From contig NZ_JAEINN010000003.1 of assembly GCF_016342405.1 (NCBI RefSeq), positions 186,001-250,000 of the forward strand: a stretch of DNA of 64,000 nucleotides, written 5' to 3'. The notes beneath the pieces are model-generated. The model made no database searches. It was not told the DNA's origin and saw nothing but the letters and a program-made list of their open reading frames with translations. The DNA is from Maridesulfovibrio ferrireducens (GTDB lineage: Bacteria; Desulfobacterota; Desulfovibrionia; Desulfovibrionales; Desulfovibrionaceae). The stretch's first letter is position 1. The number at the start of each line of letters is the position of its first letter. Of this stretch, positions 1-64,000 are shown one piece after another. The position numbers were made by a program, and so were the translations under genes.

Positions 1-550
1 TGTATGAAGCTTCAACGCCGTTTTCATCTGTAAATAATGGAGCCTGAACAACAGCCTCGCCCCTGCCCTCAGACAGCATCGGCGCAATTCCTGAAAGAAA
101 CGGTAATGTTGGCGGGATAATGATCGAAGCAAGTTCTCCCATAATATTCATAGAAGCCGTAACTTTAACTTTTCCGTCAAGTGTATCTTCGGTGCGTAAA
201 AGTGAATTCTGAACAAGCCCCCGAAGCATCGTCGCGGTTTTTATATCATCACTAAATACTTGTTCTACAGTCTCCCGGCTGCTTAAAGACAACCCGAGAA
301 TTGAGTCCAGTAAATTTTTACGGGCCTTAATCCCGCTTTGCCTAACGGCAAGAGCTTTTGTCCGCATAGGATCAATAGTGTCCTGCATTGGAAGAATTTC
401 AGCAGAAGCAGAAATTAACCCGCTGCCCCAATTGATCTTGCTATCTGGAGTATCAACAACATACCCAAGGTCGTTACCGAATCCTCCGGCATAAATCGCT
501 GACGGAGCGGCAAGCAAAAAAACAAAAGCTAAAAATGAATATAATCTCAT
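1..550 (-). CDS. Secreted protein with LPP20-like domain (C-terminus cut off by window edge)
   Basis: An open frame runs from an ATG at 550 to the left edge without a stop, about 183 codons. A GGA stretch (TTGGAAAAAAT) precedes the ATG. The first ~21 residues form a classical signal peptide (basic MRLY, hydrophobic FLAFVFLLAAP, then AIYA before GGFGN). No lipobox cysteine is seen, so it should be exported by signal peptidase I. The segment with ALAVRQSGIKARKNLLDSI and the following SSRETVEQVFSDD resembles LPP20 domains of envelope and flagellar-associated proteins of unknown biochemistry; this is a resemblance, not a firm match. It follows miaA by about 53 bases on the same strand and could be the last gene of that operon. 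The frame was read directly from the sequence. Confidence 0.75.
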   Translation of the reverse strand, partial: MRLYSFLAFVFLLAAPSAIYAGGFGNDLGYVVDTPDSKINWGSGLISASAEILPMQDTIDPMRTKALAVRQSGIKARKNLLDSILGLSLSSRETVEQVFSDDIKTATMLRGLVQNSLLRTEDTLDGKVKVTASMNIMGELASIIIPPTLPFLSGIAPMLSEGRGEAVVQAPLFTDENGVEASY

Positions 551-603
551 ATTTTTTCCAATTTTTATATTAAGGATTACCGTTTAATCTGTATCAAAAG
601 GGC

Positions 604-1533
604 TTATCCTTCCACATCACTTTTCGCAAGCCACGCTGCGGCAAACTCCACGATTTTACTTGGCTCATCAGGTGAAAACCAATGGATATCTTTTTCCCGG
701 TTAAACCAGGTCAACTGTCGTTTTGCGTAAGCTCTTGTATTTTTTGCCCAAAGAAGCTTGGCTTCATCTATATCAATATCACCCTTGATAAACGCCAGCA
801 GCTCACTGCACCCTATTCCGGTCCACCCCGGAGCACTCTCATCAGGACAAATATCCCATGCCCGGCGAGCTTCATCAATTGCCCCGGCTGCAATCATCTG
901 ATCAATCCGGCGATTAAGTAAAGGAGTTAAATCATCAAGATTTACCTTTATACCAATCTTAAGAAAGCGATAAGATGACGGTGGAACTTCTCTATTATGC
1001 CACCACGTAAAATTTTTACCGGTTCCTTCATAGACTTCTATGGCGCGGGAATTACGCTGTTTATTATTAGGATGCGTACGTTTGGCATATTCAGGGTCAA
1101 CTTTCTGAAGTTCCTCAAATAGAGCGGCCGAACCTTCTTCTTCGGCTCTTTTTCGAACTCTGGCACGAATTTCGTCCGGAATATCCGGAATAGGAGCAAG
1201 CCCCGAAGTAAGAGCTTTTAAATAAAGACCTGTACCACCCACAAGTATCGGCAGTTCATCAACTGAATGCTCTATTTTTTCATGAGCAAGTTCTATAAAA
1301 TCCGCGACAGTAATAATTCCGGTAGTCGGCATAAATCCATAAAGTTCATGTGGACAAACCGCCCTTTCTTCCGGACTGGGCTGAGCTGTAATAATTGGAA
1401 AATCTTTATAAACCTGACGAGAATCAAAGTTAAGGATACGAGCAGGAAAACGTTTCGCCATTCCCAACGAAGTTGCAGTCTTTCCTGCGCCTGTAGGGCC
1501 TAATATGCAAACAACCGGTTTACGCTTATCCAT
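604..1533 (-). CDS. miaA: tRNA dimethylallyltransferase MiaA
   Basis: Transfers a dimethylallyl group from DMAPP to N6 of A37 in tRNAs that read UNN codons, the first step toward ms2i6A; MiaB, encoded at 50337-51713, does the second step. The 309-residue length is normal. Visible motifs are the P-loop GPTGAGKT at residues 12-19, a DSRQVYKD segment near 37-44 matching the family DSxQxY motif that binds the tRNA, GGTGLYLKAL near 100-109, and NKQRNSRAIEVYE near 157-169. The start lies three bases after the coaD stop, so it is probably translated from the rsmD-coaD message. The ribosome-binding site is weak, which fits translational coupling. Confidence 0.96.
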   Translation of the reverse strand: MDKRKPVVCILGPTGAGKTATSLGMAKRFPARILNFDSRQVYKDFPIITAQPSPEERAVCPHELYGFMPTTGIITVADFIELAHEKIEHSVDELPILVGGTGLYLKALTSGLAPIPDIPDEIRARVRKRAEEEGSAALFEELQKVDPEYAKRTHPNNKQRNSRAIEVYEGTGKNFTWWHNREVPPSSYRFLKIGIKVNLDDLTPLLNRRIDQMIAAGAIDEARRAWDICPDESAPGWTGIGCSELLAFIKGDIDIDEAKLLWAKNTRAYAKRQLTWFNREKDIHWFSPDEPSKIVEFAAAWLAKSDVEG

Positions 1534-1536
1534 AAC

Positions 1537-2040
1537 TTATTTACCGGCCGGAGCAAGCCTTTCCAAAACTTCTTCATAAATCTGTTTTGGAATCAATCCT
1601 TTAATATCTCCGCCATTTACAGCTACATCTTTTATAATAGTAGAGCTGAGATACATCCACTTATAGTCAGTCATAAGAAAGACAGTCTGGATATCATTAT
1701 CAAGACGGCGATTCATCAGAGCCATCTGGAATTCGTACTCAAAATCAGAAACAGCCCGCAGTCCACGCATAATAACATTTGCCGGACTTCTCTGCACATA
1801 ATGCACCAGCAAACCGTCAAATGGTTCTACGTGAACCCGTGGCTCTCCTCCAAAAATTCTGGTTGCCATATCGACCCGCTCATCCAATGAAAAGCGGCAA
1901 TTTTTTGAGGTACTCCCTGCAACAGCCACAATAACTTTATGAAAGGTTTTAAGTCCCCGAGTCACAAGACTGAAATGTCCGCGAGTAAACGGATCAAATG
2001 TTCCGGGAAAAACTGCAGTAAGTTGTTTTACTTCCGCCAT
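1537..2040 (-). CDS. coaD: Phosphopantetheine adenylyltransferase CoaD
   Basis: Catalyses the penultimate step of coenzyme A synthesis, joining ATP and 4'-phosphopantetheine to give dephospho-CoA in the cytoplasm. At 167 residues it has the usual length. The nucleotidyltransferase signature FPGTFDPFTRGH is at residues 11-22, with the catalytic TxGH as TRGH at 19-22. RGLRAVSDFEYEFQMALMNR and the SSTIIKDVA segment follow in the family order. The ATG lies inside the end of rsmD (13-base overlap), so the two are translationally coupled. RsmD-CoaD adjacency is very common in bacteria and supports both calls. Confidence 0.97.
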   Translation of the reverse strand: MAEVKQLTAVFPGTFDPFTRGHFSLVTRGLKTFHKVIVAVAGSTSKNCRFSLDERVDMATRIFGGEPRVHVEPFDGLLVHYVQRSPANVIMRGLRAVSDFEYEFQMALMNRRLDNDIQTVFLMTDYKWMYLSSTIIKDVAVNGGDIKGLIPKQIYEEVLERLAPAGK

Positions 2041-2588
2041 AACAATATCCTCGTCTGACCGTAGAGCTTGTCTGAAAGCAGAGTAAGCTCATCAATTAAT
2101 GCTGAATGCGGCGGCTCAGCTTGAGCCTCAACCTCTGCAAGAACAAATCCTCCGTCAGCCAGCCACCCTTTTTTCAAGGCAGAATCAAGAGCTTTAGGCA
2201 AAAGGTCATAACCGTAAGGAGGATCAATAAAAATTAAATCAAATGTTTTATCAGGCGGCCTTGAAAGCACTTTAAATAAATCAGCCGCTAAAACTTTATA
2301 TTCTGCTGCGGACACGCCTAGTTCTTTTAAGTTTGTCTTAATAAGAGCCGCAGCGCGTCCGTTTTTCTCAATAAAAAGAGAAAATTCCGCCCCGCGGCTG
2401 AGAGCTTCTATAGCCAGACTTCCGCTTCCGGCAAACATATCCGCAACGCGCAAACCGTCCCATTCAATGCCTCGCGATTCCAGCATTGAAAAAACAGCCT
2501 GCCGAACTTTTGATGTAGCCGGACGATATCCGGGTCCGCTGGCAGTTTTTATAACTCTACCGCCATATTTACCACTGGTTAATCTCAT
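2028..2588 (-). CDS. rsmD: 16S rRNA (guanine966-N2)-methyltransferase RsmD
   Basis: Methylates N2 of G966 in 16S rRNA on assembled 30S particles using S-adenosylmethionine. The 186-residue protein starts with MRLTSGKYGGR, shows the SAM-binding loop VADMFAGSGSLAIEALSRGA around residues 48-67, and has the catalytic N-methyltransferase motif IDPPYG at 121-126. Length and motif order are typical. Its start is 4 bases after the stop of the upstream beta-CASP nuclease gene, and its end overlaps coaD, so it is the middle of a tight RNA-processing and CoA operon. Confidence 0.96.
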   Translation of the reverse strand: MRLTSGKYGGRVIKTASGPGYRPATSKVRQAVFSMLESRGIEWDGLRVADMFAGSGSLAIEALSRGAEFSLFIEKNGRAAALIKTNLKELGVSAAEYKVLAADLFKVLSRPPDKTFDLIFIDPPYGYDLLPKALDSALKKGWLADGGFVLAEVEAQAEPPHSALIDELTLLSDKLYGQTRILLWRK

Positions 2589-2592
2589 TACC

Positions 2593-4197
2593 CTATAATT
2601 CCGATATCAGTTCAATGACCTGACGGTTAATTTCAAGAAGTTTATCTCTAAGCTCAGTCTGCCCAATAAAAGGCTGAGACTTAACCTTGTCCAGTCTGGT
2701 TCTGAACTCTCCAAACAATTTTTCAGAATCCTGTAAGAGAAATTCCCAATCAATCTCCTGAAGAGCCTTACCCTTAAGAATGGGCTGCATTTCACCACGG
2801 GGAGCAAGCATCAATTCTTCACGGTAGTCCGCAATATGTACTTCATAACCCAATTCCTGAGTAATTCTACCCGAAAGAACCTTCTGACTTTTTATTTCAC
2901 CGTGAGTCAGAATTATTTTCATGGATGGACTATCAAAATGTTTAAGCCAATCAATCATTTCATCCTGACCGGCATGCCCGGAAAAACCATTAATAGTGAA
3001 AATTTTAGCTTCAACTTTAAGTTTTTCACCAAAAATGGTAATATCATCTGCACCGTTTACGATCCTGCGGCCGGGAGTTCCAACCCCTTGATATCCGACA
3101 AAAACAATACTGGCACCCTTTTTCCATATATTATGTCTGAGGTGATGCTTGATACGTCCGGCATTTGCCATACCGCTTGCAGAAATAACAACAGCAGGGC
3201 CGGAAGTATTATTGATAGCTTGAGATGCTTCAGTATCAAGTGTGAATTTTAAGTTAGGCAAAGAGAGAGGATTATCTCCGTTATGAAGAAGTTCTTTTGT
3301 ATCAAGATCAAAATACTCAGGATGATTTCTAAAAATTTCAGTAGCCCGGATAGCAAGAGGACTATCAAGGTAAACCGGCATATCTTCGGGAAGCTTGCCA
3401 GCTTTATATAGTAGAAAAAGTGAATAAATTAGCTGCTGTGAACGCTCTACGGCAAAAGAAGGTATAACAACTTTTTCACCGTTGGAATAACTCCAGGCAA
3501 TTGCCTCAGCAAGTTCATCTAAACTGTTCGTGGAGTCCTTGTGATTACGATCACCATAAGTGGATTCCATCAAAAGATAATCAGCTTTTTCAATAATGGA
3601 TGGATTCCGAACAATCAACTGATCCTTATGTCCAATATCTCCGGAGAAAACAACTTTTGTAGTATCATCACCTTCTTTAACCCAAATCTCAATAAAAGCA
3701 GAGCCCAGAATATGCCCTGCATCTTTAAAGTTGACTGTAATTCCAGAGGCTGGTTCAAAAGAAGAACCATATTGAATAGTTCTCATTAGTGGATTTGTCG
3801 CTACAGCATCAGTTTGGTCATAAAGAGGATTTACCGGAGCAATACCCTTACGAAGTCTCTTTCTGTTTTCCCATTCAGCTTCCATTTCCTGAATATGAGC
3901 ACTGTCGAGCAGCATGATATCAAGAAGATCACGAGTGGGCTGAGTCATATAAATCGGCCCATCAAAACCTGCTCTGACTGCCGCAGGCAATAATCCGGTA
4001 TGATCAATATGAGCATGTGTAATCAATATAAAATCTAGATCCTTAGCTCTATAGTCACTTATTGCACGGTTACGTTTTTCTATTTCAGCATTACCCTGAT
4101 GCAACCCGCAATCAACTGCAAATCTGACACTTTCAGTCTCAACAATATAGCAAGAACCGGTAACTGTTCTTGCTGCGCCCATAAAAGTAATTTTCAT
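2593..4197 (-). CDS. MBL-fold beta-CASP RNA-processing exonuclease/endonuclease
   Basis: A 534-residue metallo-beta-lactamase-fold nuclease of the beta-CASP group (YSH1/CPSF73-like; bacterial members act on RNA). The Zn-binding HAHIDH is at residues 61-66. Further visible motifs are a GDIGH motif, an ESTYGDR motif, a GYQGVGTPGRR segment and a C-terminal RMMBL-like region with GFSGHAGQDEM and LTHGE. I chose the ATG at 4197 because GGAGG lies four bases upstream and the family begins MKITFMGAARTVTGS; a GTG-type extension to 4218 is possible but lacks this support. It heads the rsmD-coaD-miaA row. The exact substrate is not known from sequence. Confidence 0.88.
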   Translation of the reverse strand: MKITFMGAARTVTGSCYIVETESVRFAVDCGLHQGNAEIEKRNRAISDYRAKDLDFILITHAHIDHTGLLPAAVRAGFDGPIYMTQPTRDLLDIMLLDSAHIQEMEAEWENRKRLRKGIAPVNPLYDQTDAVATNPLMRTIQYGSSFEPASGITVNFKDAGHILGSAFIEIWVKEGDDTTKVVFSGDIGHKDQLIVRNPSIIEKADYLLMESTYGDRNHKDSTNSLDELAEAIAWSYSNGEKVVIPSFAVERSQQLIYSLFLLYKAGKLPEDMPVYLDSPLAIRATEIFRNHPEYFDLDTKELLHNGDNPLSLPNLKFTLDTEASQAINNTSGPAVVISASGMANAGRIKHHLRHNIWKKGASIVFVGYQGVGTPGRRIVNGADDITIFGEKLKVEAKIFTINGFSGHAGQDEMIDWLKHFDSPSMKIILTHGEIKSQKVLSGRITQELGYEVHIADYREELMLAPRGEMQPILKGKALQEIDWEFLLQDSEKLFGEFRTRLDKVKSQPFIGQTELRDKLLEINRQVIELISEL

Positions 4198-4360
4198 CAA
4201 TCCTCCAGTATGAACCAACCGTTAAGTTTCAACTTTTCTTACTATCATTATCATTCTTTTTTTGGTAATTCGGATGCACTGTTACATGCACCAATATTGG
4301 ATTTCAGGCAATAGTTAGCAACTCTCCACCTATATTTAATAACATCGCTACGAGGGCACC

Positions 4361-5017
4361 ATGCACAAATCAAAACAATACGTTATCGACGATCTCTCCA
4401 TGCAGGAATCTTGGAGACTTTTTAAAATAATGGCTGAACTGGTTGATGGATTTGAAACCATGAGCGAAATAGGTCCTGCGGTTTCAATCTTCGGTTCAGC
4501 CCGCGTGGCGAACGACCACCCTTTATATGCACAAACTGAACAGCTATCCAAACTTCTCTGCGAAGCCGGATATTCAGTTATCACAGGCGGCGGCCCCGGA
4601 CTGATGGAAGCAGGAAACAAAGGCTGCTTTGAATCCGGCGGAGAGTCAGTAGGCTTGCATATTCATCTGCCTTTTGAACAGCATTCAAACCCATACCTAT
4701 CTATAAAAAGCGACTATAATTACTTTTTCATCCGTAAAGTTATGTTTATCAAATATGCAATGGCCTACATCGCCATGCCCGGCGGTTATGGAACCCTTGA
4801 CGAACTAAGCGAAGCTCTGGTCCTTATCCAGACAAAACGGATCAAACCTTTCCCGATCATCCTTATCGGAACTGAATTCTGGGGAGGACTCATAGACTGG
4901 TTTAAAACAAGATTAGTAGCTGACGGCTTCTGCAGCGAAGAAAATCTTGATCTTTTTCAGGTAACAGATTCACCGGAAGAAGCTGTTGCTTATATCAAAA
5001 AACATGTAATAATCTAG
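4361..5017 (+). CDS. LOG family (TIGR00730) nucleotide 5'-monophosphate phosphoribohydrolase-like protein
   Basis: A 218-residue Rossmann-fold protein of the LOG family, whose plant members release free cytokinin bases from riboside monophosphates and whose bacterial members hydrolyse nucleoside monophosphates at the N-glycosidic bond. The signature GGGPGLMEA is at residues 77-85 and the catalytic PGGYGTLDE at 140-148. The start is preceded by GCTACGAGGGCACC, with GAGG as ribosome-binding site. It is followed 29 bases later by an EamA transporter on the same strand, so they may form an operon. The physiological substrate is unknown; a role as a nucleotide salvage or housecleaning enzyme is inference. 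Confidence 0.9.
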   Translation: MHKSKQYVIDDLSMQESWRLFKIMAELVDGFETMSEIGPAVSIFGSARVANDHPLYAQTEQLSKLLCEAGYSVITGGGPGLMEAGNKGCFESGGESVGLHIHLPFEQHSNPYLSIKSDYNYFFIRKVMFIKYAMAYIAMPGGYGTLDELSEALVLIQTKRIKPFPIILIGTEFWGGLIDWFKTRLVADGFCSEENLDLFQVTDSPEEAVAYIKKHVII

Positions 5018-5046
5018 CTGAGTGATCTGCAAGGAATGCGTATCCA

Positions 5047-5931
5047 TTGGAAAGCAAAGATCAGAAAAAAGCATATATTTACGGACTTGCCGCAGTACTG
5101 ATCTGGTCTACGGTTGCATCCGCTTTTAAAATTGCTCTTTCATACATGGACCCGTTGCAACTGCTTTTCTACGCAGTTGTATTTTCCACATTGACCTTGC
5201 TGATTCTGCTGATAGTACAAGGAAAAATCGGGCAGGTCGCACAGATGAGTATGCCAAACATACTTAAATGTGCTCTGCCCGGAATATTAAATCCGTTCCT
5301 TTATTATATTGTCCTCTTCAAAGCTTATGATCTGCTTCCCGCTCAGGAGGCACAACCCCTCAACTACACTTGGGCTATTACCTTATCTCTGCTTTCTATC
5401 CCTTTACTTGGTCAAAAACTTAATGCCCGTGAATTTATCGCCATCTTCACAAGCTATCTGGGTGTTGTCGTCATCTCTACGCACGGCAACCTGCTGGACA
5501 TTCAGTTCAGTAATGGATTCGGTGTATTTCTGGCTCTTTTCAGCACCATCATCTGGGCTTTATACTGGATTTACAACACTAAGAGTAAAACCGATCCTCT
5601 AATTGAGCTTTTCCTAAATTTTTGCCTCGGATTACCGCTTGTAACAATTGCGATGCTGATATTTTCCGGGCCACCGCCATTTGAGCTGCCTGCCGTACTT
5701 TCTGCCGCCTATGTTGGACTCTTTGAAATGGGCATAACTTTCGCGCTATGGCTGAAAGCTCTCAAGCTTACTGAAAAAACAGCTAAAATCAGCAACTTAA
5801 TATTCCTCTCCCCTTTTCTATCTTTAATACTTATTCATTTTATTTTGGGCGAAGAAATTTTGCCTTCCACTCTGGTGGGACTTCTTTTTATAGTTGGCGG
5901 AAATATTATTCAACAAACCGGGAAAAAATAA
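5047..5931 (+). CDS. EamA/DMT family inner-membrane transporter
   Basis: A 294-residue, very hydrophobic protein with about ten predicted membrane helices arranged as two EamA repeats, the layout of drug/metabolite transporters (RhaT, YdcZ and PecM relatives). The first helix, GLAAVLIWSTVASAFKIAL, carries the family pattern. The second repeat starts near FGVFLALFSTIIWALYWIYN. Substrates of this family (amino acids, metabolites, drugs) cannot be read from sequence. The start is a TTG at 5047; AAGGA ends 11 bases upstream, a long spacing, so the start is less sure than the frame. A hairpin follows the stop within 20 bases. Confidence 0.88.
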   Translation: MESKDQKKAYIYGLAAVLIWSTVASAFKIALSYMDPLQLLFYAVVFSTLTLLILLIVQGKIGQVAQMSMPNILKCALPGILNPFLYYIVLFKAYDLLPAQEAQPLNYTWAITLSLLSIPLLGQKLNAREFIAIFTSYLGVVVISTHGNLLDIQFSNGFGVFLALFSTIIWALYWIYNTKSKTDPLIELFLNFCLGLPLVTIAMLIFSGPPPFELPAVLSAAYVGLFEMGITFALWLKALKLTEKTAKISNLIFLSPFLSLILIHFILGEEILPSTLVGLLFIVGGNIIQQTGKK

Positions 5932-5933
5932 TT

Positions 5934-6076
5934 AAAAAGCTCTAAACGCACGAAAGACCGGGATGGAGGAATCCCGGTCTTACGTGCTTAAGGAGTGATG
6001 ATAAGGAATGAAGACTGTATATTATCGAGCTTGAGGCAAACAACTTGGGGGATGCAGGCTGCCTCGCTCAGGTTAC
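5934..6076 (-). ncRNA. Candidate sigma-54-dependent small RNA with C/U-rich loops
   Basis: A very good -24/-12 promoter (6086-6103) reads leftward from about 6076 into DNA that has no minus-strand ORF and no AUG before the end of the EamA gene. The predicted RNA of ~140 nt can fold into two hairpins. Stem 1 pairs GAGC and GAGGCA (minus-strand reading of 6058-6067) with UGCCUC-AA-GCUC (6027-6038), and its loop holds CAUCCCCCAAG. Stem 2 (5948-5987) pairs GCACG-U-AAGACCGGGAU with its complement around a UCCUCC loop, followed 10 nt later by five U (5934-5938). The linker also holds CACUCCUUAA and CAUUCCUUAUC. Exposed UCCUCC and CUCC stretches could base-pair with Shine-Dalgarno sequences. All pairings were worked out by eye. 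The 3' hairpin may also end EamA transcription on the plus strand. Confidence 0.5.
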
Positions 6077-6085
6077 TAAGCATAT

Positions 6086-6103
6086 AGCATCAAGCGTGCC
6101 AAA
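6086..6103 (-). promoter_or_regulatory. Sigma-54 (-24/-12) promoter reading leftward
   Basis: Read on the minus strand the sequence is TTTGGCACGCTTGATGCT. It matches the sigma-54 consensus TTGGCACG-N4-TTGCW at 12 of 13 defined positions, with GG and GC ten bases apart as required. Start of transcription is expected near 6076. Nothing protein-coding lies downstream on this strand before the convergent EamA gene. Confidence 0.7.
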
Positions 6104-6145
6104 CAATATAATCAACTAATTAAGTATGTTATAAAGAAGCCCAAT

Positions 6146-6191
6146 TATGTGCACACATGATTTGCACACAAAGTTTGCACTTATGTGCAAA
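6146..6191. promoter_or_regulatory. Palindromic TGTGCA / TTTGCAC sites, likely activator or repressor binding
   Basis: Two dyads sit side by side. TGTGCA (6148-6153) faces TGCACA (6163-6168), and a perfect inverted repeat TTTGCAC-TTAT-GTGCAAA spans 6174-6191. They lie 70-115 bases upstream of the expected start of the minus-strand sigma-54 transcript, the usual position of enhancer-binding-protein sites. They are also 210-250 bases upstream of the plus-strand ribbon-helix-helix gene. Which gene they serve is inference. Confidence 0.5.
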
Positions 6192-6400
6192 AGACGTCAA
6201 AAGAGACTGCACAACCGTTCAGTTTTTTATCCTCTCAAAAAAATACTTTTGTGACAAAAGAGTTAAAATCGTTATCTTCCCTGTACTTTTTACAACTTAT
6301 GCATTATATAATAGGTATAAATTAAATTAATTTGTTTGAACGGTTAATCAAGATCATAAAGACAATTACAAAAAACTAATAACTAATTATTAGGAGAAAA

Positions 6401-6628
6401 ATGCATAAAATACTTTCAAACGTTTACTTACATCCGGAAATAATAGAACAAATCGAAACTGCCTGTGGAAGACTTGATGTTAACAAAAGCTTGTTTCTTA
6501 ATGTTCTTCTCAAAGAATTATTTGAAAAAGCACAGCCTGAAGACTTATTCTATAACCGTGTAAAGGTTACCGACTTAGATAATAAAATTGATAGAGTGTT
6601 AAAGAAAGCTGATAGAATCACTCAGTAG
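6401..6628 (+). CDS. Small ribbon-helix-helix-like protein, putative DNA-binding
   Basis: A 75-residue protein preceded by TTAGGAGAAAA, a good ribosome-binding site six to nine bases before the ATG, and followed by a strong terminator, so it is a real monocistronic gene. The pattern is a short strand (LSNVYLH), helix A (PEIIEQIETACGRLD) and helix B (NKSLFLNVLLKELFEKA), as in CopG/Arc-type repressors; a basic-acidic tail follows. I do not recognise a named family. The long 5' region with palindromes suggests a regulated, perhaps self-regulated, gene. An antitoxin role is unlikely, as no toxin-like gene adjoins it. Confidence 0.7.
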   Translation: MHKILSNVYLHPEIIEQIETACGRLDVNKSLFLNVLLKELFEKAQPEDLFYNRVKVTDLDNKIDRVLKKADRITQ

Positions 6629-6670
6629 ACAATCATTTATTAAAAGCAAGAATTCTTCGCTTACTTTAAT

Positions 6671-6696
6671 GCAGCAGTTCTCTGCTGCTTTTTTTT
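6671..6696 (+). terminator. Intrinsic terminator of the ribbon-helix-helix gene
   Basis: GCAGCAG (6671-6677) and CTGCTGC (6682-6688) form a perfect 7-bp stem around TTCT, followed directly by eight T. It starts 42 bases after the stop codon at 6628. Confidence 0.93.
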
Positions 6697-6818
6697 ATTC
6701 TTTTTTTGACCTAACATTACCCTCTAAATATATGGCCATCTGCTTCGCAAGCTTGTCGAAGTAAAAAAAATCGTACGCCTGCAAATAATAAACAATTGCA
6801 TTCAGGCTGATTCAATAT

Positions 6819-6849
6819 AAAAAAGCCGGAAGATTAAAATCTTCCGGCT
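6819..6849 (-). terminator. Intrinsic terminator of the Wzz-like/BY-kinase pair
   Basis: A perfect stem, AGCCGGAAGATT (6824-6835) with AATCTTCCGGCT (6838-6849), is flanked on its left by a run of A that reads as U in the minus-strand transcript. It lies 48 bases past the kinase stop at 6897. The right flank is also A-rich, so it would work in the minus direction only. Confidence 0.9.
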
Positions 6850-6896
6850 CAAAAAAAACATCTCATATTTCATTATACATTCTGGCTACTCTTCAC

Positions 6897-7781
6897 CTAG
6901 TTAACATCAAGACTTTCTTTGCCTTTTTTATTCAAAACAACCCCGACAACATTACGTCCTTCTAAAAGAGTCATGGACTTTTGAATCTGCTCACGAGAGT
7001 TTTTTCCCGCCTCGACCACAAAAATAATCCCGTCAACATAACTAGATAAGACAAGAGCATCCTGAGCATTCAGTAAGTCCGGACAATCTAAAATAATATA
7101 CCGGTCAGGATAACGTTCCTTCATTTCTACAATCAGTTCCTGAAGTCTGGAGGCACCAAGAACCTCAGCAGGATCACTGAGAGGCTCACCTGCTGGAAGA
7201 AATGACAATTTATTAACCCCCGGCTTAATCAAAAGATCAGGAATTGAAACATCATGTAAAAGATAGTCTGTCAGCCCATGTTCTACTTCTATTCCTAAAT
7301 ATTTATGAATAGAAGGATTTCTCATATCTATATCAACCAAAAGTGCAAACTGATCAATTTTACGAGCTATACTGATTGCTAAATTGATTGAAGTAATCGT
7401 TTTCCCTTCTCCGGGCATAGCGCTGGTCACCATCAGCACGTTATGTCCTTTTTCCTTCGTTCTTTGTAAAATCTGAGTTCGTAGAAGATTATAATTATTT
7501 GTAAACAGAGGACTGCTGTTTCTAGTTAAAATTCTATTTTTAGCAAGATTAAGCTCATCAAGAACTAGGTCATCTTTAAAAAATGAAGAAGGAGGAACTG
7601 AACAAGGTGAATCATCCTTTTCGGAGCCTCCGGCAGCAACGCAACCCGACCCGGCTATATTCGAATCTGTTTCCGGTTCAAGAGGTTCTATATGAGAATC
7701 ACCTTTTATAATCCAACTCTGCTCTTCTTCAATTCTTATATTCCGCTTGGCTTTCTCAACAGCCTTGAGCAACTTGCTCAT
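6897..7781 (-). CDS. BY-kinase/MinD-like polysaccharide-export ATPase (CpsD/CapB type)
   Basis: A 294-residue cytoplasmic P-loop ATPase of the bacterial tyrosine-kinase family that works with Wzz-type chain-length proteins. Walker A SAMPGEGKT lies near residues 120-128, Walker A' LLVDIDMR near 147-154, and Walker B YIILDCPD near 228-235. The C-terminus (LNKKGKESLDVN) has no tyrosine cluster, so autophosphorylation at the usual site is not possible. The N-terminal MSKLLKAVEKAKR resembles the N-terminus of exosortase-associated kinases. I chose the ATG at 7781 because GGAGT lies five bases upstream. It follows the shortened Wzz-like gene directly. No glycosyltransferase or Wza gene adjoins, which is odd for this family. 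Confidence 0.85.
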   Translation of the reverse strand: MSKLLKAVEKAKRNIRIEEEQSWIIKGDSHIEPLEPETDSNIAGSGCVAAGGSEKDDSPCSVPPSSFFKDDLVLDELNLAKNRILTRNSSPLFTNNYNLLRTQILQRTKEKGHNVLMVTSAMPGEGKTITSINLAISIARKIDQFALLVDIDMRNPSIHKYLGIEVEHGLTDYLLHDVSIPDLLIKPGVNKLSFLPAGEPLSDPAEVLGASRLQELIVEMKERYPDRYIILDCPDLLNAQDALVLSSYVDGIIFVVEAGKNSREQIQKSMTLLEGRNVVGVVLNKKGKESLDVN

Positions 7782-7799
7782 GGTGACTCCGTATTTCAA

Positions 7800-8255
7800 T
7801 TAAAAATTCGAGACTATTTTACGAACAAATTCTATTGCAATGACATCCAGCGGCTTATACAAAAAATGAATCATCACAATTCCAAACATAACAAATACAA
7901 TAATAACAAGTAATGATAATAACTTACGGTGTTCAACGTCTTTTACCTCGGCTGATGTTTCCCAATATGGAACACTCGCAAGAATGGGGATATTAATAAT
8001 TTTCGATAAATGTTCAGGACGTCGAATAGAACGATCCAGAACTTCAAGAACAATTACAACTACGCCCCCCACTCCAAGCGAAACAACAAAAGCCAACAGA
8101 ATATTAACTGCGGATTTGTACACCGGAGTACAAAAAACAGCTAAAAGAACTGCCATCAAAAAAACAATCACAACCGATGCAATAAAATGATTTTTTCTGC
8201 GCCGGAATACTTCTATATAATATGCAATATCTGAACGTTGTTGCATTCTACCCAT
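7800..8255 (-). CDS. Wzz-like chain-length protein lacking its periplasmic domain
   Basis: A 151-residue protein that looks like both ends of a 400-500-residue Wzz/GNVR protein joined together. Residues 1-50 match the N-terminal part (IAYYIEVFRRRKNH, then a membrane helix and TPVYKSAVNIL). Without the usual periplasmic coiled coil, the text jumps to the C-terminal part: a second membrane helix (AFVVSLGVGGVVVIVLEV), then LDRSIRRPEHLSKIINIPIL and ASVPYW, the segment that contacts the kinase. A third helix (LLSLLVIIVFVMFGIVMIHFLY) and a short tail follow. The frame is intact, so it may be expressed. The start could be the first or fourth codon (both ATG). It is either a remnant or a dedicated membrane anchor for the adjacent kinase. 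Confidence 0.75.
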   Translation of the reverse strand: MGRMQQRSDIAYYIEVFRRRKNHFIASVVIVFLMAVLLAVFCTPVYKSAVNILLAFVVSLGVGGVVVIVLEVLDRSIRRPEHLSKIINIPILASVPYWETSAEVKDVEHRKLLSLLVIIVFVMFGIVMIHFLYKPLDVIAIEFVRKIVSNF

Positions 8256-8485
8256 GACCCTTTAATTTATCTCAGTCGGAAACCAACCACATATACTAAT
8301 CTGTTCCTAAAATTCACCTACATTAAACAGAGTTAACACTCCAGCGACTTCTTTTAAGAAATAGCTCAAACATTTCTTAAACAAAATGTAACCTAACGGT
8401 AACAACCTAATCCATTATAGATGTAATGTCCGTTCATCCACTGCGATGAATTAAATTAATTATATATAATGGAGCTTATGTTGCC

Positions 8486-10756
8486 ATGCTACAACTTATC
8501 AAAAAAAGAGCTAACGCATTTAACTTTCCATCCGACCGAAATAACGATTTTTTTGAAGGTCCGGGAATTGGAAGTTTAATCCAGAATGTCGGCAGACTTA
8601 ATATTTTATATTTCGCAATTCAAGACCTTCCGACTTTGACTGAAATGTACGGCAACGAATGGTCCGAAAATCTTGAAGCTCAAATCCGTACAGGAATTGA
8701 AAGTGAAGGGTATGAACATTTACAGCATAATGAGTTCCACATTTTTTCCTTCAATACCGGAGAATTTTTCTTACTTGATCCCACAGAATGTAAAGCAGGC
8801 TTATCTCTTGAAGAATTAGCCTATCAATTCAAAGTCAACATAGAAAACCTAGTAAAGAGCGACCAGATCAGCCGGACAGGTAATACAATTACCATAAACA
8901 GCGGTCATTCATCCTTTCATGCTTCCCAGACCAATAATAAATTATGGTCAGGATTTCTCTCAGCAATTGGTAAAGCAAGGCTTGAAGCGCAAAACAATGC
9001 TGACATTTCCAACATGGAACTGAGTAAAGAATTTTGTGATATCATTGCTCAAAGCAAAGTAAACAGCCACTACCAACCAATCGTAAATCTGGCTGCCAAA
9101 AAAATACACGGCTGGGAGGCCCTTGCAAGAGGACCGCAAAACTCACCCTTCCGATCTCCTCTGACCTTATTTGATATGGCCGAAAAGCTCGGTAAACTTT
9201 TCCAGCTGGAAAAAATATGCCGTGAAGCCGCAATCAGCTCCTTCGGTGAAATTAATCTCCATCAAAAATTATTCCTCAACATTCACCCCCGCACAATTGT
9301 TGATCCTAATTTTTCATCAGGTGAAACAAAAATTTTACTTGATAGATGGGGTCTTAGACCGGAAAATATAGTCTTTGAAATAACAGAACGCCACAGCGTA
9401 AAAGATTTCATAACATTCCGTAAGACTTTGGATCACTACAGAAATCAAGGATATATGGTCGCGATTGATGACGCGGGGACGGGTTATTCAGGTCTTTCGT
9501 CAATTGCTGAAATTAAGCCGGACTATATCAAACTGGATAAATCCTTTGTCGACAACATCGAAACGAGTCGGGTCAACCGGGCAATAGTAGAAACTTTCAC
9601 AGATTTCGCTGAAAAAATAGGTGGAAAACTTATCGTAGAAGGAATCGAAACCCAATCCCAAGCCGTAGCAATGATGGACATGGGGGTTCACCTCGGACAA
9701 GGTTACTTTTTCGCAAAACCTGCCAAAATAAAACCTGAGTTAAGTTTAGAAGCTCTTAATGTAAAAAAAACACCTGATCTAAAAAATGATCATAATATCT
9801 GTGGAATACCCGTAAAAAATCTGGCAACTCCAGTTGATTCAGTTGAAATAGATACCCCTGTTCCTGTCATTCAAGATTTTTTTGAACAAGCACAATCTCT
9901 CAGCAGCGTTACAGTTGTCAAAAACGGAGCGCCCTGCGGATTGATTATGGAATACAATCTAAACAAACATCTGTCTGGCAAGTTCGGAGTAGCACTATAC
10001 ACCAACAAACCGATCACTTCAGTTATGGACGATTCTCCACTTTTAGTAGATCTGGAAACCACCGTAGAAATGGTTTCCACACAAGCCATGGCGAGAGAGA
10101 GAAACAAAGCCTATGACGATATTATCGTAACAAAAAACGGTAAATTATTCGGCGTTGTATCTGTCCGGAAGCTGTTAGATACTCTTGCACATGCTCAGGT
10201 TGAAATGGCGAAAGGGACAAACCCGCTGACAGGTTTACCGGGTAATCTGGGGATTGAACAAGAAATTGAGCGCCGCATGAAAGTTTCTCAACCATATAGC
10301 ATTATTTATGCGGACCTCGACAACTTCAAAGTCTACAACGATACATACGGGTTTAAAAACGGCGACAAAATCATACTGCTCATCAGTCGAATTATCACAT
10401 GGGCAACAGCGCGGCACGGCTCTGACACAGATTTTATCGGCCATATCGGCGGTGATGATTTTGTTCAGGTTATCTCACCGGATCAAGCGGAAAGAATATG
10501 TCTGGCGATCACCCGATGTTTCAAAAGATTAGTCAAAACCAGTTACAACGCAAAAGATAATACAAACGGCTGGATGGAAGGAAAAGGACGAGACGGAACT
10601 ACTTCAAAATTTCCTCTGGTTTCAGTTTCACTCGCAATATTGGATTGCACCCCAGAACAGTCTCTTTTCGAAATAGGTGAACAAGCCGCATCTCTCAAGA
10701 AATGGGCTAAGTCAATCGAAGGAAACTGCTGGGTGCGCGAAAGACGCCAGCTATAA
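8486..10756 (+). CDS. EAL-CBS-GGDEF cyclic-di-GMP protein
   Basis: A 756-residue soluble signalling protein. Residues ~1-180 form an uncharacterised N-terminal region. An EAL phosphodiesterase domain follows at ~185-420, with EAL at 211-213, EITE at 298-301, DDAGTGYS at 328-335, VEGIE and QGYF near 405, so the key metal and catalytic residues are present. A CBS pair spans ~445-570, and a GGDEF domain ~575-745 carries GGDDF at 655-659. The D for E change in GGDDF is tolerated in some cyclases, so both synthesis and breakdown of cyclic-di-GMP are possible. CBS pairs usually sense adenine nucleotides. No membrane helix is visible. GGAGC lies ten bases before the ATG. The stop overlaps the convergent recD2 by six bases. 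Confidence 0.92.
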   Translation: MLQLIKKRANAFNFPSDRNNDFFEGPGIGSLIQNVGRLNILYFAIQDLPTLTEMYGNEWSENLEAQIRTGIESEGYEHLQHNEFHIFSFNTGEFFLLDPTECKAGLSLEELAYQFKVNIENLVKSDQISRTGNTITINSGHSSFHASQTNNKLWSGFLSAIGKARLEAQNNADISNMELSKEFCDIIAQSKVNSHYQPIVNLAAKKIHGWEALARGPQNSPFRSPLTLFDMAEKLGKLFQLEKICREAAISSFGEINLHQKLFLNIHPRTIVDPNFSSGETKILLDRWGLRPENIVFEITERHSVKDFITFRKTLDHYRNQGYMVAIDDAGTGYSGLSSIAEIKPDYIKLDKSFVDNIETSRVNRAIVETFTDFAEKIGGKLIVEGIETQSQAVAMMDMGVHLGQGYFFAKPAKIKPELSLEALNVKKTPDLKNDHNICGIPVKNLATPVDSVEIDTPVPVIQDFFEQAQSLSSVTVVKNGAPCGLIMEYNLNKHLSGKFGVALYTNKPITSVMDDSPLLVDLETTVEMVSTQAMARERNKAYDDIIVTKNGKLFGVVSVRKLLDTLAHAQVEMAKGTNPLTGLPGNLGIEQEIERRMKVSQPYSIIYADLDNFKVYNDTYGFKNGDKIILLISRIITWATARHGSDTDFIGHIGGDDFVQVISPDQAERICLAITRCFKRLVKTSYNAKDNTNGWMEGKGRDGTTSKFPLVSVSLAILDCTPEQSLFEIGEQAASLKKWAKSIEGNCWVRERRQL

Positions 10757-12943
10757 TAAATTCTCGTCAAAGATTTGTTTGATCCGATAACGCAGATTGG
10801 TAAATCTTTTACCGGCTGTGATGTTATTTAGACCGATGTGGAAAGCTCTTTTACTGCCTACTAAAACAGCCAGAGTACGTGCTCTGGTTAAGGCAGTATA
10901 GAGTAAATTCCGCTGTAGTAATAGATAATGCTGCGAGACTATCGGCATAACAATAGCAGGATATTCACTGCCTTGAGATTTATGCACACTGACTGCGTAC
11001 GCCAAAGACAATTCATCAAGTTCTGACAACTCATAATGAACGATGTTTCCGTCAAATTCAGCTGTAAGCTCGTTTGCCTCGGCATCAATATACATGACTC
11101 GCCCGAGATCACCGTTGAAGACTTCTTTTTCATAATTATTGCGTAACTGTAAAATTCTGTCGCCAACCCTGTATTCTACAAATCCTCTTTTGAGAACTTT
11201 ACCCTTTGAAGGATTGAGTCTTTCCTGCAACAACGCATTAAGTTTTTGAGTCCCGACATCACCTTTGTGCATAGGCGTAAGCACCTGAATGTCAGTCATC
11301 GGATCGAGATCGTATCTTTCCGGGATTCTCTCACAAACAGTTTGCGCTATCATTTCCTGCACTTTGAGCGGAGAATCCTGCGGAATCCAGAAAAAATCTG
11401 CTTCAGGAGCATCTGCCGGATGTCCAAGAGGAAACAATCCGTCATTGATTCTATGAGCGTTTACGACGATGTAGCTCTCTTGGGCCTGTCTGAAAATATG
11501 ATTCAGAACCGCGCTCGGAACTTCTCCGCTTTGCAACAAATCGGAAAGAACGTTACCCGGACCGACTGACGGAAGCTGGTTCACGTCACCAACAAAAATT
11601 ACTCTGCAAGTTAACGGAACGGCCCTCAACACGGAAAGACATAACTGCGAATCCAGCATTGAAGCTTCATCGACAACGAGAACATCAGCCTTGAGCTTTT
11701 GATCTTCATTGTAATAAAAACCGCCATTATCCGGGGTATATTGCAACATTCTATGAATAGTAGATGCGGATCTTCCTGTCGCTTCAGAAAGCCTTTTTGC
11801 GGCTCGTCCGGTTGGTGCTGCAAGTTTAACTTTAAGTCCGAGTTCACTGAGAGTCAGAACAACAGCGCGGGTAATTGTAGTTTTACCTGTTCCCGGTCCG
11901 CCTGTGATAATGAAAAATTTATTTACGCACGCGTCAAAGACTGCCTGCCTTTGTTCGTCTGAAAGATTGAATCCAAGTTCCTTTTCAACTTCAGGCAAAG
12001 TTTTCTCAACCTTTTCTTTACTTACAGGGGATGGATGACTGACCAGTCCGTGCAACCTTTTACAAATTTCACTTTCAAATCTGTAAAAGTGCATCAAGAA
12101 AATTGCCTGATCGATATTCTGCTCAGGAAGGCTTTCCACCCTGATTCTTTTCCTCTCCTCAAGCGCACTTATTCCGTCAGAAATCAAAGAAAGATCAACC
12201 CCGCCGAGCATTTTGGAAACATCTTCAACCAACTTCTCACGAGGACTGAACATATGCCCGCCCCGCTCGCTCACAGAAAAAAGTGAATAAACAATAGCGG
12301 CTTCTATTCTTTGAGGAGAATCCGGGGCAAACCCAAGCTTAAGGGCCATGGTATCTGCTGTTTTAAAACCGATGCCGCGAATATCGTAAGCCAGCTCATA
12401 AGGATTATCACTGATTCTTTTAACAGACTGTGCGCCGTAAAGATTAAATATACGCGTGGCATAGGTGGGCGGAACTTCATGAGTATGCAGAAAAATAATC
12501 AAATTTTTAATTTCGCGCTGTGATTGCCACGATTCAACAATACCTTCCAGCTTCTTCTTGGATATACCCTTAATCTTCAAAAGCTTGTCAGGCTCTTCGT
12601 CTAGAACATCAAGAACTTCTACACCGAACTTAGCAACCATCTCTGTTGCAATGGCTTCCCCGATCCCTTTGATGGATGAAGACTTAAGAAATCTAATAAC
12701 TCCAGCCTCAGTAGCCGGACGAATGCGTTCATGAAAGTCAGCTTCAAACTGGCGGCCAAATTTAGGATGCTGCTTCCAGCGTCCCTGAAATTCTGCGGAT
12801 TCACCGGGAGTAAGTTGTCCTAAACAGCCGACAACAGTAATCTGTGAAGGCTCATCTTTTGAAGAAATGCGCGCAACAATATAACCGTTCTCTTCATTAT
12901 GATAGACAACTGTTCGAACTTCACCAATCAAAATGTCCGACAT
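10751..12943 (-). CDS. recD2: ATP-dependent RecD-like DNA helicase (RecD2)
   Basis: A 730-residue SF1B 5'-3' helicase of the RecD2 type, found in bacteria independently of a RecBCD complex. It has an N-terminal OB-like part, helix-hairpin-helix segments (SIKGIGEAIATEM near 90, IKGISKKKLEGIV near 124, IRGIGFKTADTM near 188), Walker A GGPGTGKT at 348-355, Walker B VVDEASM at 423-429, GDVNQLPSVGPG at 452-463, and a C-terminal UvrD-like part ending with SVHKSQGSEY and YTALTRAR. The long N-terminus distinguishes it from RecD of RecBCD. The role is in replication-stress and mismatch or recombination repair. It reads toward recR's former neighbours but has its own 130-base spacer downstream of recR. 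Confidence 0.95.
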   Translation of the reverse strand: MSDILIGEVRTVVYHNEENGYIVARISSKDEPSQITVVGCLGQLTPGESAEFQGRWKQHPKFGRQFEADFHERIRPATEAGVIRFLKSSSIKGIGEAIATEMVAKFGVEVLDVLDEEPDKLLKIKGISKKKLEGIVESWQSQREIKNLIIFLHTHEVPPTYATRIFNLYGAQSVKRISDNPYELAYDIRGIGFKTADTMALKLGFAPDSPQRIEAAIVYSLFSVSERGGHMFSPREKLVEDVSKMLGGVDLSLISDGISALEERKRIRVESLPEQNIDQAIFLMHFYRFESEICKRLHGLVSHPSPVSKEKVEKTLPEVEKELGFNLSDEQRQAVFDACVNKFFIITGGPGTGKTTITRAVVLTLSELGLKVKLAAPTGRAAKRLSEATGRSASTIHRMLQYTPDNGGFYYNEDQKLKADVLVVDEASMLDSQLCLSVLRAVPLTCRVIFVGDVNQLPSVGPGNVLSDLLQSGEVPSAVLNHIFRQAQESYIVVNAHRINDGLFPLGHPADAPEADFFWIPQDSPLKVQEMIAQTVCERIPERYDLDPMTDIQVLTPMHKGDVGTQKLNALLQERLNPSKGKVLKRGFVEYRVGDRILQLRNNYEKEVFNGDLGRVMYIDAEANELTAEFDGNIVHYELSELDELSLAYAVSVHKSQGSEYPAIVMPIVSQHYLLLQRNLLYTALTRARTLAVLVGSKRAFHIGLNNITAGKRFTNLRYRIKQIFDENLL

Positions 12944-13075
12944 CAGATTTCCTTATCAAGAGTATTCATATCAAGATTATTCATATTAATTTATGCTGAT
13001 CACCGGGATTATTATCAGGGTGAATAGTATTGAAACTATTAGTTTAGTAGCTTGGAAAAAAATTTAAATAAAAAT

Positions 13076-13681
13076 CTATAACTTCTGGCGATATTCAAGA
13101 GACTGACGGAGAGTCTCTTTATCCGTGTGTTTAACCTCAGACCCGATTGGAATACCCTGAGCAAGGCGACTCAGTGCGATATGAGGGAAACGATTCTGTA
13201 CCATATTTTTTATATATGACGCAGTTCCTTCAGCTTCCACAGTGGCCCCCAGAGCGAGAATCAACTCTTTAACTTCACCTTTTGCAAGACGTGCTTCAAG
13301 CTTATTAAATTCGAGATTCTGCGGAGTAATTCCATCAAGAGGCGAAAGAAGACCGCCGAGCACTAAATAATACCCTCTGTAAAGCCCCATTTCTTCTATA
13401 GCCAGTAATGAATCCCATTCGGAAACCAGACAAAGCTTATCGCTCTCTCTGCCGGGATCAGAACAAATACGGCAGGGACAAGTTTCGGTAATGCTTGCAC
13501 AATGCTCGCAAACGCAGAGTTTTTCGCGCAGATCGATTATGCTCTGCCCTATTCCTGCAACTTTTTCCCGCGGCATTTTGAGCATAGTCAAGGCAATTCG
13601 CAAAGCAGATTTAGGACCAAGCCCCGGAAGTTTAGCCAACTCCTGAGCCACAGCCCGCAAAGGGGCCGGCAAATTATCCAC
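13076..13681 (-). CDS. recR: Recombination mediator protein RecR
   Basis: RecR helps RecO/RecF load RecA at gaps. The 201-residue protein has the N-terminal helix-hairpin-helix LAKLPGLGPKSALRIAL (residues 15-31), a zinc finger with cysteines at 58, 61, 70 and 73 (CEHCASITETCPCRIC region), and a Toprim domain (LCLVSEWDSLLAIEEMG; GGLLSPLDGITPQNL). This is the full family layout. It lies downstream of dnaX and ybaB, the conserved bacterial dnaX-ybaB-recR row, but here a terminator-like hairpin separates it from ybaB. Confidence 0.97.
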   Translation of the reverse strand: MDNLPAPLRAVAQELAKLPGLGPKSALRIALTMLKMPREKVAGIGQSIIDLREKLCVCEHCASITETCPCRICSDPGRESDKLCLVSEWDSLLAIEEMGLYRGYYLVLGGLLSPLDGITPQNLEFNKLEARLAKGEVKELILALGATVEAEGTASYIKNMVQNRFPHIALSRLAQGIPIGSEVKHTDKETLRQSLEYRQKL

Positions 13682-13697
13682 ATAAACCTCTATGATT

Positions 13698-13732
13698 AAA
13701 ACCGTGCCCTTCTAAAAAAGAAAGACACGGTT
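13698..13732 (-). terminator. Terminator-like hairpin between ybaB and recR
   Basis: AACCGTG (13700-13706) pairs with CACGGTT (13726-13732), with further TTCT/AGAA pairing inside the loop. On the minus strand the stem is followed by TTTT. It would end or attenuate the dnaX-ybaB message 30 bases after ybaB and 17 bases before the recR start, so recR may be set at a lower level. Confidence 0.65.
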
Positions 13733-13762
13733 GTTTTATACTCGACTAAAAAAAGCGCTGGA

Positions 13763-14074
13763 CTACATCATGCCGGGGATATTCATTCCGCCAGTAATCT
13801 TAGCCATTTCAGAATCCATCATTGCTTTTGCTTTTTTGTTAGCATCATTTACTGCAGACAAAACGAGATCCTGAATCATTTCAACATCACCGGATTCTAC
13901 AACAGCAGGATCAATAGTAATGGATAATACTTCAGAAGAACCGTTGACTTTAACTGTTACCATTCCGCCACCGGCAGAACTTTCAACTTCGCGTTCTTTA
14001 AGTTCTTCCTGAAGCTGAGTCATTTTACGCTGCATAACCTGAGCCTGACGAACTAAATCATTCATACCTTTCAT
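13763..14074 (-). CDS. YbaB/EbfC family nucleoid-associated protein
   Basis: A 103-residue basic-acidic protein of the YbaB/EbfC family, a dimeric DNA-binding protein almost always next to dnaX and recR. The N-terminal MNDLVRQAQVMQRKMTQLQEELKER is a coiled-coil helix. The core has VKVNGSSEVLSITIDP and VVESGDVEMIQDLVLSAVNDA, and the tail is rich in Met and Gly. It starts 15 bases after the dnaX stop with AAGGAGAATAT before the ATG. Its role in chromosome organisation or in replication-coupled repair is known only in outline. Confidence 0.95.
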   Translation of the reverse strand: MKGMNDLVRQAQVMQRKMTQLQEELKEREVESSAGGGMVTVKVNGSSEVLSITIDPAVVESGDVEMIQDLVLSAVNDANKKAKAMMDSEMAKITGGMNIPGMM

Positions 14075-14089
14075 TATATTCTCCTTAAT

Positions 14090-16024
14090 CTAAACATCTC
14101 TACGAGGGTCCACAGAAATAATTGATGCGCCAAATGCATCTACCACACGTACAACAACAGGATGAACTTCAACTTCAGCACGAAGTTGCTGTCTGCTTTT
14201 ACGCACACCCTTGCTGTTTACTACAATTTCAACTTCCATATCCGAACCGAAATATTCCGCTGCCAGCCTGTTAATGACCACCTTGCACTCACGTGATCCG
14301 ACCTGACTATGATGAAATGGATTCGCACAGGTAAGCACAAGCTTATTGCCATTTATCAGACCTTTACAATTGGCAAGACCTGTAACGGAACCATTTGCAC
14401 CGCTTTCGCTCACGTACTTTAGAAATCCTTCAAAGTCACGCGGCCCGTTCACAGCAGGAGAGGCAGTAATTTCAATCTCACCGTGAGCCGGATTTTCAGA
14501 TTCTGTCTCAATATGAGAATCAGATATTACGTCTGAATTAACTTCAAATTCCGGTTCATGAAATTTATTAACATCAGGTTGATGAACATCGTCAGGAAGA
14601 GAGGAATCTTCTGATCCCATTTCACTTGAAGCTCCATGCCCTGCGGGACTGCCGGACTCACTGCGCCCCATAGGTCTGCTGGACGCAGGAACGGGATTCC
14701 CCTGTACTGTGCCTCTACCCTGCGTACCATTTTGCTGATGAGGTGGAGGACCGCCCTGCAATGTTCCCTGAGACTGTCTGGGCTGAGCAGCTTGCACCGG
14801 TTGCTGCGGCGCGTTCTGCCAAGGAGGAACTTCGCCGGCAGGCTGAACTGTTTTGGGGGCCGGAGGAGCTGCCATCTTACTGGATGCGGAACCGGCAGCA
14901 GCCAGAGCGCCCGCTCTTTCAACCGAAATAAGATCAGACAGGCTCGCCATATTAAGCAATAAAAGTTCAAGCGCCATTGCAGGCTCGAGACTGGTCATAA
15001 CTTTACGCTGACCGTCCACAGTCATCTGCCAGCAGGCATGGACAAAAGAGCGGTCAAAGGTTGTTGCCCAATGCATAAATTCCTTAGCTTCCTCAGACGA
15101 AAGATCGAGAAGCGGAACAGCTCTTTCACCGGACTGCCCGAGCAGAAACATATTACGCCAGCAAGAACCCAGTTCGCGAATAAAAAATCCTAAATCCAGC
15201 CCGCGGTCAAGCACCTGCTTAACAACTTCACCGACTGAAACAAGATCACGGGAATGAATAGCCTGCATCAGCGAGAAAAAGACATCCCGTCCAGCAAGTC
15301 CGAGTATTGATCGAACATCAGACTCAAGCAGTTTCTCACTGCCGAGAGCAAGAACCTGTCCGAGCAGAGACATGGAGTCACGAACACTGCCTGCCCCTCT
15401 TTTGGCAATAAGATCAACCGCACCGCTTTCAAATTCGATTTTTTCTTTCTGCAAAATTTTCGAAAGATGCGCAGTAAGTTCCGAGCTTGTAAGCATTTTA
15501 AATACATAATGCTGACAGCGGCTTATAATAGTTGCAGGAAACTTATGAGTTTCCGTTGTCGCCATAATAAAGGTCGCATGTCCTGGAGGTTCTTCCAAAG
15601 TTTTAAGCAACGCATTGAATGCCTGAGTAGTAAGCATATGTGCTTCATCTATTATGAAAACTTTATAACGAAACTCGATTGGAGCATAACCGATATCTTC
15701 TTTAAGACGGCGGGCATCATCGACTTTACCATGAGAAGCGGCATCTATCTCAATAACATCAACACCGATGCCCGCTGTAATCTGGCGGCAGTTCTCACAG
15801 ACGTTGCAAGGCTCTGCTGTTGGTGCATTGACGCAATTAAGCGCCTTGGCAAAAATTCGGGCAATAGTAGTCTTGCCGACCCCGCGCGTTCCACTTAAAA
15901 GATAAGCAGGGGCAATTTTATCCTGTGCCGCGGCACGGGAAAGAATAGTTTTGACGGCGTTCTGCCCCGCAACCTCCGCAAAGGTTTGAGGGCGATATTT
16001 TGCTGTCAGATTAGATGTACTCAT
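14090..16024 (-). CDS. dnaX: DNA polymerase III subunit gamma/tau
   Basis: Clamp-loader motor subunit. In the 644-residue protein, Walker A GTRGVGKT is at 45-52, zinc-binding cysteines at 64, 73, 76 and 79, DEAH at 126-129, and the SRC arginine-finger motif near 168-170. The AAA+ part runs to about residue 365. A 150-residue Pro/Gly/Gln-rich linker follows, then a tau-like C-terminal domain (about 525-644). I did not see an A-rich slippery sequence such as the one that makes gamma in E. coli, so a single full-length tau-like product is likely. It is first in the dnaX-ybaB-recR row and sits just downstream of the ilvE terminator hairpin. Confidence 0.97.
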   Translation of the reverse strand: MSTSNLTAKYRPQTFAEVAGQNAVKTILSRAAAQDKIAPAYLLSGTRGVGKTTIARIFAKALNCVNAPTAEPCNVCENCRQITAGIGVDVIEIDAASHGKVDDARRLKEDIGYAPIEFRYKVFIIDEAHMLTTQAFNALLKTLEEPPGHATFIMATTETHKFPATIISRCQHYVFKMLTSSELTAHLSKILQKEKIEFESGAVDLIAKRGAGSVRDSMSLLGQVLALGSEKLLESDVRSILGLAGRDVFFSLMQAIHSRDLVSVGEVVKQVLDRGLDLGFFIRELGSCWRNMFLLGQSGERAVPLLDLSSEEAKEFMHWATTFDRSFVHACWQMTVDGQRKVMTSLEPAMALELLLLNMASLSDLISVERAGALAAAGSASSKMAAPPAPKTVQPAGEVPPWQNAPQQPVQAAQPRQSQGTLQGGPPPHQQNGTQGRGTVQGNPVPASSRPMGRSESGSPAGHGASSEMGSEDSSLPDDVHQPDVNKFHEPEFEVNSDVISDSHIETESENPAHGEIEITASPAVNGPRDFEGFLKYVSESGANGSVTGLANCKGLINGNKLVLTCANPFHHSQVGSRECKVVINRLAAEYFGSDMEVEIVVNSKGVRKSRQQLRAEVEVHPVVVRVVDAFGASIISVDPRRDV

Positions 16025-16062
16025 TATGCAGGCAAGTCCGTATGTGGTCCCTATAGATTATC

Positions 16063-16100
16063 AGATGTCCGGGACTCGGGACCGACAGTCCCGGACATCT
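16063..16100 (-). terminator. Strong hairpin after ilvE
   Basis: AGATGTCCGGGACT (16063-16076) and AGTCCCGGACATCT (16087-16100) form a perfect 14-bp stem with a 10-base loop. It begins nine bases after the ilvE stop and lies before dnaX on the same strand. There is no U-run on either side, so it may slow polymerase or protect the ilvE 3' end rather than act as a classic intrinsic terminator. Confidence 0.6.
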
Positions 16101-16108
16101 AATATATA

Positions 16109-17032
16109 CTAAATTTCGTAGTAATTAAGCCAGTCAGCGTACTTTTCGTTTCCGCCTTTAACGACATTGAAATATTCTTTTTGAAGCAACTTAGCCACTT
16201 CACCGCATTTGCCTTCGCCGATAATTCTATTATCAACTTCGCGGATAGGAGTTACTTCAGCAGCCGTACCGCAGAAGAAAGCCTCATCAGCAATATATAA
16301 TTCATCACGGGTGAATAGCTGTTCCACAACCTCATAGCCAAGATCGCGAGCGACCTGCATCAGACTTGCGCGGGTTATGCCCGGAAGCACAGAAGTAAGG
16401 GGAGTTGTTTTAATGATATTATCTTTGACTATAAAAATATTTTCACCGGTAGCTTCAGAAACATAGCCCTGAGTATCAAGCATAAGAGCTTCATCATACC
16501 CATCGGTAACAGCTTCGACTTTGGCAAGAATAGAATTAACATAATTACCGCAGGCTTTAGCTTTGGTCATCATTACATTAACATGGTGCCGGTTAAACGA
16601 AGAAGTTTTTACCCTGATACCCTTTTCAAGAGCGTCATCACCAAGATAAGCTCCCCAAGGCCAAGTCGCAATGGCAACTCTGATGGGATTTGAACCGGGA
16701 TGCACTCCCATGACTCCGTCTCCGATAAACACCAGAGGGCGGATATATCCTTCCTTGAGACCGTTAACTTTCAAAGTCTCAAGAATAGCATCTGTAATTT
16801 CTTCAATAGTAAAAGGAATCTTAATCCCGATAATTTTAGCGGAATCAAAAAGTCTTACAACATGGGCTTTAAGCCTGAAGACAGCGGATTTTCCATCAAC
16901 GCAAACATAGGAACGAATGCCTTCAAAAACGCCTGCACCGTAATGCAAAGTATGAGTCAGCACATGGACCTGAGCATCATCCCAGTTGACCAGTTCGCCA
17001 TCAAACCAAATTTTCTCAGCTTTCTGTACCAT
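16109..17032 (-). CDS. ilvE: Branched-chain amino acid aminotransferase IlvE
   Basis: Class IV PLP aminotransferase, last step of valine, leucine and isoleucine synthesis. It is 307 residues long, a normal length. Visible motifs are [18 protein letters not shown] at the start, [17 protein letters not shown] near 26-42, the lysine-bearing region [30 protein letters not shown], and the phosphate-binding [10 protein letters not shown] near 217-226. A GGGGGACACATGG leader provides the ribosome-binding site. It is bounded by a hairpin downstream, so it is probably a single-gene unit. Confidence 0.95.
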
Positions 17033-17197
17033 GTGTCCCCCTTTTTTTACTTCATGACAGTTCCCGGCAGTAGACTTAAATCCCCTGAAGCAATAATAAT
17101 CACTTTTGGAATACCGGAAAGAGTGAAGCTAAAAAAAAGAGGGTCCAAGGTCAAGGAGGATCAATCAAATCCCCGCCGGAAAAACTAAAAACAAAGT

Positions 17198-17506
17198 TTA
17201 AAGACTGAGTATTGAATTTTCCCCATCTCCATAAGGAGTAGTTTCAAATCCATCAGCTTCTGAATCATTAAACCAGATACTCTCGCCGGCCAGATAGCGG
17301 AATTTATAATCGTGCCCTACTTCCAAATCAACTGTCACAGCATAATTGCCGCTCTTAAGCCTCTTCATGGGCATTGAGCTTATATCCCAGTCGTTAAAAT
17401 CGCCCACCAGATAAATGGACTCACCATTTTCAATCTGAGCCTTAGGAACTTCGAATCGAACCTTGCAGACAGGTTTACTTTTCAAAAACTTCTTTGAAAT
17501 TGCCAC
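17198..17506 (-). CDS. Stand-alone CBM48/E-set glycogen-binding-like protein
   Basis: A 102-residue protein made almost only of an E-set/CBM48 domain like those in glycogen-branching enzymes, isoamylases and AMPK beta subunits. The core is VRFEVPKAQIENGESIYLVG, then DFNDWD near 45-50, then YKFRYLAGESIWFND. In enzymes this domain docks on alpha-glucan. Without a catalytic domain it can only bind glucan or a protein partner. Its start has AAGGAGGTCTCGGTGGC, with GGAGG upstream of the ATG. Neighbouring genes are not glycogen genes, although glucokinase is encoded 18 kb away. Function unknown. Confidence 0.85.
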   Translation of the reverse strand: MAISKKFLKSKPVCKVRFEVPKAQIENGESIYLVGDFNDWDISSMPMKRLKSGNYAVTVDLEVGHDYKFRYLAGESIWFNDSEADGFETTPYGDGENSILSL

Positions 17507-17800
17507 CGAGACCTCCTTGGACTTACTTTGATGCCAGATAATAATACCATAAAATTATTTTTTTAAAATAAATTTATTTATAATGTAATTAATCCTGATT
17601 TTTTTTCTATGTCAACACTCTCACTAAAAAATACATTTAAATATCACTTTTTACTCCTAAACTCCCTCTTGTTTCACAATCAAAAGTTCAACCAAATAAC
17701 AGTTTTACCAATTTATCTTCGCAAATTATCGCTTTTAACGAAAATATACCTCCATAAATTTAGAAAAAATTAATAATCACAGCACAATCAGCTCAATAAC

Positions 17801-17812
17801 TATGTGCACATA
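17801..17812. promoter_or_regulatory. Perfect palindrome TATGTGCACATA, putative operator
   Basis: A 12-base perfect palindrome ends seven bases before the -35 hexamer of the aminotransferase promoter. Its core, TGTGCACA, is identical to the core at 6148-6155 near the candidate sRNA promoter, which suggests but does not prove a shared regulator. Confidence 0.4.
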
Positions 17813-17818
17813 TTAGCT

Positions 17819-17847
17819 TTGACAGTAGTAAGTGGCACGGTTACAAA
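17819..17847 (+). promoter_or_regulatory. Sigma-70-type promoter of the aminotransferase-hom operon
   Basis: A perfect -35 TTGACA (17819-17824) is 17 bases from TACAAA (17842-17847), which matches four of six -10 positions. Transcription should start near 17854, leaving a ~35-base leader. This position also rules out a GTG at 17832 as start codon of the aminotransferase. Confidence 0.65.
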
Positions 17848-17888
17848 TGTTTTTCGAGTTTTATATATTATTTTCAGGAGTAATGACC

Positions 17889-19067
17889 ATGGATAAATTT
17901 CCAAGAGTTCACAGGCTGCCCCCCTATGTATTTGCCAAAGTGAACGAGTTGAAGATGCAGCTACGCCACCAAGGCGAAGATATCATTGATCTGGGTATGG
18001 GGAACCCGGACCTTCCTACCCCCCAACACATTGTCGATAAATTAGTTGAGGCGGCGCAGAAGCCGGTCAACCATAGATATAGTGCGTCAAAGGGAATCAA
18101 AGGTCTTCGTAATGAAATGGGCAAATGGTACAAGAGAAGATTCGACGTTGAACTGGATGTCGATCAGGAAATCGTCGTTACCATGGGCGCCAAAGAAGGG
18201 CTGGCGCATTTAGCACTGGTCATGCTTTCCCCTGGTGATGTTGTATTCGCCCCGGATCCATCATATCCTATTCATCCCTACGCCAGTATTATCGCAGGCG
18301 CAGATGTTAGAACTATACCAATGGCTCACGACAGGGACTTCTTTGAAGACCTTGAAATGGCAATGCGCCAGACATGGCCTAAGCCGAAAGTTTTAATAAT
18401 CAATTTTCCGCACAACCCAACAGGTATCACGGCAGACATTCCGTTCTTTGAAAAAATTGTTGATTTTGCCAAAGAAAATGATCTGCTGGTTATACATGAT
18501 TTTGCATATGCGGACTTTACTTTTGACGGATACGAAGCTCCGAGTTTTCTTCAGGCCAGAGGCGCAAGAGACGTTGGAGTTGAATTCTTCTCCCTGTCCA
18601 AAAGCTATTCAATGCCCGGCTGGCGCGTTGGATTCTGCTGCGGTAACAGAGAAATGGTACAGGCTCTGACCCGCATTAAAAGTTATCTGGATTACGGACT
18701 TTTTCAGCCTATCCAGATTGCTGCTTGCGCCGCTTTAAGCGGACCGCAGGAATGTGTCAGAGAAATGATGGACATCTATCAAGATCGCCGTGATGCACTC
18801 TGCGAAGGGATGCAGCGCATCGGTTGGGATGTTACTCCTCCGAAGGCTACACAGTTCATTTGGGCCAAGATTCCTGAACAGTTTAAACACTTAGGTTCAG
18901 TTGAATTCTCAAAACTGCTTCTGCGTGAGTGTAAAGTTGCTGTAGCTCCGGGCCTTGGTTTCGGTAGCTATGGAGACGACCATGTGCGCATGGCTTTAGT
19001 AGAAAACAGGCAGAGAATTAATCAGGCTATTCGTGGCATGAAAGATTTATTCGGCTGTTCTTCCTAA
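17889..19067 (+). CDS. Class I/II PLP aminotransferase (AlaC/LL-DAP aminotransferase-like)
   Basis: A 392-residue fold-type I aminotransferase. It has [16 protein letters not shown] near the start, the PLP-contacting [20 protein letters not shown], and the Schiff-base lysine in [15 protein letters not shown]. The group includes AlaC alanine transaminases and aspartate or diaminopimelate aminotransferases. I chose the ATG at 17889 since AGGAG lies eight bases upstream and the promoter lies just before it; ATG at 17883 is the alternative. Directly downstream are hom and the ApgM-like gene, so a role in aspartate-family or alanine metabolism is probable. Confidence 0.9.
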
Positions 19068-19082
19068 TTAAGTAGTAAATCA

Positions 19083-19125
19083 CAATATTTCCGGTTATTT
19101 GAAAAAATATCCGGAAATATTGTTT
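19083..19125 (+). terminator. Hairpin between the aminotransferase and hom
   Basis: CAATATTTCCGG (19083-19094) pairs perfectly with CCGGAAATATTG (19111-19122), with five more pairs inside, followed by TTTAT. It lies 15 bases after the aminotransferase stop. A TATAAT box (19125-19130) follows directly, so hom may also have its own promoter. No clear -35 was found for it. Confidence 0.7.
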
Positions 19126-19157
19126 ATAATTCCAGAGAACTTCATGAAGAGGTATTA

Positions 19158-20441
19158 ATGCAGACAGTCAAGCTAGCCATTGCAGGGTTCGGTACAGTCG
19201 GAACCGGGCTTGCCCGGATTATCGAAGAGAACGAAGATGTCATTCTCGCCCGTTGCGGGAAAAAATTCAAAATAGCGTCAGTTCTCGTTCGAGATCTCAA
19301 AAAACAGAGAGATTTCCTTCTCGGCCCGGGAGCACAACTCACGGACAACATCGAAGAATTCACTTCATGTCCTGATGTTGACATCGTCGTAGAACTTATG
19401 GGCGGGATTACTGCGGCCTTCGACATTGTCAAAAAATCTCTTAAATCCGGCAAGCATGTAGTTACTGCCAACAAGCACCTCTTAGCTGAACACGGAATTG
19501 AATTATTTGAAATAGCGCGCAAAAACGGTGTGGGCTTATATTATGAAGCAAGCGTGGCCGGAGGAATTCCTATTATCCAAGCGATAAAAGAAAGCCTTGC
19601 CGCCAACCGCATTAAGTCCATCGTCGGAATCATGAACGGAACAGCCAACTACATTCTCTCAGAGATGAGCACTAACGGGCTGGAATTCGATACGGCTCTT
19701 TCTCAGGCAAAAGACCTTGGATACGCCGAAGCCGATCCCACTTTTGATATTGAAGGCATTGATACTGCTCACAAACTTGTCGTGCTTATCCGCCTCGCAT
19801 ATGGAAAAGACTACCCCCTTGCAAAGCTTCCGGTAGAAGGTATCACCCGCATCGAAGGGCAGGATATTCTTTTCGCCAGAGATTTAGGCTATCGAATCAA
19901 ACTGATCGGACAGGTTCGCGATGTAGGCGGTAAACTGGAAGCGGGAGTATTTCCGGCACTGGTTAAATACACTCTGCTGCTGGCAAGAGTCGGCGGAAAC
20001 TACAACGCCGTCAGAGTTGAAGGAAATGCAGTAGGACCATCATTTTTTCACGGACAGGGCGCAGGCTCCCTTCCAACAGGCAGCGCCGTAATGGCCGACA
20101 TTATGGCCCTTTCAGGATCGAAAACTCCTGACAATACCGGATTTAACAACAGCCCCATTACAAAAGCAGAAATTCTTGCTCCCGAGTTGGCAACATCTGA
20201 ATACTATTTCAGATTCACTGTTGCAGACAAAGCAGGGGTAATGGCTTCGCTTTCAAAAATTCTTGCGGAACACAATATATCAATCGCTCAGGCTGTCCAG
20301 AAAGGCGCAGCTTCTGAAACGAATGTTCCCATTGTTTTTACGACCCACAAAGCCAGCACTAAAAACGTTAATGCAGCGCTGCGTGAAATCGACCGTATGT
20401 CTTTCATTACAAGACCAACCGTAAGCATGAGAATTCTTTAA
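19158..20441 (+). CDS. hom: Homoserine dehydrogenase
   Basis: Reduces aspartate semialdehyde to homoserine with NAD(P)H, the branch point to threonine and methionine. It is 427 residues long. The Rossmann motif AGFGTVGTG is at residues 9-17, followed by VELMGG, ANKHLLAEHG and the family signature with GIMNGTANYILSEM and GYAEADPTFDIEGIDTAHKL. The C-terminal ~75 residues (YYFRFTVADKAGVMASLSKIL) are an ACT domain, typically the threonine feedback site. GAGG lies before the ATG. The gene continues after 17 bases into the ApgM-like gene. Confidence 0.96.
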   Translation: MQTVKLAIAGFGTVGTGLARIIEENEDVILARCGKKFKIASVLVRDLKKQRDFLLGPGAQLTDNIEEFTSCPDVDIVVELMGGITAAFDIVKKSLKSGKHVVTANKHLLAEHGIELFEIARKNGVGLYYEASVAGGIPIIQAIKESLAANRIKSIVGIMNGTANYILSEMSTNGLEFDTALSQAKDLGYAEADPTFDIEGIDTAHKLVVLIRLAYGKDYPLAKLPVEGITRIEGQDILFARDLGYRIKLIGQVRDVGGKLEAGVFPALVKYTLLLARVGGNYNAVRVEGNAVGPSFFHGQGAGSLPTGSAVMADIMALSGSKTPDNTGFNNSPITKAEILAPELATSEYYFRFTVADKAGVMASLSKILAEHNISIAQAVQKGAASETNVPIVFTTHKASTKNVNAALREIDRMSFITRPTVSMRIL

Positions 20442-20458
20442 GGTTGATGGAGAACAGA

Positions 20459-21640
20459 ATGAAACTGCTTTTTCTGATTGCTGACGGCATGGGCGGATGG
20501 CCCATTAAGGAACTTGGTAATAAAACAACCATGGAAGCCGCATTTACTCCGAATATGGATATGCTAGCAAACAAAGGGATTGTTGGCCGTTGCAGAACTG
20601 TTCCGTCCAGTATGCCCCCAGGATCAGACATTGCAAATATGTCTCTGCTCGGGTTCGATCCGACTAAGTATCACACTGGTCGAGGCCCCATTGAAGCGGC
20701 TGCGCAAGGGCTGAAACTAGACCCGGATGATCTGGTTTGGCGTATGAATCTGGTTAACCTTTCAGAATTATCCAGTGATGGAATTATGCACGACTATTCG
20801 TCAGGGCATATTTCCACCGACAAATCTGTACCATTGGTTGAGCTGCTTCAAAAAGAACTTGGAAATGATGAGTTCACCTTCTACCCCGGCATTCAGTACA
20901 GACATCTGCTGGTCCATAAGGGTGGTGCAAAAAAACTTGAGAGCAAACTTGCGATCAGACCGCCTCATGATCTTACAGATAAGTCCATTGCTGATGATAT
21001 CGAAGAATTCGCCAAAAGCCCTTTAATGGATAAGCTTTTACGCGACGCAGCTAAAGTGCTTAAAGACAACGGAACCAAAGTTGTCAGTATCTGGGCGTGG
21101 GGACAGGGTAATCCGCTTATTCTACCGGATTTTCGTGAAAAATATTCAATGAAAGGCGCTGTCATTTCGGCTGTTGACCTGATTAAAGGACTCGGCAGAG
21201 CTTCCGGGCTGGAAGTAATTGATATTGAAGGCGCTACCGGCCTTGTTGATACTAACTATGCCGGCAAGGTTGACGCGACACTTAAATTTCTGGAACATGG
21301 TGACTTCGCATTCGTTCACCTCGAAGGACCGGATGAGTCAGGCCACATGGGCAGCATCAAAGATAAAATCGCTTCCATCGAAAGATTTGATGCTCAGATC
21401 ATCGGACCTTTAATGGAAAAATATCCTTTGGGCACAGCTTCTTATCTGGTCACCTGTGATCACTTTACGCCCATTGAAACAAAAACTCATGATGCGGCCC
21501 CCGTTCCCTTTATTTTAGTAAGTGATAAATGCGACGGGTCCGATTTAAAGTCTTTTTCTGAAAAGAATGCTAAATCCACAGGCCTGATTCTGGAAAAAGG
21601 GCATGAACTTATGCAATGGGTGCTTAACCTTACCAATTAA
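20459..21640 (+). CDS. Cofactor-independent phosphoglycerate mutase-like protein, possible homoserine kinase substitute
   Basis: A 393-residue alkaline-phosphatase-superfamily protein of the ApgM group. It has LIADGMGGWP near the start, the nucleophile region PPGSDIANMSLLGFDPTKYHTGRGPIE (residues ~45-71, Ser in GSDIAN), HLEGPDESGHMG and TCDHFTPIETKTHD with metal-binding Asp/His. I chose ATG at 20459, since GGAG sits six bases upstream and the family starts at MKLLFLIADG; TTG 20444 and ATG 20447 are also in frame. It follows hom at once. In Desulfovibrio and Geobacter the gene next to hom has been proposed as a functional analogue of homoserine kinase. Glycolytic mutase activity cannot be excluded by sequence. 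Confidence 0.88.
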   Translation: MKLLFLIADGMGGWPIKELGNKTTMEAAFTPNMDMLANKGIVGRCRTVPSSMPPGSDIANMSLLGFDPTKYHTGRGPIEAAAQGLKLDPDDLVWRMNLVNLSELSSDGIMHDYSSGHISTDKSVPLVELLQKELGNDEFTFYPGIQYRHLLVHKGGAKKLESKLAIRPPHDLTDKSIADDIEEFAKSPLMDKLLRDAAKVLKDNGTKVVSIWAWGQGNPLILPDFREKYSMKGAVISAVDLIKGLGRASGLEVIDIEGATGLVDTNYAGKVDATLKFLEHGDFAFVHLEGPDESGHMGSIKDKIASIERFDAQIIGPLMEKYPLGTASYLVTCDHFTPIETKTHDAAPVPFILVSDKCDGSDLKSFSEKNAKSTGLILEKGHELMQWVLNLTN

Positions 21641-21645
21641 ATTAT

Positions 21646-22062
21646 ATGACTATTAATAAAGATTTTCCAACTCCTGACGCATGGTTCAACCACAGTGTTT
21701 CTTATGGTGAAACAGACGCAATGGGAGTTGTATACTATGCTGAATACCTTCACTTTTTCGAAAGATCGCGCAGTCACCTTATTCGCGAAAGAGGAATGAG
21801 TTATTCCGTTGTTGAAGAAAGAGGCATCTTTTTACCTGTCAGGGAAGCCTCCTGCAGGTATCGCACCCCGGCTCATTACGATGACATGTTGAATATACGT
21901 GTCGGTATAGGCGAATGGAAAAGAGCCTCTGTTATTTTTGTCTACGACATATACAAAAACGACCGAACCATACATGTCGCCAACGGTTTTACAGAACATG
22001 CCTGCGTAAATCCGGAAGGTCGCCCAGTCAGAATCCCCGAATGGCTTAGAGAAATATTCTAA
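21646..22062 (+). CDS. YbgC/FadM-type acyl-CoA thioesterase (hot-dog fold)
   Basis: A 138-residue hot-dog thioesterase. The family signature SYGETDAMGVVYYAEYL lies at residues 19-35, with the catalytic Asp at 24 and HFFERSRSHLIRERG after it. Such enzymes hydrolyse short-chain or aromatic acyl-CoA; YbgC also associates with Tol-Pal in E. coli, but here tol-pal is 22 kb away. It starts five bases after the ApgM-like gene and is likely co-transcribed. The ribosome-binding site is weak, so coupling is probable. Confidence 0.9.
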   Translation: MTINKDFPTPDAWFNHSVSYGETDAMGVVYYAEYLHFFERSRSHLIRERGMSYSVVEERGIFLPVREASCRYRTPAHYDDMLNIRVGIGEWKRASVIFVYDIYKNDRTIHVANGFTEHACVNPEGRPVRIPEWLREIF

Positions 22063-22214
22063 ACAATAATTAATTCTGCCTGATCTCAGCAAAAAAAAGC
22101 CATCTAAGAAAAGAACAGCACTCCGTATGAATGGAATTCCTATTTATGCAGGTGTTTCTTTTCAAAAACAAATAAACAATATTATTATACTCAAAATATA
22201 AAAGACAATATCAA

Positions 22215-23003
22215 ATGTACTACGACGTTCACACCCACGCTTTTCATCCCAAAATATCTCAAAAAGTTCTATCACAACTGAACAGCCATTACGGTATAAC
22301 TGCCATCGGCACAGGTTTAGTTGAAGACCTGCTTATGCGGGCCGATAGAGCTGGACTGGATAAAGTAATAATCCATACAGCTGCAACTGAACCGGCACAG
22401 GTTGTTCCTGCCAACAACTGGTCTTTAGAACTGCAAAAGAGCGACCCGCGCATAATATCTTTCGGAACTATGCACCCTGATTATGATGACCCGGAAAAGG
22501 AATTTGCACGCCTTGAAAGGAATGGAATCAAGGGACTTAAGTTTCACCCCGACTTTCAGTCCTTTTTCATGGATGACCCTAAATTTTATAGATTGCTTGA
22601 AATGATTGAAGGCAGATTTATAGCCATGTTTCATATCGGAGATAAACTTCCTCCTGAACAGAATCCTTCATGCCCCGTTAAGCTCAAAAATATTCTGCAA
22701 AATTTCCCGAAATTGACGGCCATTGCGGCCCATATGGGTGGATTATATCACTGGAAATGGGTGGTGGATTATTTAGCCGGAAGCGATGTTTATATGGACA
22801 CATCAAGCGCGTTGCCATTTATGGATAAAAGTCTGCTTCAAGAAATAATGAGAAAACACCCGCGCGAAAAAATCCTTTTCGGCAGTGACTATCCTCTTTA
22901 CGATCCGGGTGAATCGATGAAGGAACTGCAATATAAACTAAAATTGAAAGACAGCGAACTTGAAGTTCACCTAAGCGCTGCCGACAATCTGTTAAACGGA
23001 TAG
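22215..23003 (+). CDS. Amidohydrolase-family metal-dependent hydrolase (COG2159-like)
   Basis: A 262-residue TIM-barrel hydrolase. The metal-binding residues are visible in order: HTH at 6-8, LKFHPDF near 114-120, MFHIGD in the middle, AAHMGG and FGSDYPLYDPGE near the end. This is the amidohydrolase-2 pattern, which includes decarboxylases and lactonases. The substrate is unknown. It begins 150 bases after the thioesterase and ends convergent with the PNPOx-DUF2867 gene (21 bases between stops). I cannot assign it to a pathway. Confidence 0.85.
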   Translation: MYYDVHTHAFHPKISQKVLSQLNSHYGITAIGTGLVEDLLMRADRAGLDKVIIHTAATEPAQVVPANNWSLELQKSDPRIISFGTMHPDYDDPEKEFARLERNGIKGLKFHPDFQSFFMDDPKFYRLLEMIEGRFIAMFHIGDKLPPEQNPSCPVKLKNILQNFPKLTAIAAHMGGLYHWKWVVDYLAGSDVYMDTSSALPFMDKSLLQEIMRKHPREKILFGSDYPLYDPGESMKELQYKLKLKDSELEVHLSAADNLLNG

Positions 23004-23023
23004 ACACCCACTACACTGTTAAA

Positions 23024-23992
23024 TCATTCTTTTACACCATATCTCCCCATGCAATGCATAACAATATGATGAAAAGGACCAATCAATTTGAAATATATTG
23101 GACCAGTCCAATAGAGGAAATTGACGATTATAAACGTATGAAATTTAACTTTTTTAGAATCAAGCGGCTCTGCGACAACTCCTAAATAACAAGTTAAATG
23201 TTTATCACTGGCTTTTCCAATCCAATAATGATCGGCTTTATAGTCTATGGTAGTAAAAAAATCTACTTTTCTACCGATTGCAAAATTGATATCTTCTATT
23301 TCGATGTTTGTATGATCAACAACATCATTAACTCCCATTATTTTTACAACAAATCCTCTTATGCTATAAAGCATGCGCAACCATAAAGGTTTATAGCTTA
23401 GCATCCGAACCAAAAACTTATTCATAGAACATTCACCGATAAAGGCTTTTGATTCAAAACACTCAGCATCTTTCACCAATTTTCTCAGAGCAGGAATTGA
23501 ATTTACAACTTGCTTAGAACTCCGACTTGGGTTCATCCTCCCAAGTTCAACAGGCTCAACGCGTATAACTTTAAATTCGCGCAAATCGCTCATATCTTTC
23601 CAAAGCAAATCATGTCCCTTAAAGAACCGAAAAGGACGTACTTTGGTAAGCCAAGCGTTGCGCTCTTCCTGCGTTGCCTTACGACGTGCTCCAGCTTCAC
23701 ACACCAAACGTATTGCAGACTGTTCCTTAAACCGCCCCCGCCACAATGCGCCTACCCAAAATCCAATTCCCGGATGCACAGCCATAATGCTCATCCTTGA
23801 ATCACGATCGAGGTTAGACCGCATACTTTTCGGAAATTTCTCGAAATAATATCCTCGCCCTTCACCACTAAAAAGAACTGACCCAATAGGCGATACACGC
23901 GGACTACCATCTTCATCCACCGTTGCAATTGACATACTAGGAACTTTGCCGAACAGGTCTATCACTTCGTCCCATGGAATTTCAGATTGCAT
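23024..23992 (-). CDS. PNPOx-like flavin-binding domain fused to a DUF2867-like domain
   Basis: A 322-residue fusion. Residues 1-~155 look like a pyridoxamine-phosphate-oxidase-type split barrel (PSMSIATVDEDGSPRVSPIG, then YYFEKFPKSMRSNLDRDSRMS), which binds FMN, F420 or heme in relatives. Residues ~170-322 match the DUF2867 pattern, with FFTTIDYKADHYWIG and FLYWTGPIYFKLIGPFHHIV. The join is in one clean frame. The start has GGGAGAAAATT before the ATG. It is the second gene after tetR (11-base gap), so it is the likely target of that regulator. Function unknown; a redox or small-molecule detoxification role is inference. Confidence 0.75.
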   Translation of the reverse strand: MQSEIPWDEVIDLFGKVPSMSIATVDEDGSPRVSPIGSVLFSGEGRGYYFEKFPKSMRSNLDRDSRMSIMAVHPGIGFWVGALWRGRFKEQSAIRLVCEAGARRKATQEERNAWLTKVRPFRFFKGHDLLWKDMSDLREFKVIRVEPVELGRMNPSRSSKQVVNSIPALRKLVKDAECFESKAFIGECSMNKFLVRMLSYKPLWLRMLYSIRGFVVKIMGVNDVVDHTNIEIEDINFAIGRKVDFFTTIDYKADHYWIGKASDKHLTCYLGVVAEPLDSKKVKFHTFIIVNFLYWTGPIYFKLIGPFHHIVMHCMGRYGVKE

Positions 23993-24003
23993 AATTTTCT
24001 CCC

Positions 24004-24606
24004 TTAATCTTTTTTAGCATCTGGCATGCCGTACAATTCATTTTTCATTAATTTTATTATATTATCACGCTCTTCACCCAAAATTGCAGGTGCAACCATT
24101 CTTGTCCCAACAAAAAGGGAATAACTGATCCGTGACAAAAGCAACGCACGATCATGATCCCCTGAGACTTCATTAAATATTTCATACAAATAATTCATAC
24201 GAGTTGAATCGACCTTTTCGAGATAACTTCGCGCCAATGGATCAATTTGAGCCCAAGCGCGAATACTTGTTTCAGGGCCGTGCGGCAGATCATTGGATTT
24301 ATCTACAATTGCATCAAAACGCTCTGCAGCACTAACAGAACCGGCTGAAGCATTTTGCATGCTTCCAATTGTCCATTCCTCCACCCAATGTTCAAGCATC
24401 CGCTCAAGATAATCATCTCGTCCTTTAAAATGGTGATAAAAGGACCCCTTAGTTACATCCAATTGCTTACATAAAGCATCAATAGTCAGCTGCTGAATGC
24501 TGTTTTCTGCTAACAAATGAAGCCCCGCATCAAGCAAATCAGTTGCGTTGCGGCGAATCTTCTTATTTTCTTCAACTTTTAATAGAGTCAATGATCTGCA
24601 CCTCAT
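24004..24606 (-). CDS. TetR family transcriptional regulator
   Basis: About 200 residues. The N-terminal helix-turn-helix covers NATDLLDAGLHLLAENSIQQ, LTIDALCKQLDVTKGSFYHHF and KGRDDYLERMLEHW, the classic TetR signature. The C-terminal ligand domain is not recognisable as a special class. An ATG at 24618 falls inside the operator palindrome and is unlikely to be used. ATG 24606 is listed, but GAGGTG seven bases before a TTG at 24591 gives an even better-placed start. It is followed by the PNPOx-DUF2867 gene and probably represses both genes. Confidence 0.88.
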   Translation of the reverse strand: MRCRSLTLLKVEENKKIRRNATDLLDAGLHLLAENSIQQLTIDALCKQLDVTKGSFYHHFKGRDDYLERMLEHWVEEWTIGSMQNASAGSVSAAERFDAIVDKSNDLPHGPETSIRAWAQIDPLARSYLEKVDSTRMNYLYEIFNEVSGDHDRALLLSRISYSLFVGTRMVAPAILGEERDNIIKLMKNELYGMPDAKKD

Positions 24607-24611
24607 TTTTA

Positions 24612-24630
24612 ATACCATACGGTATGGTAT
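24612..24630. promoter_or_regulatory. TetR operator: perfect 19-base palindrome
   Basis: ATACCATAC-G-GTATGGTAT is a perfect inverted repeat around a single central G. It overlaps the 5' end of the tetR frame and its probable promoter, the usual place for an autoregulatory TetR operator. A second copy was not seen nearby. Confidence 0.8.
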
Positions 24631-24682
24631 GTTTAAAAGATATAAAAAACTGAGTCAAGCATAAAAAATAAATACTGCAACA

Positions 24683-24727
24683 AACAAGAAAACGCCTACC
24701 GGATAATCCGGCAGGCGTTTTCTTGTT
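24683..24727 (-). terminator. Long hairpin terminating the cytochrome c3 transcript
   Basis: AACAAGAAAACGCCT (24683-24697) pairs with AGGCGTTTTCTTGTT (24713-24727), with CCGGAT/ATCCGG inside. On the minus strand the stem is followed by a T-rich stretch (GTTTTCTTGTTTG). It lies 35 bases past the cytochrome stop and insulates tetR. Confidence 0.85.
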
Positions 24728-24761
24728 AAAAATCAATTTCGATTAGTGAGTCGAAGATCTC

Positions 24762-25262
24762 CTAATTCGTAGCAGCAACTCTTGGCACTATTACATGACA
24801 AGCATTGTTGGCACAAGGAGCAAGCTTCAATTCTGTCTTACCGGCTTTGTTCATACCAGCATGGCATCCGCGGCAACTGCGGTCACTATGCAGAGTATGG
24901 AACGCCTTGAAGTAAGACTCAGTTTCACCCTTAGCCTTCAACTCGTTATGACAACCATCGGTAGCACAGCTCTTCACAGGAGCTTTGCCGTCCCAAGTGT
25001 GATGGCACTTCACACAAGAGACATCCTGATGATTGAAATGAGAGAATTTAACCTGTGAAAAACGAGTTTTGTTCAACTCGGCAGGGCGTTTAAATTCAAA
25101 TGTTACAGGGAAGCTGACAGTCAACGTAGGGTTGGTGATATCGGCTTTATCGGAAGAGATACTGGCGATCTCTTCACTTAAATGACTAGTGGTGGTCGCA
25201 TAAATAATAACTAGGATGGCAAACACAACTGCCACTCCTACATACAAAAAATTACTCTTCAT
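24762..25262 (-). CDS. Membrane-anchored tetraheme cytochrome c3
   Basis: A 166-residue class III cytochrome. Heme sites in order are CVKCH (83-87), a CX4CH site (99-105), CRGCH (130-134) and a second CX4CH site (150-156). Two CXXCH plus two CX4CH is the cytochrome c3 pattern. Candidate distal histidines are 75, 78, 88 and 122 or 125. Instead of a cleavable signal it starts with MKSNFLYVGVAVVFAILVII, an uncleaved membrane anchor with no cleavage-site box after it. I chose ATG 25262, as GAGGAGGA lies just upstream; the ATG at 25277 would put five arginine-rich residues before it. It would carry electrons in the periplasm, between hydrogenases or formate dehydrogenase and a membrane partner that is not encoded here. 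Confidence 0.92.
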   Translation of the reverse strand: MKSNFLYVGVAVVFAILVIIYATTTSHLSEEIASISSDKADITNPTLTVSFPVTFEFKRPAELNKTRFSQVKFSHFNHQDVSCVKCHHTWDGKAPVKSCATDGCHNELKAKGETESYFKAFHTLHSDRSCRGCHAGMNKAGKTELKLAPCANNACHVIVPRVAATN

Positions 25263-25640
25263 TCTATTCCTCCTCAAGAAAGTCGTAACTTCCTACTCAA
25301 AATCAACGATTATTTCAATAAAAATGAGGGGATGCATAACGCCTGTAACATGCTCAGACGACATCAAAGCAGACTACACAAAGATATTGAGAAAAAATTC
25401 ACACACATTAACATAACGATATGCCACCAAGTTAATTGTAATATTAATGCAGTAAATAAATTATCTATAAATATTTAACACTCAACACTGCAAAGTTATA
25501 TGAAGGCATAGTAAAATTTGAAATTTCACCTTAGAATTTATGAATAAAAATATACAAACAACATTTAATTAATCTCTATTTAATGCTTTTTATTTACATA
25601 AAATTTTCTAAAAAGACTCAAGAAAAATTCAATTACTTAG
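25263..25640. other. AT-rich region upstream of the cytochrome c3 gene
   Basis: No credible ORF. It must hold the minus-strand promoter and leader of the cytochrome gene, but I could not define a convincing -35/-10 pair or -24/-12 element. A TGGCAT on the minus strand near 25420-25430 lacks the -12 GC of a sigma-54 promoter. Confidence 0.6.
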
Positions 25641-25683
25641 AAAAAACAAAAAGCCTCTCCTTACAATGTAAAAAGAGGCTTTT
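25641..25683 (-). terminator. Terminator of the BMP-type ABC transporter operon
   Basis: AAAAGCCTCT (25649-25658) pairs with AGAGGCTTTT (25674-25683). The A-rich left flank (25641-25652) gives a U-run on the minus strand. It lies 20 bases after the ATPase gene stop. Confidence 0.85.
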
Positions 25684-25702
25684 ATAATATTATTATAAGG
25701 TC

Positions 25703-27244
25703 TTATTCCCTGACACCTGCCATCAACAACCCGATATTATCAAGCTTAGCAGTATCAGACACATGAAATTCATCCATAATTTGCCCACAATACATCACAG
25801 CGATACGATCAGCCAACTGAATGGCTTCACCCAGATCTCCGGTTATAAGCAATATTCCGGCCATTTTACGGGCTTCCAAAAGTTTATTCCAAACTTCCTC
25901 AGTGGCAGAGATATCAAGTCCCTGAGTAGGCTGTTCAGCGACTATAAGATGCGGCTGACGATAAAGCTCACGGGCCAATACCATCTTTTGCAAATTTCCA
26001 CCTGAAAGCTGCCAAGCCAGAGCCTGAATTCTGCCGGGGCGAACGTCATAATCTTTGACGAGCTCCTCAGCTATTTTTGCAGCTTTATCGCGTTGAAGTA
26101 TGGGACCGGCAGAGAACCCCTGACGGGTTGTTAAGAGCAAATTATCAACCAGATCCAGATTTCGGGCAGTAGCAAGATCAAGCCTGTCCTCGGGAATATA
26201 TGACATAGAATTATTCCACGTCATTTCCGCAAAAAACTTGCGCCAAGGCTTGTTCATTATAAAAATTGTATCCTTGGGAGGCTTGCGAAGTCCGCTTACG
26301 CCCTCTACCAATTCTTGCTGACCATTTCCGGCAACACCGACGATGGCGACAATTTCACCCTTATGTACATCAAGGCTGATATCACGAAGCCCTATCCCGG
26401 TCATGTTCTTTACTTCAAGAACCTTATCACCGATTTCAACTTCTTCTTTATTTACTTCAAGCAAAATCTCTTTACCGACCATCCGACAAGCTAGATCTGC
26501 TTTTGATGTAATTTTATCTCTTGGAACTTCCGCATCAATTTTCCCGCGGCGTAAAATAGCTACGTCATCGGCGATTGCCATAACTTCTTCAAGCTTATGA
26601 CTGATGAAAACAACAGATTTGCCAAGTCTAGTCATAGCCCAGAGAGCCTCGAAAAGACGAAATGCTTCGCGGGGAGTGAGCACAGCCGTAGGTTCATCAA
26701 AAATAAGAACCCGACTTTCTCTATAGAGTAATTTTAAAATTTCAACGCGCTGTTTCTCACCCATGGAAAGATCAGAAATTCTGGCAGTAGGATCAATTTC
26801 AAGCTCGTAATCTTCTGCAAGCTTACGGACTCTATCATTCATTTCACGGGGATTAACAAAAAAAGAACCTTCCTGACCAAGAAGTACATTCTCAGCAACC
26901 GTCATGGTATCAACCAGCATAAAATGCTGATAAACCATACCGATTCCGGCTTTAATAGCATCCTTTGAAGAGGTGAAATCTGCACGCACCCCATCGACTT
27001 CAATATAACCTTCGTCAGGCTTAAAGCGTCCGGCAAGCATACTCATCAAAGTACTTTTACCTGCTCCGTTTTCACCAAGTAATGCCTTGATACGACCGGG
27101 ATACAGATCAAGTGAAATATTATCATTCGCAACGACTTTACCAAACCGCTTGGTGAGACCTTTTAAGGATATCAACGGAGAAGCGTCAGTAAATCCTGTT
27201 GCTTTTTGAGAGTCCGGACGGGTTAAATCCTGTTGTCCATTCAT
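25703..27244 (-). CDS. ABC transporter ATPase of the BMP/nucleoside uptake type (YufO-like)
   Basis: A 513-residue protein with two ABC cassettes. In the first, Walker A is GENGAGKS (near 56-63), the signature LSMGEKQRVEI and Walker B VLIFDEPTAVLT. In the second, the P-loop is degenerate (VGVAGNGQQEL), as is normal for the RbsA/YufO group, while the signature LSGGNLQKMVLAREL and the AEQPTQGLD loop are kept. So probably only one site is fully catalytic. It is the last gene of the substrate-binding / permease / permease / ATPase row. The likely substrates are purine nucleosides or bases, suggested by the family and by the phosphoribosyltransferase gene just upstream. Confidence 0.93.
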   Translation of the reverse strand: MNGQQDLTRPDSQKATGFTDASPLISLKGLTKRFGKVVANDNISLDLYPGRIKALLGENGAGKSTLMSMLAGRFKPDEGYIEVDGVRADFTSSKDAIKAGIGMVYQHFMLVDTMTVAENVLLGQEGSFFVNPREMNDRVRKLAEDYELEIDPTARISDLSMGEKQRVEILKLLYRESRVLIFDEPTAVLTPREAFRLFEALWAMTRLGKSVVFISHKLEEVMAIADDVAILRRGKIDAEVPRDKITSKADLACRMVGKEILLEVNKEEVEIGDKVLEVKNMTGIGLRDISLDVHKGEIVAIVGVAGNGQQELVEGVSGLRKPPKDTIFIMNKPWRKFFAEMTWNNSMSYIPEDRLDLATARNLDLVDNLLLTTRQGFSAGPILQRDKAAKIAEELVKDYDVRPGRIQALAWQLSGGNLQKMVLARELYRQPHLIVAEQPTQGLDISATEEVWNKLLEARKMAGILLITGDLGEAIQLADRIAVMYCGQIMDEFHVSDTAKLDNIGLLMAGVRE

Positions 27245-27255
27245 GTCGATCCTAC

Positions 27256-28176
27256 CTACCCTTCCGGTTCAATGTTAATTCCGAGATGTGCTGGAGAATT
27301 CCCTCCGCGCCCTCTGACAGCGGAAAAAACCAACACCAGAATAGTAAGAGCATATGGCAGCATCAACAGAAGTGAAGAAGGAATATGTGTACCTATAGCT
27401 TGAAGTCTAAGCTGAAAAGCCATTACACCGCCGAAAAGATAAGCTCCGAAAACAGCTCTTCCCGGACGCCAGAATGCAAAAATAACCAAGGCAACCGCAA
27501 TCCAGCCTCTGCCGCCTGCAAGACCGTTCGCCCATAGATGGGTGTATGCAAGTGAAAGATATGCTCCGCCAAGACCAATCAAAAAACCACCGCCGAGCAG
27601 CGCCATCCAGCGCAGTCTTACGGCTTTAAGTCCGGCAGCGGCGGCGGCAGCAGGCTTTTCGCCGACAGCTGTTATAGCTAACCCCATACTGGTTCTGTTA
27701 ATAAAAAGCATTAACAGAAGTGGAATGAAATAGGACACATATACAAGAGTATCCTGTCTAAAAAAGATTTTTCCTATGTAAGGAATAGAGGAAATAAACG
27801 GGATAGAAAACTTATGGAATCCGGCTGCTGACATCCCTATATAAGGAGTCCCGAGAAAATGACAAAGGCCTACGCCGAGTATCGTTAAGGCAAGGCCTGA
27901 AACTACCTGATTACCAAGACAGGTAATACAAACGAAACCATGCAGCATTGCCATCATAGATCCGGCAAGACCTCCGCACACAAATCCCAGCCATGGATTT
28001 CCGGTTGTATAGCTGACAAAGAATGCAACAAAAGCCGCCATACTCATCATCCCCTCAACTCCGAGATTAAGCACGCCGCCCTTCTCAGTGAGAATCTCAC
28101 CAAGAGTTGCGTACAAAATAGGGGTACCGGACTGAACTGTCGCAGCCAGCAGAGGAACAATAAAACTTTCCAGCAT
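27256..28176 (-). CDS. ABC transporter permease (YufQ-like)
   Basis: A 306-residue membrane protein of the BPD_transp_2 family (LivH/RbsC/YufQ), with eight to ten helices. The N-terminal segment GTPILYATLGEILTEKGGVL is characteristic of the BMP-associated permeases, and NLGVEGMMSMAAFVAF follows. It partners with the 28222-29280 permease to form the heterodimeric channel. It starts 45 bases after that gene and is followed by the ATPase 11 bases later. Substrate is inferred from the operon. Confidence 0.92.
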   Translation of the reverse strand: MLESFIVPLLAATVQSGTPILYATLGEILTEKGGVLNLGVEGMMSMAAFVAFFVSYTTGNPWLGFVCGGLAGSMMAMLHGFVCITCLGNQVVSGLALTILGVGLCHFLGTPYIGMSAAGFHKFSIPFISSIPYIGKIFFRQDTLVYVSYFIPLLLMLFINRTSMGLAITAVGEKPAAAAAAGLKAVRLRWMALLGGGFLIGLGGAYLSLAYTHLWANGLAGGRGWIAVALVIFAFWRPGRAVFGAYLFGGVMAFQLRLQAIGTHIPSSLLLMLPYALTILVLVFSAVRGRGGNSPAHLGINIEPEG

Positions 28177-28221
28177 TTATATCACCCGATTAGATTTCAA
28201 ACTGAGCTGATGCACAGCCGT

Positions 28222-29280
28222 CTATTTCTTCCGTGTTATCTTGTATGTAACCAGCATTTGTCCAGCAAGCACCGACATAAGAATAAGTCCTTCCATGATC
28301 GACCCGAAGGCGGCAGGCACTTGAAGTTCAAGCTGCAAATTTTCCACTCCCACCCTGAGAGCCGCAAGCAAATAAGCAGAAATAGCAATATAGAGAGGAT
28401 GCAGTCTGGCAAGCCACGCCACAACAATTGCGGTATAACCGTACCCGACCATGATACTCGGCTGAAGCCTGTTGACGACAGCGGAAGTTTCAATACACCC
28501 GGCCCATCCGGCAAGCCCGCCGGAAACAGCCATAACAAGAATAGTGAGCATCCCGTAAGGAAGGCGTGAATACATGGAAACGCGCTCACCTTCCCCCGCA
28601 ACCTTTATCTCAAAGCCTAAACGGGTATACCGCATAAAGGCCCACATACCGATCCCGGCCGCCACACATACGGCGAATCCCCAATGCAGCCGACTGGTTC
28701 CAATCTGACCGATAATAGCATTCGAGGTAAACTCGGGGGTAATCGGAAAACCGAAACTTTTAGGATCTTTCCAGACTCCGAAAACCAGATATTCCAGAAG
28801 GAGTATGGCAATATAATTGAGCATCAAGGTTGAAATTATTTCATTAACCTTTAACTTAAGACGCAAAATGGCAGGGATATAGGCCCAGAATCCACCAAAA
28901 ATTGCAGCCATGATAAACATTAAAGGCATGAGCAGATAACCCGGAAGATCAGGAAAATTCAAGGCCGCCCAAGTCGCCCCGATGGCTCCCAAGGCAAACT
29001 GTCCTTCTGCTCCGATATTCCAGACCTGCATTCTGAAAGCAGTTGCAACACCAAGTGCGCAAAGAAAAATAGGGATAGATTTTAACAGGGCATCTTCCAA
29101 AGCCCAAGACGCACCAAAAGACCCCTGCCAAAGCACAAGAAGTCCTTCCACAGCTGATTTTCCCTGCAATTCAAGTAGAAGCGCACTCGCTCCTAAAGAA
29201 AGAACCAGAGCACCCACGACAATAAACGGGGCGCCCCAGTTCCAGGGTTCATCGCGCTTTTGTAACCGATAACCCAACAT
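28222..29280 (-). CDS. ABC transporter permease (YufP-like)
   Basis: A 352-residue membrane protein, the second permease of the pair. Typical landmarks are FRMQVWNIGAEGQFALGAIG, ILRLKLKVNEIISTLMLNYI (periplasmic to membrane boundary) and a GYGYTAIVVAWLARLHPLYI segment near the end. It begins eight bases after the substrate-binding gene ends, in one operon. Its N-terminus is cytoplasmic (MLGYRLQKRDEPWNWG) before the first helix. Confidence 0.92.
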   Translation of the reverse strand: MLGYRLQKRDEPWNWGAPFIVVGALVLSLGASALLLELQGKSAVEGLLVLWQGSFGASWALEDALLKSIPIFLCALGVATAFRMQVWNIGAEGQFALGAIGATWAALNFPDLPGYLLMPLMFIMAAIFGGFWAYIPAILRLKLKVNEIISTLMLNYIAILLLEYLVFGVWKDPKSFGFPITPEFTSNAIIGQIGTSRLHWGFAVCVAAGIGMWAFMRYTRLGFEIKVAGEGERVSMYSRLPYGMLTILVMAVSGGLAGWAGCIETSAVVNRLQPSIMVGYGYTAIVVAWLARLHPLYIAISAYLLAALRVGVENLQLELQVPAAFGSIMEGLILMSVLAGQMLVTYKITRKK

Positions 29281-29288
29281 AAATTATA

Positions 29289-30362
29289 TTACTCTGTGTT
29301 TCCGACGACGCCTTCGACAAACCAAGACATGCCGAGAAGTTTAGGATCGTCAAGAGTCTGACCGGCAGGAATAATTACTTTGCCAGCCTGATTTTTAAGA
29401 GGACCGACAAAGATTGCATTGTTGCCTGCAACAATTTCAGCTTTGGCAGCATTAACTTTGTCCTGAACATTCTGCGGAACCATAGAACCGAAAGGAGCGA
29501 TATCAACTACGCCCTGATCCATGCCCCACCACAGAGACTCATTACCCTGCCAAACACCGTCACGAACCTGCTCAACAACATTTGTGAAGAGAGGTGCCCA
29601 GTTCCAGACTGCGGCAGTAAGGTGAGATTTAGGAGCAAGTCTAGCCATATCGGAGTTGTAACCGATGGAGTATTTTCCGCGTTCCTGTGCAGCTTCCTGA
29701 GGACCGGGTGAATCCTGATGCTGAGTAATAACATCAGCCCCCATGTCGAGAAGGCTGATAGCTGCGTCTTTTTCAAGAGCAGGGTCATACCAAGTCTTTG
29801 TCCATACAACACGAACAGTAGCTTTAGGATTCACAGCGCGAGCACCGAGGGTGAATGCGTTGATTCCGCGAATTACTTCGGGAATCGGGAAAGCCGCAAC
29901 ATAACCGATGATGTTGCTTTTGCTCATCATACCGGCAACCATACCTGTGAGGTAACGAGCCTGATACATGCGGCCGAAATAGTTGGTCATATTAGGAGTA
30001 GTCTTGAATCCTGAGCAATGCATGAATGCAACGTTAGGGAACTTCTTGGAAACTTTGACCATAGGGTCCATGTAACCGAAGCTTGTTCCGAAAATGACGT
30101 CGTATCCTTTGCGTGCGAAGTTAAGAACTACGCGCTCGGAGTCTGTGCCTTCAGCAACGGACTCAACAAAAGAAGATTCAACATAAGGAAGTTTATCAAT
30201 AGCAAGACGGCCCTGATCCTGAGCATATGAATAGCCTGCATCAGCAACAGGAGAAATGTAGACAAAGCCAACTTTGACTTTTTTCTTGGCATCGGCAAAA
30301 GCAACAGTTGCCATCATTACAGACATTGCAGCAACGATGACCATGATCATTAACTTACGCAT
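29289..30362 (-). CDS. BMP/PnrA-type periplasmic substrate-binding protein
   Basis: A 357-residue binding protein for the ABC transporter. MRKLMIMVIVAAMSVMMATVAFA is a cleavable signal peptide with AFA-DA at the cleavage site and no lipobox, so it is a free periplasmic protein rather than a lipoprotein. KVGFVYISPVADAGYSYAQDQG and FGTSFGYMDPM are the BMP/PnrA (purine nucleoside receptor) motifs. ATG 30362 is chosen for its GGAG upstream; a 40-codon upstream extension would put a hydrophobic non-signal stretch in front. First gene of the transporter operon. Confidence 0.93.
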   Translation of the reverse strand: MRKLMIMVIVAAMSVMMATVAFADAKKKVKVGFVYISPVADAGYSYAQDQGRLAIDKLPYVESSFVESVAEGTDSERVVLNFARKGYDVIFGTSFGYMDPMVKVSKKFPNVAFMHCSGFKTTPNMTNYFGRMYQARYLTGMVAGMMSKSNIIGYVAAFPIPEVIRGINAFTLGARAVNPKATVRVVWTKTWYDPALEKDAAISLLDMGADVITQHQDSPGPQEAAQERGKYSIGYNSDMARLAPKSHLTAAVWNWAPLFTNVVEQVRDGVWQGNESLWWGMDQGVVDIAPFGSMVPQNVQDKVNAAKAEIVAGNNAIFVGPLKNQAGKVIIPAGQTLDDPKLLGMSWFVEGVVGNTE

Positions 30363-30540
30363 TATCCACTCCTTAAAAATACAAAACGATTTTTGATCCT
30401 GAAAGTCCGTGTTTAACGGCTCCCTCCCTTCAACAACAAAAAAACAACCAAAAAAGAAAATACTAAAGCAACTCCCCGGCATTACATACCCGGCAGTTGA
30501 CCAGTATTATTTAATCGGCTTGTTACAACCTTTAAATATA

Positions 30541-30569
30541 ATTAAGATTTATTAAAAATAAATCTTAAT
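30541..30569 (-). terminator. AT-rich palindrome after the phosphoribosyltransferase gene
   Basis: ATTAAGATTTATT-AAA-AATAAATCTTAAT is a perfect 13-bp inverted repeat six bases after the gene's stop. It is made almost only of A and T, so it is a weak terminator and may instead be a binding site or a replication-prone palindrome. Confidence 0.5.
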
Positions 30570-30574
30570 AGATT

Positions 30575-31060
30575 TTATTCACCCTGCGAACTCTTTACAA
30601 TAGGCTGTACAAACTGAGTTTCGCTGTCCCATGGAAATAAAATCCATGTATCCTGACTGACCTCAGTTATAAAAGTATCAACCAGAGCTCTACCTTCAGG
30701 CTTGGCATAAACGGTGGCAAAATGAGCTTTAGGCACCATTTCTCTGACCAGTTTGGCTGTCTTGCCGGTATCAACAAGGTCGTCAACCAGAAGCCAGCCT
30801 TCGCCATCCCCTTCAAAACCTTTGAGTACAGTAGATTTCTTTTCCTGCACTTTCCAGTCATAAGTTGAAATGCAAACCGTGTCGATAAGTCTTATGTCCA
30901 TTTCGCGGGCTAAAATTGCAGCCGGAACAAGCCCGCCACGGGTAATAGCTAAAATGCCTTTAAAAGGACCAAGTTCCAGAAGCCGTCTCGACAATTCTCT
31001 GGAATCTCTATGCAACTTATCCCATGAAATCAGAAAAGTTTTTCTATAATTATCTGCCAC
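30575..31060 (-). CDS. gpt: Xanthine/guanine phosphoribosyltransferase
   Basis: A 161-residue type I phosphoribosyltransferase. The PRPP-binding motif [13 protein letters not shown] is at 90-102, [12 protein letters not shown] at 40-51, and [12 protein letters not shown] matches the Gpt loop. It converts xanthine or guanine plus PRPP to XMP or GMP at the inner face of the membrane. It lies just upstream of the BMP-type ABC transporter on the same strand, about 210 bases away, so transport and trapping of purines are encoded together. Whether they share a promoter is not clear because of the AT palindrome between them. Confidence 0.93.
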
Positions 31061-31363
31061 GGCAGTTCACCCTTAAATTTTCGATATAAACATACTGAAA
31101 TTAATATCCGCCAATCGGCTCAATAGATTTTTCCATCAGCCACGCGGTTTTCCCTAGCCCATGGAAGGGTTCAGGGCAACATAAAAAAATTACGGACTTA
31201 CTTTATTATCTTAATCCTTCAATCAATACGCCTTACTCTGAACAACGTTAACATCCTATAAATAGCAATATTTTAATTTTACATAAAGCGTCTGCAAGGT
31301 TAATAGAATTGCTGAGAATCAAATATACCATACTTAAAAGTCACACCAAGGTACTGTTAAAAA
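31061..31363. other. Intergenic region between gpt and the GGDEF gene
   Basis: This ~300-base stretch holds the divergent promoters of gpt (minus) and the GGDEF gene (plus). On the minus strand a frame ending at 31101 reads FHGLGKTAWLMEKSIEPIGG and looks protein-like for about 30 codons, but has no ribosome-binding site and no matching start. I see no riboswitch-like fold. Confidence 0.5.
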
Positions 31364-32449
31364 ATGAAAAACAATTCATCCATCGGTTTCCCTCGTCTCG
31401 TGATTTTACCCATTATTTTCATATTGACTGTTTCAGCAATATTCCTTTTTCATACTATTATAGTTGAGCAGCAACGACTGAACAATGTGAAACAATGCCT
31501 CGAAGACATCCGCTCCGATGCGTACAGAATAGCAGGTAAAAATATTACAACACGCACATCCTATGAGGCTGAACGATTATCAAATCTTATCAAAAAGCTT
31601 AAAGATATTAAAAAAGACAATTCTTTTTACACTGTCATAAATGCCAACAACAAAAAACTGATAAACTTGGCTGAAAATTTTTTGAAAGCTTCTATAAATC
31701 CACAGGATATCCAACCTGAACAATCAATTTTATACCTAACAAATTCCTTGGATGAAGTAATAATCAACACTCTGGTAAATATCGATAAAGAATACAAAGC
31801 TTCACTTCGTGATACAATCAAAATGGAATACAGCATTATTATTTTGATATGTATCTTTATCGTTCTTCAATATTTTATAGCTGACGCCTACATGAAACGA
31901 AGATTAATTCAGCAGGAATTGGAACATCAAGAATCTGAAAGCATTATCAAAAAACTGTCCGAAAGAGACACTCTTACTAATCTTCCCGGCAGGAAAAAAT
32001 TCTATGAGGAAGCGGACAGAGAAATTGCAACCGCTACCAGATACAGCTCAGATCTGGTACTCATCAAAATGGATATTCATGATTTTAAAGGAATAAATCA
32101 AAAATACGGACAGAAGGCCGGTGATAAAATCTTAGCCAGATTTGCTAGAATGGTTCGAAAAAATTTAAGACGACCGGACAGTTTTTTCCGCGTAGGCGGA
32201 GATAAATTTGTAATACTTGCACCCCACACTTCAAGTGAAAACGCTCAAAAACTTGCTGAAAAAATCAACTTACTGGTTAAAAAAGATAAGACAACAAGTT
32301 CCATTTCACTTAAAATAAATACCGGAATTGCCCCATGCGTCAAAGGTTGTTCATCCGAAACGCTGATGAAAGAAGCGTCTTCAGCATTAAAATCATCTAA
32401 AATACGAGGAGCCGGTAAAGTTGCTGTTTATGAAAAGTCAGAAAACTAG
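31364..32449 (+). CDS. Membrane GGDEF-domain protein with degenerate GGDKF signature
   Basis: 361 residues. Membrane helix 1 at ~12-33 and helix 2 at ~156-176 enclose a periplasmic helical sensor region of ~120 residues. A coiled linker (QQELEHQESESIIKKL) leads to a GGDEF domain at ~200-355. The start RDTLTNLPGRKKFYEEAD and the metal aspartate in KMDIHDF (237) are normal, but the signature is GGDKF (278-282). Lysine replaces the catalytic Glu/Asp, so cyclase activity is doubtful; GTP binding or an effector role is possible. It ends 18 bases before the S9 peptidase gene, with which it may be co-transcribed. Confidence 0.9.
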   Translation: MKNNSSIGFPRLVILPIIFILTVSAIFLFHTIIVEQQRLNNVKQCLEDIRSDAYRIAGKNITTRTSYEAERLSNLIKKLKDIKKDNSFYTVINANNKKLINLAENFLKASINPQDIQPEQSILYLTNSLDEVIINTLVNIDKEYKASLRDTIKMEYSIIILICIFIVLQYFIADAYMKRRLIQQELEHQESESIIKKLSERDTLTNLPGRKKFYEEADREIATATRYSSDLVLIKMDIHDFKGINQKYGQKAGDKILARFARMVRKNLRRPDSFFRVGGDKFVILAPHTSSENAQKLAEKINLLVKKDKTTSSISLKINTGIAPCVKGCSSETLMKEASSALKSSKIRGAGKVAVYEKSEN

Positions 32450-32467
32450 CCGAATACATTTTCCGTC

Positions 32468-34408
32468 ATGATAAAATACAAATCACTACTTACTCTTATC
32501 GCAATATCCGCTCTGCTCTTGAGCTTTACCGCATGTGCAAAAACTAAGATTGAAGTTAAGTCGAAAATAGAAAGCAGTGGCGGAAGAGTCGACAAAACCG
32601 AACTTATTCCACTACGGGATTTCTTTAAAAATCCTGTTGCGAGCGAGTTCAGCATCTCTCCGAACGGAAATAAAGTTGCGTGGAAAGCCCCGTGGCAGAA
32701 CCGCATGAATATTTTCGTAAAAGATCTACCATCCGGGGCGGTAAACCGCATAACCTCCAGTACCAACCGTGACATTTCAGGTTATTACTGGGTTGGAAAT
32801 GAACGCATCCTTTATGGTCAGGACCTCGGCGGAGATGAGAATTTCCACACCTACTGCGCTCCTGTAGACGGAAGCGGAGCGGTGGATTTAACTCCTTTTG
32901 AAAATACTAGAACAGGTCTTGTAGACGAGCTTGAAAACGACGACGAAAATATTTTAATCACAATGAATAAGCGGGATGCCCGTTTTTTTGACGTATTTAA
33001 ACTAAACGTCATTACAGGAGAACTGACCCTTGTAGCGCAAAATCCCGGAAATATTACAGGCTGGATGACTGACAATGCCGGAAATCTGAGAGTTGCCATT
33101 GCAACTCAGGGCGGTAACAATATAATTCTCTACCGTAAAAACATTGAAGATGAATTTACTCCCATCAAGACTCTCGATTTCCGAACCTCATTTTCACCGC
33201 TGTTTTTCAGTTTTGATGACAACAAAATTTATGTTTCCACAAACATTGATCGCGATAAATCCGCAATTTATCTGTTCAATCCCGAAAGCAAAAAACTTGA
33301 AGAAATGATCTTCGAACATCCCGATGTTGATGCCGAAAACCTCATAAGATCTAAGAAACGCAAAGTCATAACAGGTGCAGGATACTACTCTGATAAACAT
33401 CACTATGTGTTCTTTGATGACGAAAGAGAAGAAGTTCAGAACGAGCTTGAAGCCCTGCTGCCCGGCTATGAAGTAGTTGTTACCGGTCTCAATAAAGATG
33501 AAACCCAAATGGTAGTCAGGACTTATTCCGACCGAAGCCTCGGAGCTGGATACATTTACGACATTCCGAATAAAAAGCTTGAGAAAATTGCCGATGTCAG
33601 CCCTTGGTTTGATGAATCCCGCATGGCGGAAACTAAGCCTATCACCTTCACGTCGCGTGACGGACTTACTATTAACGGTTACCTGAGCCTTCCCGTCGGA
33701 ATCCCTGCCACGAATCTACCGATGGTACTTAACCCGCATGGCGGTCCATGGGCCAGAGATCATTGGGGATTTAATCCTGAAACGCAATTCCTGAACAATA
33801 GAGGGGTCGCGGTTCTGCAAGTTAATTTTCGAGGTTCTACAGGATACGGCAGAGAGTTCTGGGAAAAAGGGTTCAAACAATGGGGCCGCACAATGCAGAA
33901 TGATCTGACCGATGCGGTAAAATGGGCTATAGATCAAAATATTGCAGACCCTGAAAAAGTGGCCATATACGGCGCATCCTATGGTGGGTATGCAACTCTT
34001 GCAGGTCTGACTTATACACCCGACCTGTATGCTTGCGGTATTGATTATGTAGGGCCGTCAAATCTTTTTACTTTAATGAATTCCTTCCCCCCATACTGGG
34101 AGTCAGAAAAAGATCGTTTTTATACGATGGTCGGCGACCCTGTTCGAGATAAAAAACTGCTTGAAGAAATATCACCTGCTTTCCACGTTGACCAAATAAC
34201 CGCCCCCCTTTTTGTAGCCCAAGGAGCAAATGATCCACGCGTAAAAAAAGCTGAATCAGACCAGATTGTTGAAGCCCTTCAAAAGCGCGGAATCGCCGTA
34301 GAATACATGGTGAAAGATAACGAAGGGCATGGTTTTATGAATCAGGAAAACAAATTTGAATTCTATGAAGCAATGGAAACGTTTTTGAATAAACATTTAT
34401 TGCAGTAA
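32468..34408 (+). CDS. S9 family (prolyl oligopeptidase-like) serine peptidase, exported
   Basis: A 646-residue two-domain peptidase. The N-terminus has a signal sequence (LLTLIAISALLLSFTACAK). Cys23 follows SFTA, close to a lipobox, so it is probably a lipoprotein with its body outside the cytoplasmic membrane. Residues ~40-390 form a beta-propeller with DPP/TolB-like repeats. The C-terminal alpha/beta-hydrolase domain has catalytic Ser504 in GASYGGYA, Asp589 in GANDPR and His621 in NEGHGF. This is the acylaminoacyl-peptidase/DPP group. It would cleave short peptides in the periplasm. It is convergent with the flavoprotein gene, four bases apart. Confidence 0.93.
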   Translation: MIKYKSLLTLIAISALLLSFTACAKTKIEVKSKIESSGGRVDKTELIPLRDFFKNPVASEFSISPNGNKVAWKAPWQNRMNIFVKDLPSGAVNRITSSTNRDISGYYWVGNERILYGQDLGGDENFHTYCAPVDGSGAVDLTPFENTRTGLVDELENDDENILITMNKRDARFFDVFKLNVITGELTLVAQNPGNITGWMTDNAGNLRVAIATQGGNNIILYRKNIEDEFTPIKTLDFRTSFSPLFFSFDDNKIYVSTNIDRDKSAIYLFNPESKKLEEMIFEHPDVDAENLIRSKKRKVITGAGYYSDKHHYVFFDDEREEVQNELEALLPGYEVVVTGLNKDETQMVVRTYSDRSLGAGYIYDIPNKKLEKIADVSPWFDESRMAETKPITFTSRDGLTINGYLSLPVGIPATNLPMVLNPHGGPWARDHWGFNPETQFLNNRGVAVLQVNFRGSTGYGREFWEKGFKQWGRTMQNDLTDAVKWAIDQNIADPEKVAIYGASYGGYATLAGLTYTPDLYACGIDYVGPSNLFTLMNSFPPYWESEKDRFYTMVGDPVRDKKLLEEISPAFHVDQITAPLFVAQGANDPRVKKAESDQIVEALQKRGIAVEYMVKDNEGHGFMNQENKFEFYEAMETFLNKHLLQ

Positions 34409-34411
34409 CGA

Positions 34412-35857
34412 TCACCCACGATATGAAAAAAGCATCCGCAGAATCTTCCTGACTTTATCGGAAAATATTTTTTCACCGAGAAGCTTACCTGCTACCCGCT
34501 TATTAATTTCCATCAGTGTCGGATATGGATGAATTGCTCCGGCAAGGGTTGCCAATCCGACACTTCCATTGACTGCCGCCACCCATTCTCCGAGCAATTC
34601 CCCGGCATGTACTGCCGCAACCTGAACGCCTAGAGGCTTGCCTTTAGTATCAAGCAGCAATTTAATCCGTCCGCACCCTTCACCTTCCGCCAAAGCACGG
34701 TCATTTCCTGAAAATTCTTCAACAACAATGCTGTACTTAATACCCAGAGCTTTTGCCCTCACTTCATTAAGCCCCACACTGGCAAGCTCCGGATCGGAAT
34801 ATGTACACCATGGCAACCATTTGTAATTTGCTTTGCGCGGCAGATGCATAACGGCATTGGCAACGATTATCCCGCCTTCGTATCCTGCGGCATGTGTAAA
34901 ACGATGCTTGCCTGTAACATCTCCTGCCGCATAAATATTCTTAACCGAAGTACGCATTCTGGAATCAACATCAATACCATTCGAATTATGATTTATGCCG
35001 ATCTCATCAAGTTCCAGACCGGAAGTGTTTGCTTTGCGGCCTAATGCAACAAGAAGCTTCTGCCCGTTTATAACCTTTCGCGGACCAATCCCTTCAAAGG
35101 TATCTTCCAGAATAACTTCAATTCCGCTTGAACCTTTGCGGACCTGTTCAACCTTCGCGCCTAAAATAAATTTTACACCGTCCTGCATCATGGCATCCAT
35201 CACATACTGAGCCATATCTGCATCTTCTTTGCTCAAAATATGATTACTGCGTTGAATAACCGTCACCGCACACCCTAACCTCTGGAAGGCCTGAGCCATC
35301 TCAATTGCAATGGGACCACCCCCAAGCACCAAAAGTGATGTAGGAAGCTCCCGCAATGAAAAGAGGTCCATATTAGTAAGACAAGGCACATCCTTCAGAC
35401 CGGGAATAGGCGGTGCGGCAGGAGACGACCCTGTCGCTATTACCCATGAACGGGCAGAAACGCTTTTACCTTCCAGCAATACTGAATGTTTTTCGACAAA
35501 CGAAGGAGAACCGAATTTTACCGAGACCCCCAGCGAATTAAAACGTTCAACAGAATCATGTTTTTGAATCTCGGATACAACCGATGAAATACGATCAGCA
35601 ACTTTGGAATAATCAACAGGAGGAAGATCGACAGAAGGCAGGCCGAAATCCTGCGCTTTACCCATCAAGTGGCGCACTCTGGCTGTTCGAATTAAAGTTT
35701 TACTTGGAACACAGCCATAATGAAGACAGTCACCGCCTAAACTGTTTTCCTTTTCAATCAATAAAACCTTAACTCCAAGCTGCGCAGCTCCCGCAGCCAC
35801 AGTAAGTCCGGCAGCGCCGCCGCCGATTATCCCTAAATCGTAATCACAAATCGGCAT
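34412..35857 (-). CDS. Class I pyridine nucleotide-disulfide oxidoreductase (mercuric reductase/lipoamide dehydrogenase-like)
   Basis: 481 residues. The N-terminal FAD motif GIIGGGAAGLTVAAG is at 9-23. The redox-active CLHYGC at 44-49 is in the class I pattern (GGDCLHYGCVPSK). The NAD(P)H motif VLGGGPIAIEMAQAF is near 178-192. The C-terminal HPYPTLMEINKR is near 443. It has the extended CxxxxC and C-terminal His of lipoamide dehydrogenase, but there is no NmerA domain and no C-terminal vicinal Cys pair, so mercury reduction is unlikely. No pyruvate dehydrogenase genes adjoin. The substrate is unknown; a soluble disulfide or quinone reductase is possible. Confidence 0.9.
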   Translation of the reverse strand: MPICDYDLGIIGGGAAGLTVAAGAAQLGVKVLLIEKENSLGGDCLHYGCVPSKTLIRTARVRHLMGKAQDFGLPSVDLPPVDYSKVADRISSVVSEIQKHDSVERFNSLGVSVKFGSPSFVEKHSVLLEGKSVSARSWVIATGSSPAAPPIPGLKDVPCLTNMDLFSLRELPTSLLVLGGGPIAIEMAQAFQRLGCAVTVIQRSNHILSKEDADMAQYVMDAMMQDGVKFILGAKVEQVRKGSSGIEVILEDTFEGIGPRKVINGQKLLVALGRKANTSGLELDEIGINHNSNGIDVDSRMRTSVKNIYAAGDVTGKHRFTHAAGYEGGIIVANAVMHLPRKANYKWLPWCTYSDPELASVGLNEVRAKALGIKYSIVVEEFSGNDRALAEGEGCGRIKLLLDTKGKPLGVQVAAVHAGELLGEWVAAVNGSVGLATLAGAIHPYPTLMEINKRVAGKLLGEKIFSDKVRKILRMLFSYRG

Positions 35858-35883
35858 ATAAACCTTCCTGTTAACTTTTACAG

Positions 35884-36834
35884 TTACATGGCAAGCGCAC
35901 CGAACAAAGCAGAACCGTAAAGGCCGCTATCTTGATTATCGTTCAAAAAAACAGGAATACGGCTAAGCACTTCAACCATTGAGCTGGACCTTCGAAATTC
36001 TTCCATGAAATCAGGATGCTCAACAACAAAAGGATTTTTCGCCAGAATTCCTCCAGAAATATATAAGCCACCCGTAGCCAGAACACTTAGTGCATAATTA
36101 CGACAGCATCTGGCTGTGAACTTTCTGTACCAGTCAAGAGTAAGCCCTCCGTCAGCCATTTTCTTAGCCACTTCATAAGGTTTTAAATCTTCACCCGTCA
36201 GATATAAATGCAAATGGTTAAGCCCCTTACCAGTAAGAACTTCATCACCGTAGCAATATGAAATTCCGATTCGATCCTTCACGAAAGCACAAAAATCAAG
36301 CTCTTCAGCCGTTTCAAACGGAAAAGTAATATGCCCGGCTTCAGACGGGACAGGAACAAATCCTACAGATGGAACCGGAACTAAAGCGCAATGCCCCAAA
36401 CCCGTTCCTGCACCGAGGACTCCGACAGTACCCTGCGGAGAAAAAGTTCCCTGTTGCAAAACTTTGCACTCTACAACAGCCGGAGTTCTACAGGCGTAAG
36501 CCTGAGCTACAAAGTCATTTATTAAGGATGCTTTTTTAAAACCGTAAACAGAGGGACCTTTCGAAATATCCACCGCCCATTTCAAATTGGTGGGATGGCA
36601 ATAATTCCCTCCTACAACCGGCCCTGCTACGGCAATCACCGCCATATCAAAATCCTGCGGTAAATATTGAAAGTCACTTTCCTTCAACAGCTCAAGAAGA
36701 TGCTCAAAACTTTCCGCATCCGTACTGGGAATCCAGACTTTCTCTTTCATGACAAGACTGCTTTCCGAGCGAACCTGAAACGCAGCAAACCTACTATTTG
36801 TTCCACCTATATCAATGGCAAGAATCAACCCCAT
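35884..36834 (-). CDS. glk: Glucokinase (Glk family)
   Basis: A 316-residue hexokinase-fold protein of the Glk family (not ROK). AIDIGGTNSRFAAF at residues 5-18 is the phosphate-binding loop, and VLGAGTGLGHCALV near 138-151 and EAGHITFPF follow the family order. It phosphorylates glucose with ATP. A Desulfovibrio relative would use it for stored polyglucose or sugars. It is downstream of, and may share a message with, nothing obvious: the flavoprotein gene follows 26 bases on the same strand. Confidence 0.92.
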   Translation of the reverse strand: MGLILAIDIGGTNSRFAAFQVRSESSLVMKEKVWIPSTDAESFEHLLELLKESDFQYLPQDFDMAVIAVAGPVVGGNYCHPTNLKWAVDISKGPSVYGFKKASLINDFVAQAYACRTPAVVECKVLQQGTFSPQGTVGVLGAGTGLGHCALVPVPSVGFVPVPSEAGHITFPFETAEELDFCAFVKDRIGISYCYGDEVLTGKGLNHLHLYLTGEDLKPYEVAKKMADGGLTLDWYRKFTARCCRNYALSVLATGGLYISGGILAKNPFVVEHPDFMEEFRRSSSMVEVLSRIPVFLNDNQDSGLYGSALFGALAM

Positions 36835-36981
36835 TCTGATACACCTTCTTATTATTTTTATCCTGTGAATTCCTTATTATCTGTAAACACGATGCCTGAC
36901 TCTAATACAGTCAGTTAAAAAAAGTAAATCAAGATAACAGCTTTTTTAAAATTCAACCTAAATATGTCAAAATTCAGACGT

Positions 36982-37029
36982 AAAAAAGCCCGGAACATAA
37001 ACTCAATACGAGCTAGATTCCAGGCTTTT
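36982..37029 (-). terminator. Terminator of the motB-motA operon
   Basis: AAAAGCCCGGAA (36984-36995) pairs with TTCCAGGCTTTT (37018-37029) apart from one C-A mismatch. The A-run on the left gives a U-run in the minus-strand RNA. It lies 25 bases past the motA stop. Confidence 0.82.
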
Positions 37030-37053
37030 AAGATTCAATGCCGTTTAAAATAA

Positions 37054-37917
37054 TCAGGAAGCTTTCACTAAAGGAATTTCGTGCAATATTTTTGTCTTAC
37101 CGTCCTTCTCTTCTTTGCGCATCTTGATATACTTTCTGGTAATATTTCTAAGAGCTTCGGTCTTACCTTCTCTGTTGTTGGGACAGAGAAAAGCAACCAG
37201 CTTTCTTTCAAGTTTATAAGGATTTTGCTCATTCTTAATGGCAATAATACCGTCCATAATCATTTTCTGATTAATCAATTCATTTCTAGTTCTGCAACGC
37301 ACAGTTTCAGCCATAGGAGCAAATATCATATTACTGAGAACTACCCCGTAAAGCGTTGAAATAAATGCTACCGGAATATGTTTCAGAATCATAGCCGGGT
37401 TATCAATACCCATGAGAAGACCGATCAGACCGATGACAGACCCGGCAACACCGAATGCCGGTGCAAAACGAGCCATTGACTGAAAAACTCGCTCAGATTC
37501 ATTTCTGCGCATATTAAAGAAAGACATTTCTGTCTTGAGACAATCTTTAATCTCTTCTTCATTAAAATTATCAACAAGAAGCATCAATCCGTTTTTCAAA
37601 AAGGACATGGTTGTCTGCTCGCCCGCTTTTTCGAGAGAAAGCATACCGTCCATACGTGAACGGACACTTAGATCAAGCAATGTATCTACTATTTCTTCAT
37701 GTGTGGTGAGCCTGCTGGAGTAAGTATTGCGAACAACTCGGAAAGCTTCAACCAGTTGTTCAACAGGATAACTGAGCATGACAGCAACAGCTAAACCGGA
37801 CATGACAATAGCAAATGCAGCAGCATTCCAATAAAGCCCTAACCCACCGCTGAGCCAGAAACTTGCTATAAAAATTAATGCGGCAAATGAAACACCTACA
37901 AGGTTCTTTCTGTTCAT
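37054..37917 (-). CDS. motA: Flagellar motor stator protein MotA-like (PomA type)
   Basis: A 287-residue membrane protein. Helices are near 8-27 and 31-50, a large cytoplasmic loop spans ~55-155, and two further helices follow at ~155-175 and ~185-207 (FGVAGSVIGLIGLLMG and PVAFISTLYGVVLSNMIF). This is the MotA/PomA layout, with conserved Pro and the TLYGV motif. It forms the ion channel with the MotB encoded just upstream. Start and motB stop are 12 bases apart. The gene order motB-motA is reversed relative to most bacteria. Confidence 0.92.
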   Translation of the reverse strand: MNRKNLVGVSFAALIFIASFWLSGGLGLYWNAAAFAIVMSGLAVAVMLSYPVEQLVEAFRVVRNTYSSRLTTHEEIVDTLLDLSVRSRMDGMLSLEKAGEQTTMSFLKNGLMLLVDNFNEEEIKDCLKTEMSFFNMRRNESERVFQSMARFAPAFGVAGSVIGLIGLLMGIDNPAMILKHIPVAFISTLYGVVLSNMIFAPMAETVRCRTRNELINQKMIMDGIIAIKNEQNPYKLERKLVAFLCPNNREGKTEALRNITRKYIKMRKEEKDGKTKILHEIPLVKAS

Positions 37918-37929
37918 GACATTACCTCC

Positions 37930-38655
37930 TTACTCGGCATTGAAGTCAGTGTTGATGACAACGATCTCAACACGGCGATTGTTCCCCGAAACCTTTTCCA
38001 TGGAATCAGGAAGTTCAGGAACAGTTCCACCGCGTCCGCTTACAAGAATACGAGCGGGATCGATAGACTTTTCACTGATAAAATATTGTGCAACCTGCGC
38101 AGCACGGCGGGCAGATAATTCAAAGGCGGAAATCTTTCCGGATTTAGCGACATCACTATGATCGGTATGTCCTACGATATGTATGGCATGATTGCTGGTT
38201 CGCAAAATTTCAGCGACCTCAGCAAGATATTGCAAAGTTTTCGGCTCAAAACTACTTCTACCCGGAGCAAAAAAAGCATCTCCGCGCATAATAATTTTAA
38301 GCTGCCCGTCATCCTCGCTTGCCATACTTATTGCACCGTCATTGCTGCGATAAAGTACATCTTGAGGAGTCAAAACAACCTTAGTGCTTCCACTCATTGC
38401 TTCGCGATGAACTGAAAGCATATCAATCAGATTGTCGACAGGATTGGGGGATACTTGTGACTGAGCATTGCCGCTGAAAATAACTTTAATATTTTCTTTG
38501 GACTGACTGTAAATAAACAGCACGACGAAAAGGACAAACATTACCATCATAAGATCAGCCCACGGAACAGACCACCCGCCCATACCGGATGTATCAGAGT
38601 CCGAAGAACCGAATTCCATCAGATCTAAATCACATTTGAATTCATCGTTTTTCAT
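37930..38655 (-). CDS. motB: Flagellar motor stator protein MotB-like (OmpA domain)
   Basis: 241 residues. A single membrane helix begins after PWADLMMVMFVLFVVLFIY, with the ion-binding Asp34 in PWAD. A periplasmic part follows with an OmpA-like peptidoglycan-binding domain (~130-235; HIVGHTDHSDVAKSG and FELSARRAAQVAQYFI). This anchors the stator to the cell wall. Its start lies 58 bases downstream of the sigma-54 promoter, and it is first in the motB-motA operon. Confidence 0.93.
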   Translation of the reverse strand: MKNDEFKCDLDLMEFGSSDSDTSGMGGWSVPWADLMMVMFVLFVVLFIYSQSKENIKVIFSGNAQSQVSPNPVDNLIDMLSVHREAMSGSTKVVLTPQDVLYRSNDGAISMASEDDGQLKIIMRGDAFFAPGRSSFEPKTLQYLAEVAEILRTSNHAIHIVGHTDHSDVAKSGKISAFELSARRAAQVAQYFISEKSIDPARILVSGRGGTVPELPDSMEKVSGNNRRVEIVVINTDFNAE

Positions 38656-38712
38656 ACCATTGCTCCATGATCAAAAAATACGGGCCACGCCCGAACGTTT
38701 CACCATCTCTAC

Positions 38713-38730
38713 AGCAAGGGTAATGCCAAA
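38713..38730 (-). promoter_or_regulatory. Sigma-54 promoter of motB-motA
   Basis: On the minus strand the text is TTTGGCATTACCCTTGCT. The TTGGCA and TTGCT elements match the consensus, and the GG-to-GC spacing is ten bases. The expected start is near 38702, some 47 bases before the motB ATG. Sigma-54 control of flagellar genes is common in delta-proteobacteria. Confidence 0.72.
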
Positions 38731-38838
38731 CTAATTAATGCAATAATTTTATCATGTTATGAGTCATAAAAAAGAAATTAAAGAAGATAGAAACAAAAAG
38801 TGTCAAAAAAAGAACAACCGTTAAATTACAAAAAAGAC

Positions 38839-39795
38839 CTAAAGATCAATACAAAGACCATCCTGAGCCATAATTATTTTATCAGGTTTACGCTCAGCAA
38901 ACTCGGCGTAAGATCTTGTATCTTCGAGAAATTTTTCCAATTCAAAATCATCGAGAACAGGTTCCTGATGGAACAGGCATAAAGTCTTAACTCCGGCATG
39001 TCCTGAGAGTTCAACAGCTATAATATTGTTTGAATGGCCCCAATCCTCTTTAATTGAATTGGCCTCGGCAAAAGAATACTGAGCATCCATAATCAAAAGA
39101 TCAGCGTCTTTAAAAAATTCTACAAATTCTATATCAGACAGAGCCGTCGCGCTTTTATGTTCACAATCTGTAGAATAAACAACCACTTTCCCATTTTTTT
39201 CAAAACGATAACCGAATGATCCGCCCGGATGATATTGAGCTTTAACCTTAACATTAATACCGGCAATTTCTAATTCCTGTCCGGTAGAAAGACGCGTGAA
39301 TTCAAATTCAGCTGCAAGGTTATCAAATTTTACAGGGAAAAACGGCTCACTTTGCTGGGTACGGAAGACATTCTCAATACCTGGATGCCCGCCATAAAAA
39401 GAAAGTTTATTGCCCTTCACATATGCTGGAATAAAAAAAGGAAAACCTTGCAGATGATCCCAGTGAAGATGAGAAATAAGGATGTGAAAATGAGCCCCGG
39501 GTTTGCCAAACCGCTCAGCCATGATTACATTTCCTAAATCACGAAGACCTGTTCCGCAATCGCAGATTAGATAGTCATCACCCGTTGTACCGATCTGGAT
39601 ACACGGAGTATTGGTTCCGTAAGACCCACGAACGGGAAAAGGAAGTTCATTATCAATAAATGAATCTAAATCAGTCGTGGAATCAATTCCACGCGCAACC
39701 GCAATTTCCAAAGCAGCTTTTACCTTTGCTCTGGCCCTATCGGCATTATATGTAGCAGGTAGAGAACCTCTTGCTCCCCAGATGCAAACTTTCAT
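38839..39795 (-). CDS. MBL-fold metal-dependent hydrolase (phosphodiesterase/RNase Z-like)
   Basis: A 318-residue metallo-beta-lactamase-fold enzyme. The metal-binding HLHWDH is at 109-114, VYSTDCEH provides a later Asp-His pair, and VELSGHAGVKTL a downstream histidine. GRSYGTNTPCIQI-type start sequences resemble cyclic-phosphate phosphodiesterases and RNase Z relatives. It has a full set of metal residues, so it is probably active. Its substrate is unknown. It stands alone, 183 bases upstream of motB on the same strand. Confidence 0.85.
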   Translation of the reverse strand: MKVCIWGARGSLPATYNADRARAKVKAALEIAVARGIDSTTDLDSFIDNELPFPVRGSYGTNTPCIQIGTTGDDYLICDCGTGLRDLGNVIMAERFGKPGAHFHILISHLHWDHLQGFPFFIPAYVKGNKLSFYGGHPGIENVFRTQQSEPFFPVKFDNLAAEFEFTRLSTGQELEIAGINVKVKAQYHPGGSFGYRFEKNGKVVVYSTDCEHKSATALSDIEFVEFFKDADLLIMDAQYSFAEANSIKEDWGHSNNIIAVELSGHAGVKTLCLFHQEPVLDDFELEKFLEDTRSYAEFAERKPDKIIMAQDGLCIDL

Positions 39796-40013
39796 TCAAC
39801 AACTCCTAATCTAATATTCTTCACCCCATTACCTTTAGACTAAAGAAAGAGCAACAGGCACAACTCATAAAGTAGTATTCTATTAAATCAATTTTTTTCA
39901 TATTATTTTTCTGATTATTAAAGCTGCCCCTTGACAGACTAGGTTTATTAAAGAACAAATTTATTTTTTGGTTCAATATAGTTTTTACTTAACACAAACA
40001 AGATTTCACCTAC

Positions 40014-40619
40014 ATGAAGATATATAATACATTAAAATCATTAGTACTCGGTTCCGGGTCACCTCGGAGAGAGGAACTGCTCTCATCTATTGGACTAAAT
40101 TTTAAAATTGATCCTGCAACTTGTGATGAACCGCCAGCCCGTGCAGGACAATTGCCGGAAGATTATGCTATTGAAATGGCTTTAATGAAAGCAAGAAATG
40201 TAGCTATTTCAAACCCGCAGACTATAGTTATAGGGGCGGATACTATTGTTGCATGCGATATGGATATTCTCGGCAAACCGTCCGACAAAACAAACGCCAT
40301 TGAAACGCTGAAAAGCCTATGTGGACGATCTCATAAAGTAATTACAGGTTGCGCTATAATTTCCGAGAACGGCGAAGAAACAAGTTATGCAGTTACAACC
40401 GAAGTTGAATTTATCAATTGTGACGAAGCTGCATTAAAAGCTTACGTTGCAACCGGAGAACCGGATGATAAAGCTGGATCTTATGCTATTCAGGGACAGG
40501 GGGCCTTTTTAGTCAAAGGAATATGCGGTTCATACACAAACGTCGTAGGATTACCTCTGGCACGTATAATGGAATCGTTAATTTCAATTGGTGCTGTATC
40601 CCCTGTTGAAAGCGAATAA
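40014..40619 (+). CDS. maf: Maf-like nucleoside triphosphate pyrophosphatase
   Basis: 201 residues of the Maf/HAM1-like fold. The GSGSPRR motif is at 13-19, GADTIVACD at 74-82, and the SYAIQGQGAFLV segment near the end. Members hydrolyse dTTP/UTP or modified nucleotides and delay septation when overproduced. It begins just after a TTGACA-like sequence (39930-39940), though no firm -10 was found. It is followed 117 bases later by a PAS-PAS-GGDEF-EAL gene. Confidence 0.92.
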   Translation: MKIYNTLKSLVLGSGSPRREELLSSIGLNFKIDPATCDEPPARAGQLPEDYAIEMALMKARNVAISNPQTIVIGADTIVACDMDILGKPSDKTNAIETLKSLCGRSHKVITGCAIISENGEETSYAVTTEVEFINCDEAALKAYVATGEPDDKAGSYAIQGQGAFLVKGICGSYTNVVGLPLARIMESLISIGAVSPVESE

Positions 40620-40735
40620 TATTTATAGCACGCTAATAAATTAATAGCAGACTAAACTTTTTTCAAATTATATTGCAATTGCCGTCTCATAATAGACTTT
40701 TATTAACCAGAGCTAACACTTTATCTAAAGAAATC

Positions 40736-42946
40736 ATGTCGCAAAATAATAACATTACAAACTTACCCAGCAAAAAAAACAATACTATAAAACTCGCTGA
40801 CAGTATTCCTGAAAGTTCTGAAATTCTTGAGTCTTTTTTAAATTGTGCTGGACATGCTGCAATTATCAAAGACTCTTCACTCAAATATCTGGCTGTAAAC
40901 AATGCCTTTATGAATCAAATCAGCCACAAAAGCAGTAAAGATATCATTGGTAAGATAGATCAAGAGATACTTAAACACCTGACCACAAAAGAACAGATTG
41001 CACAGATCGAAAAATATGACCGGATTGCGCTTAATCTCCCCAAAGGCGAACATGTCACGTTAGAAGTATCCTTCTACGATCAAAATGGTATTGAATCCAC
41101 TTTTCGCGCTAAAAAATTTCCCATATGGGACCAGAACAATGATTTGATGGGAGTAGGAACGCTTACTGCCGACATAACTGAAATAAAGACCACAGAAAAC
41201 GAACTTCTGACAATCCGTCAAAAACTCAATAACCATATTAAAACCCAAGAACAAACACTGCATGAGGCCAATGAAAACATTCAGTTTATGAGCAATGTTT
41301 TTAAAAACACACTGGACGGAATTATAATCACAGATGCCGCCGGTCACGCTCTGCAGATAAACCCGGCTTTCACTGAAATTACGGGCTACACCCTTGATGA
41401 TATTAAAGGTAAAAATCCGCGGATATTAAAATCGGACAACCATAACGCTGAATTCTACAAAGAGATGTGGGCTTCCTTAAAAACCATCGGAAAATGGGAT
41501 GGAGAACTGTGGAATCGTCGTAAAAACGGTGAAATATACCCTCAACGACTCAGCATCAGTGCTATTTATGATTCCAATCACAACGTAACCCACTATTTAG
41601 GCGTTAACAATGATGTGAGCGAACTTAAGCGTAAAGAACAAAAAATTAACTTTTACGCCTATCACGATGTACTCACCAATCTCCCGAATTTCAGACTGTT
41701 CTCTGATCGGTTACGAACAGAAATAAAAAAATGCTCAATAAAAAAATGTCAAATTGCCTTACTTTATATAGACTTTGACGATTTTAAAAAAGTTAATGAT
41801 TCTCTAGGTTACCGTGTTGGAGATAAACTTCTGAAAGCTTTCGCTGAAAAAGTTAAAAAACTCATAAAAGGTTCTGACCTTTTCGCTAGAATTGGAAGTG
41901 ATGAGTTCGCCATTGCTTTAGTCGACTTTAAAAATATCAATTCACTCATGCTTTTTTCTAGAAAAATCAGAAGCTTGCTTCGAGATCCATTTAAAATTGA
42001 AGGATATGAAATTTTCATAACAGTAAGCATCGGAATTTCTACCTACCCGGATGATTCTCAAACAGCAGAAACGCTTCTGCAACATGCTGCTACAGCTATG
42101 CATCAAATGAAGGGTGAGAACGGGGTTGGAAGCGAAGTAAGATTTTATACATCTCAAATGCTGATACGTGCTCAAAATAAAATTGATATGGAATCTGCTA
42201 TCCGAAAGGGATTGTCATCCAATGAATTTGTTCCTTTCTATCAGGCCAAAATCAATTCTGAAACAGGAAAAGTAATTGGAATGGAAGCTCTTGCCCGCTG
42301 GGTAAAAGAGGACGGCACAATTATTCCTCCCGGACAATTTATAGAATTTGCAGAATCACTTAATCTGATCGGAAACATAGACAGTCAGATTATGAAAATT
42401 TCTATTAAAGATATGGCTGACTGGGAAAAAGCAGGTCATAAAGACCTAATAGTTTCCGTAAATGTTTCATCAAAAGAACTTGAAGATCCATCTTTTTCAA
42501 GCAATGTTATCAATGCCTTAGATAAATATAAATTAAATAAAAAACAGTTGGAAATTGAAATAACCGAATCTTTGATTATGAAAAATGTTGAACAAAAAAT
42601 TCAACTTTTAAAAACTTTGAGTGAAACCGGAATTAGAATTTCTATTGACGATTTCGGAACAGGGTATTCCTCGCTCAGCTACCTTAAAAAACTCCCCATC
42701 AACACGCTTAAAATTGACATATCATTTATAAGAGACATTTTAACAGATCCAAATGATATGGCTATTGTTTCAGCGATAATCAGCATGGCCGGGAAAATGG
42801 GACTTGATGTTATTGCAGAAGGGGTGGAGCATGCTGGCCAAATAGAACTACTTAAAAATGAAGGATGTAACCTGATACAAGGGTTCTACTACTCAAAACC
42901 ATTACCAAAGGTAGATTTTATAAAGTTTTTGGAAGGACACGCGTAA
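40736..42946 (+). CDS. PAS-PAS-GGDEF-EAL cyclic-di-GMP protein
   Basis: 736 residues from ATG 40736. A TTG 63 bases upstream is in frame but less likely. Two PAS domains (~25-150 and ~185-300) come first; the second has NTLDGIIITDAAGHALQINPAF. A GGDEF domain follows (~303-460), signature GSDEF at 387-391, where Ser replaces the second Gly. An EAL domain ends the protein (~470-735), with EAL at 517-519, EITES, DDFGTGYSSLSYL, AEGVE and QGFYYSKP, all catalytic residues present. Phosphodiesterase activity is more certain than cyclase activity. No membrane helix is seen, so sensing is cytoplasmic. Confidence 0.92.
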   Translation: MSQNNNITNLPSKKNNTIKLADSIPESSEILESFLNCAGHAAIIKDSSLKYLAVNNAFMNQISHKSSKDIIGKIDQEILKHLTTKEQIAQIEKYDRIALNLPKGEHVTLEVSFYDQNGIESTFRAKKFPIWDQNNDLMGVGTLTADITEIKTTENELLTIRQKLNNHIKTQEQTLHEANENIQFMSNVFKNTLDGIIITDAAGHALQINPAFTEITGYTLDDIKGKNPRILKSDNHNAEFYKEMWASLKTIGKWDGELWNRRKNGEIYPQRLSISAIYDSNHNVTHYLGVNNDVSELKRKEQKINFYAYHDVLTNLPNFRLFSDRLRTEIKKCSIKKCQIALLYIDFDDFKKVNDSLGYRVGDKLLKAFAEKVKKLIKGSDLFARIGSDEFAIALVDFKNINSLMLFSRKIRSLLRDPFKIEGYEIFITVSIGISTYPDDSQTAETLLQHAATAMHQMKGENGVGSEVRFYTSQMLIRAQNKIDMESAIRKGLSSNEFVPFYQAKINSETGKVIGMEALARWVKEDGTIIPPGQFIEFAESLNLIGNIDSQIMKISIKDMADWEKAGHKDLIVSVNVSSKELEDPSFSSNVINALDKYKLNKKQLEIEITESLIMKNVEQKIQLLKTLSETGIRISIDDFGTGYSSLSYLKKLPINTLKIDISFIRDILTDPNDMAIVSAIISMAGKMGLDVIAEGVEHAGQIELLKNEGCNLIQGFYYSKPLPKVDFIKFLEGHA

Positions 42947-43140
42947 TCCATTTTGGTTCCCCCGGCATAAACCCCACCACACCCCCTACCTATTTTAAAA
43001 ACCCTACCATTAAATACTACCTGATACATTTAAAATACACATTTTCAAACGTTTACAGACCCTCTCCTTCTGATATTAATAAATCTAACGGCTTATAATT
43101 TTATAGCTTTTGGATTTGAATTTAATGAAGGAGAGTTGCA

Positions 43141-43395
43141 ATGATTGAATCAATCACCAAAATGACACAAGATGTAGTACTTGAAGGCACCAGTCCTGCT
43201 AAGGAAGTCGCTCAAAAAATTGGCAAACCATATTCAACACTCCTGAGAGAAATTAATCCTTTTGATCAGAACGCCAAACTTGGAGCCGGAACATTACTTG
43301 ATATTCTAAAAGCAACGAATGAAGTAAGGCTACTTGAACATATGGCAAAAAGCATTGGGTATACAGTTAAGCCGAATAAAGTCCATCCAGCTTAA
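43141..43395 (+). CDS. Phage CII-like (CP76 family) DNA-binding regulator, solitary
   Basis: 84 residues with GAAGGAGAGTTGCA upstream, a very strong ribosome-binding site. SPAKEVAQKIGKPYSTLLREIN is a helix-turn-helix, and QNAKLGAGTLLDILKATNEVRLLEHMAKSIGY completes the phage CII/CP76 pattern. It has its own terminator at 43421, so it is monocistronic. No other phage gene is visible on either side, so it is a domesticated regulator, perhaps of cyclic-di-GMP or flagellar genes. Similar stand-alone genes occur in sulfate reducers; the target is unknown. Confidence 0.75.
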   Translation: MIESITKMTQDVVLEGTSPAKEVAQKIGKPYSTLLREINPFDQNAKLGAGTLLDILKATNEVRLLEHMAKSIGYTVKPNKVHPA

Positions 43396-43420
43396 CTACA
43401 TTTCCAAAATAGTTAGTATG

Positions 43421-43451
43421 AGCCTGAACAGTGTCTGCTGTTCAGGCTTTT
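43421..43451 (+). terminator. Intrinsic terminator of the CII-like gene
   Basis: AGCCTGAACAG (43421-43431) and CTGTTCAGGCT (43438-43448) form a perfect 11-bp stem around TGTCTG, followed by TTT. It lies 26 bases after the stop codon. Confidence 0.92.
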
Positions 43452-43493
43452 GCCATTCTGGACTTTTAGCAATTTTAGGTTGATACTTACTTT

Positions 43494-43958
43494 ATGAAAA
43501 AAATGTATAGCAAAATACTCGTCAATGCTGCCACCCTCGGTCCTGTAGGCTACCTGCCAAAAGCTCCCGGAACGTGGGGATCTGCTGCTGCAGCGATTAC
43601 GGCGCCGTTCTGTTTTTATCCATTTCCCATTTCAATCAAAATTTTCATCTTGATTTTACTTTTCGTATTTGGGGCAATAGCCAGCTCTGAAGCGGAAATT
43701 CAGCTGGGCAAAAAAGATCCAGGATGCGTTATAATTGATGAGGTTCTTGGACAGTGGGTAACATATCTGCCCTTCGGACTAATGACGGGATCGCAGATTA
43801 TCGCAGGATTTATTTTTTTCAGATTTTTCGACATCCTCAAACCATGGCCCATTAAGCAATCTGAAAAATGGTTAAAATCCGGCTGGGGCGTTATGATTGA
43901 TGACCTGTTTGCAGGTATCTACGCAGCTATAGCACTCTGGCTTTTCAGAATGATCTAA
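43494..43958 (+). CDS. pgpA: Phosphatidylglycerophosphatase A
   Basis: A 154-residue membrane protein. The signature GYLPKAPGTWGS at 20-31 and DEVLGQWVTY and DDLFAGIYAA near 83 and 143 are the PgpA catalytic residues. Three to four membrane helices are visible. It removes the phosphate from phosphatidylglycerophosphate in the inner membrane. Its start lies in the 43441-43494 stretch just after the CII terminator. It ends with a strong terminator shared with the convergent pal. Confidence 0.93.
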   Translation: MKKMYSKILVNAATLGPVGYLPKAPGTWGSAAAAITAPFCFYPFPISIKIFILILLFVFGAIASSEAEIQLGKKDPGCVIIDEVLGQWVTYLPFGLMTGSQIIAGFIFFRFFDILKPWPIKQSEKWLKSGWGVMIDDLFAGIYAAIALWLFRMI

Positions 43959-43984
43959 ATTCAAAACTCATACTCAAAAAATTA

Positions 43985-44011
43985 ACCCCCGCTTTCTTTC
44001 GAAAGCGGGGG
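43985..44011. terminator. Bidirectional terminator between pgpA and pal
   Basis: ACCCCCGCTTT and AAAGCGGGGGT form an 11-bp GC-rich stem with a short loop, with T-rich and A-rich flanks. It is 25 bases from the pgpA stop and 40 from the pal stop. Confidence 0.88.
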
Positions 44012-44051
44012 TATTTAATTATCAAATTCTTGAAACATATAATTTAAAATC

Positions 44052-44642
44052 TTAGTAAGCCAATCTGAATTGAGCCCTGCGGTTCATTTCCCAAGCTGTC
44101 TCATTATGAGCAGGATCAATGGGATTTTCTTCTCCGAAACTTACAATGCTAAGTCTTTCCGGAGCGACTCCAAGCAAAATCAAAAATTCATAAGCAGCAC
44201 GCGCACGACGCTCACCCAGTGCAAGATTGTATTCTTCCGTTCCGCGTTCATCGCAGAACCCTTCAATAACAATTGTTACATTGGAAAATTTCTTTAGCAA
44301 TTCAGCCTTAGCTTGTAGTAAAGGACGATATTCTTGTTTGATTTCAAAAGAATCAAAATCAAAATGGACTATATTTCCCAACTCAACAACCGCGACTTCA
44401 AATTCTTTTTTAACTTCAACAGCCTTACGCTCATCTTCAAGAGCCTGTTCCTGAAGTTCTTTTTCTCTTTCCTGCCTAGCCGCCTCTTCCTGTCTGAGTC
44501 TTTCGTTTTCCTGCTGGTTATTCATTCTTTCCTCAACAGCAGGAGATGCAGTTGAAGACTCAACACGCTTCTTAGAACACCCGGCACCCAAACTGACGAT
44601 CAACATGAACGCCACACACAAAATTATAGCTCTAGCTTTCAT
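44052..44642 (-). CDS. pal: Peptidoglycan-associated lipoprotein Pal
   Basis: 196 residues. The lipobox LGAGC puts the lipidated Cys at 22. A short Gln/Glu-rich linker, coiled coil at ~40-80, leads to an OmpA-like domain (~85-196; DFDSFEIKQEY, then IEGFCDERGTEEYNLALG and RRARAAYEFLI). It links outer membrane and peptidoglycan and is pulled by TolB and TolA. It lies downstream of tolB by 155 bases on the same strand and ends the tol row. Confidence 0.95.
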   Translation of the reverse strand: MKARAIILCVAFMLIVSLGAGCSKKRVESSTASPAVEERMNNQQENERLRQEEAARQEREKELQEQALEDERKAVEVKKEFEVAVVELGNIVHFDFDSFEIKQEYRPLLQAKAELLKKFSNVTIVIEGFCDERGTEEYNLALGERRARAAYEFLILLGVAPERLSIVSFGEENPIDPAHNETAWEMNRRAQFRLAY

Positions 44643-44796
44643 TTGCCCTCCTGATAAGGAACTTTAAAGGACAGGAGATTGCCCACGCAAAGTGGAAAAC
44701 GCACTCTTATTTTAACTTCCAATATTTAGACACTAAAGTGTTTTGTAAAAAAATCAAGTCATCACGGAAACAGAAGTGCTAAAATCTATAACAAAA

Positions 44797-46173
44797 CTAT
44801 GATTTATCAGCCTTACCCCACGCAGGAGCAGTCGCAATGCCGACTCCAGTCGGAACCTCCATAGCAGAATCACCATGGCGGGTGGTTAAATATATTTTAT
44901 AATCTCCACTCCGGCTTGACGAAAAAGCTAAGAAATACCCATCAGGACCAAATGCAGGATCTTCATCATTACCGGGCCCGAATGTAAGCTGTCTCTCCTG
45001 TCCGGAATTCATATCATGAACAAAAATCCTGTGTCCCAAAGGAGTCTGACGCGAAAAAGCTACAAACCGTCCATCAGGACTGATTGTCGGATTAGTATTA
45101 TACTTTCCTTCACGCGTTACGCGGTCAACCTGCCCTGTCACCATATCCAAAATGAAGATATGCGGATTACCAAATCTTCCCGAAGTAAAAACCATCTTAC
45201 TTCCAGTTCGGTCAAAATCTGGAGAAACTTCAATCGCCCAGCTTTTTGCTAAAGCTTTTTGCGGCTTATAACTGCCGTTAACCAGAAAAATATCTGAATC
45301 CCCGTTCATGGTCAGAGTTACCGCTAAATTTCCATCAGGCAAAAAAGCCGGCCCGATAACAGTATTTCCGGGGAACGCTTTTTGATCAATCTTTCCTGTA
45401 CTCTTATCCCATATGCAAAGTAAATGCTGCCTTGAACCAAGCCTTGTGAATACAAGTTTCTTACCGTCCGGCGCCCAATTGGGACTAAGATTTACACCAC
45501 CTAAGGAACTAAGCTGACGTAGATTTCTGCCTTGTGGACTTACCGTAAAAATTTCTTTATTTTTTCCAGTCTTCCTCACAAAAGCTATCTTTGAATCAAA
45601 AAAGCCATCACGCCCGGTCAGTATTTTCATCAAATAAGAACTGAACTTATCCGCAATCAGCGGAAGCATCTCTTCAGTCACTCTTGAATACTGCTTCCCT
45701 AAAATTGTACGCCCATTATACGTTCCGATAACTCTAATTTTAAGAACTTTTTCCTCGTTAGGCTGAATTTCCCATCCTGTTGTCAAAACAAGATCCACCT
45801 TTGAAAGGCGGAGAGGCTTTAGATCAACGTCTCCGGGAGTTACTCCGTGTGCAGGATTACCCCCCAAGATACTGGAAAGCGGTACAAAATTTAAAAAAGG
45901 AAGATATGCCAGATTCTTCTGAATATCCCCTTCAAAAGTTCCAGCTTCAGACGGCAAAGGCAAATTATTGCCTTTTGCTCCACTATACTTGCCTTCCGGC
46001 AAAGTCTGCGGAGGCAGCAGAATAATATTAATTTTACGTTGCCCCGGCCCGTAGATATCTACGGAGAGAGTATCTGCGGCTTTGGTATTAACCGTAGAAA
46101 ACACGAAAAGCATTAATGCCGTGACAAAAACAACGACACCAGTCTGCAAATAAGAATAATTTCTTTTGCTCAT
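44797..46173 (-). CDS. tolB: Periplasmic Tol-Pal protein TolB
   Basis: 458 residues. A signal helix (VVFVTALMLFVFSTVNTKA) precedes an N-terminal alpha/beta domain and a beta-propeller with repeated SPNWAPDGKKL, PTISPDGRFVAFS and PAFGPDGYFLAFS-type blades, as in TolB. It works between TolA and Pal to keep the outer membrane tight. It starts 15 bases after tolA stops. Confidence 0.95.
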   Translation of the reverse strand: MSKRNYSYLQTGVVVFVTALMLFVFSTVNTKAADTLSVDIYGPGQRKINIILLPPQTLPEGKYSGAKGNNLPLPSEAGTFEGDIQKNLAYLPFLNFVPLSSILGGNPAHGVTPGDVDLKPLRLSKVDLVLTTGWEIQPNEEKVLKIRVIGTYNGRTILGKQYSRVTEEMLPLIADKFSSYLMKILTGRDGFFDSKIAFVRKTGKNKEIFTVSPQGRNLRQLSSLGGVNLSPNWAPDGKKLVFTRLGSRQHLLCIWDKSTGKIDQKAFPGNTVIGPAFLPDGNLAVTLTMNGDSDIFLVNGSYKPQKALAKSWAIEVSPDFDRTGSKMVFTSGRFGNPHIFILDMVTGQVDRVTREGKYNTNPTISPDGRFVAFSRQTPLGHRIFVHDMNSGQERQLTFGPGNDEDPAFGPDGYFLAFSSSRSGDYKIYLTTRHGDSAMEVPTGVGIATAPAWGKADKS

Positions 46174-46188
46174 AATATAAAACCGAAC

Positions 46189-47133
46189 CTACTGATCAAG
46201 GTCATGCAGGTTAAAGTTAACAATGATAGTTCGAATTGAACTTCCCGGTGGTTCAGGTAGAACCTCGGTGTCTCTCAAAGCAGTCAAAACTGAATCATCA
46301 AAATCTACATTTCCCGAAGAATCAAGAAGTTTAATATCAATGATTTCACCTGAAGCTTTTAATGAAACTTGTACGCGCGCAGATAGATTATCTTTCTGTC
46401 CAAAAACCGGATATCGCCAATGCTTTTTAACTTCCTGCATTACAATGGCTCCGTAAACCTGAACAAGACCGGACGCTCCGGCAGTCCCGTCAGCAGAAGC
46501 CTGCACAGCCGTTGACTGCGCTGTGCCTGTAAGAGAAGCTAAATCCTTAGCAACAGCCCTTTGCTTCGCCTTTTCTTTCTTTTCCACCAACTGCCCAATT
46601 GAGGCAAGGTCCGCAGCCAAAGCTTCTTCAGCCGTCATTTTTGGCTTGACCGGCTTTTTAGGAACCACTTTCTCTTTCGAAGCTTTCTTAACCGGAGCAA
46701 CCTTCTTCTCCTGCTTTTTAACTTCAGGTTTCTCTACTTTCTTTTTAGGAGGATTGGTCGTTTTTATTTTCTTTGAAGAAATTTTTTCAACTTTAAGCTC
46801 CGGCTTAGGTACAGGTTTAGCTATCGGTTTCGGAATCGGTTTTGATTCAGGAGCTTTTATTGGATTTGCCGGAGCTTTGGGTATCTTTTTAAGTGCAGCA
46901 TCTTCAGGAAGAGGAATCGCTTCAGGTTTTGAAAGATGTGCAGAAGGTTTACTGACCGGAGCAGTTGCAACTTTGGGAGCCTGAGGAGCTGGAGCAAGAG
47001 AAACAAGATCAACCTGATAAACAGGCATATCAAGAGAAATTTTCACAGGCGAAGAAGCCGACCATGTCATAGCCAGAATAATTATACCCGCGTGTAGCAG
47101 TAATGAGATTAAGAGACCGATAATTCTCATCAA
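46189..47133 (-). CDS. tolA: Cell-envelope integrity protein TolA (TonB C-terminal type)
   Basis: 314 residues. A single N-terminal membrane helix is followed by a long Lys/Pro/Ala-rich linker with several PKP, KPV and KKV repeats (residues ~45-165). A C-terminal TonB/TolA-like domain (~215-314; VQVYGAIVMQEVKKHWRYPV) ends the protein. It bridges the periplasm between TolQR and TolB/Pal. The linker is low-complexity and lysine-rich, so antisense frames look open there without being genes. Confidence 0.93.
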   Translation of the reverse strand: MMRIIGLLISLLLHAGIIILAMTWSASSPVKISLDMPVYQVDLVSLAPAPQAPKVATAPVSKPSAHLSKPEAIPLPEDAALKKIPKAPANPIKAPESKPIPKPIAKPVPKPELKVEKISSKKIKTTNPPKKKVEKPEVKKQEKKVAPVKKASKEKVVPKKPVKPKMTAEEALAADLASIGQLVEKKEKAKQRAVAKDLASLTGTAQSTAVQASADGTAGASGLVQVYGAIVMQEVKKHWRYPVFGQKDNLSARVQVSLKASGEIIDIKLLDSSGNVDFDDSVLTALRDTEVLPEPPGSSIRTIIVNFNLHDLDQ

Positions 47134-47199
47134 TAAATACGCCCTTCAAAAGAGTTCCCGATCATCTTAAATGTATACAACAAGCCGTCATTACCCTTT

Positions 47200-47619
47200 T
47201 TATTTTTTACGATTCTGTTCTGCTGGCTCAGCCACAACTCCCATTCTGTCGATACCCGCAGCTTTAATCTCGCCCATAACTCGGACAACTTCACCGTAAG
47301 GAACACTTTTATCGGCCCTTAGAAAAAGCATTTTATTCTGCTTCTTCACCAGCTTTTCAAGATGCCCCTGCAATTCATTAAAGTCGACTTTATATTCATC
47401 AAGAAAGATCTCGCCCTTATCATTTATCGATAAAACAAGATGCTCATTGTCCTGTGGAAGGGAACGGACTGTGCGGGTTTGCGGTAAATCAACTTCAACG
47501 CCCTGAGTCATTAACGGGGCTGTAACCATAAAAATGATCAAGAGCACCAGCATAACATCAACAAAGGGAGTAACGTTTATTTCAGCCAGCATTCCCCGGT
47601 TGTTAGTGTACATTCCCAT
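47200..47619 (-). CDS. tolR: Tol-Pal proton channel subunit TolR
   Basis: A 139-residue ExbD/TolR protein. A single helix with the essential Asp follows INVTPFVDVMLVLLIIFMVT, and the periplasmic part starts at GVEVDLPQTRTVR. It forms the ion channel with TolQ; the Asp in FVDV is the proton site. It starts three bases after tolQ stops. Confidence 0.94.
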   Translation of the reverse strand: MGMYTNNRGMLAEINVTPFVDVMLVLLIIFMVTAPLMTQGVEVDLPQTRTVRSLPQDNEHLVLSINDKGEIFLDEYKVDFNELQGHLEKLVKKQNKMLFLRADKSVPYGEVVRVMGEIKAAGIDRMGVVAEPAEQNRKK

Positions 47620-47622
47620 TAT

Positions 47623-48363
47623 CTACACCTCTGCGGAAGAATCATCTTCGCTATCGCTACCATGTTTGGATGCAGGCTCAACCCATGAAACTTCTCTTTC
47701 TACTCTATTAAGGAACACTCCTGCAAAATTGACCATTTCAGTTTCAATTCCGCCGAGAACTCCAAGGAAAAAGTTATAAGATATTGTTGCCGGTATCGCG
47801 ACAACAAGACCGATTGCTGTTGCAACCAGAGCTTCAGAGATACCGGGAGCAACTGCTGAAAGAGCTGCGGACTTTGCTGTTCCGATGGCATGGAAGGAAT
47901 TCATAATTCCCCAGACAGTGCCGAAAAGACCGATAAACGGGGCACCGTTTGCGCAAGTAGCTAGAAAGGAAAGAGAAGTTGACAATCTTTTCATTTCTGA
48001 ACTGACTCTCTGCCTCAAAATTCTGCGCAAAGTATCTTTAATCAACCTACGTTTATGACTCGGACTGACTGCGGATTTTTCAAGAATACGGTACTCTTTA
48101 ACCGCGGCGGAACCAATACGGTTCAACGGAGATGATTTTGTTTTATTAATTGCCGTCAAACCGGAAGATAACGAATCTGCATCTTCCATAATTTGATTTC
48201 CTTTAAGAACAAGAGACCTTGCTTTGCCAAGAGAAATAAGTTTCCAGAAAATAATTGTCCAGCTCCAGAGAGACATGCCTGCAAGGAGACAAAGCACCAC
48301 TTTTACCACGATTGAAGCGGACCCGAGCATGGCGAAAATTCCGCCCTGAGGTAAAAAATCCAT
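47623..48363 (-). CDS. tolQ: Tol-Pal proton channel subunit TolQ
   Basis: 246 residues with three membrane helices near 18-38, 140-160 and 178-200 (FLATCANGAPFIGLFGTVWGIMNSFHAIG; ISEALVATAIGLVVAIPATISYNF). The GLFGTVWGIM motif is diagnostic of TolQ/ExbB. First gene of the tolQ-tolR-tolA-tolB-pal row, it starts 14 bases after a Sir2 gene stop on the same strand. Confidence 0.95.
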   Translation of the reverse strand: MDFLPQGGIFAMLGSASIVVKVVLCLLAGMSLWSWTIIFWKLISLGKARSLVLKGNQIMEDADSLSSGLTAINKTKSSPLNRIGSAAVKEYRILEKSAVSPSHKRRLIKDTLRRILRQRVSSEMKRLSTSLSFLATCANGAPFIGLFGTVWGIMNSFHAIGTAKSAALSAVAPGISEALVATAIGLVVAIPATISYNFFLGVLGGIETEMVNFAGVFLNRVEREVSWVEPASKHGSDSEDDSSAEV

Positions 48364-48377
48364 ACAGCACCATACCT

Positions 48378-49148
48378 TTATTTAATTATATTCTGCACTA
48401 TTACAGGCAAAACATCTTCAACAGTACCTTCAATAAAAACATCACTCATCGCGTGATAAGCGGATGGAACTTTATTAATTTCTATTATCTTTCCGCCATT
48501 ACTTTTAATTCGAGGCGGAATTAAGCTTGCTGGAACAACTTCACCGGAGGTTCCGGCAACAAGTACAAGATCAGCCTGATCAGCTAAATCAAAAGCGTCT
48601 TGATATGCCTGCGGCGGAATCTGTTCACCGTAAAAAACAAGATCTGGACGAACAATCCCTGAACACTCCGCGCATTTGATCGGAAGTTTTTTAGCATCAA
48701 ATTTAAAGACGTCTTTCGCCTCATAAACTGCGAAACACTCTGAACAGAAAAAATGACTGCAATTGCCGTGAAATTCTATGACATTAACAGAACCTGCCCG
48801 CTGATGCAGGCCATCGATATTTTGTGTAATAACGCCTTTAATATTCCCCGAGGCTTCAAGCTCAGATAAGGCAAAATGTGCTGGATTAGGTTCGCATTTC
48901 TGAGTCATGCGAACAAGTTCCAAAAGGAATTTCCAAACCGTTACAGGATCAGACTTCAAGGCTCTGATTGATGCTACTTTTTCAGGATCATGCTTGGACC
49001 AGATACCGCCGGGACTGCGAAAATCAGGAATACCGCTTGCTACAGAGAATCCCGCACCTGTCATTGCCACAGCGCATCGCGCATTCGCTATCAACTTAAT
49101 AGCATTTTCCAATGCAGTCCGGTCTAATTTAATCTGCTCAGACGACAT
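48378..49148 (-). CDS. NAD-dependent protein deacylase (sirtuin)
   Basis: 256 residues. The NAD-binding GAGFSVASGIPDFRSPGGIW is near residues 31-50, TQNIDGLHQRAG near 111-122, and EFHGNCSHFFC holds the catalytic His. The four zinc cysteines come in the CSHFFCSECF and IKCAECSG pairs. It removes acyl groups from lysine, producing O-acyl-ADP-ribose. It starts 23 bases after the PHP gene stop and may be in the same operon as tolQ; its target is unknown. An arginine-tyrosine pair for desuccinylase preference is not clear, so deacetylase is the default call. Confidence 0.92.
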   Translation of the reverse strand: MSSEQIKLDRTALENAIKLIANARCAVAMTGAGFSVASGIPDFRSPGGIWSKHDPEKVASIRALKSDPVTVWKFLLELVRMTQKCEPNPAHFALSELEASGNIKGVITQNIDGLHQRAGSVNVIEFHGNCSHFFCSECFAVYEAKDVFKFDAKKLPIKCAECSGIVRPDLVFYGEQIPPQAYQDAFDLADQADLVLVAGTSGEVVPASLIPPRIKSNGGKIIEINKVPSAYHAMSDVFIEGTVEDVLPVIVQNIIK

Positions 49149-49171
49149 GTTCCCTGCTGTAATAATCCAAT

Positions 49172-49831
49172 TTAGCTGCCGCGTTTCATCATCTGCTGTA
49201 CAAGTTGGCGAGAGTTTTCTTCAGATTGTTCATATTCCTGCGGAGTCATACCTGCACCAAGCGCAATCTTACGACGTATTTCACGGCTGACTAAATCGCC
49301 CGGCGCGTGTGCGTCATTGTTAATTACAAGCTTTGCACCGAACTTGCGTGCTAACGCTACAACATGACCATTAGTCAGACTGTGTCCCTTACGGGTAGTG
49401 ATTTCAAGATGGACACCGTATTCTGCTGCAAGCTTAACCTCTACTTCAGTAACCAGACCCGGATGAGCAAGAATATCAACCTTCGCTTCAATCGCTGAAA
49501 GATTCGTTCCTTCTGCAACAGGTTCAACTATTGTTTCACCGTGAACGACAACTATCTGCGCGCCCAGATCTCTCGCCTGATCAACCATTTCACCAATCAA
49601 TCCGGGAGGAACGTGAGTAAGTTCCACGCCACTGAAAACATCTATATCAAAAAAGTGGCCGTGCTTCTTGGCGAAACGGTGAATATTTTCAAGAATGATC
49701 TCAATATTACTGGAATCGGCATGATCGGTCATAGCAAGCGCACGATATCCCGCAATTCTAGCTCTGCGAGCCAGCTCCGCGGGAATCAATTCACCGTCAC
49801 TGAATACTGTATGTGTATGAAAATCTATCAT
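49172..49831 (-). CDS. PHP-domain phosphoesterase
   Basis: 219 residues. Metal residues in MIDFHTHTVFSDG (HTHT), MTDHADSSN, GVELTH, VHGET, AHPG and NDAHAPGD are in the PHP order. It resembles YcdX and histidinol-phosphatase-like enzymes of unknown substrate. It lies between the sirtuin and the bifunctional nuclease gene on the same strand. Function in vivo is not known. Confidence 0.9.
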   Translation of the reverse strand: MIDFHTHTVFSDGELIPAELARRARIAGYRALAMTDHADSSNIEIILENIHRFAKKHGHFFDIDVFSGVELTHVPPGLIGEMVDQARDLGAQIVVVHGETIVEPVAEGTNLSAIEAKVDILAHPGLVTEVEVKLAAEYGVHLEITTRKGHSLTNGHVVALARKFGAKLVINNDAHAPGDLVSREIRRKIALGAGMTPQEYEQSEENSRQLVQQMMKRGS

Positions 49832-49863
49832 TTAATTTTCTCTATATTTATATTAAAAAATAT

Positions 49864-50343
49864 CTACATTTTATACTTGAAGTCGTCAGGCGAAAGCTCT
49901 TCAAATTCATCACTATGACCAGTATCTTTAACAAGTTTCGATTCAGTCTCTTTTGTTCCGGCAATATCAACCACTTTCTGAGACACCCGCACAGGGCATC
50001 CGGCTCTTACCGCAAGAGCTATTGCATCAGATGGGCGGGAATCAATTGCTTTGACCTCACCGTTACTGTCAATAATTATTTCAGCGTAAAAAGTTCCCTT
50101 TTCAATATCAACGATATCAACAGAGACAACTTTTCCGCCAAGGGCATGGATTGCATCCAGAAGCAAGTCATGTGTCATAGGCCTGGGGAAAGCCACTTCA
50201 TCAAGCACAAGTGAAATAGCCATAGCTTCAATTGCGCCTATCCAGATAGGTAGAACGATTTCCTGTTCTTCATTTTTAAGAACAAGTACCGGAGCGTCGG
50301 AGTCATTATCAACCGCCAATCCGTAAACCTTCATTTCTACCAT
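49864..50343 (-). CDS. Bifunctional nuclease (BFN/DUF151) family protein
   Basis: 159 residues. The N-terminal KVYGLAVDNDSDAPVLVLKNEE and IWIGAIEAMAISLVLDEV, then RPMTHDLLLDAIHALGGKV and AIDSRPSDAIALAVRAGCPV, are the BFN signatures of a conserved family tested as an RNase/DNase in a plant and archaeal context. Bacterial role is unclear. Its start overlaps the end of miaB by seven bases, a sign of translational coupling. Confidence 0.9.
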   Translation of the reverse strand: MVEMKVYGLAVDNDSDAPVLVLKNEEQEIVLPIWIGAIEAMAISLVLDEVAFPRPMTHDLLLDAIHALGGKVVSVDIVDIEKGTFYAEIIIDSNGEVKAIDSRPSDAIALAVRAGCPVRVSQKVVDIAGTKETESKLVKDTGHSDEFEELSPDDFKYKM

Positions 50344-51713
50344 AAATCCCCCACCTTAACACCGACAAGAGAGTGATTCTTAGCTTCTATAATCTTGGCT
50401 TTGACCAACTTGCCACCAAGCGGAAGATGCCCTTCAATCCCTTCAATAAAGATGTTAACGACTCGTCCGCCGGGATCTTTGCCCCGCCACGCCACTCCGC
50501 CTTCTTCCTGCCACTTGCTGTTTCTTTCCAGCAAAACGATCATATCATTGCCGTACAACTCTTCTAGACATTCTCTAGTAATATGCTTTTGCCTTTCCTG
50601 CAAGCGAGTAAGTCGTTTTTGAGCAACATCCTCAGGAACTTTAGGCATCATCTTTAAAGCTGCTACGCCCGGACGATCAGAATACTTGAAGGAAAAACTG
50701 CTTTCAAATCTGACACGTTCCATAATGTCCATTGTCTGCTCGAAATCTTCATCCGTTTCACCGGGAAAACCGACAATGATATCAGTTGTTAAAGCAATCT
50801 CAGGACACACTTCTTTCAGCCCTTCAACAATTCCCAAATAGCGGGCGCGATCATATTTACGGCCCATCTTCTTTAATATGTTATCTGAACCGGACTGTAC
50901 AGGCAGATGTAAGTGAGGACAAAGATTAGGCAACTCTCCGAAAGCCTTAATGACTTCGGGGGCGATATCCTTAGGATGAGATGTAGTAAATCTGACCCGT
51001 TCCAAACCTTCAATTTCAGCAATCTTGTATAACAGCTGCGCAAAGCTTAAGTCGCTACCGTTTTTATCCATTCCAAAGCTGTTTACATTTTGCCCCAGCA
51101 AGGTAATTTCACGAACCCCGGCCTTAACAAGAGCGCGACATTCATCAATTATTGCCGAAGACAAACGCGATTTCTGACGACCGCGAGTGTAAGGAACAAT
51201 GCAATAGGCACAAAAATTATCGCAGCCCTGCATAATGTTTACAAATGCCTGTCCGGGAATTGTTCCTATTCCGGGAGGCAAAAGTTCTTCATTAGGATTT
51301 ACAAGCCCGCCTTCACGTTCGGGATATTGTGCTAGAAAATCGTTTAAAACCAGTCTTTTTTCATGATCAACCGCCAATTCCTCCAAATATTGAGGAGCCT
51401 GGACAATACCATCACTTCCGAAAACCAGCCTCACATAAGGAAATCTTTCGAGAAAGCCTTCCCCAATCTGCTGAGCAACACATCCACCGACAGCTACAAA
51501 ATCACCCGGAGATGTACATAAATACCCGAGCCGCCTAAGAACATTGTATACTTTCTGTTCAGGTTTATCCCTTACAGAACACGTGTTCAAAATAAATATA
51601 TTTGCTTCTGATTCTTCCACTGCTTTCCAGCCTCGACTTTCCATCGCGCGGATAAGCCAATCGGAATCGTGGACGTTCATCTGACAGCCGTATGTTAGTA
51701 CATTAAACTTCAT
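50337..51713 (-). CDS. miaB: tRNA-2-methylthio-N6-dimethylallyladenosine synthase MiaB
   Basis: 458 residues from ATG 51713. The upstream in-frame extension to 51773 is less likely, because homologues begin MKFNVLTYGCQMN. Three N-terminal cysteines (GCQMN, NTCSVR, GGCVAQ) hold one cluster; CDNFCAYCIV is the radical-SAM motif; a C-terminal TRAM domain ends the protein. It adds the methylthio group to the i6A37 base made by MiaA. It is followed by the BFN gene with an overlap. Confidence 0.96.
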   Translation of the reverse strand: MKFNVLTYGCQMNVHDSDWLIRAMESRGWKAVEESEANIFILNTCSVRDKPEQKVYNVLRRLGYLCTSPGDFVAVGGCVAQQIGEGFLERFPYVRLVFGSDGIVQAPQYLEELAVDHEKRLVLNDFLAQYPEREGGLVNPNEELLPPGIGTIPGQAFVNIMQGCDNFCAYCIVPYTRGRQKSRLSSAIIDECRALVKAGVREITLLGQNVNSFGMDKNGSDLSFAQLLYKIAEIEGLERVRFTTSHPKDIAPEVIKAFGELPNLCPHLHLPVQSGSDNILKKMGRKYDRARYLGIVEGLKEVCPEIALTTDIIVGFPGETDEDFEQTMDIMERVRFESSFSFKYSDRPGVAALKMMPKVPEDVAQKRLTRLQERQKHITRECLEELYGNDMIVLLERNSKWQEEGGVAWRGKDPGGRVVNIFIEGIEGHLPLGGKLVKAKIIEAKNHSLVGVKVGDLW

Positions 51714-51909
51714 GAGCCGGACATACTCTATATGAAGGTAAGGGTAAACCCGATAAAAACCTAAAAAAACCAATAAGATAAATCAACCACCAGAATCAGG
51801 CCGAATATAAAAAATAAAATTATCTAAAAAAGATAATCTTTACAAACAGATAAAGCCGGAAAAGTCATAAAGACAATCCCGGCTGAAATACAAAAATTTC
51901 TAAAAAAAA

Positions 51910-52374
51910 TCAGGAAGGATTGCGTCCGTAAACCTCTTTAGCGATTTTCCACTGATTGCCATCGAGTACAAATTCAAAAGTCGGGGTAAATTTACCGCGT
52001 TCACTGTTGTCGCGATAATCCCAAAGCACTCTGGCTGTACATTTTTTACCGGACAACTCAAACGAAGTAATCTTAAACAATCTAAGCTTAAATGCCTGCT
52101 CAACCCAATATGAAGAACACCGGGGAAGATCTTCACTGAACTTATCAAAAAACAACTCTTCTTTAGAGTTGCAAGGAAATGACATAATTAATGCATCCTT
52201 GGTATAAAGAGCCTTAACAGCATGAAAATCTCTGAGATTATATGCATCTTTATAATCAAAAAGAACATCTTTGATTCTGTCACGGACAGCCTCTGTTTCA
52301 TCAGAGGCAAAAGCAAAAGCGGCAACGGACATCAACAATAAAACCGAAATTAAAATAAATGAAATTTTCTTCAC
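51910..52374 (-). CDS. Exported NTF2-like/SnoaL-like protein
   Basis: 154 residues. MKKISFILISVLLLMSVAAFAFA is a cleavable signal peptide. The mature part, with YKDAYNLRDFHAVKALYTKDALIMSFP and FEFVLDGNQWKIAKEVYG, has the strand-helix pattern of the NTF2/DUF4440 fold. Such proteins bind small molecules or act as subunits without catalysis. It stands alone between a miaB leader and the APS-kinase-like gene. Function is unknown. Confidence 0.8.
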   Translation of the reverse strand: MKKISFILISVLLLMSVAAFAFASDETEAVRDRIKDVLFDYKDAYNLRDFHAVKALYTKDALIMSFPCNSKEELFFDKFSEDLPRCSSYWVEQAFKLRLFKITSFELSGKKCTARVLWDYRDNSERGKFTPTFEFVLDGNQWKIAKEVYGRNPS

Positions 52375-52438
52375 ATGATCACCTGTAGATAATATTTTAT
52401 TACAATTTCAATAGCTATATAATATTTTGGGAAAAAAA

Positions 52439-53047
52439 TCAGCATAACCCGTTCAGATTTCGCCATTTTTGCAAACAGGAAATAACACTCTGAAGAACCT
52501 GCTCCGGGGTTTTATCTTCTGTCTCGATTGTACATTCCGCATCAGGATCTGTTTCAAACTTCACGTCAATACCGATAACCTCCCCGAGTTCCTTAAAAAC
52601 TTTTCCGGTTTTCTGCCGTTCCAGAGCTTTTTCATAAAGCCCAGCCATAACCAGCCCCTGCTGCCTTCCGGCTTCACGCTTCATGGCAACATTAACCGGA
52701 CATTTCAGATGGACCTCGGCAAAAAATTCTATTTTATCACGGGCTTCTTGACGAAAGCAAAGTTCATTTCCAGTACCATCCATAATAACGCATCGCCCGG
52801 ACTGCATAATTGAAATCGCGTCCTGCACAAAAAGACTATATACCCTTGTCCGCTCATCATGTGTATATTCGGGATTAGGAATATACAGCTTACGCCTTTC
52901 ATCCAATCGCAAAAGGACAGGATTAAAGCCTTCTTCACGCATTTTTTTTAACACACCGTCAGCAATGGTACTTTTTCCGCAGCCGGGAAGACCTGTAAAC
53001 CAAACCGCCCAAATTTTATTAACGCATATACCTTTCGAATCCGGCAT
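52439..53047 (-). CDS. Adenylyl-sulfate kinase-like P-loop kinase
   Basis: About 202 residues from ATG 53047 (GAGGAGGAGG nine bases upstream; an upstream start 27 bases earlier is possible). Walker A is GLPGCGKST. LRLDERRKLYIPNPEYTHDERTRV replaces the CysC LDGDNVR segment, and EVHLKCPVNVAMKREAGRQQGLV and AGLYEKALE keep the CysC end pattern. In sulfate reducers APS is made by sulfate adenylyltransferase and reduced, not phosphorylated, and this gene sits next to an APH-like kinase. So the substrate may be another nucleotide or sugar sulfate. It overlaps the APH-like gene by 29 bases. Confidence 0.78.
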   Translation of the reverse strand: MPDSKGICVNKIWAVWFTGLPGCGKSTIADGVLKKMREEGFNPVLLRLDERRKLYIPNPEYTHDERTRVYSLFVQDAISIMQSGRCVIMDGTGNELCFRQEARDKIEFFAEVHLKCPVNVAMKREAGRQQGLVMAGLYEKALERQKTGKVFKELGEVIGIDVKFETDPDAECTIETEDKTPEQVLQSVISCLQKWRNLNGLC

Positions 53048-54101
53048 AATCAAAAACCTCCTCCTCAAGCACATTCTCGATAAATCTTAAAAGCGAAGAT
53101 CTTACTGTTTCAGGGTGATCTGGATACCACACCGGAGAAGCTATCACCAGCCCCCTGAAAACGAAAAACGGGGCTATAACTTCCAGAATTTCCATGTCTC
53201 CGGTTCTCTCAAGATATCGATCAAAATAAGTCATATACATCTTTCTGAAATTTTCCGAGAATAAATTCCCTTCGTACAAACCGAAAAGAATATAGTTTGC
53301 CGCCATGCAGCAGAGATCTCCGGCGGCCTCTCCCCATTCTCCGCGACTTCTATCAAGAACACTGAACCTGTCAGGACCACCGACAAGCACATTCCACGGG
53401 TGAAAATCCCCATGAACAGCACAAAGCCTGTGTGTATAATGCGAAAGCTTCCATCTCCAGTCGATAAGCCGCTTTTCAAGACTTATAAATCTATCACGCG
53501 AAAAATGTTCACATGGATGACTGTACGCCTCATCCACAAGCCCCATAATACATTCGCTGCTTCCGATAAGATCTCTGACTCTTCGCGTATAAAGATGTGA
53601 ATCATCTTTTTTTAGAGAATGAATATCTGCAAGCCAATCTGCCAGTTCACCTGCACGGTCATTATCCGCATCTAAAAATCCGCCCCTGCGAATACGGTCA
53701 AGATCCTGAAAATAGTCATACCCTTCAAGCTTTTCATTTAAAATAAAAAATTCATCCGGTTCCTGTAGAGGAATCATTTTCCCGGATTTATCAACATACC
53801 CCAGGCCCATAGGTTTAACATGCCGTTTAAGCTTACCTGACGTTTCATATTGAAACATTAAAATAGCAGCACGATCCCAGTAAAACTGATGTCCGTAATT
53901 ATCACCTTTCATGGTGGAAATTACAGTTTCTTTAATTTTACCTTTTACCTTGAAGCGAACAAGAAGAGGCTTCCCGTAGCCGAACTTTTTCATACCCTGT
54001 TTATCAAGTGAGCCTATGTCACCATAATCAACAAGGGACGTTTCGGTACCGAAAGCCTCTTTCAAATATTTTTCAATCATACCGGCAGTTAACTCAATCA
54101 C
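53019..54101 (-). CDS. Aminoglycoside-phosphotransferase/choline-kinase-like protein
   Basis: 360 residues, starting with a GTG at 54101 that has GGGAGG eight bases before it. The APH signature AVHGDFHPWNVLVGG lies near 224-238, with the catalytic Asp in HGD and a likely metal Asp in VLDRSRGEWGEAAGD. N-lobe motifs are weaker, so the substrate may be a small sugar, amine or nucleotide. Paired with the APS-kinase-like gene by a 29-base overlap and close to a PfkB kinase; these form an unusual kinase group of unknown role. Confidence 0.82.
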   Translation of the reverse strand: MIELTAGMIEKYLKEAFGTETSLVDYGDIGSLDKQGMKKFGYGKPLLVRFKVKGKIKETVISTMKGDNYGHQFYWDRAAILMFQYETSGKLKRHVKPMGLGYVDKSGKMIPLQEPDEFFILNEKLEGYDYFQDLDRIRRGGFLDADNDRAGELADWLADIHSLKKDDSHLYTRRVRDLIGSSECIMGLVDEAYSHPCEHFSRDRFISLEKRLIDWRWKLSHYTHRLCAVHGDFHPWNVLVGGPDRFSVLDRSRGEWGEAAGDLCCMAANYILFGLYEGNLFSENFRKMYMTYFDRYLERTGDMEILEVIAPFFVFRGLVIASPVWYPDHPETVRSSLLRFIENVLEEEVFDYAGFERYMR

Positions 54102-54194
54102 TTCACTATCCTCCCACTTAATTAAAATTAAGTAAGCCAGACGAAGAAAGTTACCTGCCGACAGATTACCTGCAATAAAAGTTATCCGTGTGCG

Positions 54195-55127
54195 CTAAAT
54201 TTCTCCGAAACTGGATTTGTAACGGGCCCAGAATTCATCCTCAGTATAGGAATGTTCCTGAGTTCCAAGCTTTTCAACGCAATAAACAGCACTGACAGCG
54301 CCGATATGAGCAGATTCAACCAGATTTTTTCCAAGAGACAATCCTTTGATAAGGCCTGCTCTGAAAGCATCTCCTGCACCGGTGGGATCTTCAACTACGC
54401 TTGCCTTGGCAGCAGGCACGGCTGTTTCCCCCTCTTTTTCAACAACAAGACATCCATTTTCACCAAGAGTAACAATAATGGAATCACAAAGTTCCATTAA
54501 CTCGGCTCTGGTTTTTCCGGTAGATTTCATGATCATTTCAAGCTCATAGTCATTAGCTACAAGAATTTTACAACCTTTGATCATGCCGAGAAGCTGCTCG
54601 CCGCTGAATGCAGGGATATTTTGACCTGGATCAAAAATGAAAGAAATACCCTTCTGTCTATATGTTTCAGGGAAATTCTGCATATCATCAAGGTTACCGG
54701 GCGAAACGATTGCGAGAGTGTTTTCAGTATCAACTGCTGAAAAATCGTAATCGCAAGAATATTTCATAGCCCCGAGGTTAAACCACGTGATCTGGTTATT
54801 AGATTTATCAGTAGTAATATAAGCACCTGCGGTAAAATCTGAGTCAATACGCTTTACGCCGTCAAGTGCAACACCATGTTTGGTAAGCCACTGCTCGTAA
54901 ACATCAAAATCTTTACCTACAGTTCCAAGAACAGCAGGCTTTTCACCGAACAAAGACAGTGCGTATGCAATATTCCCAGCGGTTCCACCGAACTTTTCAT
55001 CAAGTCCGTCTACAAGCAAACTTATATTCAACATGTGGATTTTTTCAGGAATAATATGGTCAGAAAAACTACCTGGAAAACTCATAATTCTGTCATAAGC
55101 AATTGAACCGGAAACTAAAATCTGCAT
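54195..55127 (-). CDS. PfkB-family carbohydrate kinase (ribokinase/adenosine kinase-like)
   Basis: 310 residues. The N-terminal GSIAYDRI and FGGTAGNIAYALSLFG (near 41-56) and the C-terminal DPTGAGDAFRAG near 251-262 (anion hole and catalytic Asp) are PfkB signatures. Members phosphorylate sugars or nucleosides. No neighbour defines the substrate. It starts 203 bases before a region with few signals and ends 93 bases before the APH-like gene. Confidence 0.88.
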   Translation of the reverse strand: MQILVSGSIAYDRIMSFPGSFSDHIIPEKIHMLNISLLVDGLDEKFGGTAGNIAYALSLFGEKPAVLGTVGKDFDVYEQWLTKHGVALDGVKRIDSDFTAGAYITTDKSNNQITWFNLGAMKYSCDYDFSAVDTENTLAIVSPGNLDDMQNFPETYRQKGISFIFDPGQNIPAFSGEQLLGMIKGCKILVANDYELEMIMKSTGKTRAELMELCDSIIVTLGENGCLVVEKEGETAVPAAKASVVEDPTGAGDAFRAGLIKGLSLGKNLVESAHIGAVSAVYCVEKLGTQEHSYTEDEFWARYKSSFGEI

Positions 55128-55330
55128 TAATAACGCTCCTTAAACTGTTAAAAAAAAGATAAATTTTAAAGTCATATCGAGTTGTGTATTTTTTACAGCC
55201 CGCTTTACAGATCAAACAGACTGTTCCAAAAGCATCGGGTAGAAAACGTAAAATAAATCAAAATACCGTTTTCCGGCATGATTTAAAATCGGACATTATG
55301 CTTTCACACCCGATAAAGTCAATAAAGTGG

Positions 55331-55657
55331 TCATGAGGTATGACTATTTACCCACTCAAAAAACTCTGAATTACCTTCTTTTGATTCAACAGCAACAATG
55401 CAGGGACAATCATAACTGTGCAGATTTTTGACTGTTTCAGTTAATTTTTCCACAAGAGATGGAATCGTTTTTGCCAACAGAACAGTTTCAGAAGAGCTTT
55501 CCAGACGCCCTTCCCACCAGTACATCGATTCCATTTTATCAAAAATATTAACACACGCGGCAAGGTGACGCATAAGAAGCTCGCTGCCAATTTCCCGAGC
55601 TTCTTCCACGTCTCCTACAGTAACATACACCAGCACTATGCGCAGATCTTTTTCCAC
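55331..55657 (-). CDS. cutA: Divalent-cation tolerance protein CutA
   Basis: 108 residues. VYVTVGDVEEAREIGSELL, ACVNIFDKMESMYWWEGRLE, and NLHSYDCPCIVAVE are the CutA1 features; these trimeric ferredoxin-like proteins bind metal but have an unclear role. It is between a small cytochrome c gene and pfkB. Length and motifs are typical. Confidence 0.93.
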   Translation of the reverse strand: MEKDLRIVLVYVTVGDVEEAREIGSELLMRHLAACVNIFDKMESMYWWEGRLESSSETVLLAKTIPSLVEKLTETVKNLHSYDCPCIVAVESKEGNSEFFEWVNSHTS

Positions 55658-55666
55658 CGATTTTAC

Positions 55667-55951
55667 CTACTGACAGATAGCATCGTCAGACGTTGCTCCA
55701 GAAAGATACTTGTTAATACGAACAAGCTCTTCGTCAGTTACTGTCATGCCTTTTTTAACCATTCTTTCGTTGGTCTTCTGCCACTGAGCAAGATCTTTTT
55801 TACCCAGAGCACGGCATACTCTTTTGAGACTGTGACATGACGCACACTTTGCAACAATCAGCCCTGAACAATCGTCAGTCTGTGCCAAAATTACAAAAGA
55901 TCCGGATAATAGGAGAGTTCCGGCCACCAATAAACTTACTAATAATTTCAT
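55667..55951 (-). CDS. Small monoheme c-type cytochrome
   Basis: 94 residues from ATG 55951 (GGAGGAAAGATC upstream; an extension to 56008 is possible). MKLLVSLLVAGTLLLSGSFVILA is a signal peptide. One heme motif CASCH is present, with an extra Cys upstream (DDCSG) and another in RVCRAL, and a C-terminal methionine-bearing stretch (MVKKGMTVTDEELVRIN) that could give the sixth ligand. Periplasmic electron carrier, partner unknown. It ends ten bases before cutA. Confidence 0.82.
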   Translation of the reverse strand: MKLLVSLLVAGTLLLSGSFVILAQTDDCSGLIVAKCASCHSLKRVCRALGKKDLAQWQKTNERMVKKGMTVTDEELVRINKYLSGATSDDAICQ

Positions 55952-56059
55952 GATCTTTCCTCCGAATAATTTATGATTTAACAATACATGATTTGGTACA
56001 CCGTGCAACAGTTATAACTTTCAAATACTGACTATGAAGATTGTAAGTTATAAAAAGAA

Positions 56060-56746
56060 ATGATAGCCCGTCCTGATATGGTTATAAAGAATAGTTTGCC
56101 CGAAAAGGAAGTCGCTAAAAGAGCAAAAGAAATATATTCTCGTCTGCTGAAGCGATACCCTGATCCAACGCCTGAACTTGACTGGAAAAACGCATGGGAA
56201 CTTTTAGTTTCTACCGTTCTTGCTGCGCAATGTACTGACGTGAGGGTCAACAAAATAACTCCCGCACTTTTCGCAAAATGGCCCGGCCCCGCAGAGCTTT
56301 GCAAAGCGGACGCTACAGATATTGAAAGTGTGATTCGCTCAACGGGATTATTTAGAAATAAAGCCAAAAATCTCAAAGCCGCCGCTATCCTTTTAATGGA
56401 TGATTTTAACGGCGAGTTGCCACGCAACATGCAGGAAATGACACTGCTACCCGGAGTCGCACGCAAAACAGCCAACATAGTGCTGTCCAATGCAATGAAT
56501 GTGCACGAAGGCGTTGCCGTCGATACTCATGTAAAACGTCTTTCGTTCAGAATGGGGTTAACAGTAAGCACCAATCCTATTGTTATTGAAAGAGATCTGA
56601 TGCCGCTTTTTAAAAGAGAAAACTGGGGAATTGCAAACCATTTGCTGGTACTCTTCGGACGCGATATATGCCCCGCCAGAAGCCCTAAATGCAATATTTG
56701 TCCACTAAACGATATATGTCCTAAAAACGGAATTGAGAAAAAATAA
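56060..56746 (+). CDS. nth: Endonuclease III (DNA glycosylase/AP lyase)
   Basis: 228 residues. The helix-hairpin-helix [13 protein letters not shown] (lysine in RKTA) and catalytic Asp in AVDTHVKRL are present near 130-160, with a four-cysteine iron-sulfur loop at the C-terminus (C-X6-C-X2-C-X5-C in [20 protein letters not shown]). It removes oxidised pyrimidines. It overlaps tgt by one base (TAATG), so they are translationally coupled. Confidence 0.96.
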
Positions 56747-57879
56747 TGACTGAAAACAAAAAAAAACCCGGCACTTTTAAAATTCACGCAACCGATGGAA
56801 ACGCACGTCTCGGAACCCTGACCACAGCCCATGGCGACATTGAAACACCTGTCTACATGCCTGTCGGTACACAAGGAACTGTTAAAGGTGTTTCTCCGCG
56901 CGATCTAAAAGAAATCAAATCACAAATTATTCTGGGCAACACATACCATCTCTATCTCAGACCCGGAGATGAATTAATCGCCCGTAGAGGCGGTCTGCAT
57001 AAATTTTCCAACTGGGATCGTCCTATTCTCACAGACAGCGGCGGTTTTCAGGTTTTCAGTCTTGAATCAATCCGCAAAATTACCGAACAGGGAGTCGAAT
57101 TCCGTTCGTACTTAGACGGCTCTAAACATTTCTTTTCACCTGAAAAAGTTATTTCCATTCAAAAAAATCTAGGCTCAGATATAATGATGGTTCTTGACGA
57201 ATGCGTTGGATACGGAAATGACCGTGAATACACAGAACGTTCTCTTGAAATGACTACGCGCTGGGCACAAAGATGCCGCGATGCTTATCCCGTAGGTTCC
57301 GGCGATCAGTTAATGTTCGGAATTATTCAGGGCGGGTTCCACAAAGATCTGCGCGAAAAAAGCCTTGAGCAACTAACTGAGATCCCATTCGAAGGCTATG
57401 CAATCGGCGGTTTAAGTGTCGGTGAGCCTATCCCTGATATGTACGATATCCTCAGGCACATCGGACCTAAACTTCCACAGGATAAACCAAGATACCTGAT
57501 GGGTGTCGGAACTCCACTTGATATTCTCGAAGGAATCGCGAACGGCGTAGACATGTTCGATTGCGTATTGCCCACAAGGAATGCACGCAATGGCACCCTT
57601 TACACCAGCCAAGGCAAAGTTAACATCAAACGCGCTCAGTATCGCGAAGACGATTCCCCTCTTGATCCTAATTGCGATTGCTACACATGCAGAAATTTCA
57701 GCAAAGCATATCTGCGCCATATTTACACAGCTAAAGAACTACTTTCATCTCAGCTTAACTCAATTCACAATTTAAGATTCTTCTTGAATCTGACCGAACA
57801 GGCACGAGAAGCTATCAAGAATGGTACCTTTGCGGATCTGCGTAAGAAATACGAAGCTGTATACGAGCCCGTTGTATAA
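56746..57879 (+). CDS. tgt: Queuine/preQ1 tRNA-ribosyltransferase Tgt
   Basis: 377 residues. DSGGFQVFS near 100-108 (nucleophilic region), [18 protein letters not shown] and the zinc site with [16 protein letters not shown] near 305-320 are Tgt signatures. It swaps guanine at position 34 for preQ1 in bacterial tRNAs with GUN anticodons. Follows nth with a one-base overlap. Confidence 0.97.
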
Positions 57880-57968
57880 AGAAAGAAAATGCCTATGGCG
57901 AATTAAACCCTTTTTTAATGGTTTTATCTTTCAAAATTAAAAACTTGAGGCTTTTATAAGGGGCTGAC

Positions 57969-58622
57969 ATTTTAAAACTTATTCGAAATTTGTTTGCGCT
58001 TTTAGGGGCGATCACCTTTTTAGGAATTGTGGCTTCTGCCATACTTTTCTTTTACGCTCCTGATATTTTGCAACAAACGGATAAGCTCGAAAAAGCTGAT
58101 GCAATTGTAGTACTGGGCGGTCAATATTTCCGCCCCATTTATGCAGCAGAACTTTACAATGAGGGCTACGCTCCTCAAATATTAGTCAGTAAACCTGTTG
58201 TATATACTGAAATAAAAGCTCTTCGTGACCTAGGTATTAACCGCAAATTTCAATGGGAAATTTATCGAGAAATTTTGCTTAAAAAAGGTGTGCCGGAAAG
58301 TAATATTAATTATTTCGGTGAAGATAGTATGAGCACTATTGATGAAGCTGAACAACTGGAAAAATTGCTCAGTAAAAATGGTCCTGATGCAGGCATAAAA
58401 AAGATCATCCTTGTTACATCACCACTTCATACAGGACGCGCCGGTAAAATCTTTCGAGATGCGCTTCCTGACAAAGAATTTATTGTAGTTGCCACGCCAT
58501 ACGAACCGGTTTCCGAAAAATGGTGGACCAACTTTCGCACGGCTCCATATATAATTTTAGAAACGACCAAGAACATTTATTATTATTTGGGCGGAGCCTT
58601 CAGAAGTTCTAAACAGCATTAA
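57969..58622 (+). CDS. YdcF/DUF218-type membrane protein, probable ATT start
   Basis: About 217 residues. A membrane helix (LFALLGAITFLGIVASAILFF) comes first, then the DUF218 core ADAIVVLGGQ and VTSPLHTGRAGKIF, as in YdcF/ElyC-like proteins of envelope metabolism. The only start with a ribosome-binding site is ATT at 57969: AAGGGG ends five bases before it, and the new N-terminus MLKLIRN gives the basic side expected before a membrane helix. A TTG at 57990 is the alternative. The DUF218 substrate is unknown. Confidence 0.8.
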   Translation: MLKLIRNLFALLGAITFLGIVASAILFFYAPDILQQTDKLEKADAIVVLGGQYFRPIYAAELYNEGYAPQILVSKPVVYTEIKALRDLGINRKFQWEIYREILLKKGVPESNINYFGEDSMSTIDEAEQLEKLLSKNGPDAGIKKIILVTSPLHTGRAGKIFRDALPDKEFIVVATPYEPVSEKWWTNFRTAPYIILETTKNIYYYLGGAFRSSKQH

Positions 58623-58630
58623 AGAATAAC

Positions 58631-58674
58631 CGACCTCCCGGAAATCAGATTAATATCATCATTTCGGAAGGTCG
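58631..58674. terminator. Hairpin between the YdcF-type gene and cooC
   Basis: CGACCT pairs with AGGTCG (58631-58636/58669-58674), with CCG/CGG and AAAT/ATTT inside and one bulge. It lies between convergent genes, without a clear U-run, so it may serve both. Confidence 0.55.
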
Positions 58675-58709
58675 CAAAACATATTAAGTTAAATGACTTA
58701 CTTTATTTT

Positions 58710-59486
58710 TCACAGCCCCATTTGTTTGACAAGCTGCTCAAGAATAATATCAATCTCATCAGACTCAGGAAGGCTCAGAACATTGCCGTCCGTCATTTGC
58801 CGTTCTACGAGACCTGCCAGAGGTGGAATCGTCGTATACCACTTTGGAAGATGCGGAAGCTCGGGGGGAATGCCGCCCATATAGCGATTGATAACCATAG
58901 CCTGATTATCAAGCCCCAACTCCAGGCCCATGCGCCCTACATCGGATGCAGTCTGAAAACTCCGCAAACTTGGTTCAGTTACAACAACAAGACCGTCAAC
59001 GGCGGTAACTGTTCCTCTTCCCAAGTGCTCCACACCAGCTTCAAGATCAACCAGAACGCAATCATCACTATCCATCACAACATGCGCAAGAATAGCTTTT
59101 AACAGCGCGTTGGCATCACATGCACACCCGCCTCCCGCATTCGTGAGTCCACCCATGACAAGAAGACGTTTGCGCCCGGGAATTACCCCCGGCAAAGGTT
59201 TTGAGGATAAGGGAATATCAACAGCCAAATCATCCGACAAATCGCCGACATCCGGGTTGAGATTTAAAAAACCGCCCTCATGGATACGTTCATGCACAAG
59301 ATCTTTTCTGCTGATTATCGGCAGTGGCAATAACTCAGGATCAAGCCCTGATGCCTGTCCGAGTGAAAGAGCCGTATCCGCGTCAATCATCCAGACATTA
59401 TGCCCGTTCCTAGCCAGCCAGTCCGCCATCCATGATGTAACAGAGGTCTTTCCGACTCCACCTTTTCCTGCAAAAGCCAGTTTCAT
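58710..59486 (-). CDS. cooC: Carbon monoxide dehydrogenase maturation ATPase CooC
   Basis: 258 residues of the MinD-like SIMIBI class. The deviant Walker A GKGGVGKT is at 7-14, and CAC (in GGGCACDAN) is the CXC motif that binds nickel or zinc at the dimer interface of CooC. It loads nickel into CooS in an ATP-dependent way. It follows cooS by 18 bases. Confidence 0.94.
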   Translation of the reverse strand: MKLAFAGKGGVGKTSVTSWMADWLARNGHNVWMIDADTALSLGQASGLDPELLPLPIISRKDLVHERIHEGGFLNLNPDVGDLSDDLAVDIPLSSKPLPGVIPGRKRLLVMGGLTNAGGGCACDANALLKAILAHVVMDSDDCVLVDLEAGVEHLGRGTVTAVDGLVVVTEPSLRSFQTASDVGRMGLELGLDNQAMVINRYMGGIPPELPHLPKWYTTIPPLAGLVERQMTDGNVLSLPESDEIDIILEQLVKQMGL

Positions 59487-59504
59487 AAGCTGCTCCTGAT
59501 GTTC

Positions 59505-61382
59505 CTATTCGCTAAGTCCAAGTCCCTTACGCTTAGCCTTGATACGTATATCAAAAAGCTCAGCGGCCTTAACAGGATCAGGTTCAATAACAAAAGAAGC
59601 ACCTACCAAACCTTCAAGACCTGAAACAGCAAGGTTCGTGACCGTTTCAGAACCGAGGATATTCGGAGGATGGCCAAGATGAGTATAAATTCCACTTGCA
59701 ACGGCATAAAGACCGATAGCAGCGGCTTTTTCAGAATACCATTCAGGGGACGATGCTCCGACTGGAAGATCACTGATATCAACATTCAACGCGTTGGCCA
59801 GTGCAGCGCAAAGTTGCAGGATACGTGCATTATCTACGCACGAACCATAATGCAGTACAGGTGGAATACCCAGTGCTCCGCAAACTTTTTTAAGCCCCGG
59901 TCCGGCCATTTCAATAGCTTCCGGCACAAGAAGTCCGGCCTTGCCTGCTGCGGTTGTTACGCATCCTGTGACCAGAACAAGAATATCCTTCTTGATCAAC
60001 TCCTTTGCAAGGGTGACATTCATGGAATCCTGTTTAATTTTTGGATTATTACACCCAACGATACCAACTGCCCCACGTACATCTCCGGTAACAATCGCCT
60101 GAATCAGAGGATCAAGGGTTCCGCCTAGCGCAGAAATGACAGCTTCGTTTGAAAAACCAGTCATAATTTTTACGGGGTCACATGGAATATCTACACGGGA
60201 AGCATCACGTTCGGAATAAGCTTTAACTGCCAGACGGACTATTTCACGAGCCTGTTCAAGAGCGTTGCTCGGATGAATATCAAAATGAATAGCTCCGGTG
60301 AAACGGGCTTTTTGCGCGGTATCGATAAATCTGGTGTGATAGCAACCGGAGATCTGAACGAGACTAGGCATAATACACTGGTAATCTACAACCACAGCTT
60401 CAACGGCTCCGGTGATAATTGCCAGTTCTGTCATAAGATGATTTCCTGCCATGGGAATTCCCTGACGCATCAGCAGTTCATTACCGGTGCAGCAAAGTCC
60501 GGCAACGTTAATCCCGGTAGCACCAAGGGCTTTTGCTTCGGCTATAATCTGCGGATCGCGCGCTGCGGCAAGAATCATTTCGGAAACAACTGGGTTATGC
60601 CCGTGTACTAGAATATTAACTTTATCTTCTTTGATAACGCCTAAATTAGCTTCAGACATAGAAGGAGACGGAGTCCCGAAAATGACATCTGAAAGCTCGG
60701 TTCCGATCATAGAACCGCCCCAACCGTCAGAAAGCGAAGTTCGAGCCGCATGAATCATTGTATTAGGAGCATCATTATCGCATCCCATATGCGTGCGATG
60801 CATCATTTCTGCTATTTCGCGATCAACACCGCGAGGAGTCATGCCGAGCTTCTTCCAAATATCTTTACGTTTTTGAGGTACACGTGAAAGGAATGAAATC
60901 TGCTTTTTACGACTGCCGAAATCTCCGAAAAAGACTTCTAAAAGATCTGTTGCAACAGCTTTAACATCACGTTCAGCAACTTCGACTCCGACCTCTTCAG
61001 CAATCCGTCTAAGCTTAGGTTCGTCAGTAATTTTATAATCAGTAGTTTCGCCAGTTACAATAGCTTCAAGGACTTCAATCAAATCACGACCATGATCAGA
61101 ATGACCGGCTGAACCACCAGCCACAAAACGACCGAAGTTGCGGGCAACAACTACGTCTGCATCTGCGCCGCAAACTCCGCGAGGAGCTTTAGCTGTTATT
61201 TTACAAGGGCCCATGGTGCAATTGCGACAGCTGAGACCTTGTTCGCAAATTCTGCAATGAGGAGTTTGATACTGGAGCCTTTCGTAAACGGTGTCGATTC
61301 CCTCAGCTCTGGCCTTGGTTATCATCGCCTGCGCATCATCCCATAAAGAAAGTTCTTCTGCCGGACGTGGTTCCTTTGCCAT
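59505..61382 (-). CDS. cooS: Nickel-iron carbon monoxide dehydrogenase catalytic subunit CooS
   Basis: 625 residues. Cysteines 43, 46, 52, 55, 60 and 71 in the N-terminal region hold the D and B clusters; HGHNPVVSEMI, CCTGNELLM, GCNNPKIKQDS, GCVTTAAGKAG and YGSCVDNARI hold the Ni-containing C cluster. Length and motif order match the Desulfovibrio CooS. It oxidises CO to CO2, giving electrons to a ferredoxin or c-type carriers. No CO-linked hydrogenase genes are present in this window. GGAGG precedes the ATG. Confidence 0.97.
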   Translation of the reverse strand: MAKEPRPAEELSLWDDAQAMITKARAEGIDTVYERLQYQTPHCRICEQGLSCRNCTMGPCKITAKAPRGVCGADADVVVARNFGRFVAGGSAGHSDHGRDLIEVLEAIVTGETTDYKITDEPKLRRIAEEVGVEVAERDVKAVATDLLEVFFGDFGSRKKQISFLSRVPQKRKDIWKKLGMTPRGVDREIAEMMHRTHMGCDNDAPNTMIHAARTSLSDGWGGSMIGTELSDVIFGTPSPSMSEANLGVIKEDKVNILVHGHNPVVSEMILAAARDPQIIAEAKALGATGINVAGLCCTGNELLMRQGIPMAGNHLMTELAIITGAVEAVVVDYQCIMPSLVQISGCYHTRFIDTAQKARFTGAIHFDIHPSNALEQAREIVRLAVKAYSERDASRVDIPCDPVKIMTGFSNEAVISALGGTLDPLIQAIVTGDVRGAVGIVGCNNPKIKQDSMNVTLAKELIKKDILVLVTGCVTTAAGKAGLLVPEAIEMAGPGLKKVCGALGIPPVLHYGSCVDNARILQLCAALANALNVDISDLPVGASSPEWYSEKAAAIGLYAVASGIYTHLGHPPNILGSETVTNLAVSGLEGLVGASFVIEPDPVKAAELFDIRIKAKRKGLGLSE

Positions 61383-61412
61383 GCTTTCATCCTCCCTGTT
61401 TTAAACGGATAA

Positions 61413-61429
61413 AGACAAAATATTTGTCT
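61413..61429 (-). promoter_or_regulatory. Small dyad in the cooS leader
   Basis: AGACAAA-ATA-TTTGTCT (61413-61429) is a 7-bp inverted repeat located 31 bases before the cooS ATG, inside the expected leader. It could fold in RNA or bind a second regulator; its half TTTGTC also occurs in the CooA site. Confidence 0.4.
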
Positions 61430-61489
61430 CAAAATAAAACCTGCATTCAGATTCGTGATTCCAATGTAAACAGTTCAGAACAATTTGTT

Positions 61490-61505
61490 TGTCGGATACC
61501 CGACA
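61490..61505. promoter_or_regulatory. CooA-type operator upstream of cooS
   Basis: TGTCGG-ATAC-CCGACA is a perfect inverted repeat that resembles the TGTCGGC-NN-GCCGACA motif predicted for CooA in Desulfovibrio. On the minus strand a TACATT (61464-61469) could be the -10; the site would then be centred near -41 from the start, the usual class II position for a CRP-type activator. Confidence 0.8.
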
Positions 61506-61571
61506 AAACAGGTATAAAATTTATATAAAAACAGACAAAAACATTATTAGGAGAGATTCTAACAAAAAACC

Positions 61572-62222
61572 TTACGAGTTAACTACATCTTCAAGCGCTT
61601 TCAAATCAGGAACAAACCATTTTGAGCGAGCGCGTTTTACAACAAGTCCTTCGCGAACCATATTATTGATCAAAGTAGAAACGGTCTGACGAGTTGCACC
61701 AAGAATTTGAGAGAGTTGTTCAATAGTCAAATCAAGCTCAAGCTCAAAACCGCCATCAACGGGAATTCCTGAAACCTGAGCTTCTTTGAGAAGGTAAGCT
61801 GTCAAGCGGGCATAAATATCTTTAAAGGCCAGACCGCCGATGACTGAAAATGAATTTTGCAGAATTTTACCGAGCACACGAACCATAGTTCGATTGAAAA
61901 GAGGAATTTCGACCATACACCGTTTTACAGACTGAACATCTGTTGTCAAAAGAGAACTATCCTCGAGAGCCTGAACAAAACATCCGGCATGAGTAGAATA
62001 AAGATCTCCCGATTCCAAAATACCGAGTGTAAACTCTTTATCCTCATACCCAAGATAAATCCGCACTCTCATTTTTTCGACAATAAAAACCAGATTTTCT
62101 TCCTGATCGGGGCTAAAAATAATCGCGCCTTTCTTAACACGGCGCGAATTAAACACATCACGAAGATCTGCGAGCTCGGACCTTTGTAATTCATCAAGAA
62201 GGTTTATGCCGGAAAACTTCAT
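61572..62222 (-). CDS. cooA: CRP/FNR-type regulator, CooA homologue
   Basis: 216 residues. An N-terminal cyclic-nucleotide-like barrel (residues ~15-110), a long dimer helix, then a helix-turn-helix (~168-200) with LTIEQLSQILGATRQTVSTL. The sequence STHAGC at 76-81 aligns with the heme pocket of Rhodospirillum CooA: the His (78) is kept, while the Fe(III)-binding Cys is Ser (76), as in Carboxydothermus-type CooA. The known N-terminal proline ligand is missing. It is next to cooS and the operator, which supports the call. It is 13 bases after the BrkB-like gene. Confidence 0.86.
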   Translation of the reverse strand: MKFSGINLLDELQRSELADLRDVFNSRRVKKGAIIFSPDQEENLVFIVEKMRVRIYLGYEDKEFTLGILESGDLYSTHAGCFVQALEDSSLLTTDVQSVKRCMVEIPLFNRTMVRVLGKILQNSFSVIGGLAFKDIYARLTAYLLKEAQVSGIPVDGGFELELDLTIEQLSQILGATRQTVSTLINNMVREGLVVKRARSKWFVPDLKALEDVVNS

Positions 62223-62235
62223 AAGGCTCCCGTTT

Positions 62236-63630
62236 TTATTCTGTAGAAGGCTCTACCAACTCATCAACTTTTTCCGAGCACAAAGTATTCTGAATCATTT
62301 GATCAGCACACAAAGCAAGTGAAATATCTTTGCCGCTGTCTACAAGCGCCTGCCGCATATCATCAATAACATTTGAAATATAAACCATGCACGAACTGCT
62401 GACTTTTTGTGTAACCTCATCACCATGCCCGGTCAGAATTGAAATGATTCGCAATAATGAAATTTTTTCAGGTGATACAGCAAACGTATATATATCCTTT
62501 TCAGTATCCTCATCACTTGCTTTAACCAGAATACCGCCTACTACAAATTTATCCAGCATAGAGCTTAAAAAGCTGACGGGAACACCCATTTCCGTTGCCA
62601 GATCCTCAACATAATAAGCTGATTCAGCGTTATTAAACCTGACACTCATTAGACTCAAAGCCAGCAAAGATATTTTTTGCAAATCTTCCATGCTGGCATC
62701 CGGCATAAAACGCTGCTGGCGATAAAGCATAACATTTTGAACAGCATAACTTATTTCGGAACCCAGCAGAACTATAATCCAGCTTAGATACAACCAAAGC
62801 AAAAAGAGGGGAAGTTGTGCGAAACTTCCGTAAATTGCATTGTACTTGCTTACGCCTACCTGCCAATTAATATACGCCCACTGCGCCATTTGCCAAACTG
62901 TTCCGGCAACAACACCGCCAACAGCCGCGCTGAAAAGGCGGACCCGCGTATTAGGCATAAAGGCATAAATAAACGTAAATGCCACCCAGATTAAAACTAA
63001 CGGAGCCAGCTTAATAAAAAAACTTTCAACTTCTGAAACACCGTAAATATTTTCAAAAGAAGAAAGAACTGCCTGTTTACGTATTGAAACACTGACACTC
63101 GTTGCTGCAATAACGGCTATCGGGCAGATAAATATTACTGAAAAGAAATCTGTAAACTTCCGCCAGAACGTCCGGCCTTTCTTCACTTTCCAGATCACAT
63201 TAAAAGCCTTTTCAATAGTTCCAACTGTAGACAAAACAGTAAAAAGCAAAGTCGCAATACCGATCACACCTAAGGTTTTTACATTTGTATTATCCACATA
63301 TTCAAGCATCTTCGTCACGACTTCTTCCCTACCGGCTGAAATCTTAAGTAATATCTCGTGTATATATGAAGAATCCTGAAAACCAATTCCTTTTAAAATG
63401 GAAAAAGCAACAGCGATAAAAGGAACAATTGAAAGCATAGTGGTAAAAGTTAAAGCGGAGGCTCTGATCATACACTGATCTTTCCAAAATCCGTAAAAGA
63501 CAAGATAAAGAACGCGTGAAAATGTATAAAAAATTCTACGCACAAATCCCGCTTTCTGGGAATCCCAGTTCCAAATTTCATTCAGAAAAAAATCTGAAAC
63601 TTTATCTCCAATTTTTCCCGTAGTCATCAA
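62236..63630 (-). CDS. YihY/BrkB family inner-membrane protein
   Basis: 464 residues. About six membrane helices occupy residues ~30-300, with MIRASALTFTTMLSIVPFIAVAFS, then WKVKKGRTFWRKFTDFFSVIFICP, then QLPLFLLWLYLSWIIVLLGSE, which define the YihY/BrkB family (formerly annotated ribonuclease BN in error). A cytoplasmic C-terminal ~150 residues is extra and has DLATEMGVPVSFLSSMLDKFVVG, a winged-helix-like piece. Function is not established. It is followed by cooA after 13 bases, so the two may share a message. Confidence 0.88.
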   Translation of the reverse strand: MMTTGKIGDKVSDFFLNEIWNWDSQKAGFVRRIFYTFSRVLYLVFYGFWKDQCMIRASALTFTTMLSIVPFIAVAFSILKGIGFQDSSYIHEILLKISAGREEVVTKMLEYVDNTNVKTLGVIGIATLLFTVLSTVGTIEKAFNVIWKVKKGRTFWRKFTDFFSVIFICPIAVIAATSVSVSIRKQAVLSSFENIYGVSEVESFFIKLAPLVLIWVAFTFIYAFMPNTRVRLFSAAVGGVVAGTVWQMAQWAYINWQVGVSKYNAIYGSFAQLPLFLLWLYLSWIIVLLGSEISYAVQNVMLYRQQRFMPDASMEDLQKISLLALSLMSVRFNNAESAYYVEDLATEMGVPVSFLSSMLDKFVVGGILVKASDEDTEKDIYTFAVSPEKISLLRIISILTGHGDEVTQKVSSSCMVYISNVIDDMRQALVDSGKDISLALCADQMIQNTLCSEKVDELVEPSTE

Positions 63631-63664
63631 GAACCTCCTCTCTTCTCCAACTTAAATAACTATA

Positions 63665-64000
63665 TCAGAATAAAAAGTTTCTGAAAAATCTAAATGACTG
63701 TTGCGGCAAACCTAAAACATCACTGAAAACATCGTTCCAGCGCTGAAGCCCCAAAACATTAACCTGAGGATCACTCAGCCTGCCGGAAACATGAACGTCA
63801 ACTCCTGAAATAGCATCCAAAAAGGCATTTACAATTTTCAAATATAAATTAGGCAACTCAATAATGTCTGCATTAACATGCAGGTTAATTGAATCAGCGG
63901 GGATATTAAATCCCCCTTTAGCTGTTGCCCTCATATAGTTTGTATTCAACAAGAAATCTTTAACAACAAAAACACCATCTTTTCCTTTAATTACTCCTTT
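63665..64000 (-). CDS. AsmA-like protein C-terminus (start beyond the window)
   Basis: The reading frame is open to the right edge (about 111 residues; stop at 63665). GGFNIPADSINLHVNADIIEL and SGRLSDPQVNVLGLQ are typical of the C-terminal AsmA/DUF3971 beta-strand repeats of envelope lipid-transport proteins. The last residues (QQSFRFFRNFLF) are hydrophobic. It lies upstream of the YihY gene by 34 bases on the same strand. Confidence 0.75.
   Translation of the reverse strand, partial: KGVIKGKDGVFVVKDFLLNTNYMRATAKGGFNIPADSINLHVNADIIELPNLYLKIVNAFLDAISGVDVHVSGRLSDPQVNVLGLQRWNDVFSDVLGLPQQSFRFFRNFLF

Follow-up and report, generated by a model that had tools for sequence, protein, structure and literature searches.

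A predicted sigma-54-dependent small RNA with anti-Shine-Dalgarno segments in Maridesulfovibrio, probably under a ZraR-type regulator

The window analysed here is a 64,000-nt stretch of the Maridesulfovibrio ferrireducens genome (contig NZ_JAEINN010000003.1, positions 186,001 to 250,000), and all coordinates below are counted from its first letter. Near its beginning, a transporter gene on the plus strand converges on a minus-strand locus in which an enhancer, a promoter and a predicted small RNA follow one another:

6149–6212, minus strand: enhancer (UAS) cluster of six GTGCA/TGCAC half-sites, one overlapping GTGCAC being scored as two; the sole such cluster in the window
6190–6175, minus strand: palindrome TTGCAC-N4-GTGCAA within the enhancer cluster, read from the sequence
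6086–6103, minus strand: sigma-54 -24/-12 promoter TTTGGCACGCTTGATGCT, read from the sequence; pairwise identity 0.90 over 17 genomes
5934–6075, minus strand: predicted small RNA of ~140 nt, its start placed by promoter spacing and its end by the terminator and T-run
6027–6069, minus strand: 5′ hairpin with the C-rich loop CAUCCCCC at 6054–6047, from the fold of its own sequence
5989–6018, minus strand: unpaired C/U-rich linker with the anti-Shine-Dalgarno (anti-SD) stretch ACUCCUU at 5996–5990; pairwise identity 0.90 over 17 genomes
5948–5987, minus strand: terminator-like hairpin with a CCUCC loop at 5969–5965, from the fold and from changes on both sides of its pairs
5934–5938, minus strand: T-run 3′ of the hairpin, read from the sequence
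5047–5931, plus strand: convergent EamA-type transporter gene (PF00892, E 7.7e-37), a neighbour outside the RNA

A sequence-only reading of this DNA had proposed a minus-strand -24/-12 match followed by about 140 bases free of AUG, a 16-bp hairpin with one mismatch and a U-run ten bases further on, and C/U-rich loops and linker, and the closer analysis bears these observations out. The promoter at 6103–6086 has the GG-N10-GC spacing of the sigma-54 consensus, which puts the best estimate of the RNA start at 6075 ± 2. The hairpin at 5987–5948 consists of 16 pairs and one U-U mismatch, and the T-run at 5938–5934 begins ~10 bases past it, so that it is offset in the genome studied here; in a sister clade, a T-rich tail directly abuts the terminator stem. 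UCCUCC, CAUCCCCC, ACUCC and UUCC are all present in the loops and linker, and the fold of 5920–6078 lies at z -6.9 relative to shuffles. The lack of an ATG holds for this genome, and six of 17 genus members do contain one.

Taken alone, the promoter match is weak, no more than chance-like: five -24/-12 sites with at most one mismatch are found in the window against 2.19 expected, and at least five appeared in 4 of 100 shuffles. What lifts the locus above chance is that it is kept in all 17 genus genomes, that its hairpins covary and that its half-site cluster is the only one in 64 kb. An Rfam comparison, which the sequence-only reading had suggested, gave no match up to E 5 within 5900–6250, hence none to the Qrr family, and on 11 relative loci it returned tRNA only.

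When 199 genomes of the family, ours among them, were searched at the DNA level, the locus turned up in 15, every one from our genus, of which 16 members had been sampled. From these 15 sequences we trained a covariance model, R1, of the linker and terminator (the 3′ part of the RNA). Run on 348 genomes of the order, R1 scored 79 to 101 bits in each of the 17 genus members, 15 of which had supplied its training rows; the other two, G327 and G048, are new. Outside the genus, R1 matched 17 genomes, all at ≤32.5 bits. Thirteen of these 17 outside loci were inspected and contained neither the linker (≤7 mismatches) nor the palindrome (≤1 mismatch), and they were taken as chance terminators; several of the thirteen hold one-mismatch promoter-like sites. 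As judged by R1 across the 348 genomes, the RNA sequence itself is detected in its own genus only.

Conservation is unevenly distributed along the locus. Over the 17 genomes, pairwise identity is 0.91 in the enhancer palindrome and 0.90 in both the promoter, with 11 of 18 columns invariant, and the 30-nt linker, with 17 of 30 invariant; it is 0.80 in the hairpin core, 0.61 in the rest of the enhancer, 0.55 from the start to the linker and 0.46 in the spacer between enhancer and promoter. CCTCCA is present in the terminator hairpin of 17 of 17 sequences. In an alignment of 15 genus sequences, 14 of them distinct, pairing holds in 99.0% of cells and 7 of the 14 pairs vary on both sides, values that are flattered by the structure having been derived from the same alignment on which it was scored. 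Both hairpins carry compensatory changes, with both-side changes in 3 of 4 counted pairs of the 5′ hairpin and in 4 of 10 of the terminator. Three measures, namely paired cells, cells with both sides altered and the covariation score, are higher than in any of 500 shuffles or any slid control. Two others are no outliers: 26 of 500 shuffles reached the count of pairs altered on both sides, and 499 of 500 reached the count of pair types. The sequence-only reading had named conservation of the promoter and hairpins in relatives beforehand as the observation on which it could fail, and had proposed covariance modelling; both features recur in 17 of 17 genus genomes, and R1 recovers every one of them.

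The terminator stem also speaks to the strand. Over 17 sequences, its cells comprise 166 Watson-Crick, 4 G-U, 0 A-C and 17 other combinations. The four wobble cells, which amount to about three events, are without exception G-U in a minus-strand transcript, whereas a plus-strand one would have A-C in their place; this is the pattern that transcription of the minus strand would leave. This argues against a reading in which the element acts on the plus strand, for instance as a CsrA-binding RNA or as the 3′ end of the transporter mRNA, for which a GGAGG-loop hairpin (UGGAGG in the loop) and the GGA motifs AAGGAGU, AAGGAAU and GGGGGAU could be cited. Since promoter and enhancer are oriented for minus-strand transcription in all 17 genomes, and no T-run comes past the hairpin on the plus strand, we regard this reading as very improbable. 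A short protein with a rare start codon appears at least as improbable: a TTG-started frame of 33 codons does lie in our own RNA, and a start-like codon (TTG, GTG or ATG) is found at transcript position 18 in 9 of 17 genomes, but those nine frames run from 14 to >43 codons, mostly without an SD-like sequence upstream, our own genome has no start at position 18, and conservation sits in the hairpins and linker.

The enhancer links the RNA to a second locus. All 140-nt windows with at least four half-sites in the 64 kb fall inside 6041–6302, and every one of the 17 genus genomes has 4 to 8 half-sites in the 160 nt preceding the promoter. The exact palindrome occurs once in the genome, with a reversed control of 0; when two mismatches are permitted it is not special, at 121 occurrences against 68 for the reversed control. 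The composite pattern GTGCA-N3-12-GTGCA-N50-80-TGGCAC-N6-TGC, the second of two that we used, is found at two places in our own genome. One is the RNA described here and the other a gene whose product is ZraP-like and whose promoter is of the same -24/-12 type, accompanied by five half-sites. The operon behind it encodes the ZraP-like protein, a DUF4405 membrane protein, a sensor kinase and a response regulator with a Sigma54_activat domain and GAFTGA motif; a GAFTGA-type response regulator adjoins zraP in 5 of 5 genus stretches inspected. The DUF4405 protein, encoded between zraP and the kinase (L127:7220-8101), may be an additional sensor component.

For the ZraP-like protein, homology to ZraP is clear, with matches to PF13801 (E 6e-14) and to the zinc resistance-associated protein of PDB entry 3lay (E 1.7e-10); against NCBIfam ZraP it reaches E 3.5e-13 and 50 bits, below the cut-off of 200. 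Of the NCBIfam models, AtoC gives the response regulator its highest score (458.7 bits), with NtrC second and ZraR third (395.3 bits); for the kinase, AtoS (231.1) comes before ZraS (226.3). All of these scores lie below their cut-offs; we call the regulator ZraR-type because it shares an operon with ZraP, not from this ranking. Every one of the 17 genus genomes has a PF13801 match, in 16 of them above the cut-off. Of the 29 PF13801 loci of the genus, 23 have the promoter and at least two half-sites before a frame of >120 codons, some of these 23 overlapping owing to neighbouring genes; the six without that layout are L113, L114, L121, L123, L125 and L126. Elsewhere in our own genome, two more -24/-12 promoters (L019, L021) precede frames that by eye read like ammonium transporters. 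A further promoter, TTTGGCACGCGAGTTGC (L020, contig 12 near 41371), is followed ~60-90 nt on by a G+C hairpin and T-run, and by eye it marks a possible second sigma-54 small RNA before a NUDIX-like frame, without a GTGCA cluster.

Since half-sites and promoter type are common to the RNA and the zraP operon, a ZraR-type regulator responding to metal or envelope stress is the likely activator, and the enhancer of the RNA would most simply be that of the zraP operon's own regulator. The same RNA could instead answer to another sigma-54 activator, such as an ortholog of D. vulgaris DVU1419, to which Table 1 of PMC4641369 assigns an 'ncRNA upstream of DVU3282' together with envelope stress response. 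We consider this unlikely, as the zraP operon, where the common half-sites recur, brings a sigma-54 regulator of its own.

Searching the 348 genomes of the order for TGCAC-N4-GTGCA-N65-95-TGGCAC-N6-TGC, the first composite pattern, gave matches in 39 genomes of 11 genera, including 17 of 17 in our own genus, with 0 in the reversed control; the second pattern gave matches in 89 genomes of 16 genera, and its reversed control in 2 genomes, with one match each in G029 and G334. The loci examined contain 128 distinct composite sites, a count that leaves out five of the second pattern (one in G213, four in g29; genera are numbered here, g1 being our own). Fifty-six of them precede a ZraP-like frame, as called by an iterated profile that was seeded with 16 genus proteins and leans to inclusion. 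Grouped by hand, the remaining 72 comprise 16 sites at the own-genus RNA (L007, also an own-genus RNA, lacks the exact composite patterns), 10 at a second RNA in g29, 20 at a transcript in g5, 8 at a C-rich stretch in g38, one each in g35, g13 and g19, and 15 before other genes or a truncated ZraP-like frame (L254) or due to chance. A model of the g29 RNA, R2, matched 11 of 15 g29 genomes at ≥105 bits (10 being training rows), the next best genome reaching 36.1 bits, and gave no strong match in our own genus, where the best was 24.4 bits in G327; homology between the g29 RNA and the own-genus RNA finds no support in their sequences.

These transcripts share an excess of CCTCC/CTCCT. Against an expectation from dinucleotide shuffles (140 nt per site, 300 nt for g5 and g38), the observed and expected numbers per RNA are 2.07 and 0.68 in g1 (15 genus RNAs, without L002 and L007), 6.10 and 1.29 in g29, 4.05 and 1.46 in g5, 2.38 and 1.53 in g38, 4 and 0.89 in g35, 3 and 0.51 in g13, and 3 and 0.18 in g19; at 52 of the 56 ZraP sites, 0.27 were observed and 0.34 expected. 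The nonamer CCUCCUCCC is found in 10 of 10 g29 RNAs (L060-L069) and in the g19 RNA, and in 0 of the 16 own-genus RNAs examined, with G105 left out. Support from g5 and g38 is weaker, because g5 may be coding and the g38 excess is slight. In g5, a frame of 62-67 codons opens one or two bases past the predicted start in 14 of 20 transcripts, so the transcript may be a leaderless small protein, an RNA or both. In L187, L242, L252, L276 and other g5 loci, the frame stands beside hairpins and CCTCC, and in L245 the hairpin pattern is kept (by eye) and the frame has an early stop. In another family of the order, a composite (L198, in G206) lies upstream of a frame that by eye resembles an HtrA/DegQ-type protease, which fits envelope stress, and G213 has a similar site.

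How might such an RNA act? A search for Hfq (PF17209) detected it in 0 of 17 genus genomes, and the same search was positive in 5 of 14 control genomes. Against 66 ORF starts of the window, mechanically picked as frames of ≥150 codons, the mean duplex energy of the linker is -12.35 kcal/mol, compared with -11.18 (sd 0.48) kcal/mol for shuffled linkers, 0 of 60 being as low. The best single duplex is ordinary, being equalled by 12 of 60 shuffled linkers. Such pairing is consistent with a sequence of broadly anti-SD type. Duplexes with the four starts of the zra operon are weak (-6.4 to -10.8 kcal/mol).

Neither the seed search in 17 genomes nor the duplexes with window ORFs yielded a convincing single target. 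The exact 12-mer seed AAGGAGTGATGA occurs at 27 places in the 17 genomes, 14 of them the RNA locus, and none is a plausible conserved start site. Six of the 13 other places represent one stretch in six genomes, where the nearest following ATG/GTG lies 16 nt past AAGGAG; it was rejected as a start site, and its frame looks by eye like the back of a conserved gene. One lead in the window is a gene at 29289–30362 on the minus strand, by eye BmpA-type lipoprotein-like, whose start TTTTTAAGGAGTGGATAATG pairs with the linker. Its AAGGAGTGGATAATG is kept in two orthologs, one from a very close relative (2 of 15 stretches hold the gene), which is too little support for a target.

Because these searches gave no demonstrable target, and because linker conservation spans 30 nt, long for a seed, we weighed a reading in which the RNA is real and sigma-54-driven, but acts by binding or titrating a protein or as a sponge for another RNA, the linker being conserved for that purpose. 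This is an unlikely alternative: linker and loop match the anti-SD sequence, and RNAs that show no recognisable sequence kinship behind like promoters, in g29 (10 loci) and in g35, g13 and g19 (one each), are also enriched in CCTCC/CTCCT.

The best-supported reading remains that of a sigma-54-dependent small RNA with C/U-rich anti-SD segments, as the sequence-only reading had it. Extended by the present analysis, it becomes a small RNA gene under a ZraR-type regulator whose product would block ribosome-binding sites without Hfq, to which we assign a probability of roughly 0.68. Starting from the conserved promoter, enhancer and RNA structure, the enhancer and promoter common to the zraP operon, and an Hfq that is not detected, we infer transcription, regulator binding, the stress signal, repression and target identity along the following route. 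Metal or envelope stress would be sensed by a ZraS-like kinase, and the phosphorylated sigma-54 response regulator of ZraR type would bind the half-sites at 6149–6212 and activate sigma-54 RNA polymerase at 6103–6086. The resulting ~140-nt RNA, with its 3′ end at the hairpin, would expose the linker (ACUCCUU, UUCC) and the CCUCC hairpin loop, which resemble the anti-SD tail of 16S rRNA, and by pairing with ribosome-binding sites of mRNAs it would lower translation in an Hfq-independent manner. The RNA would then be the RNA arm of a regulon of which ZraP is the protein arm.

More tentatively, and with somewhat less than even confidence, we propose a two-arm ZraR-type regulon across the Desulfovibrionaceae, comprising the ZraP chaperone and an Hfq-independent anti-SD RNA, in which the promoter and anti-SD logic would be kept and the RNA itself replaced or diverged between genera, some RNAs reaching the alphaproteobacterial CCUCCUCCC; such an RNA may brake many ribosome-binding sites at once under envelope stress. 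If anti-SD RNAs did arise repeatedly behind like promoters, specificity without Hfq becomes a directly testable question. For sulfate reducers, where small-RNA control is little explored, the locus offers a defined predicted stress RNA with a promoter, a likely regulator and a proposed mode of action.

Each component has a precedent. Vibrio Qrr RNAs are transcribed from sigma-54 promoters with a response-regulator enhancer (LuxO) and work with Hfq; the promoter and enhancer arrangement is alike here, whereas our locus has no Rfam match and Hfq was not detected in the 17 genus genomes. The sequence-only reading had considered its combination of features new to the Desulfovibrionaceae, which is too wide a claim, as papers of 2011 and 2015 had already described ncRNAs under sigma-54 control in Desulfovibrio (PMC3333781, PMC4641369). 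The D. vulgaris response regulator DVU0679 targets Dv_sRNA2 (PMC3333781), and Kazakov et al. describe four D. vulgaris ncRNAs, one under DVU1419 with envelope stress; for DVU3381, the targets given there comprise its own operon and DVU3384 but no ncRNA (PMC4641369). Dv_sRNA2 and the three others resemble the present RNA in combining a sigma-54 promoter and regulator enhancer with a small RNA in the same order; the available text of both sources names neither a sequence nor an anti-SD element nor a mechanism for them.

In E. coli, ZraR targets zraP, zraSR and mgtA, and the ZraPSR regulon shares with our operon a ZraP homolog, a sensor kinase and a sigma-54 response regulator (PMC7657598); the terms 'sRNA' and 'small RNA' are absent from the main text of that paper. 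The available text of a computational ncRNA survey of Oleidesulfovibrio alaskensis (PMC11124144) contains nothing on sigma-54 or zra. Among the matches listed in the open-licence literature (main texts), no ZraR-controlled small RNA is described, and none of them presents a ZraR-type regulon that unites such an RNA and regulator with an anti-SD feature.

In enterics, sigma-E provides the Hfq-associated RNA arms of the envelope-stress response, MicA, RybB and MicL (PMC6737893, in its available text), which are alike by function only and depend on another sigma factor; here a sigma-54 two-component system appears to provide such an arm, with Hfq not detected. Parallels for the proposed mode of action come from alphaproteobacteria, where alpha-r14/NfeR1 and cuckoo (CcsR-like) RNAs carry anti-SD motifs in unpaired regions, as here, but with CCUCCUCCC and a sigma-70 or RpoH promoter in place of ACUCCUU/CCUCC and sigma-54 (PMC10746234 and PMC10253847, as far as their available text goes). 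NfeR1 is described as Hfq-independent, has three anti-SD motifs and is reported to occlude the ntrB ribosome-binding site (PMC10746234), a precedent indicating that an Hfq-independent anti-SD mechanism can work. The g29 RNAs, with CCUCCUCCC in 10 of 10, bear the very nonamer of these alphaproteobacterial anti-SD RNAs.
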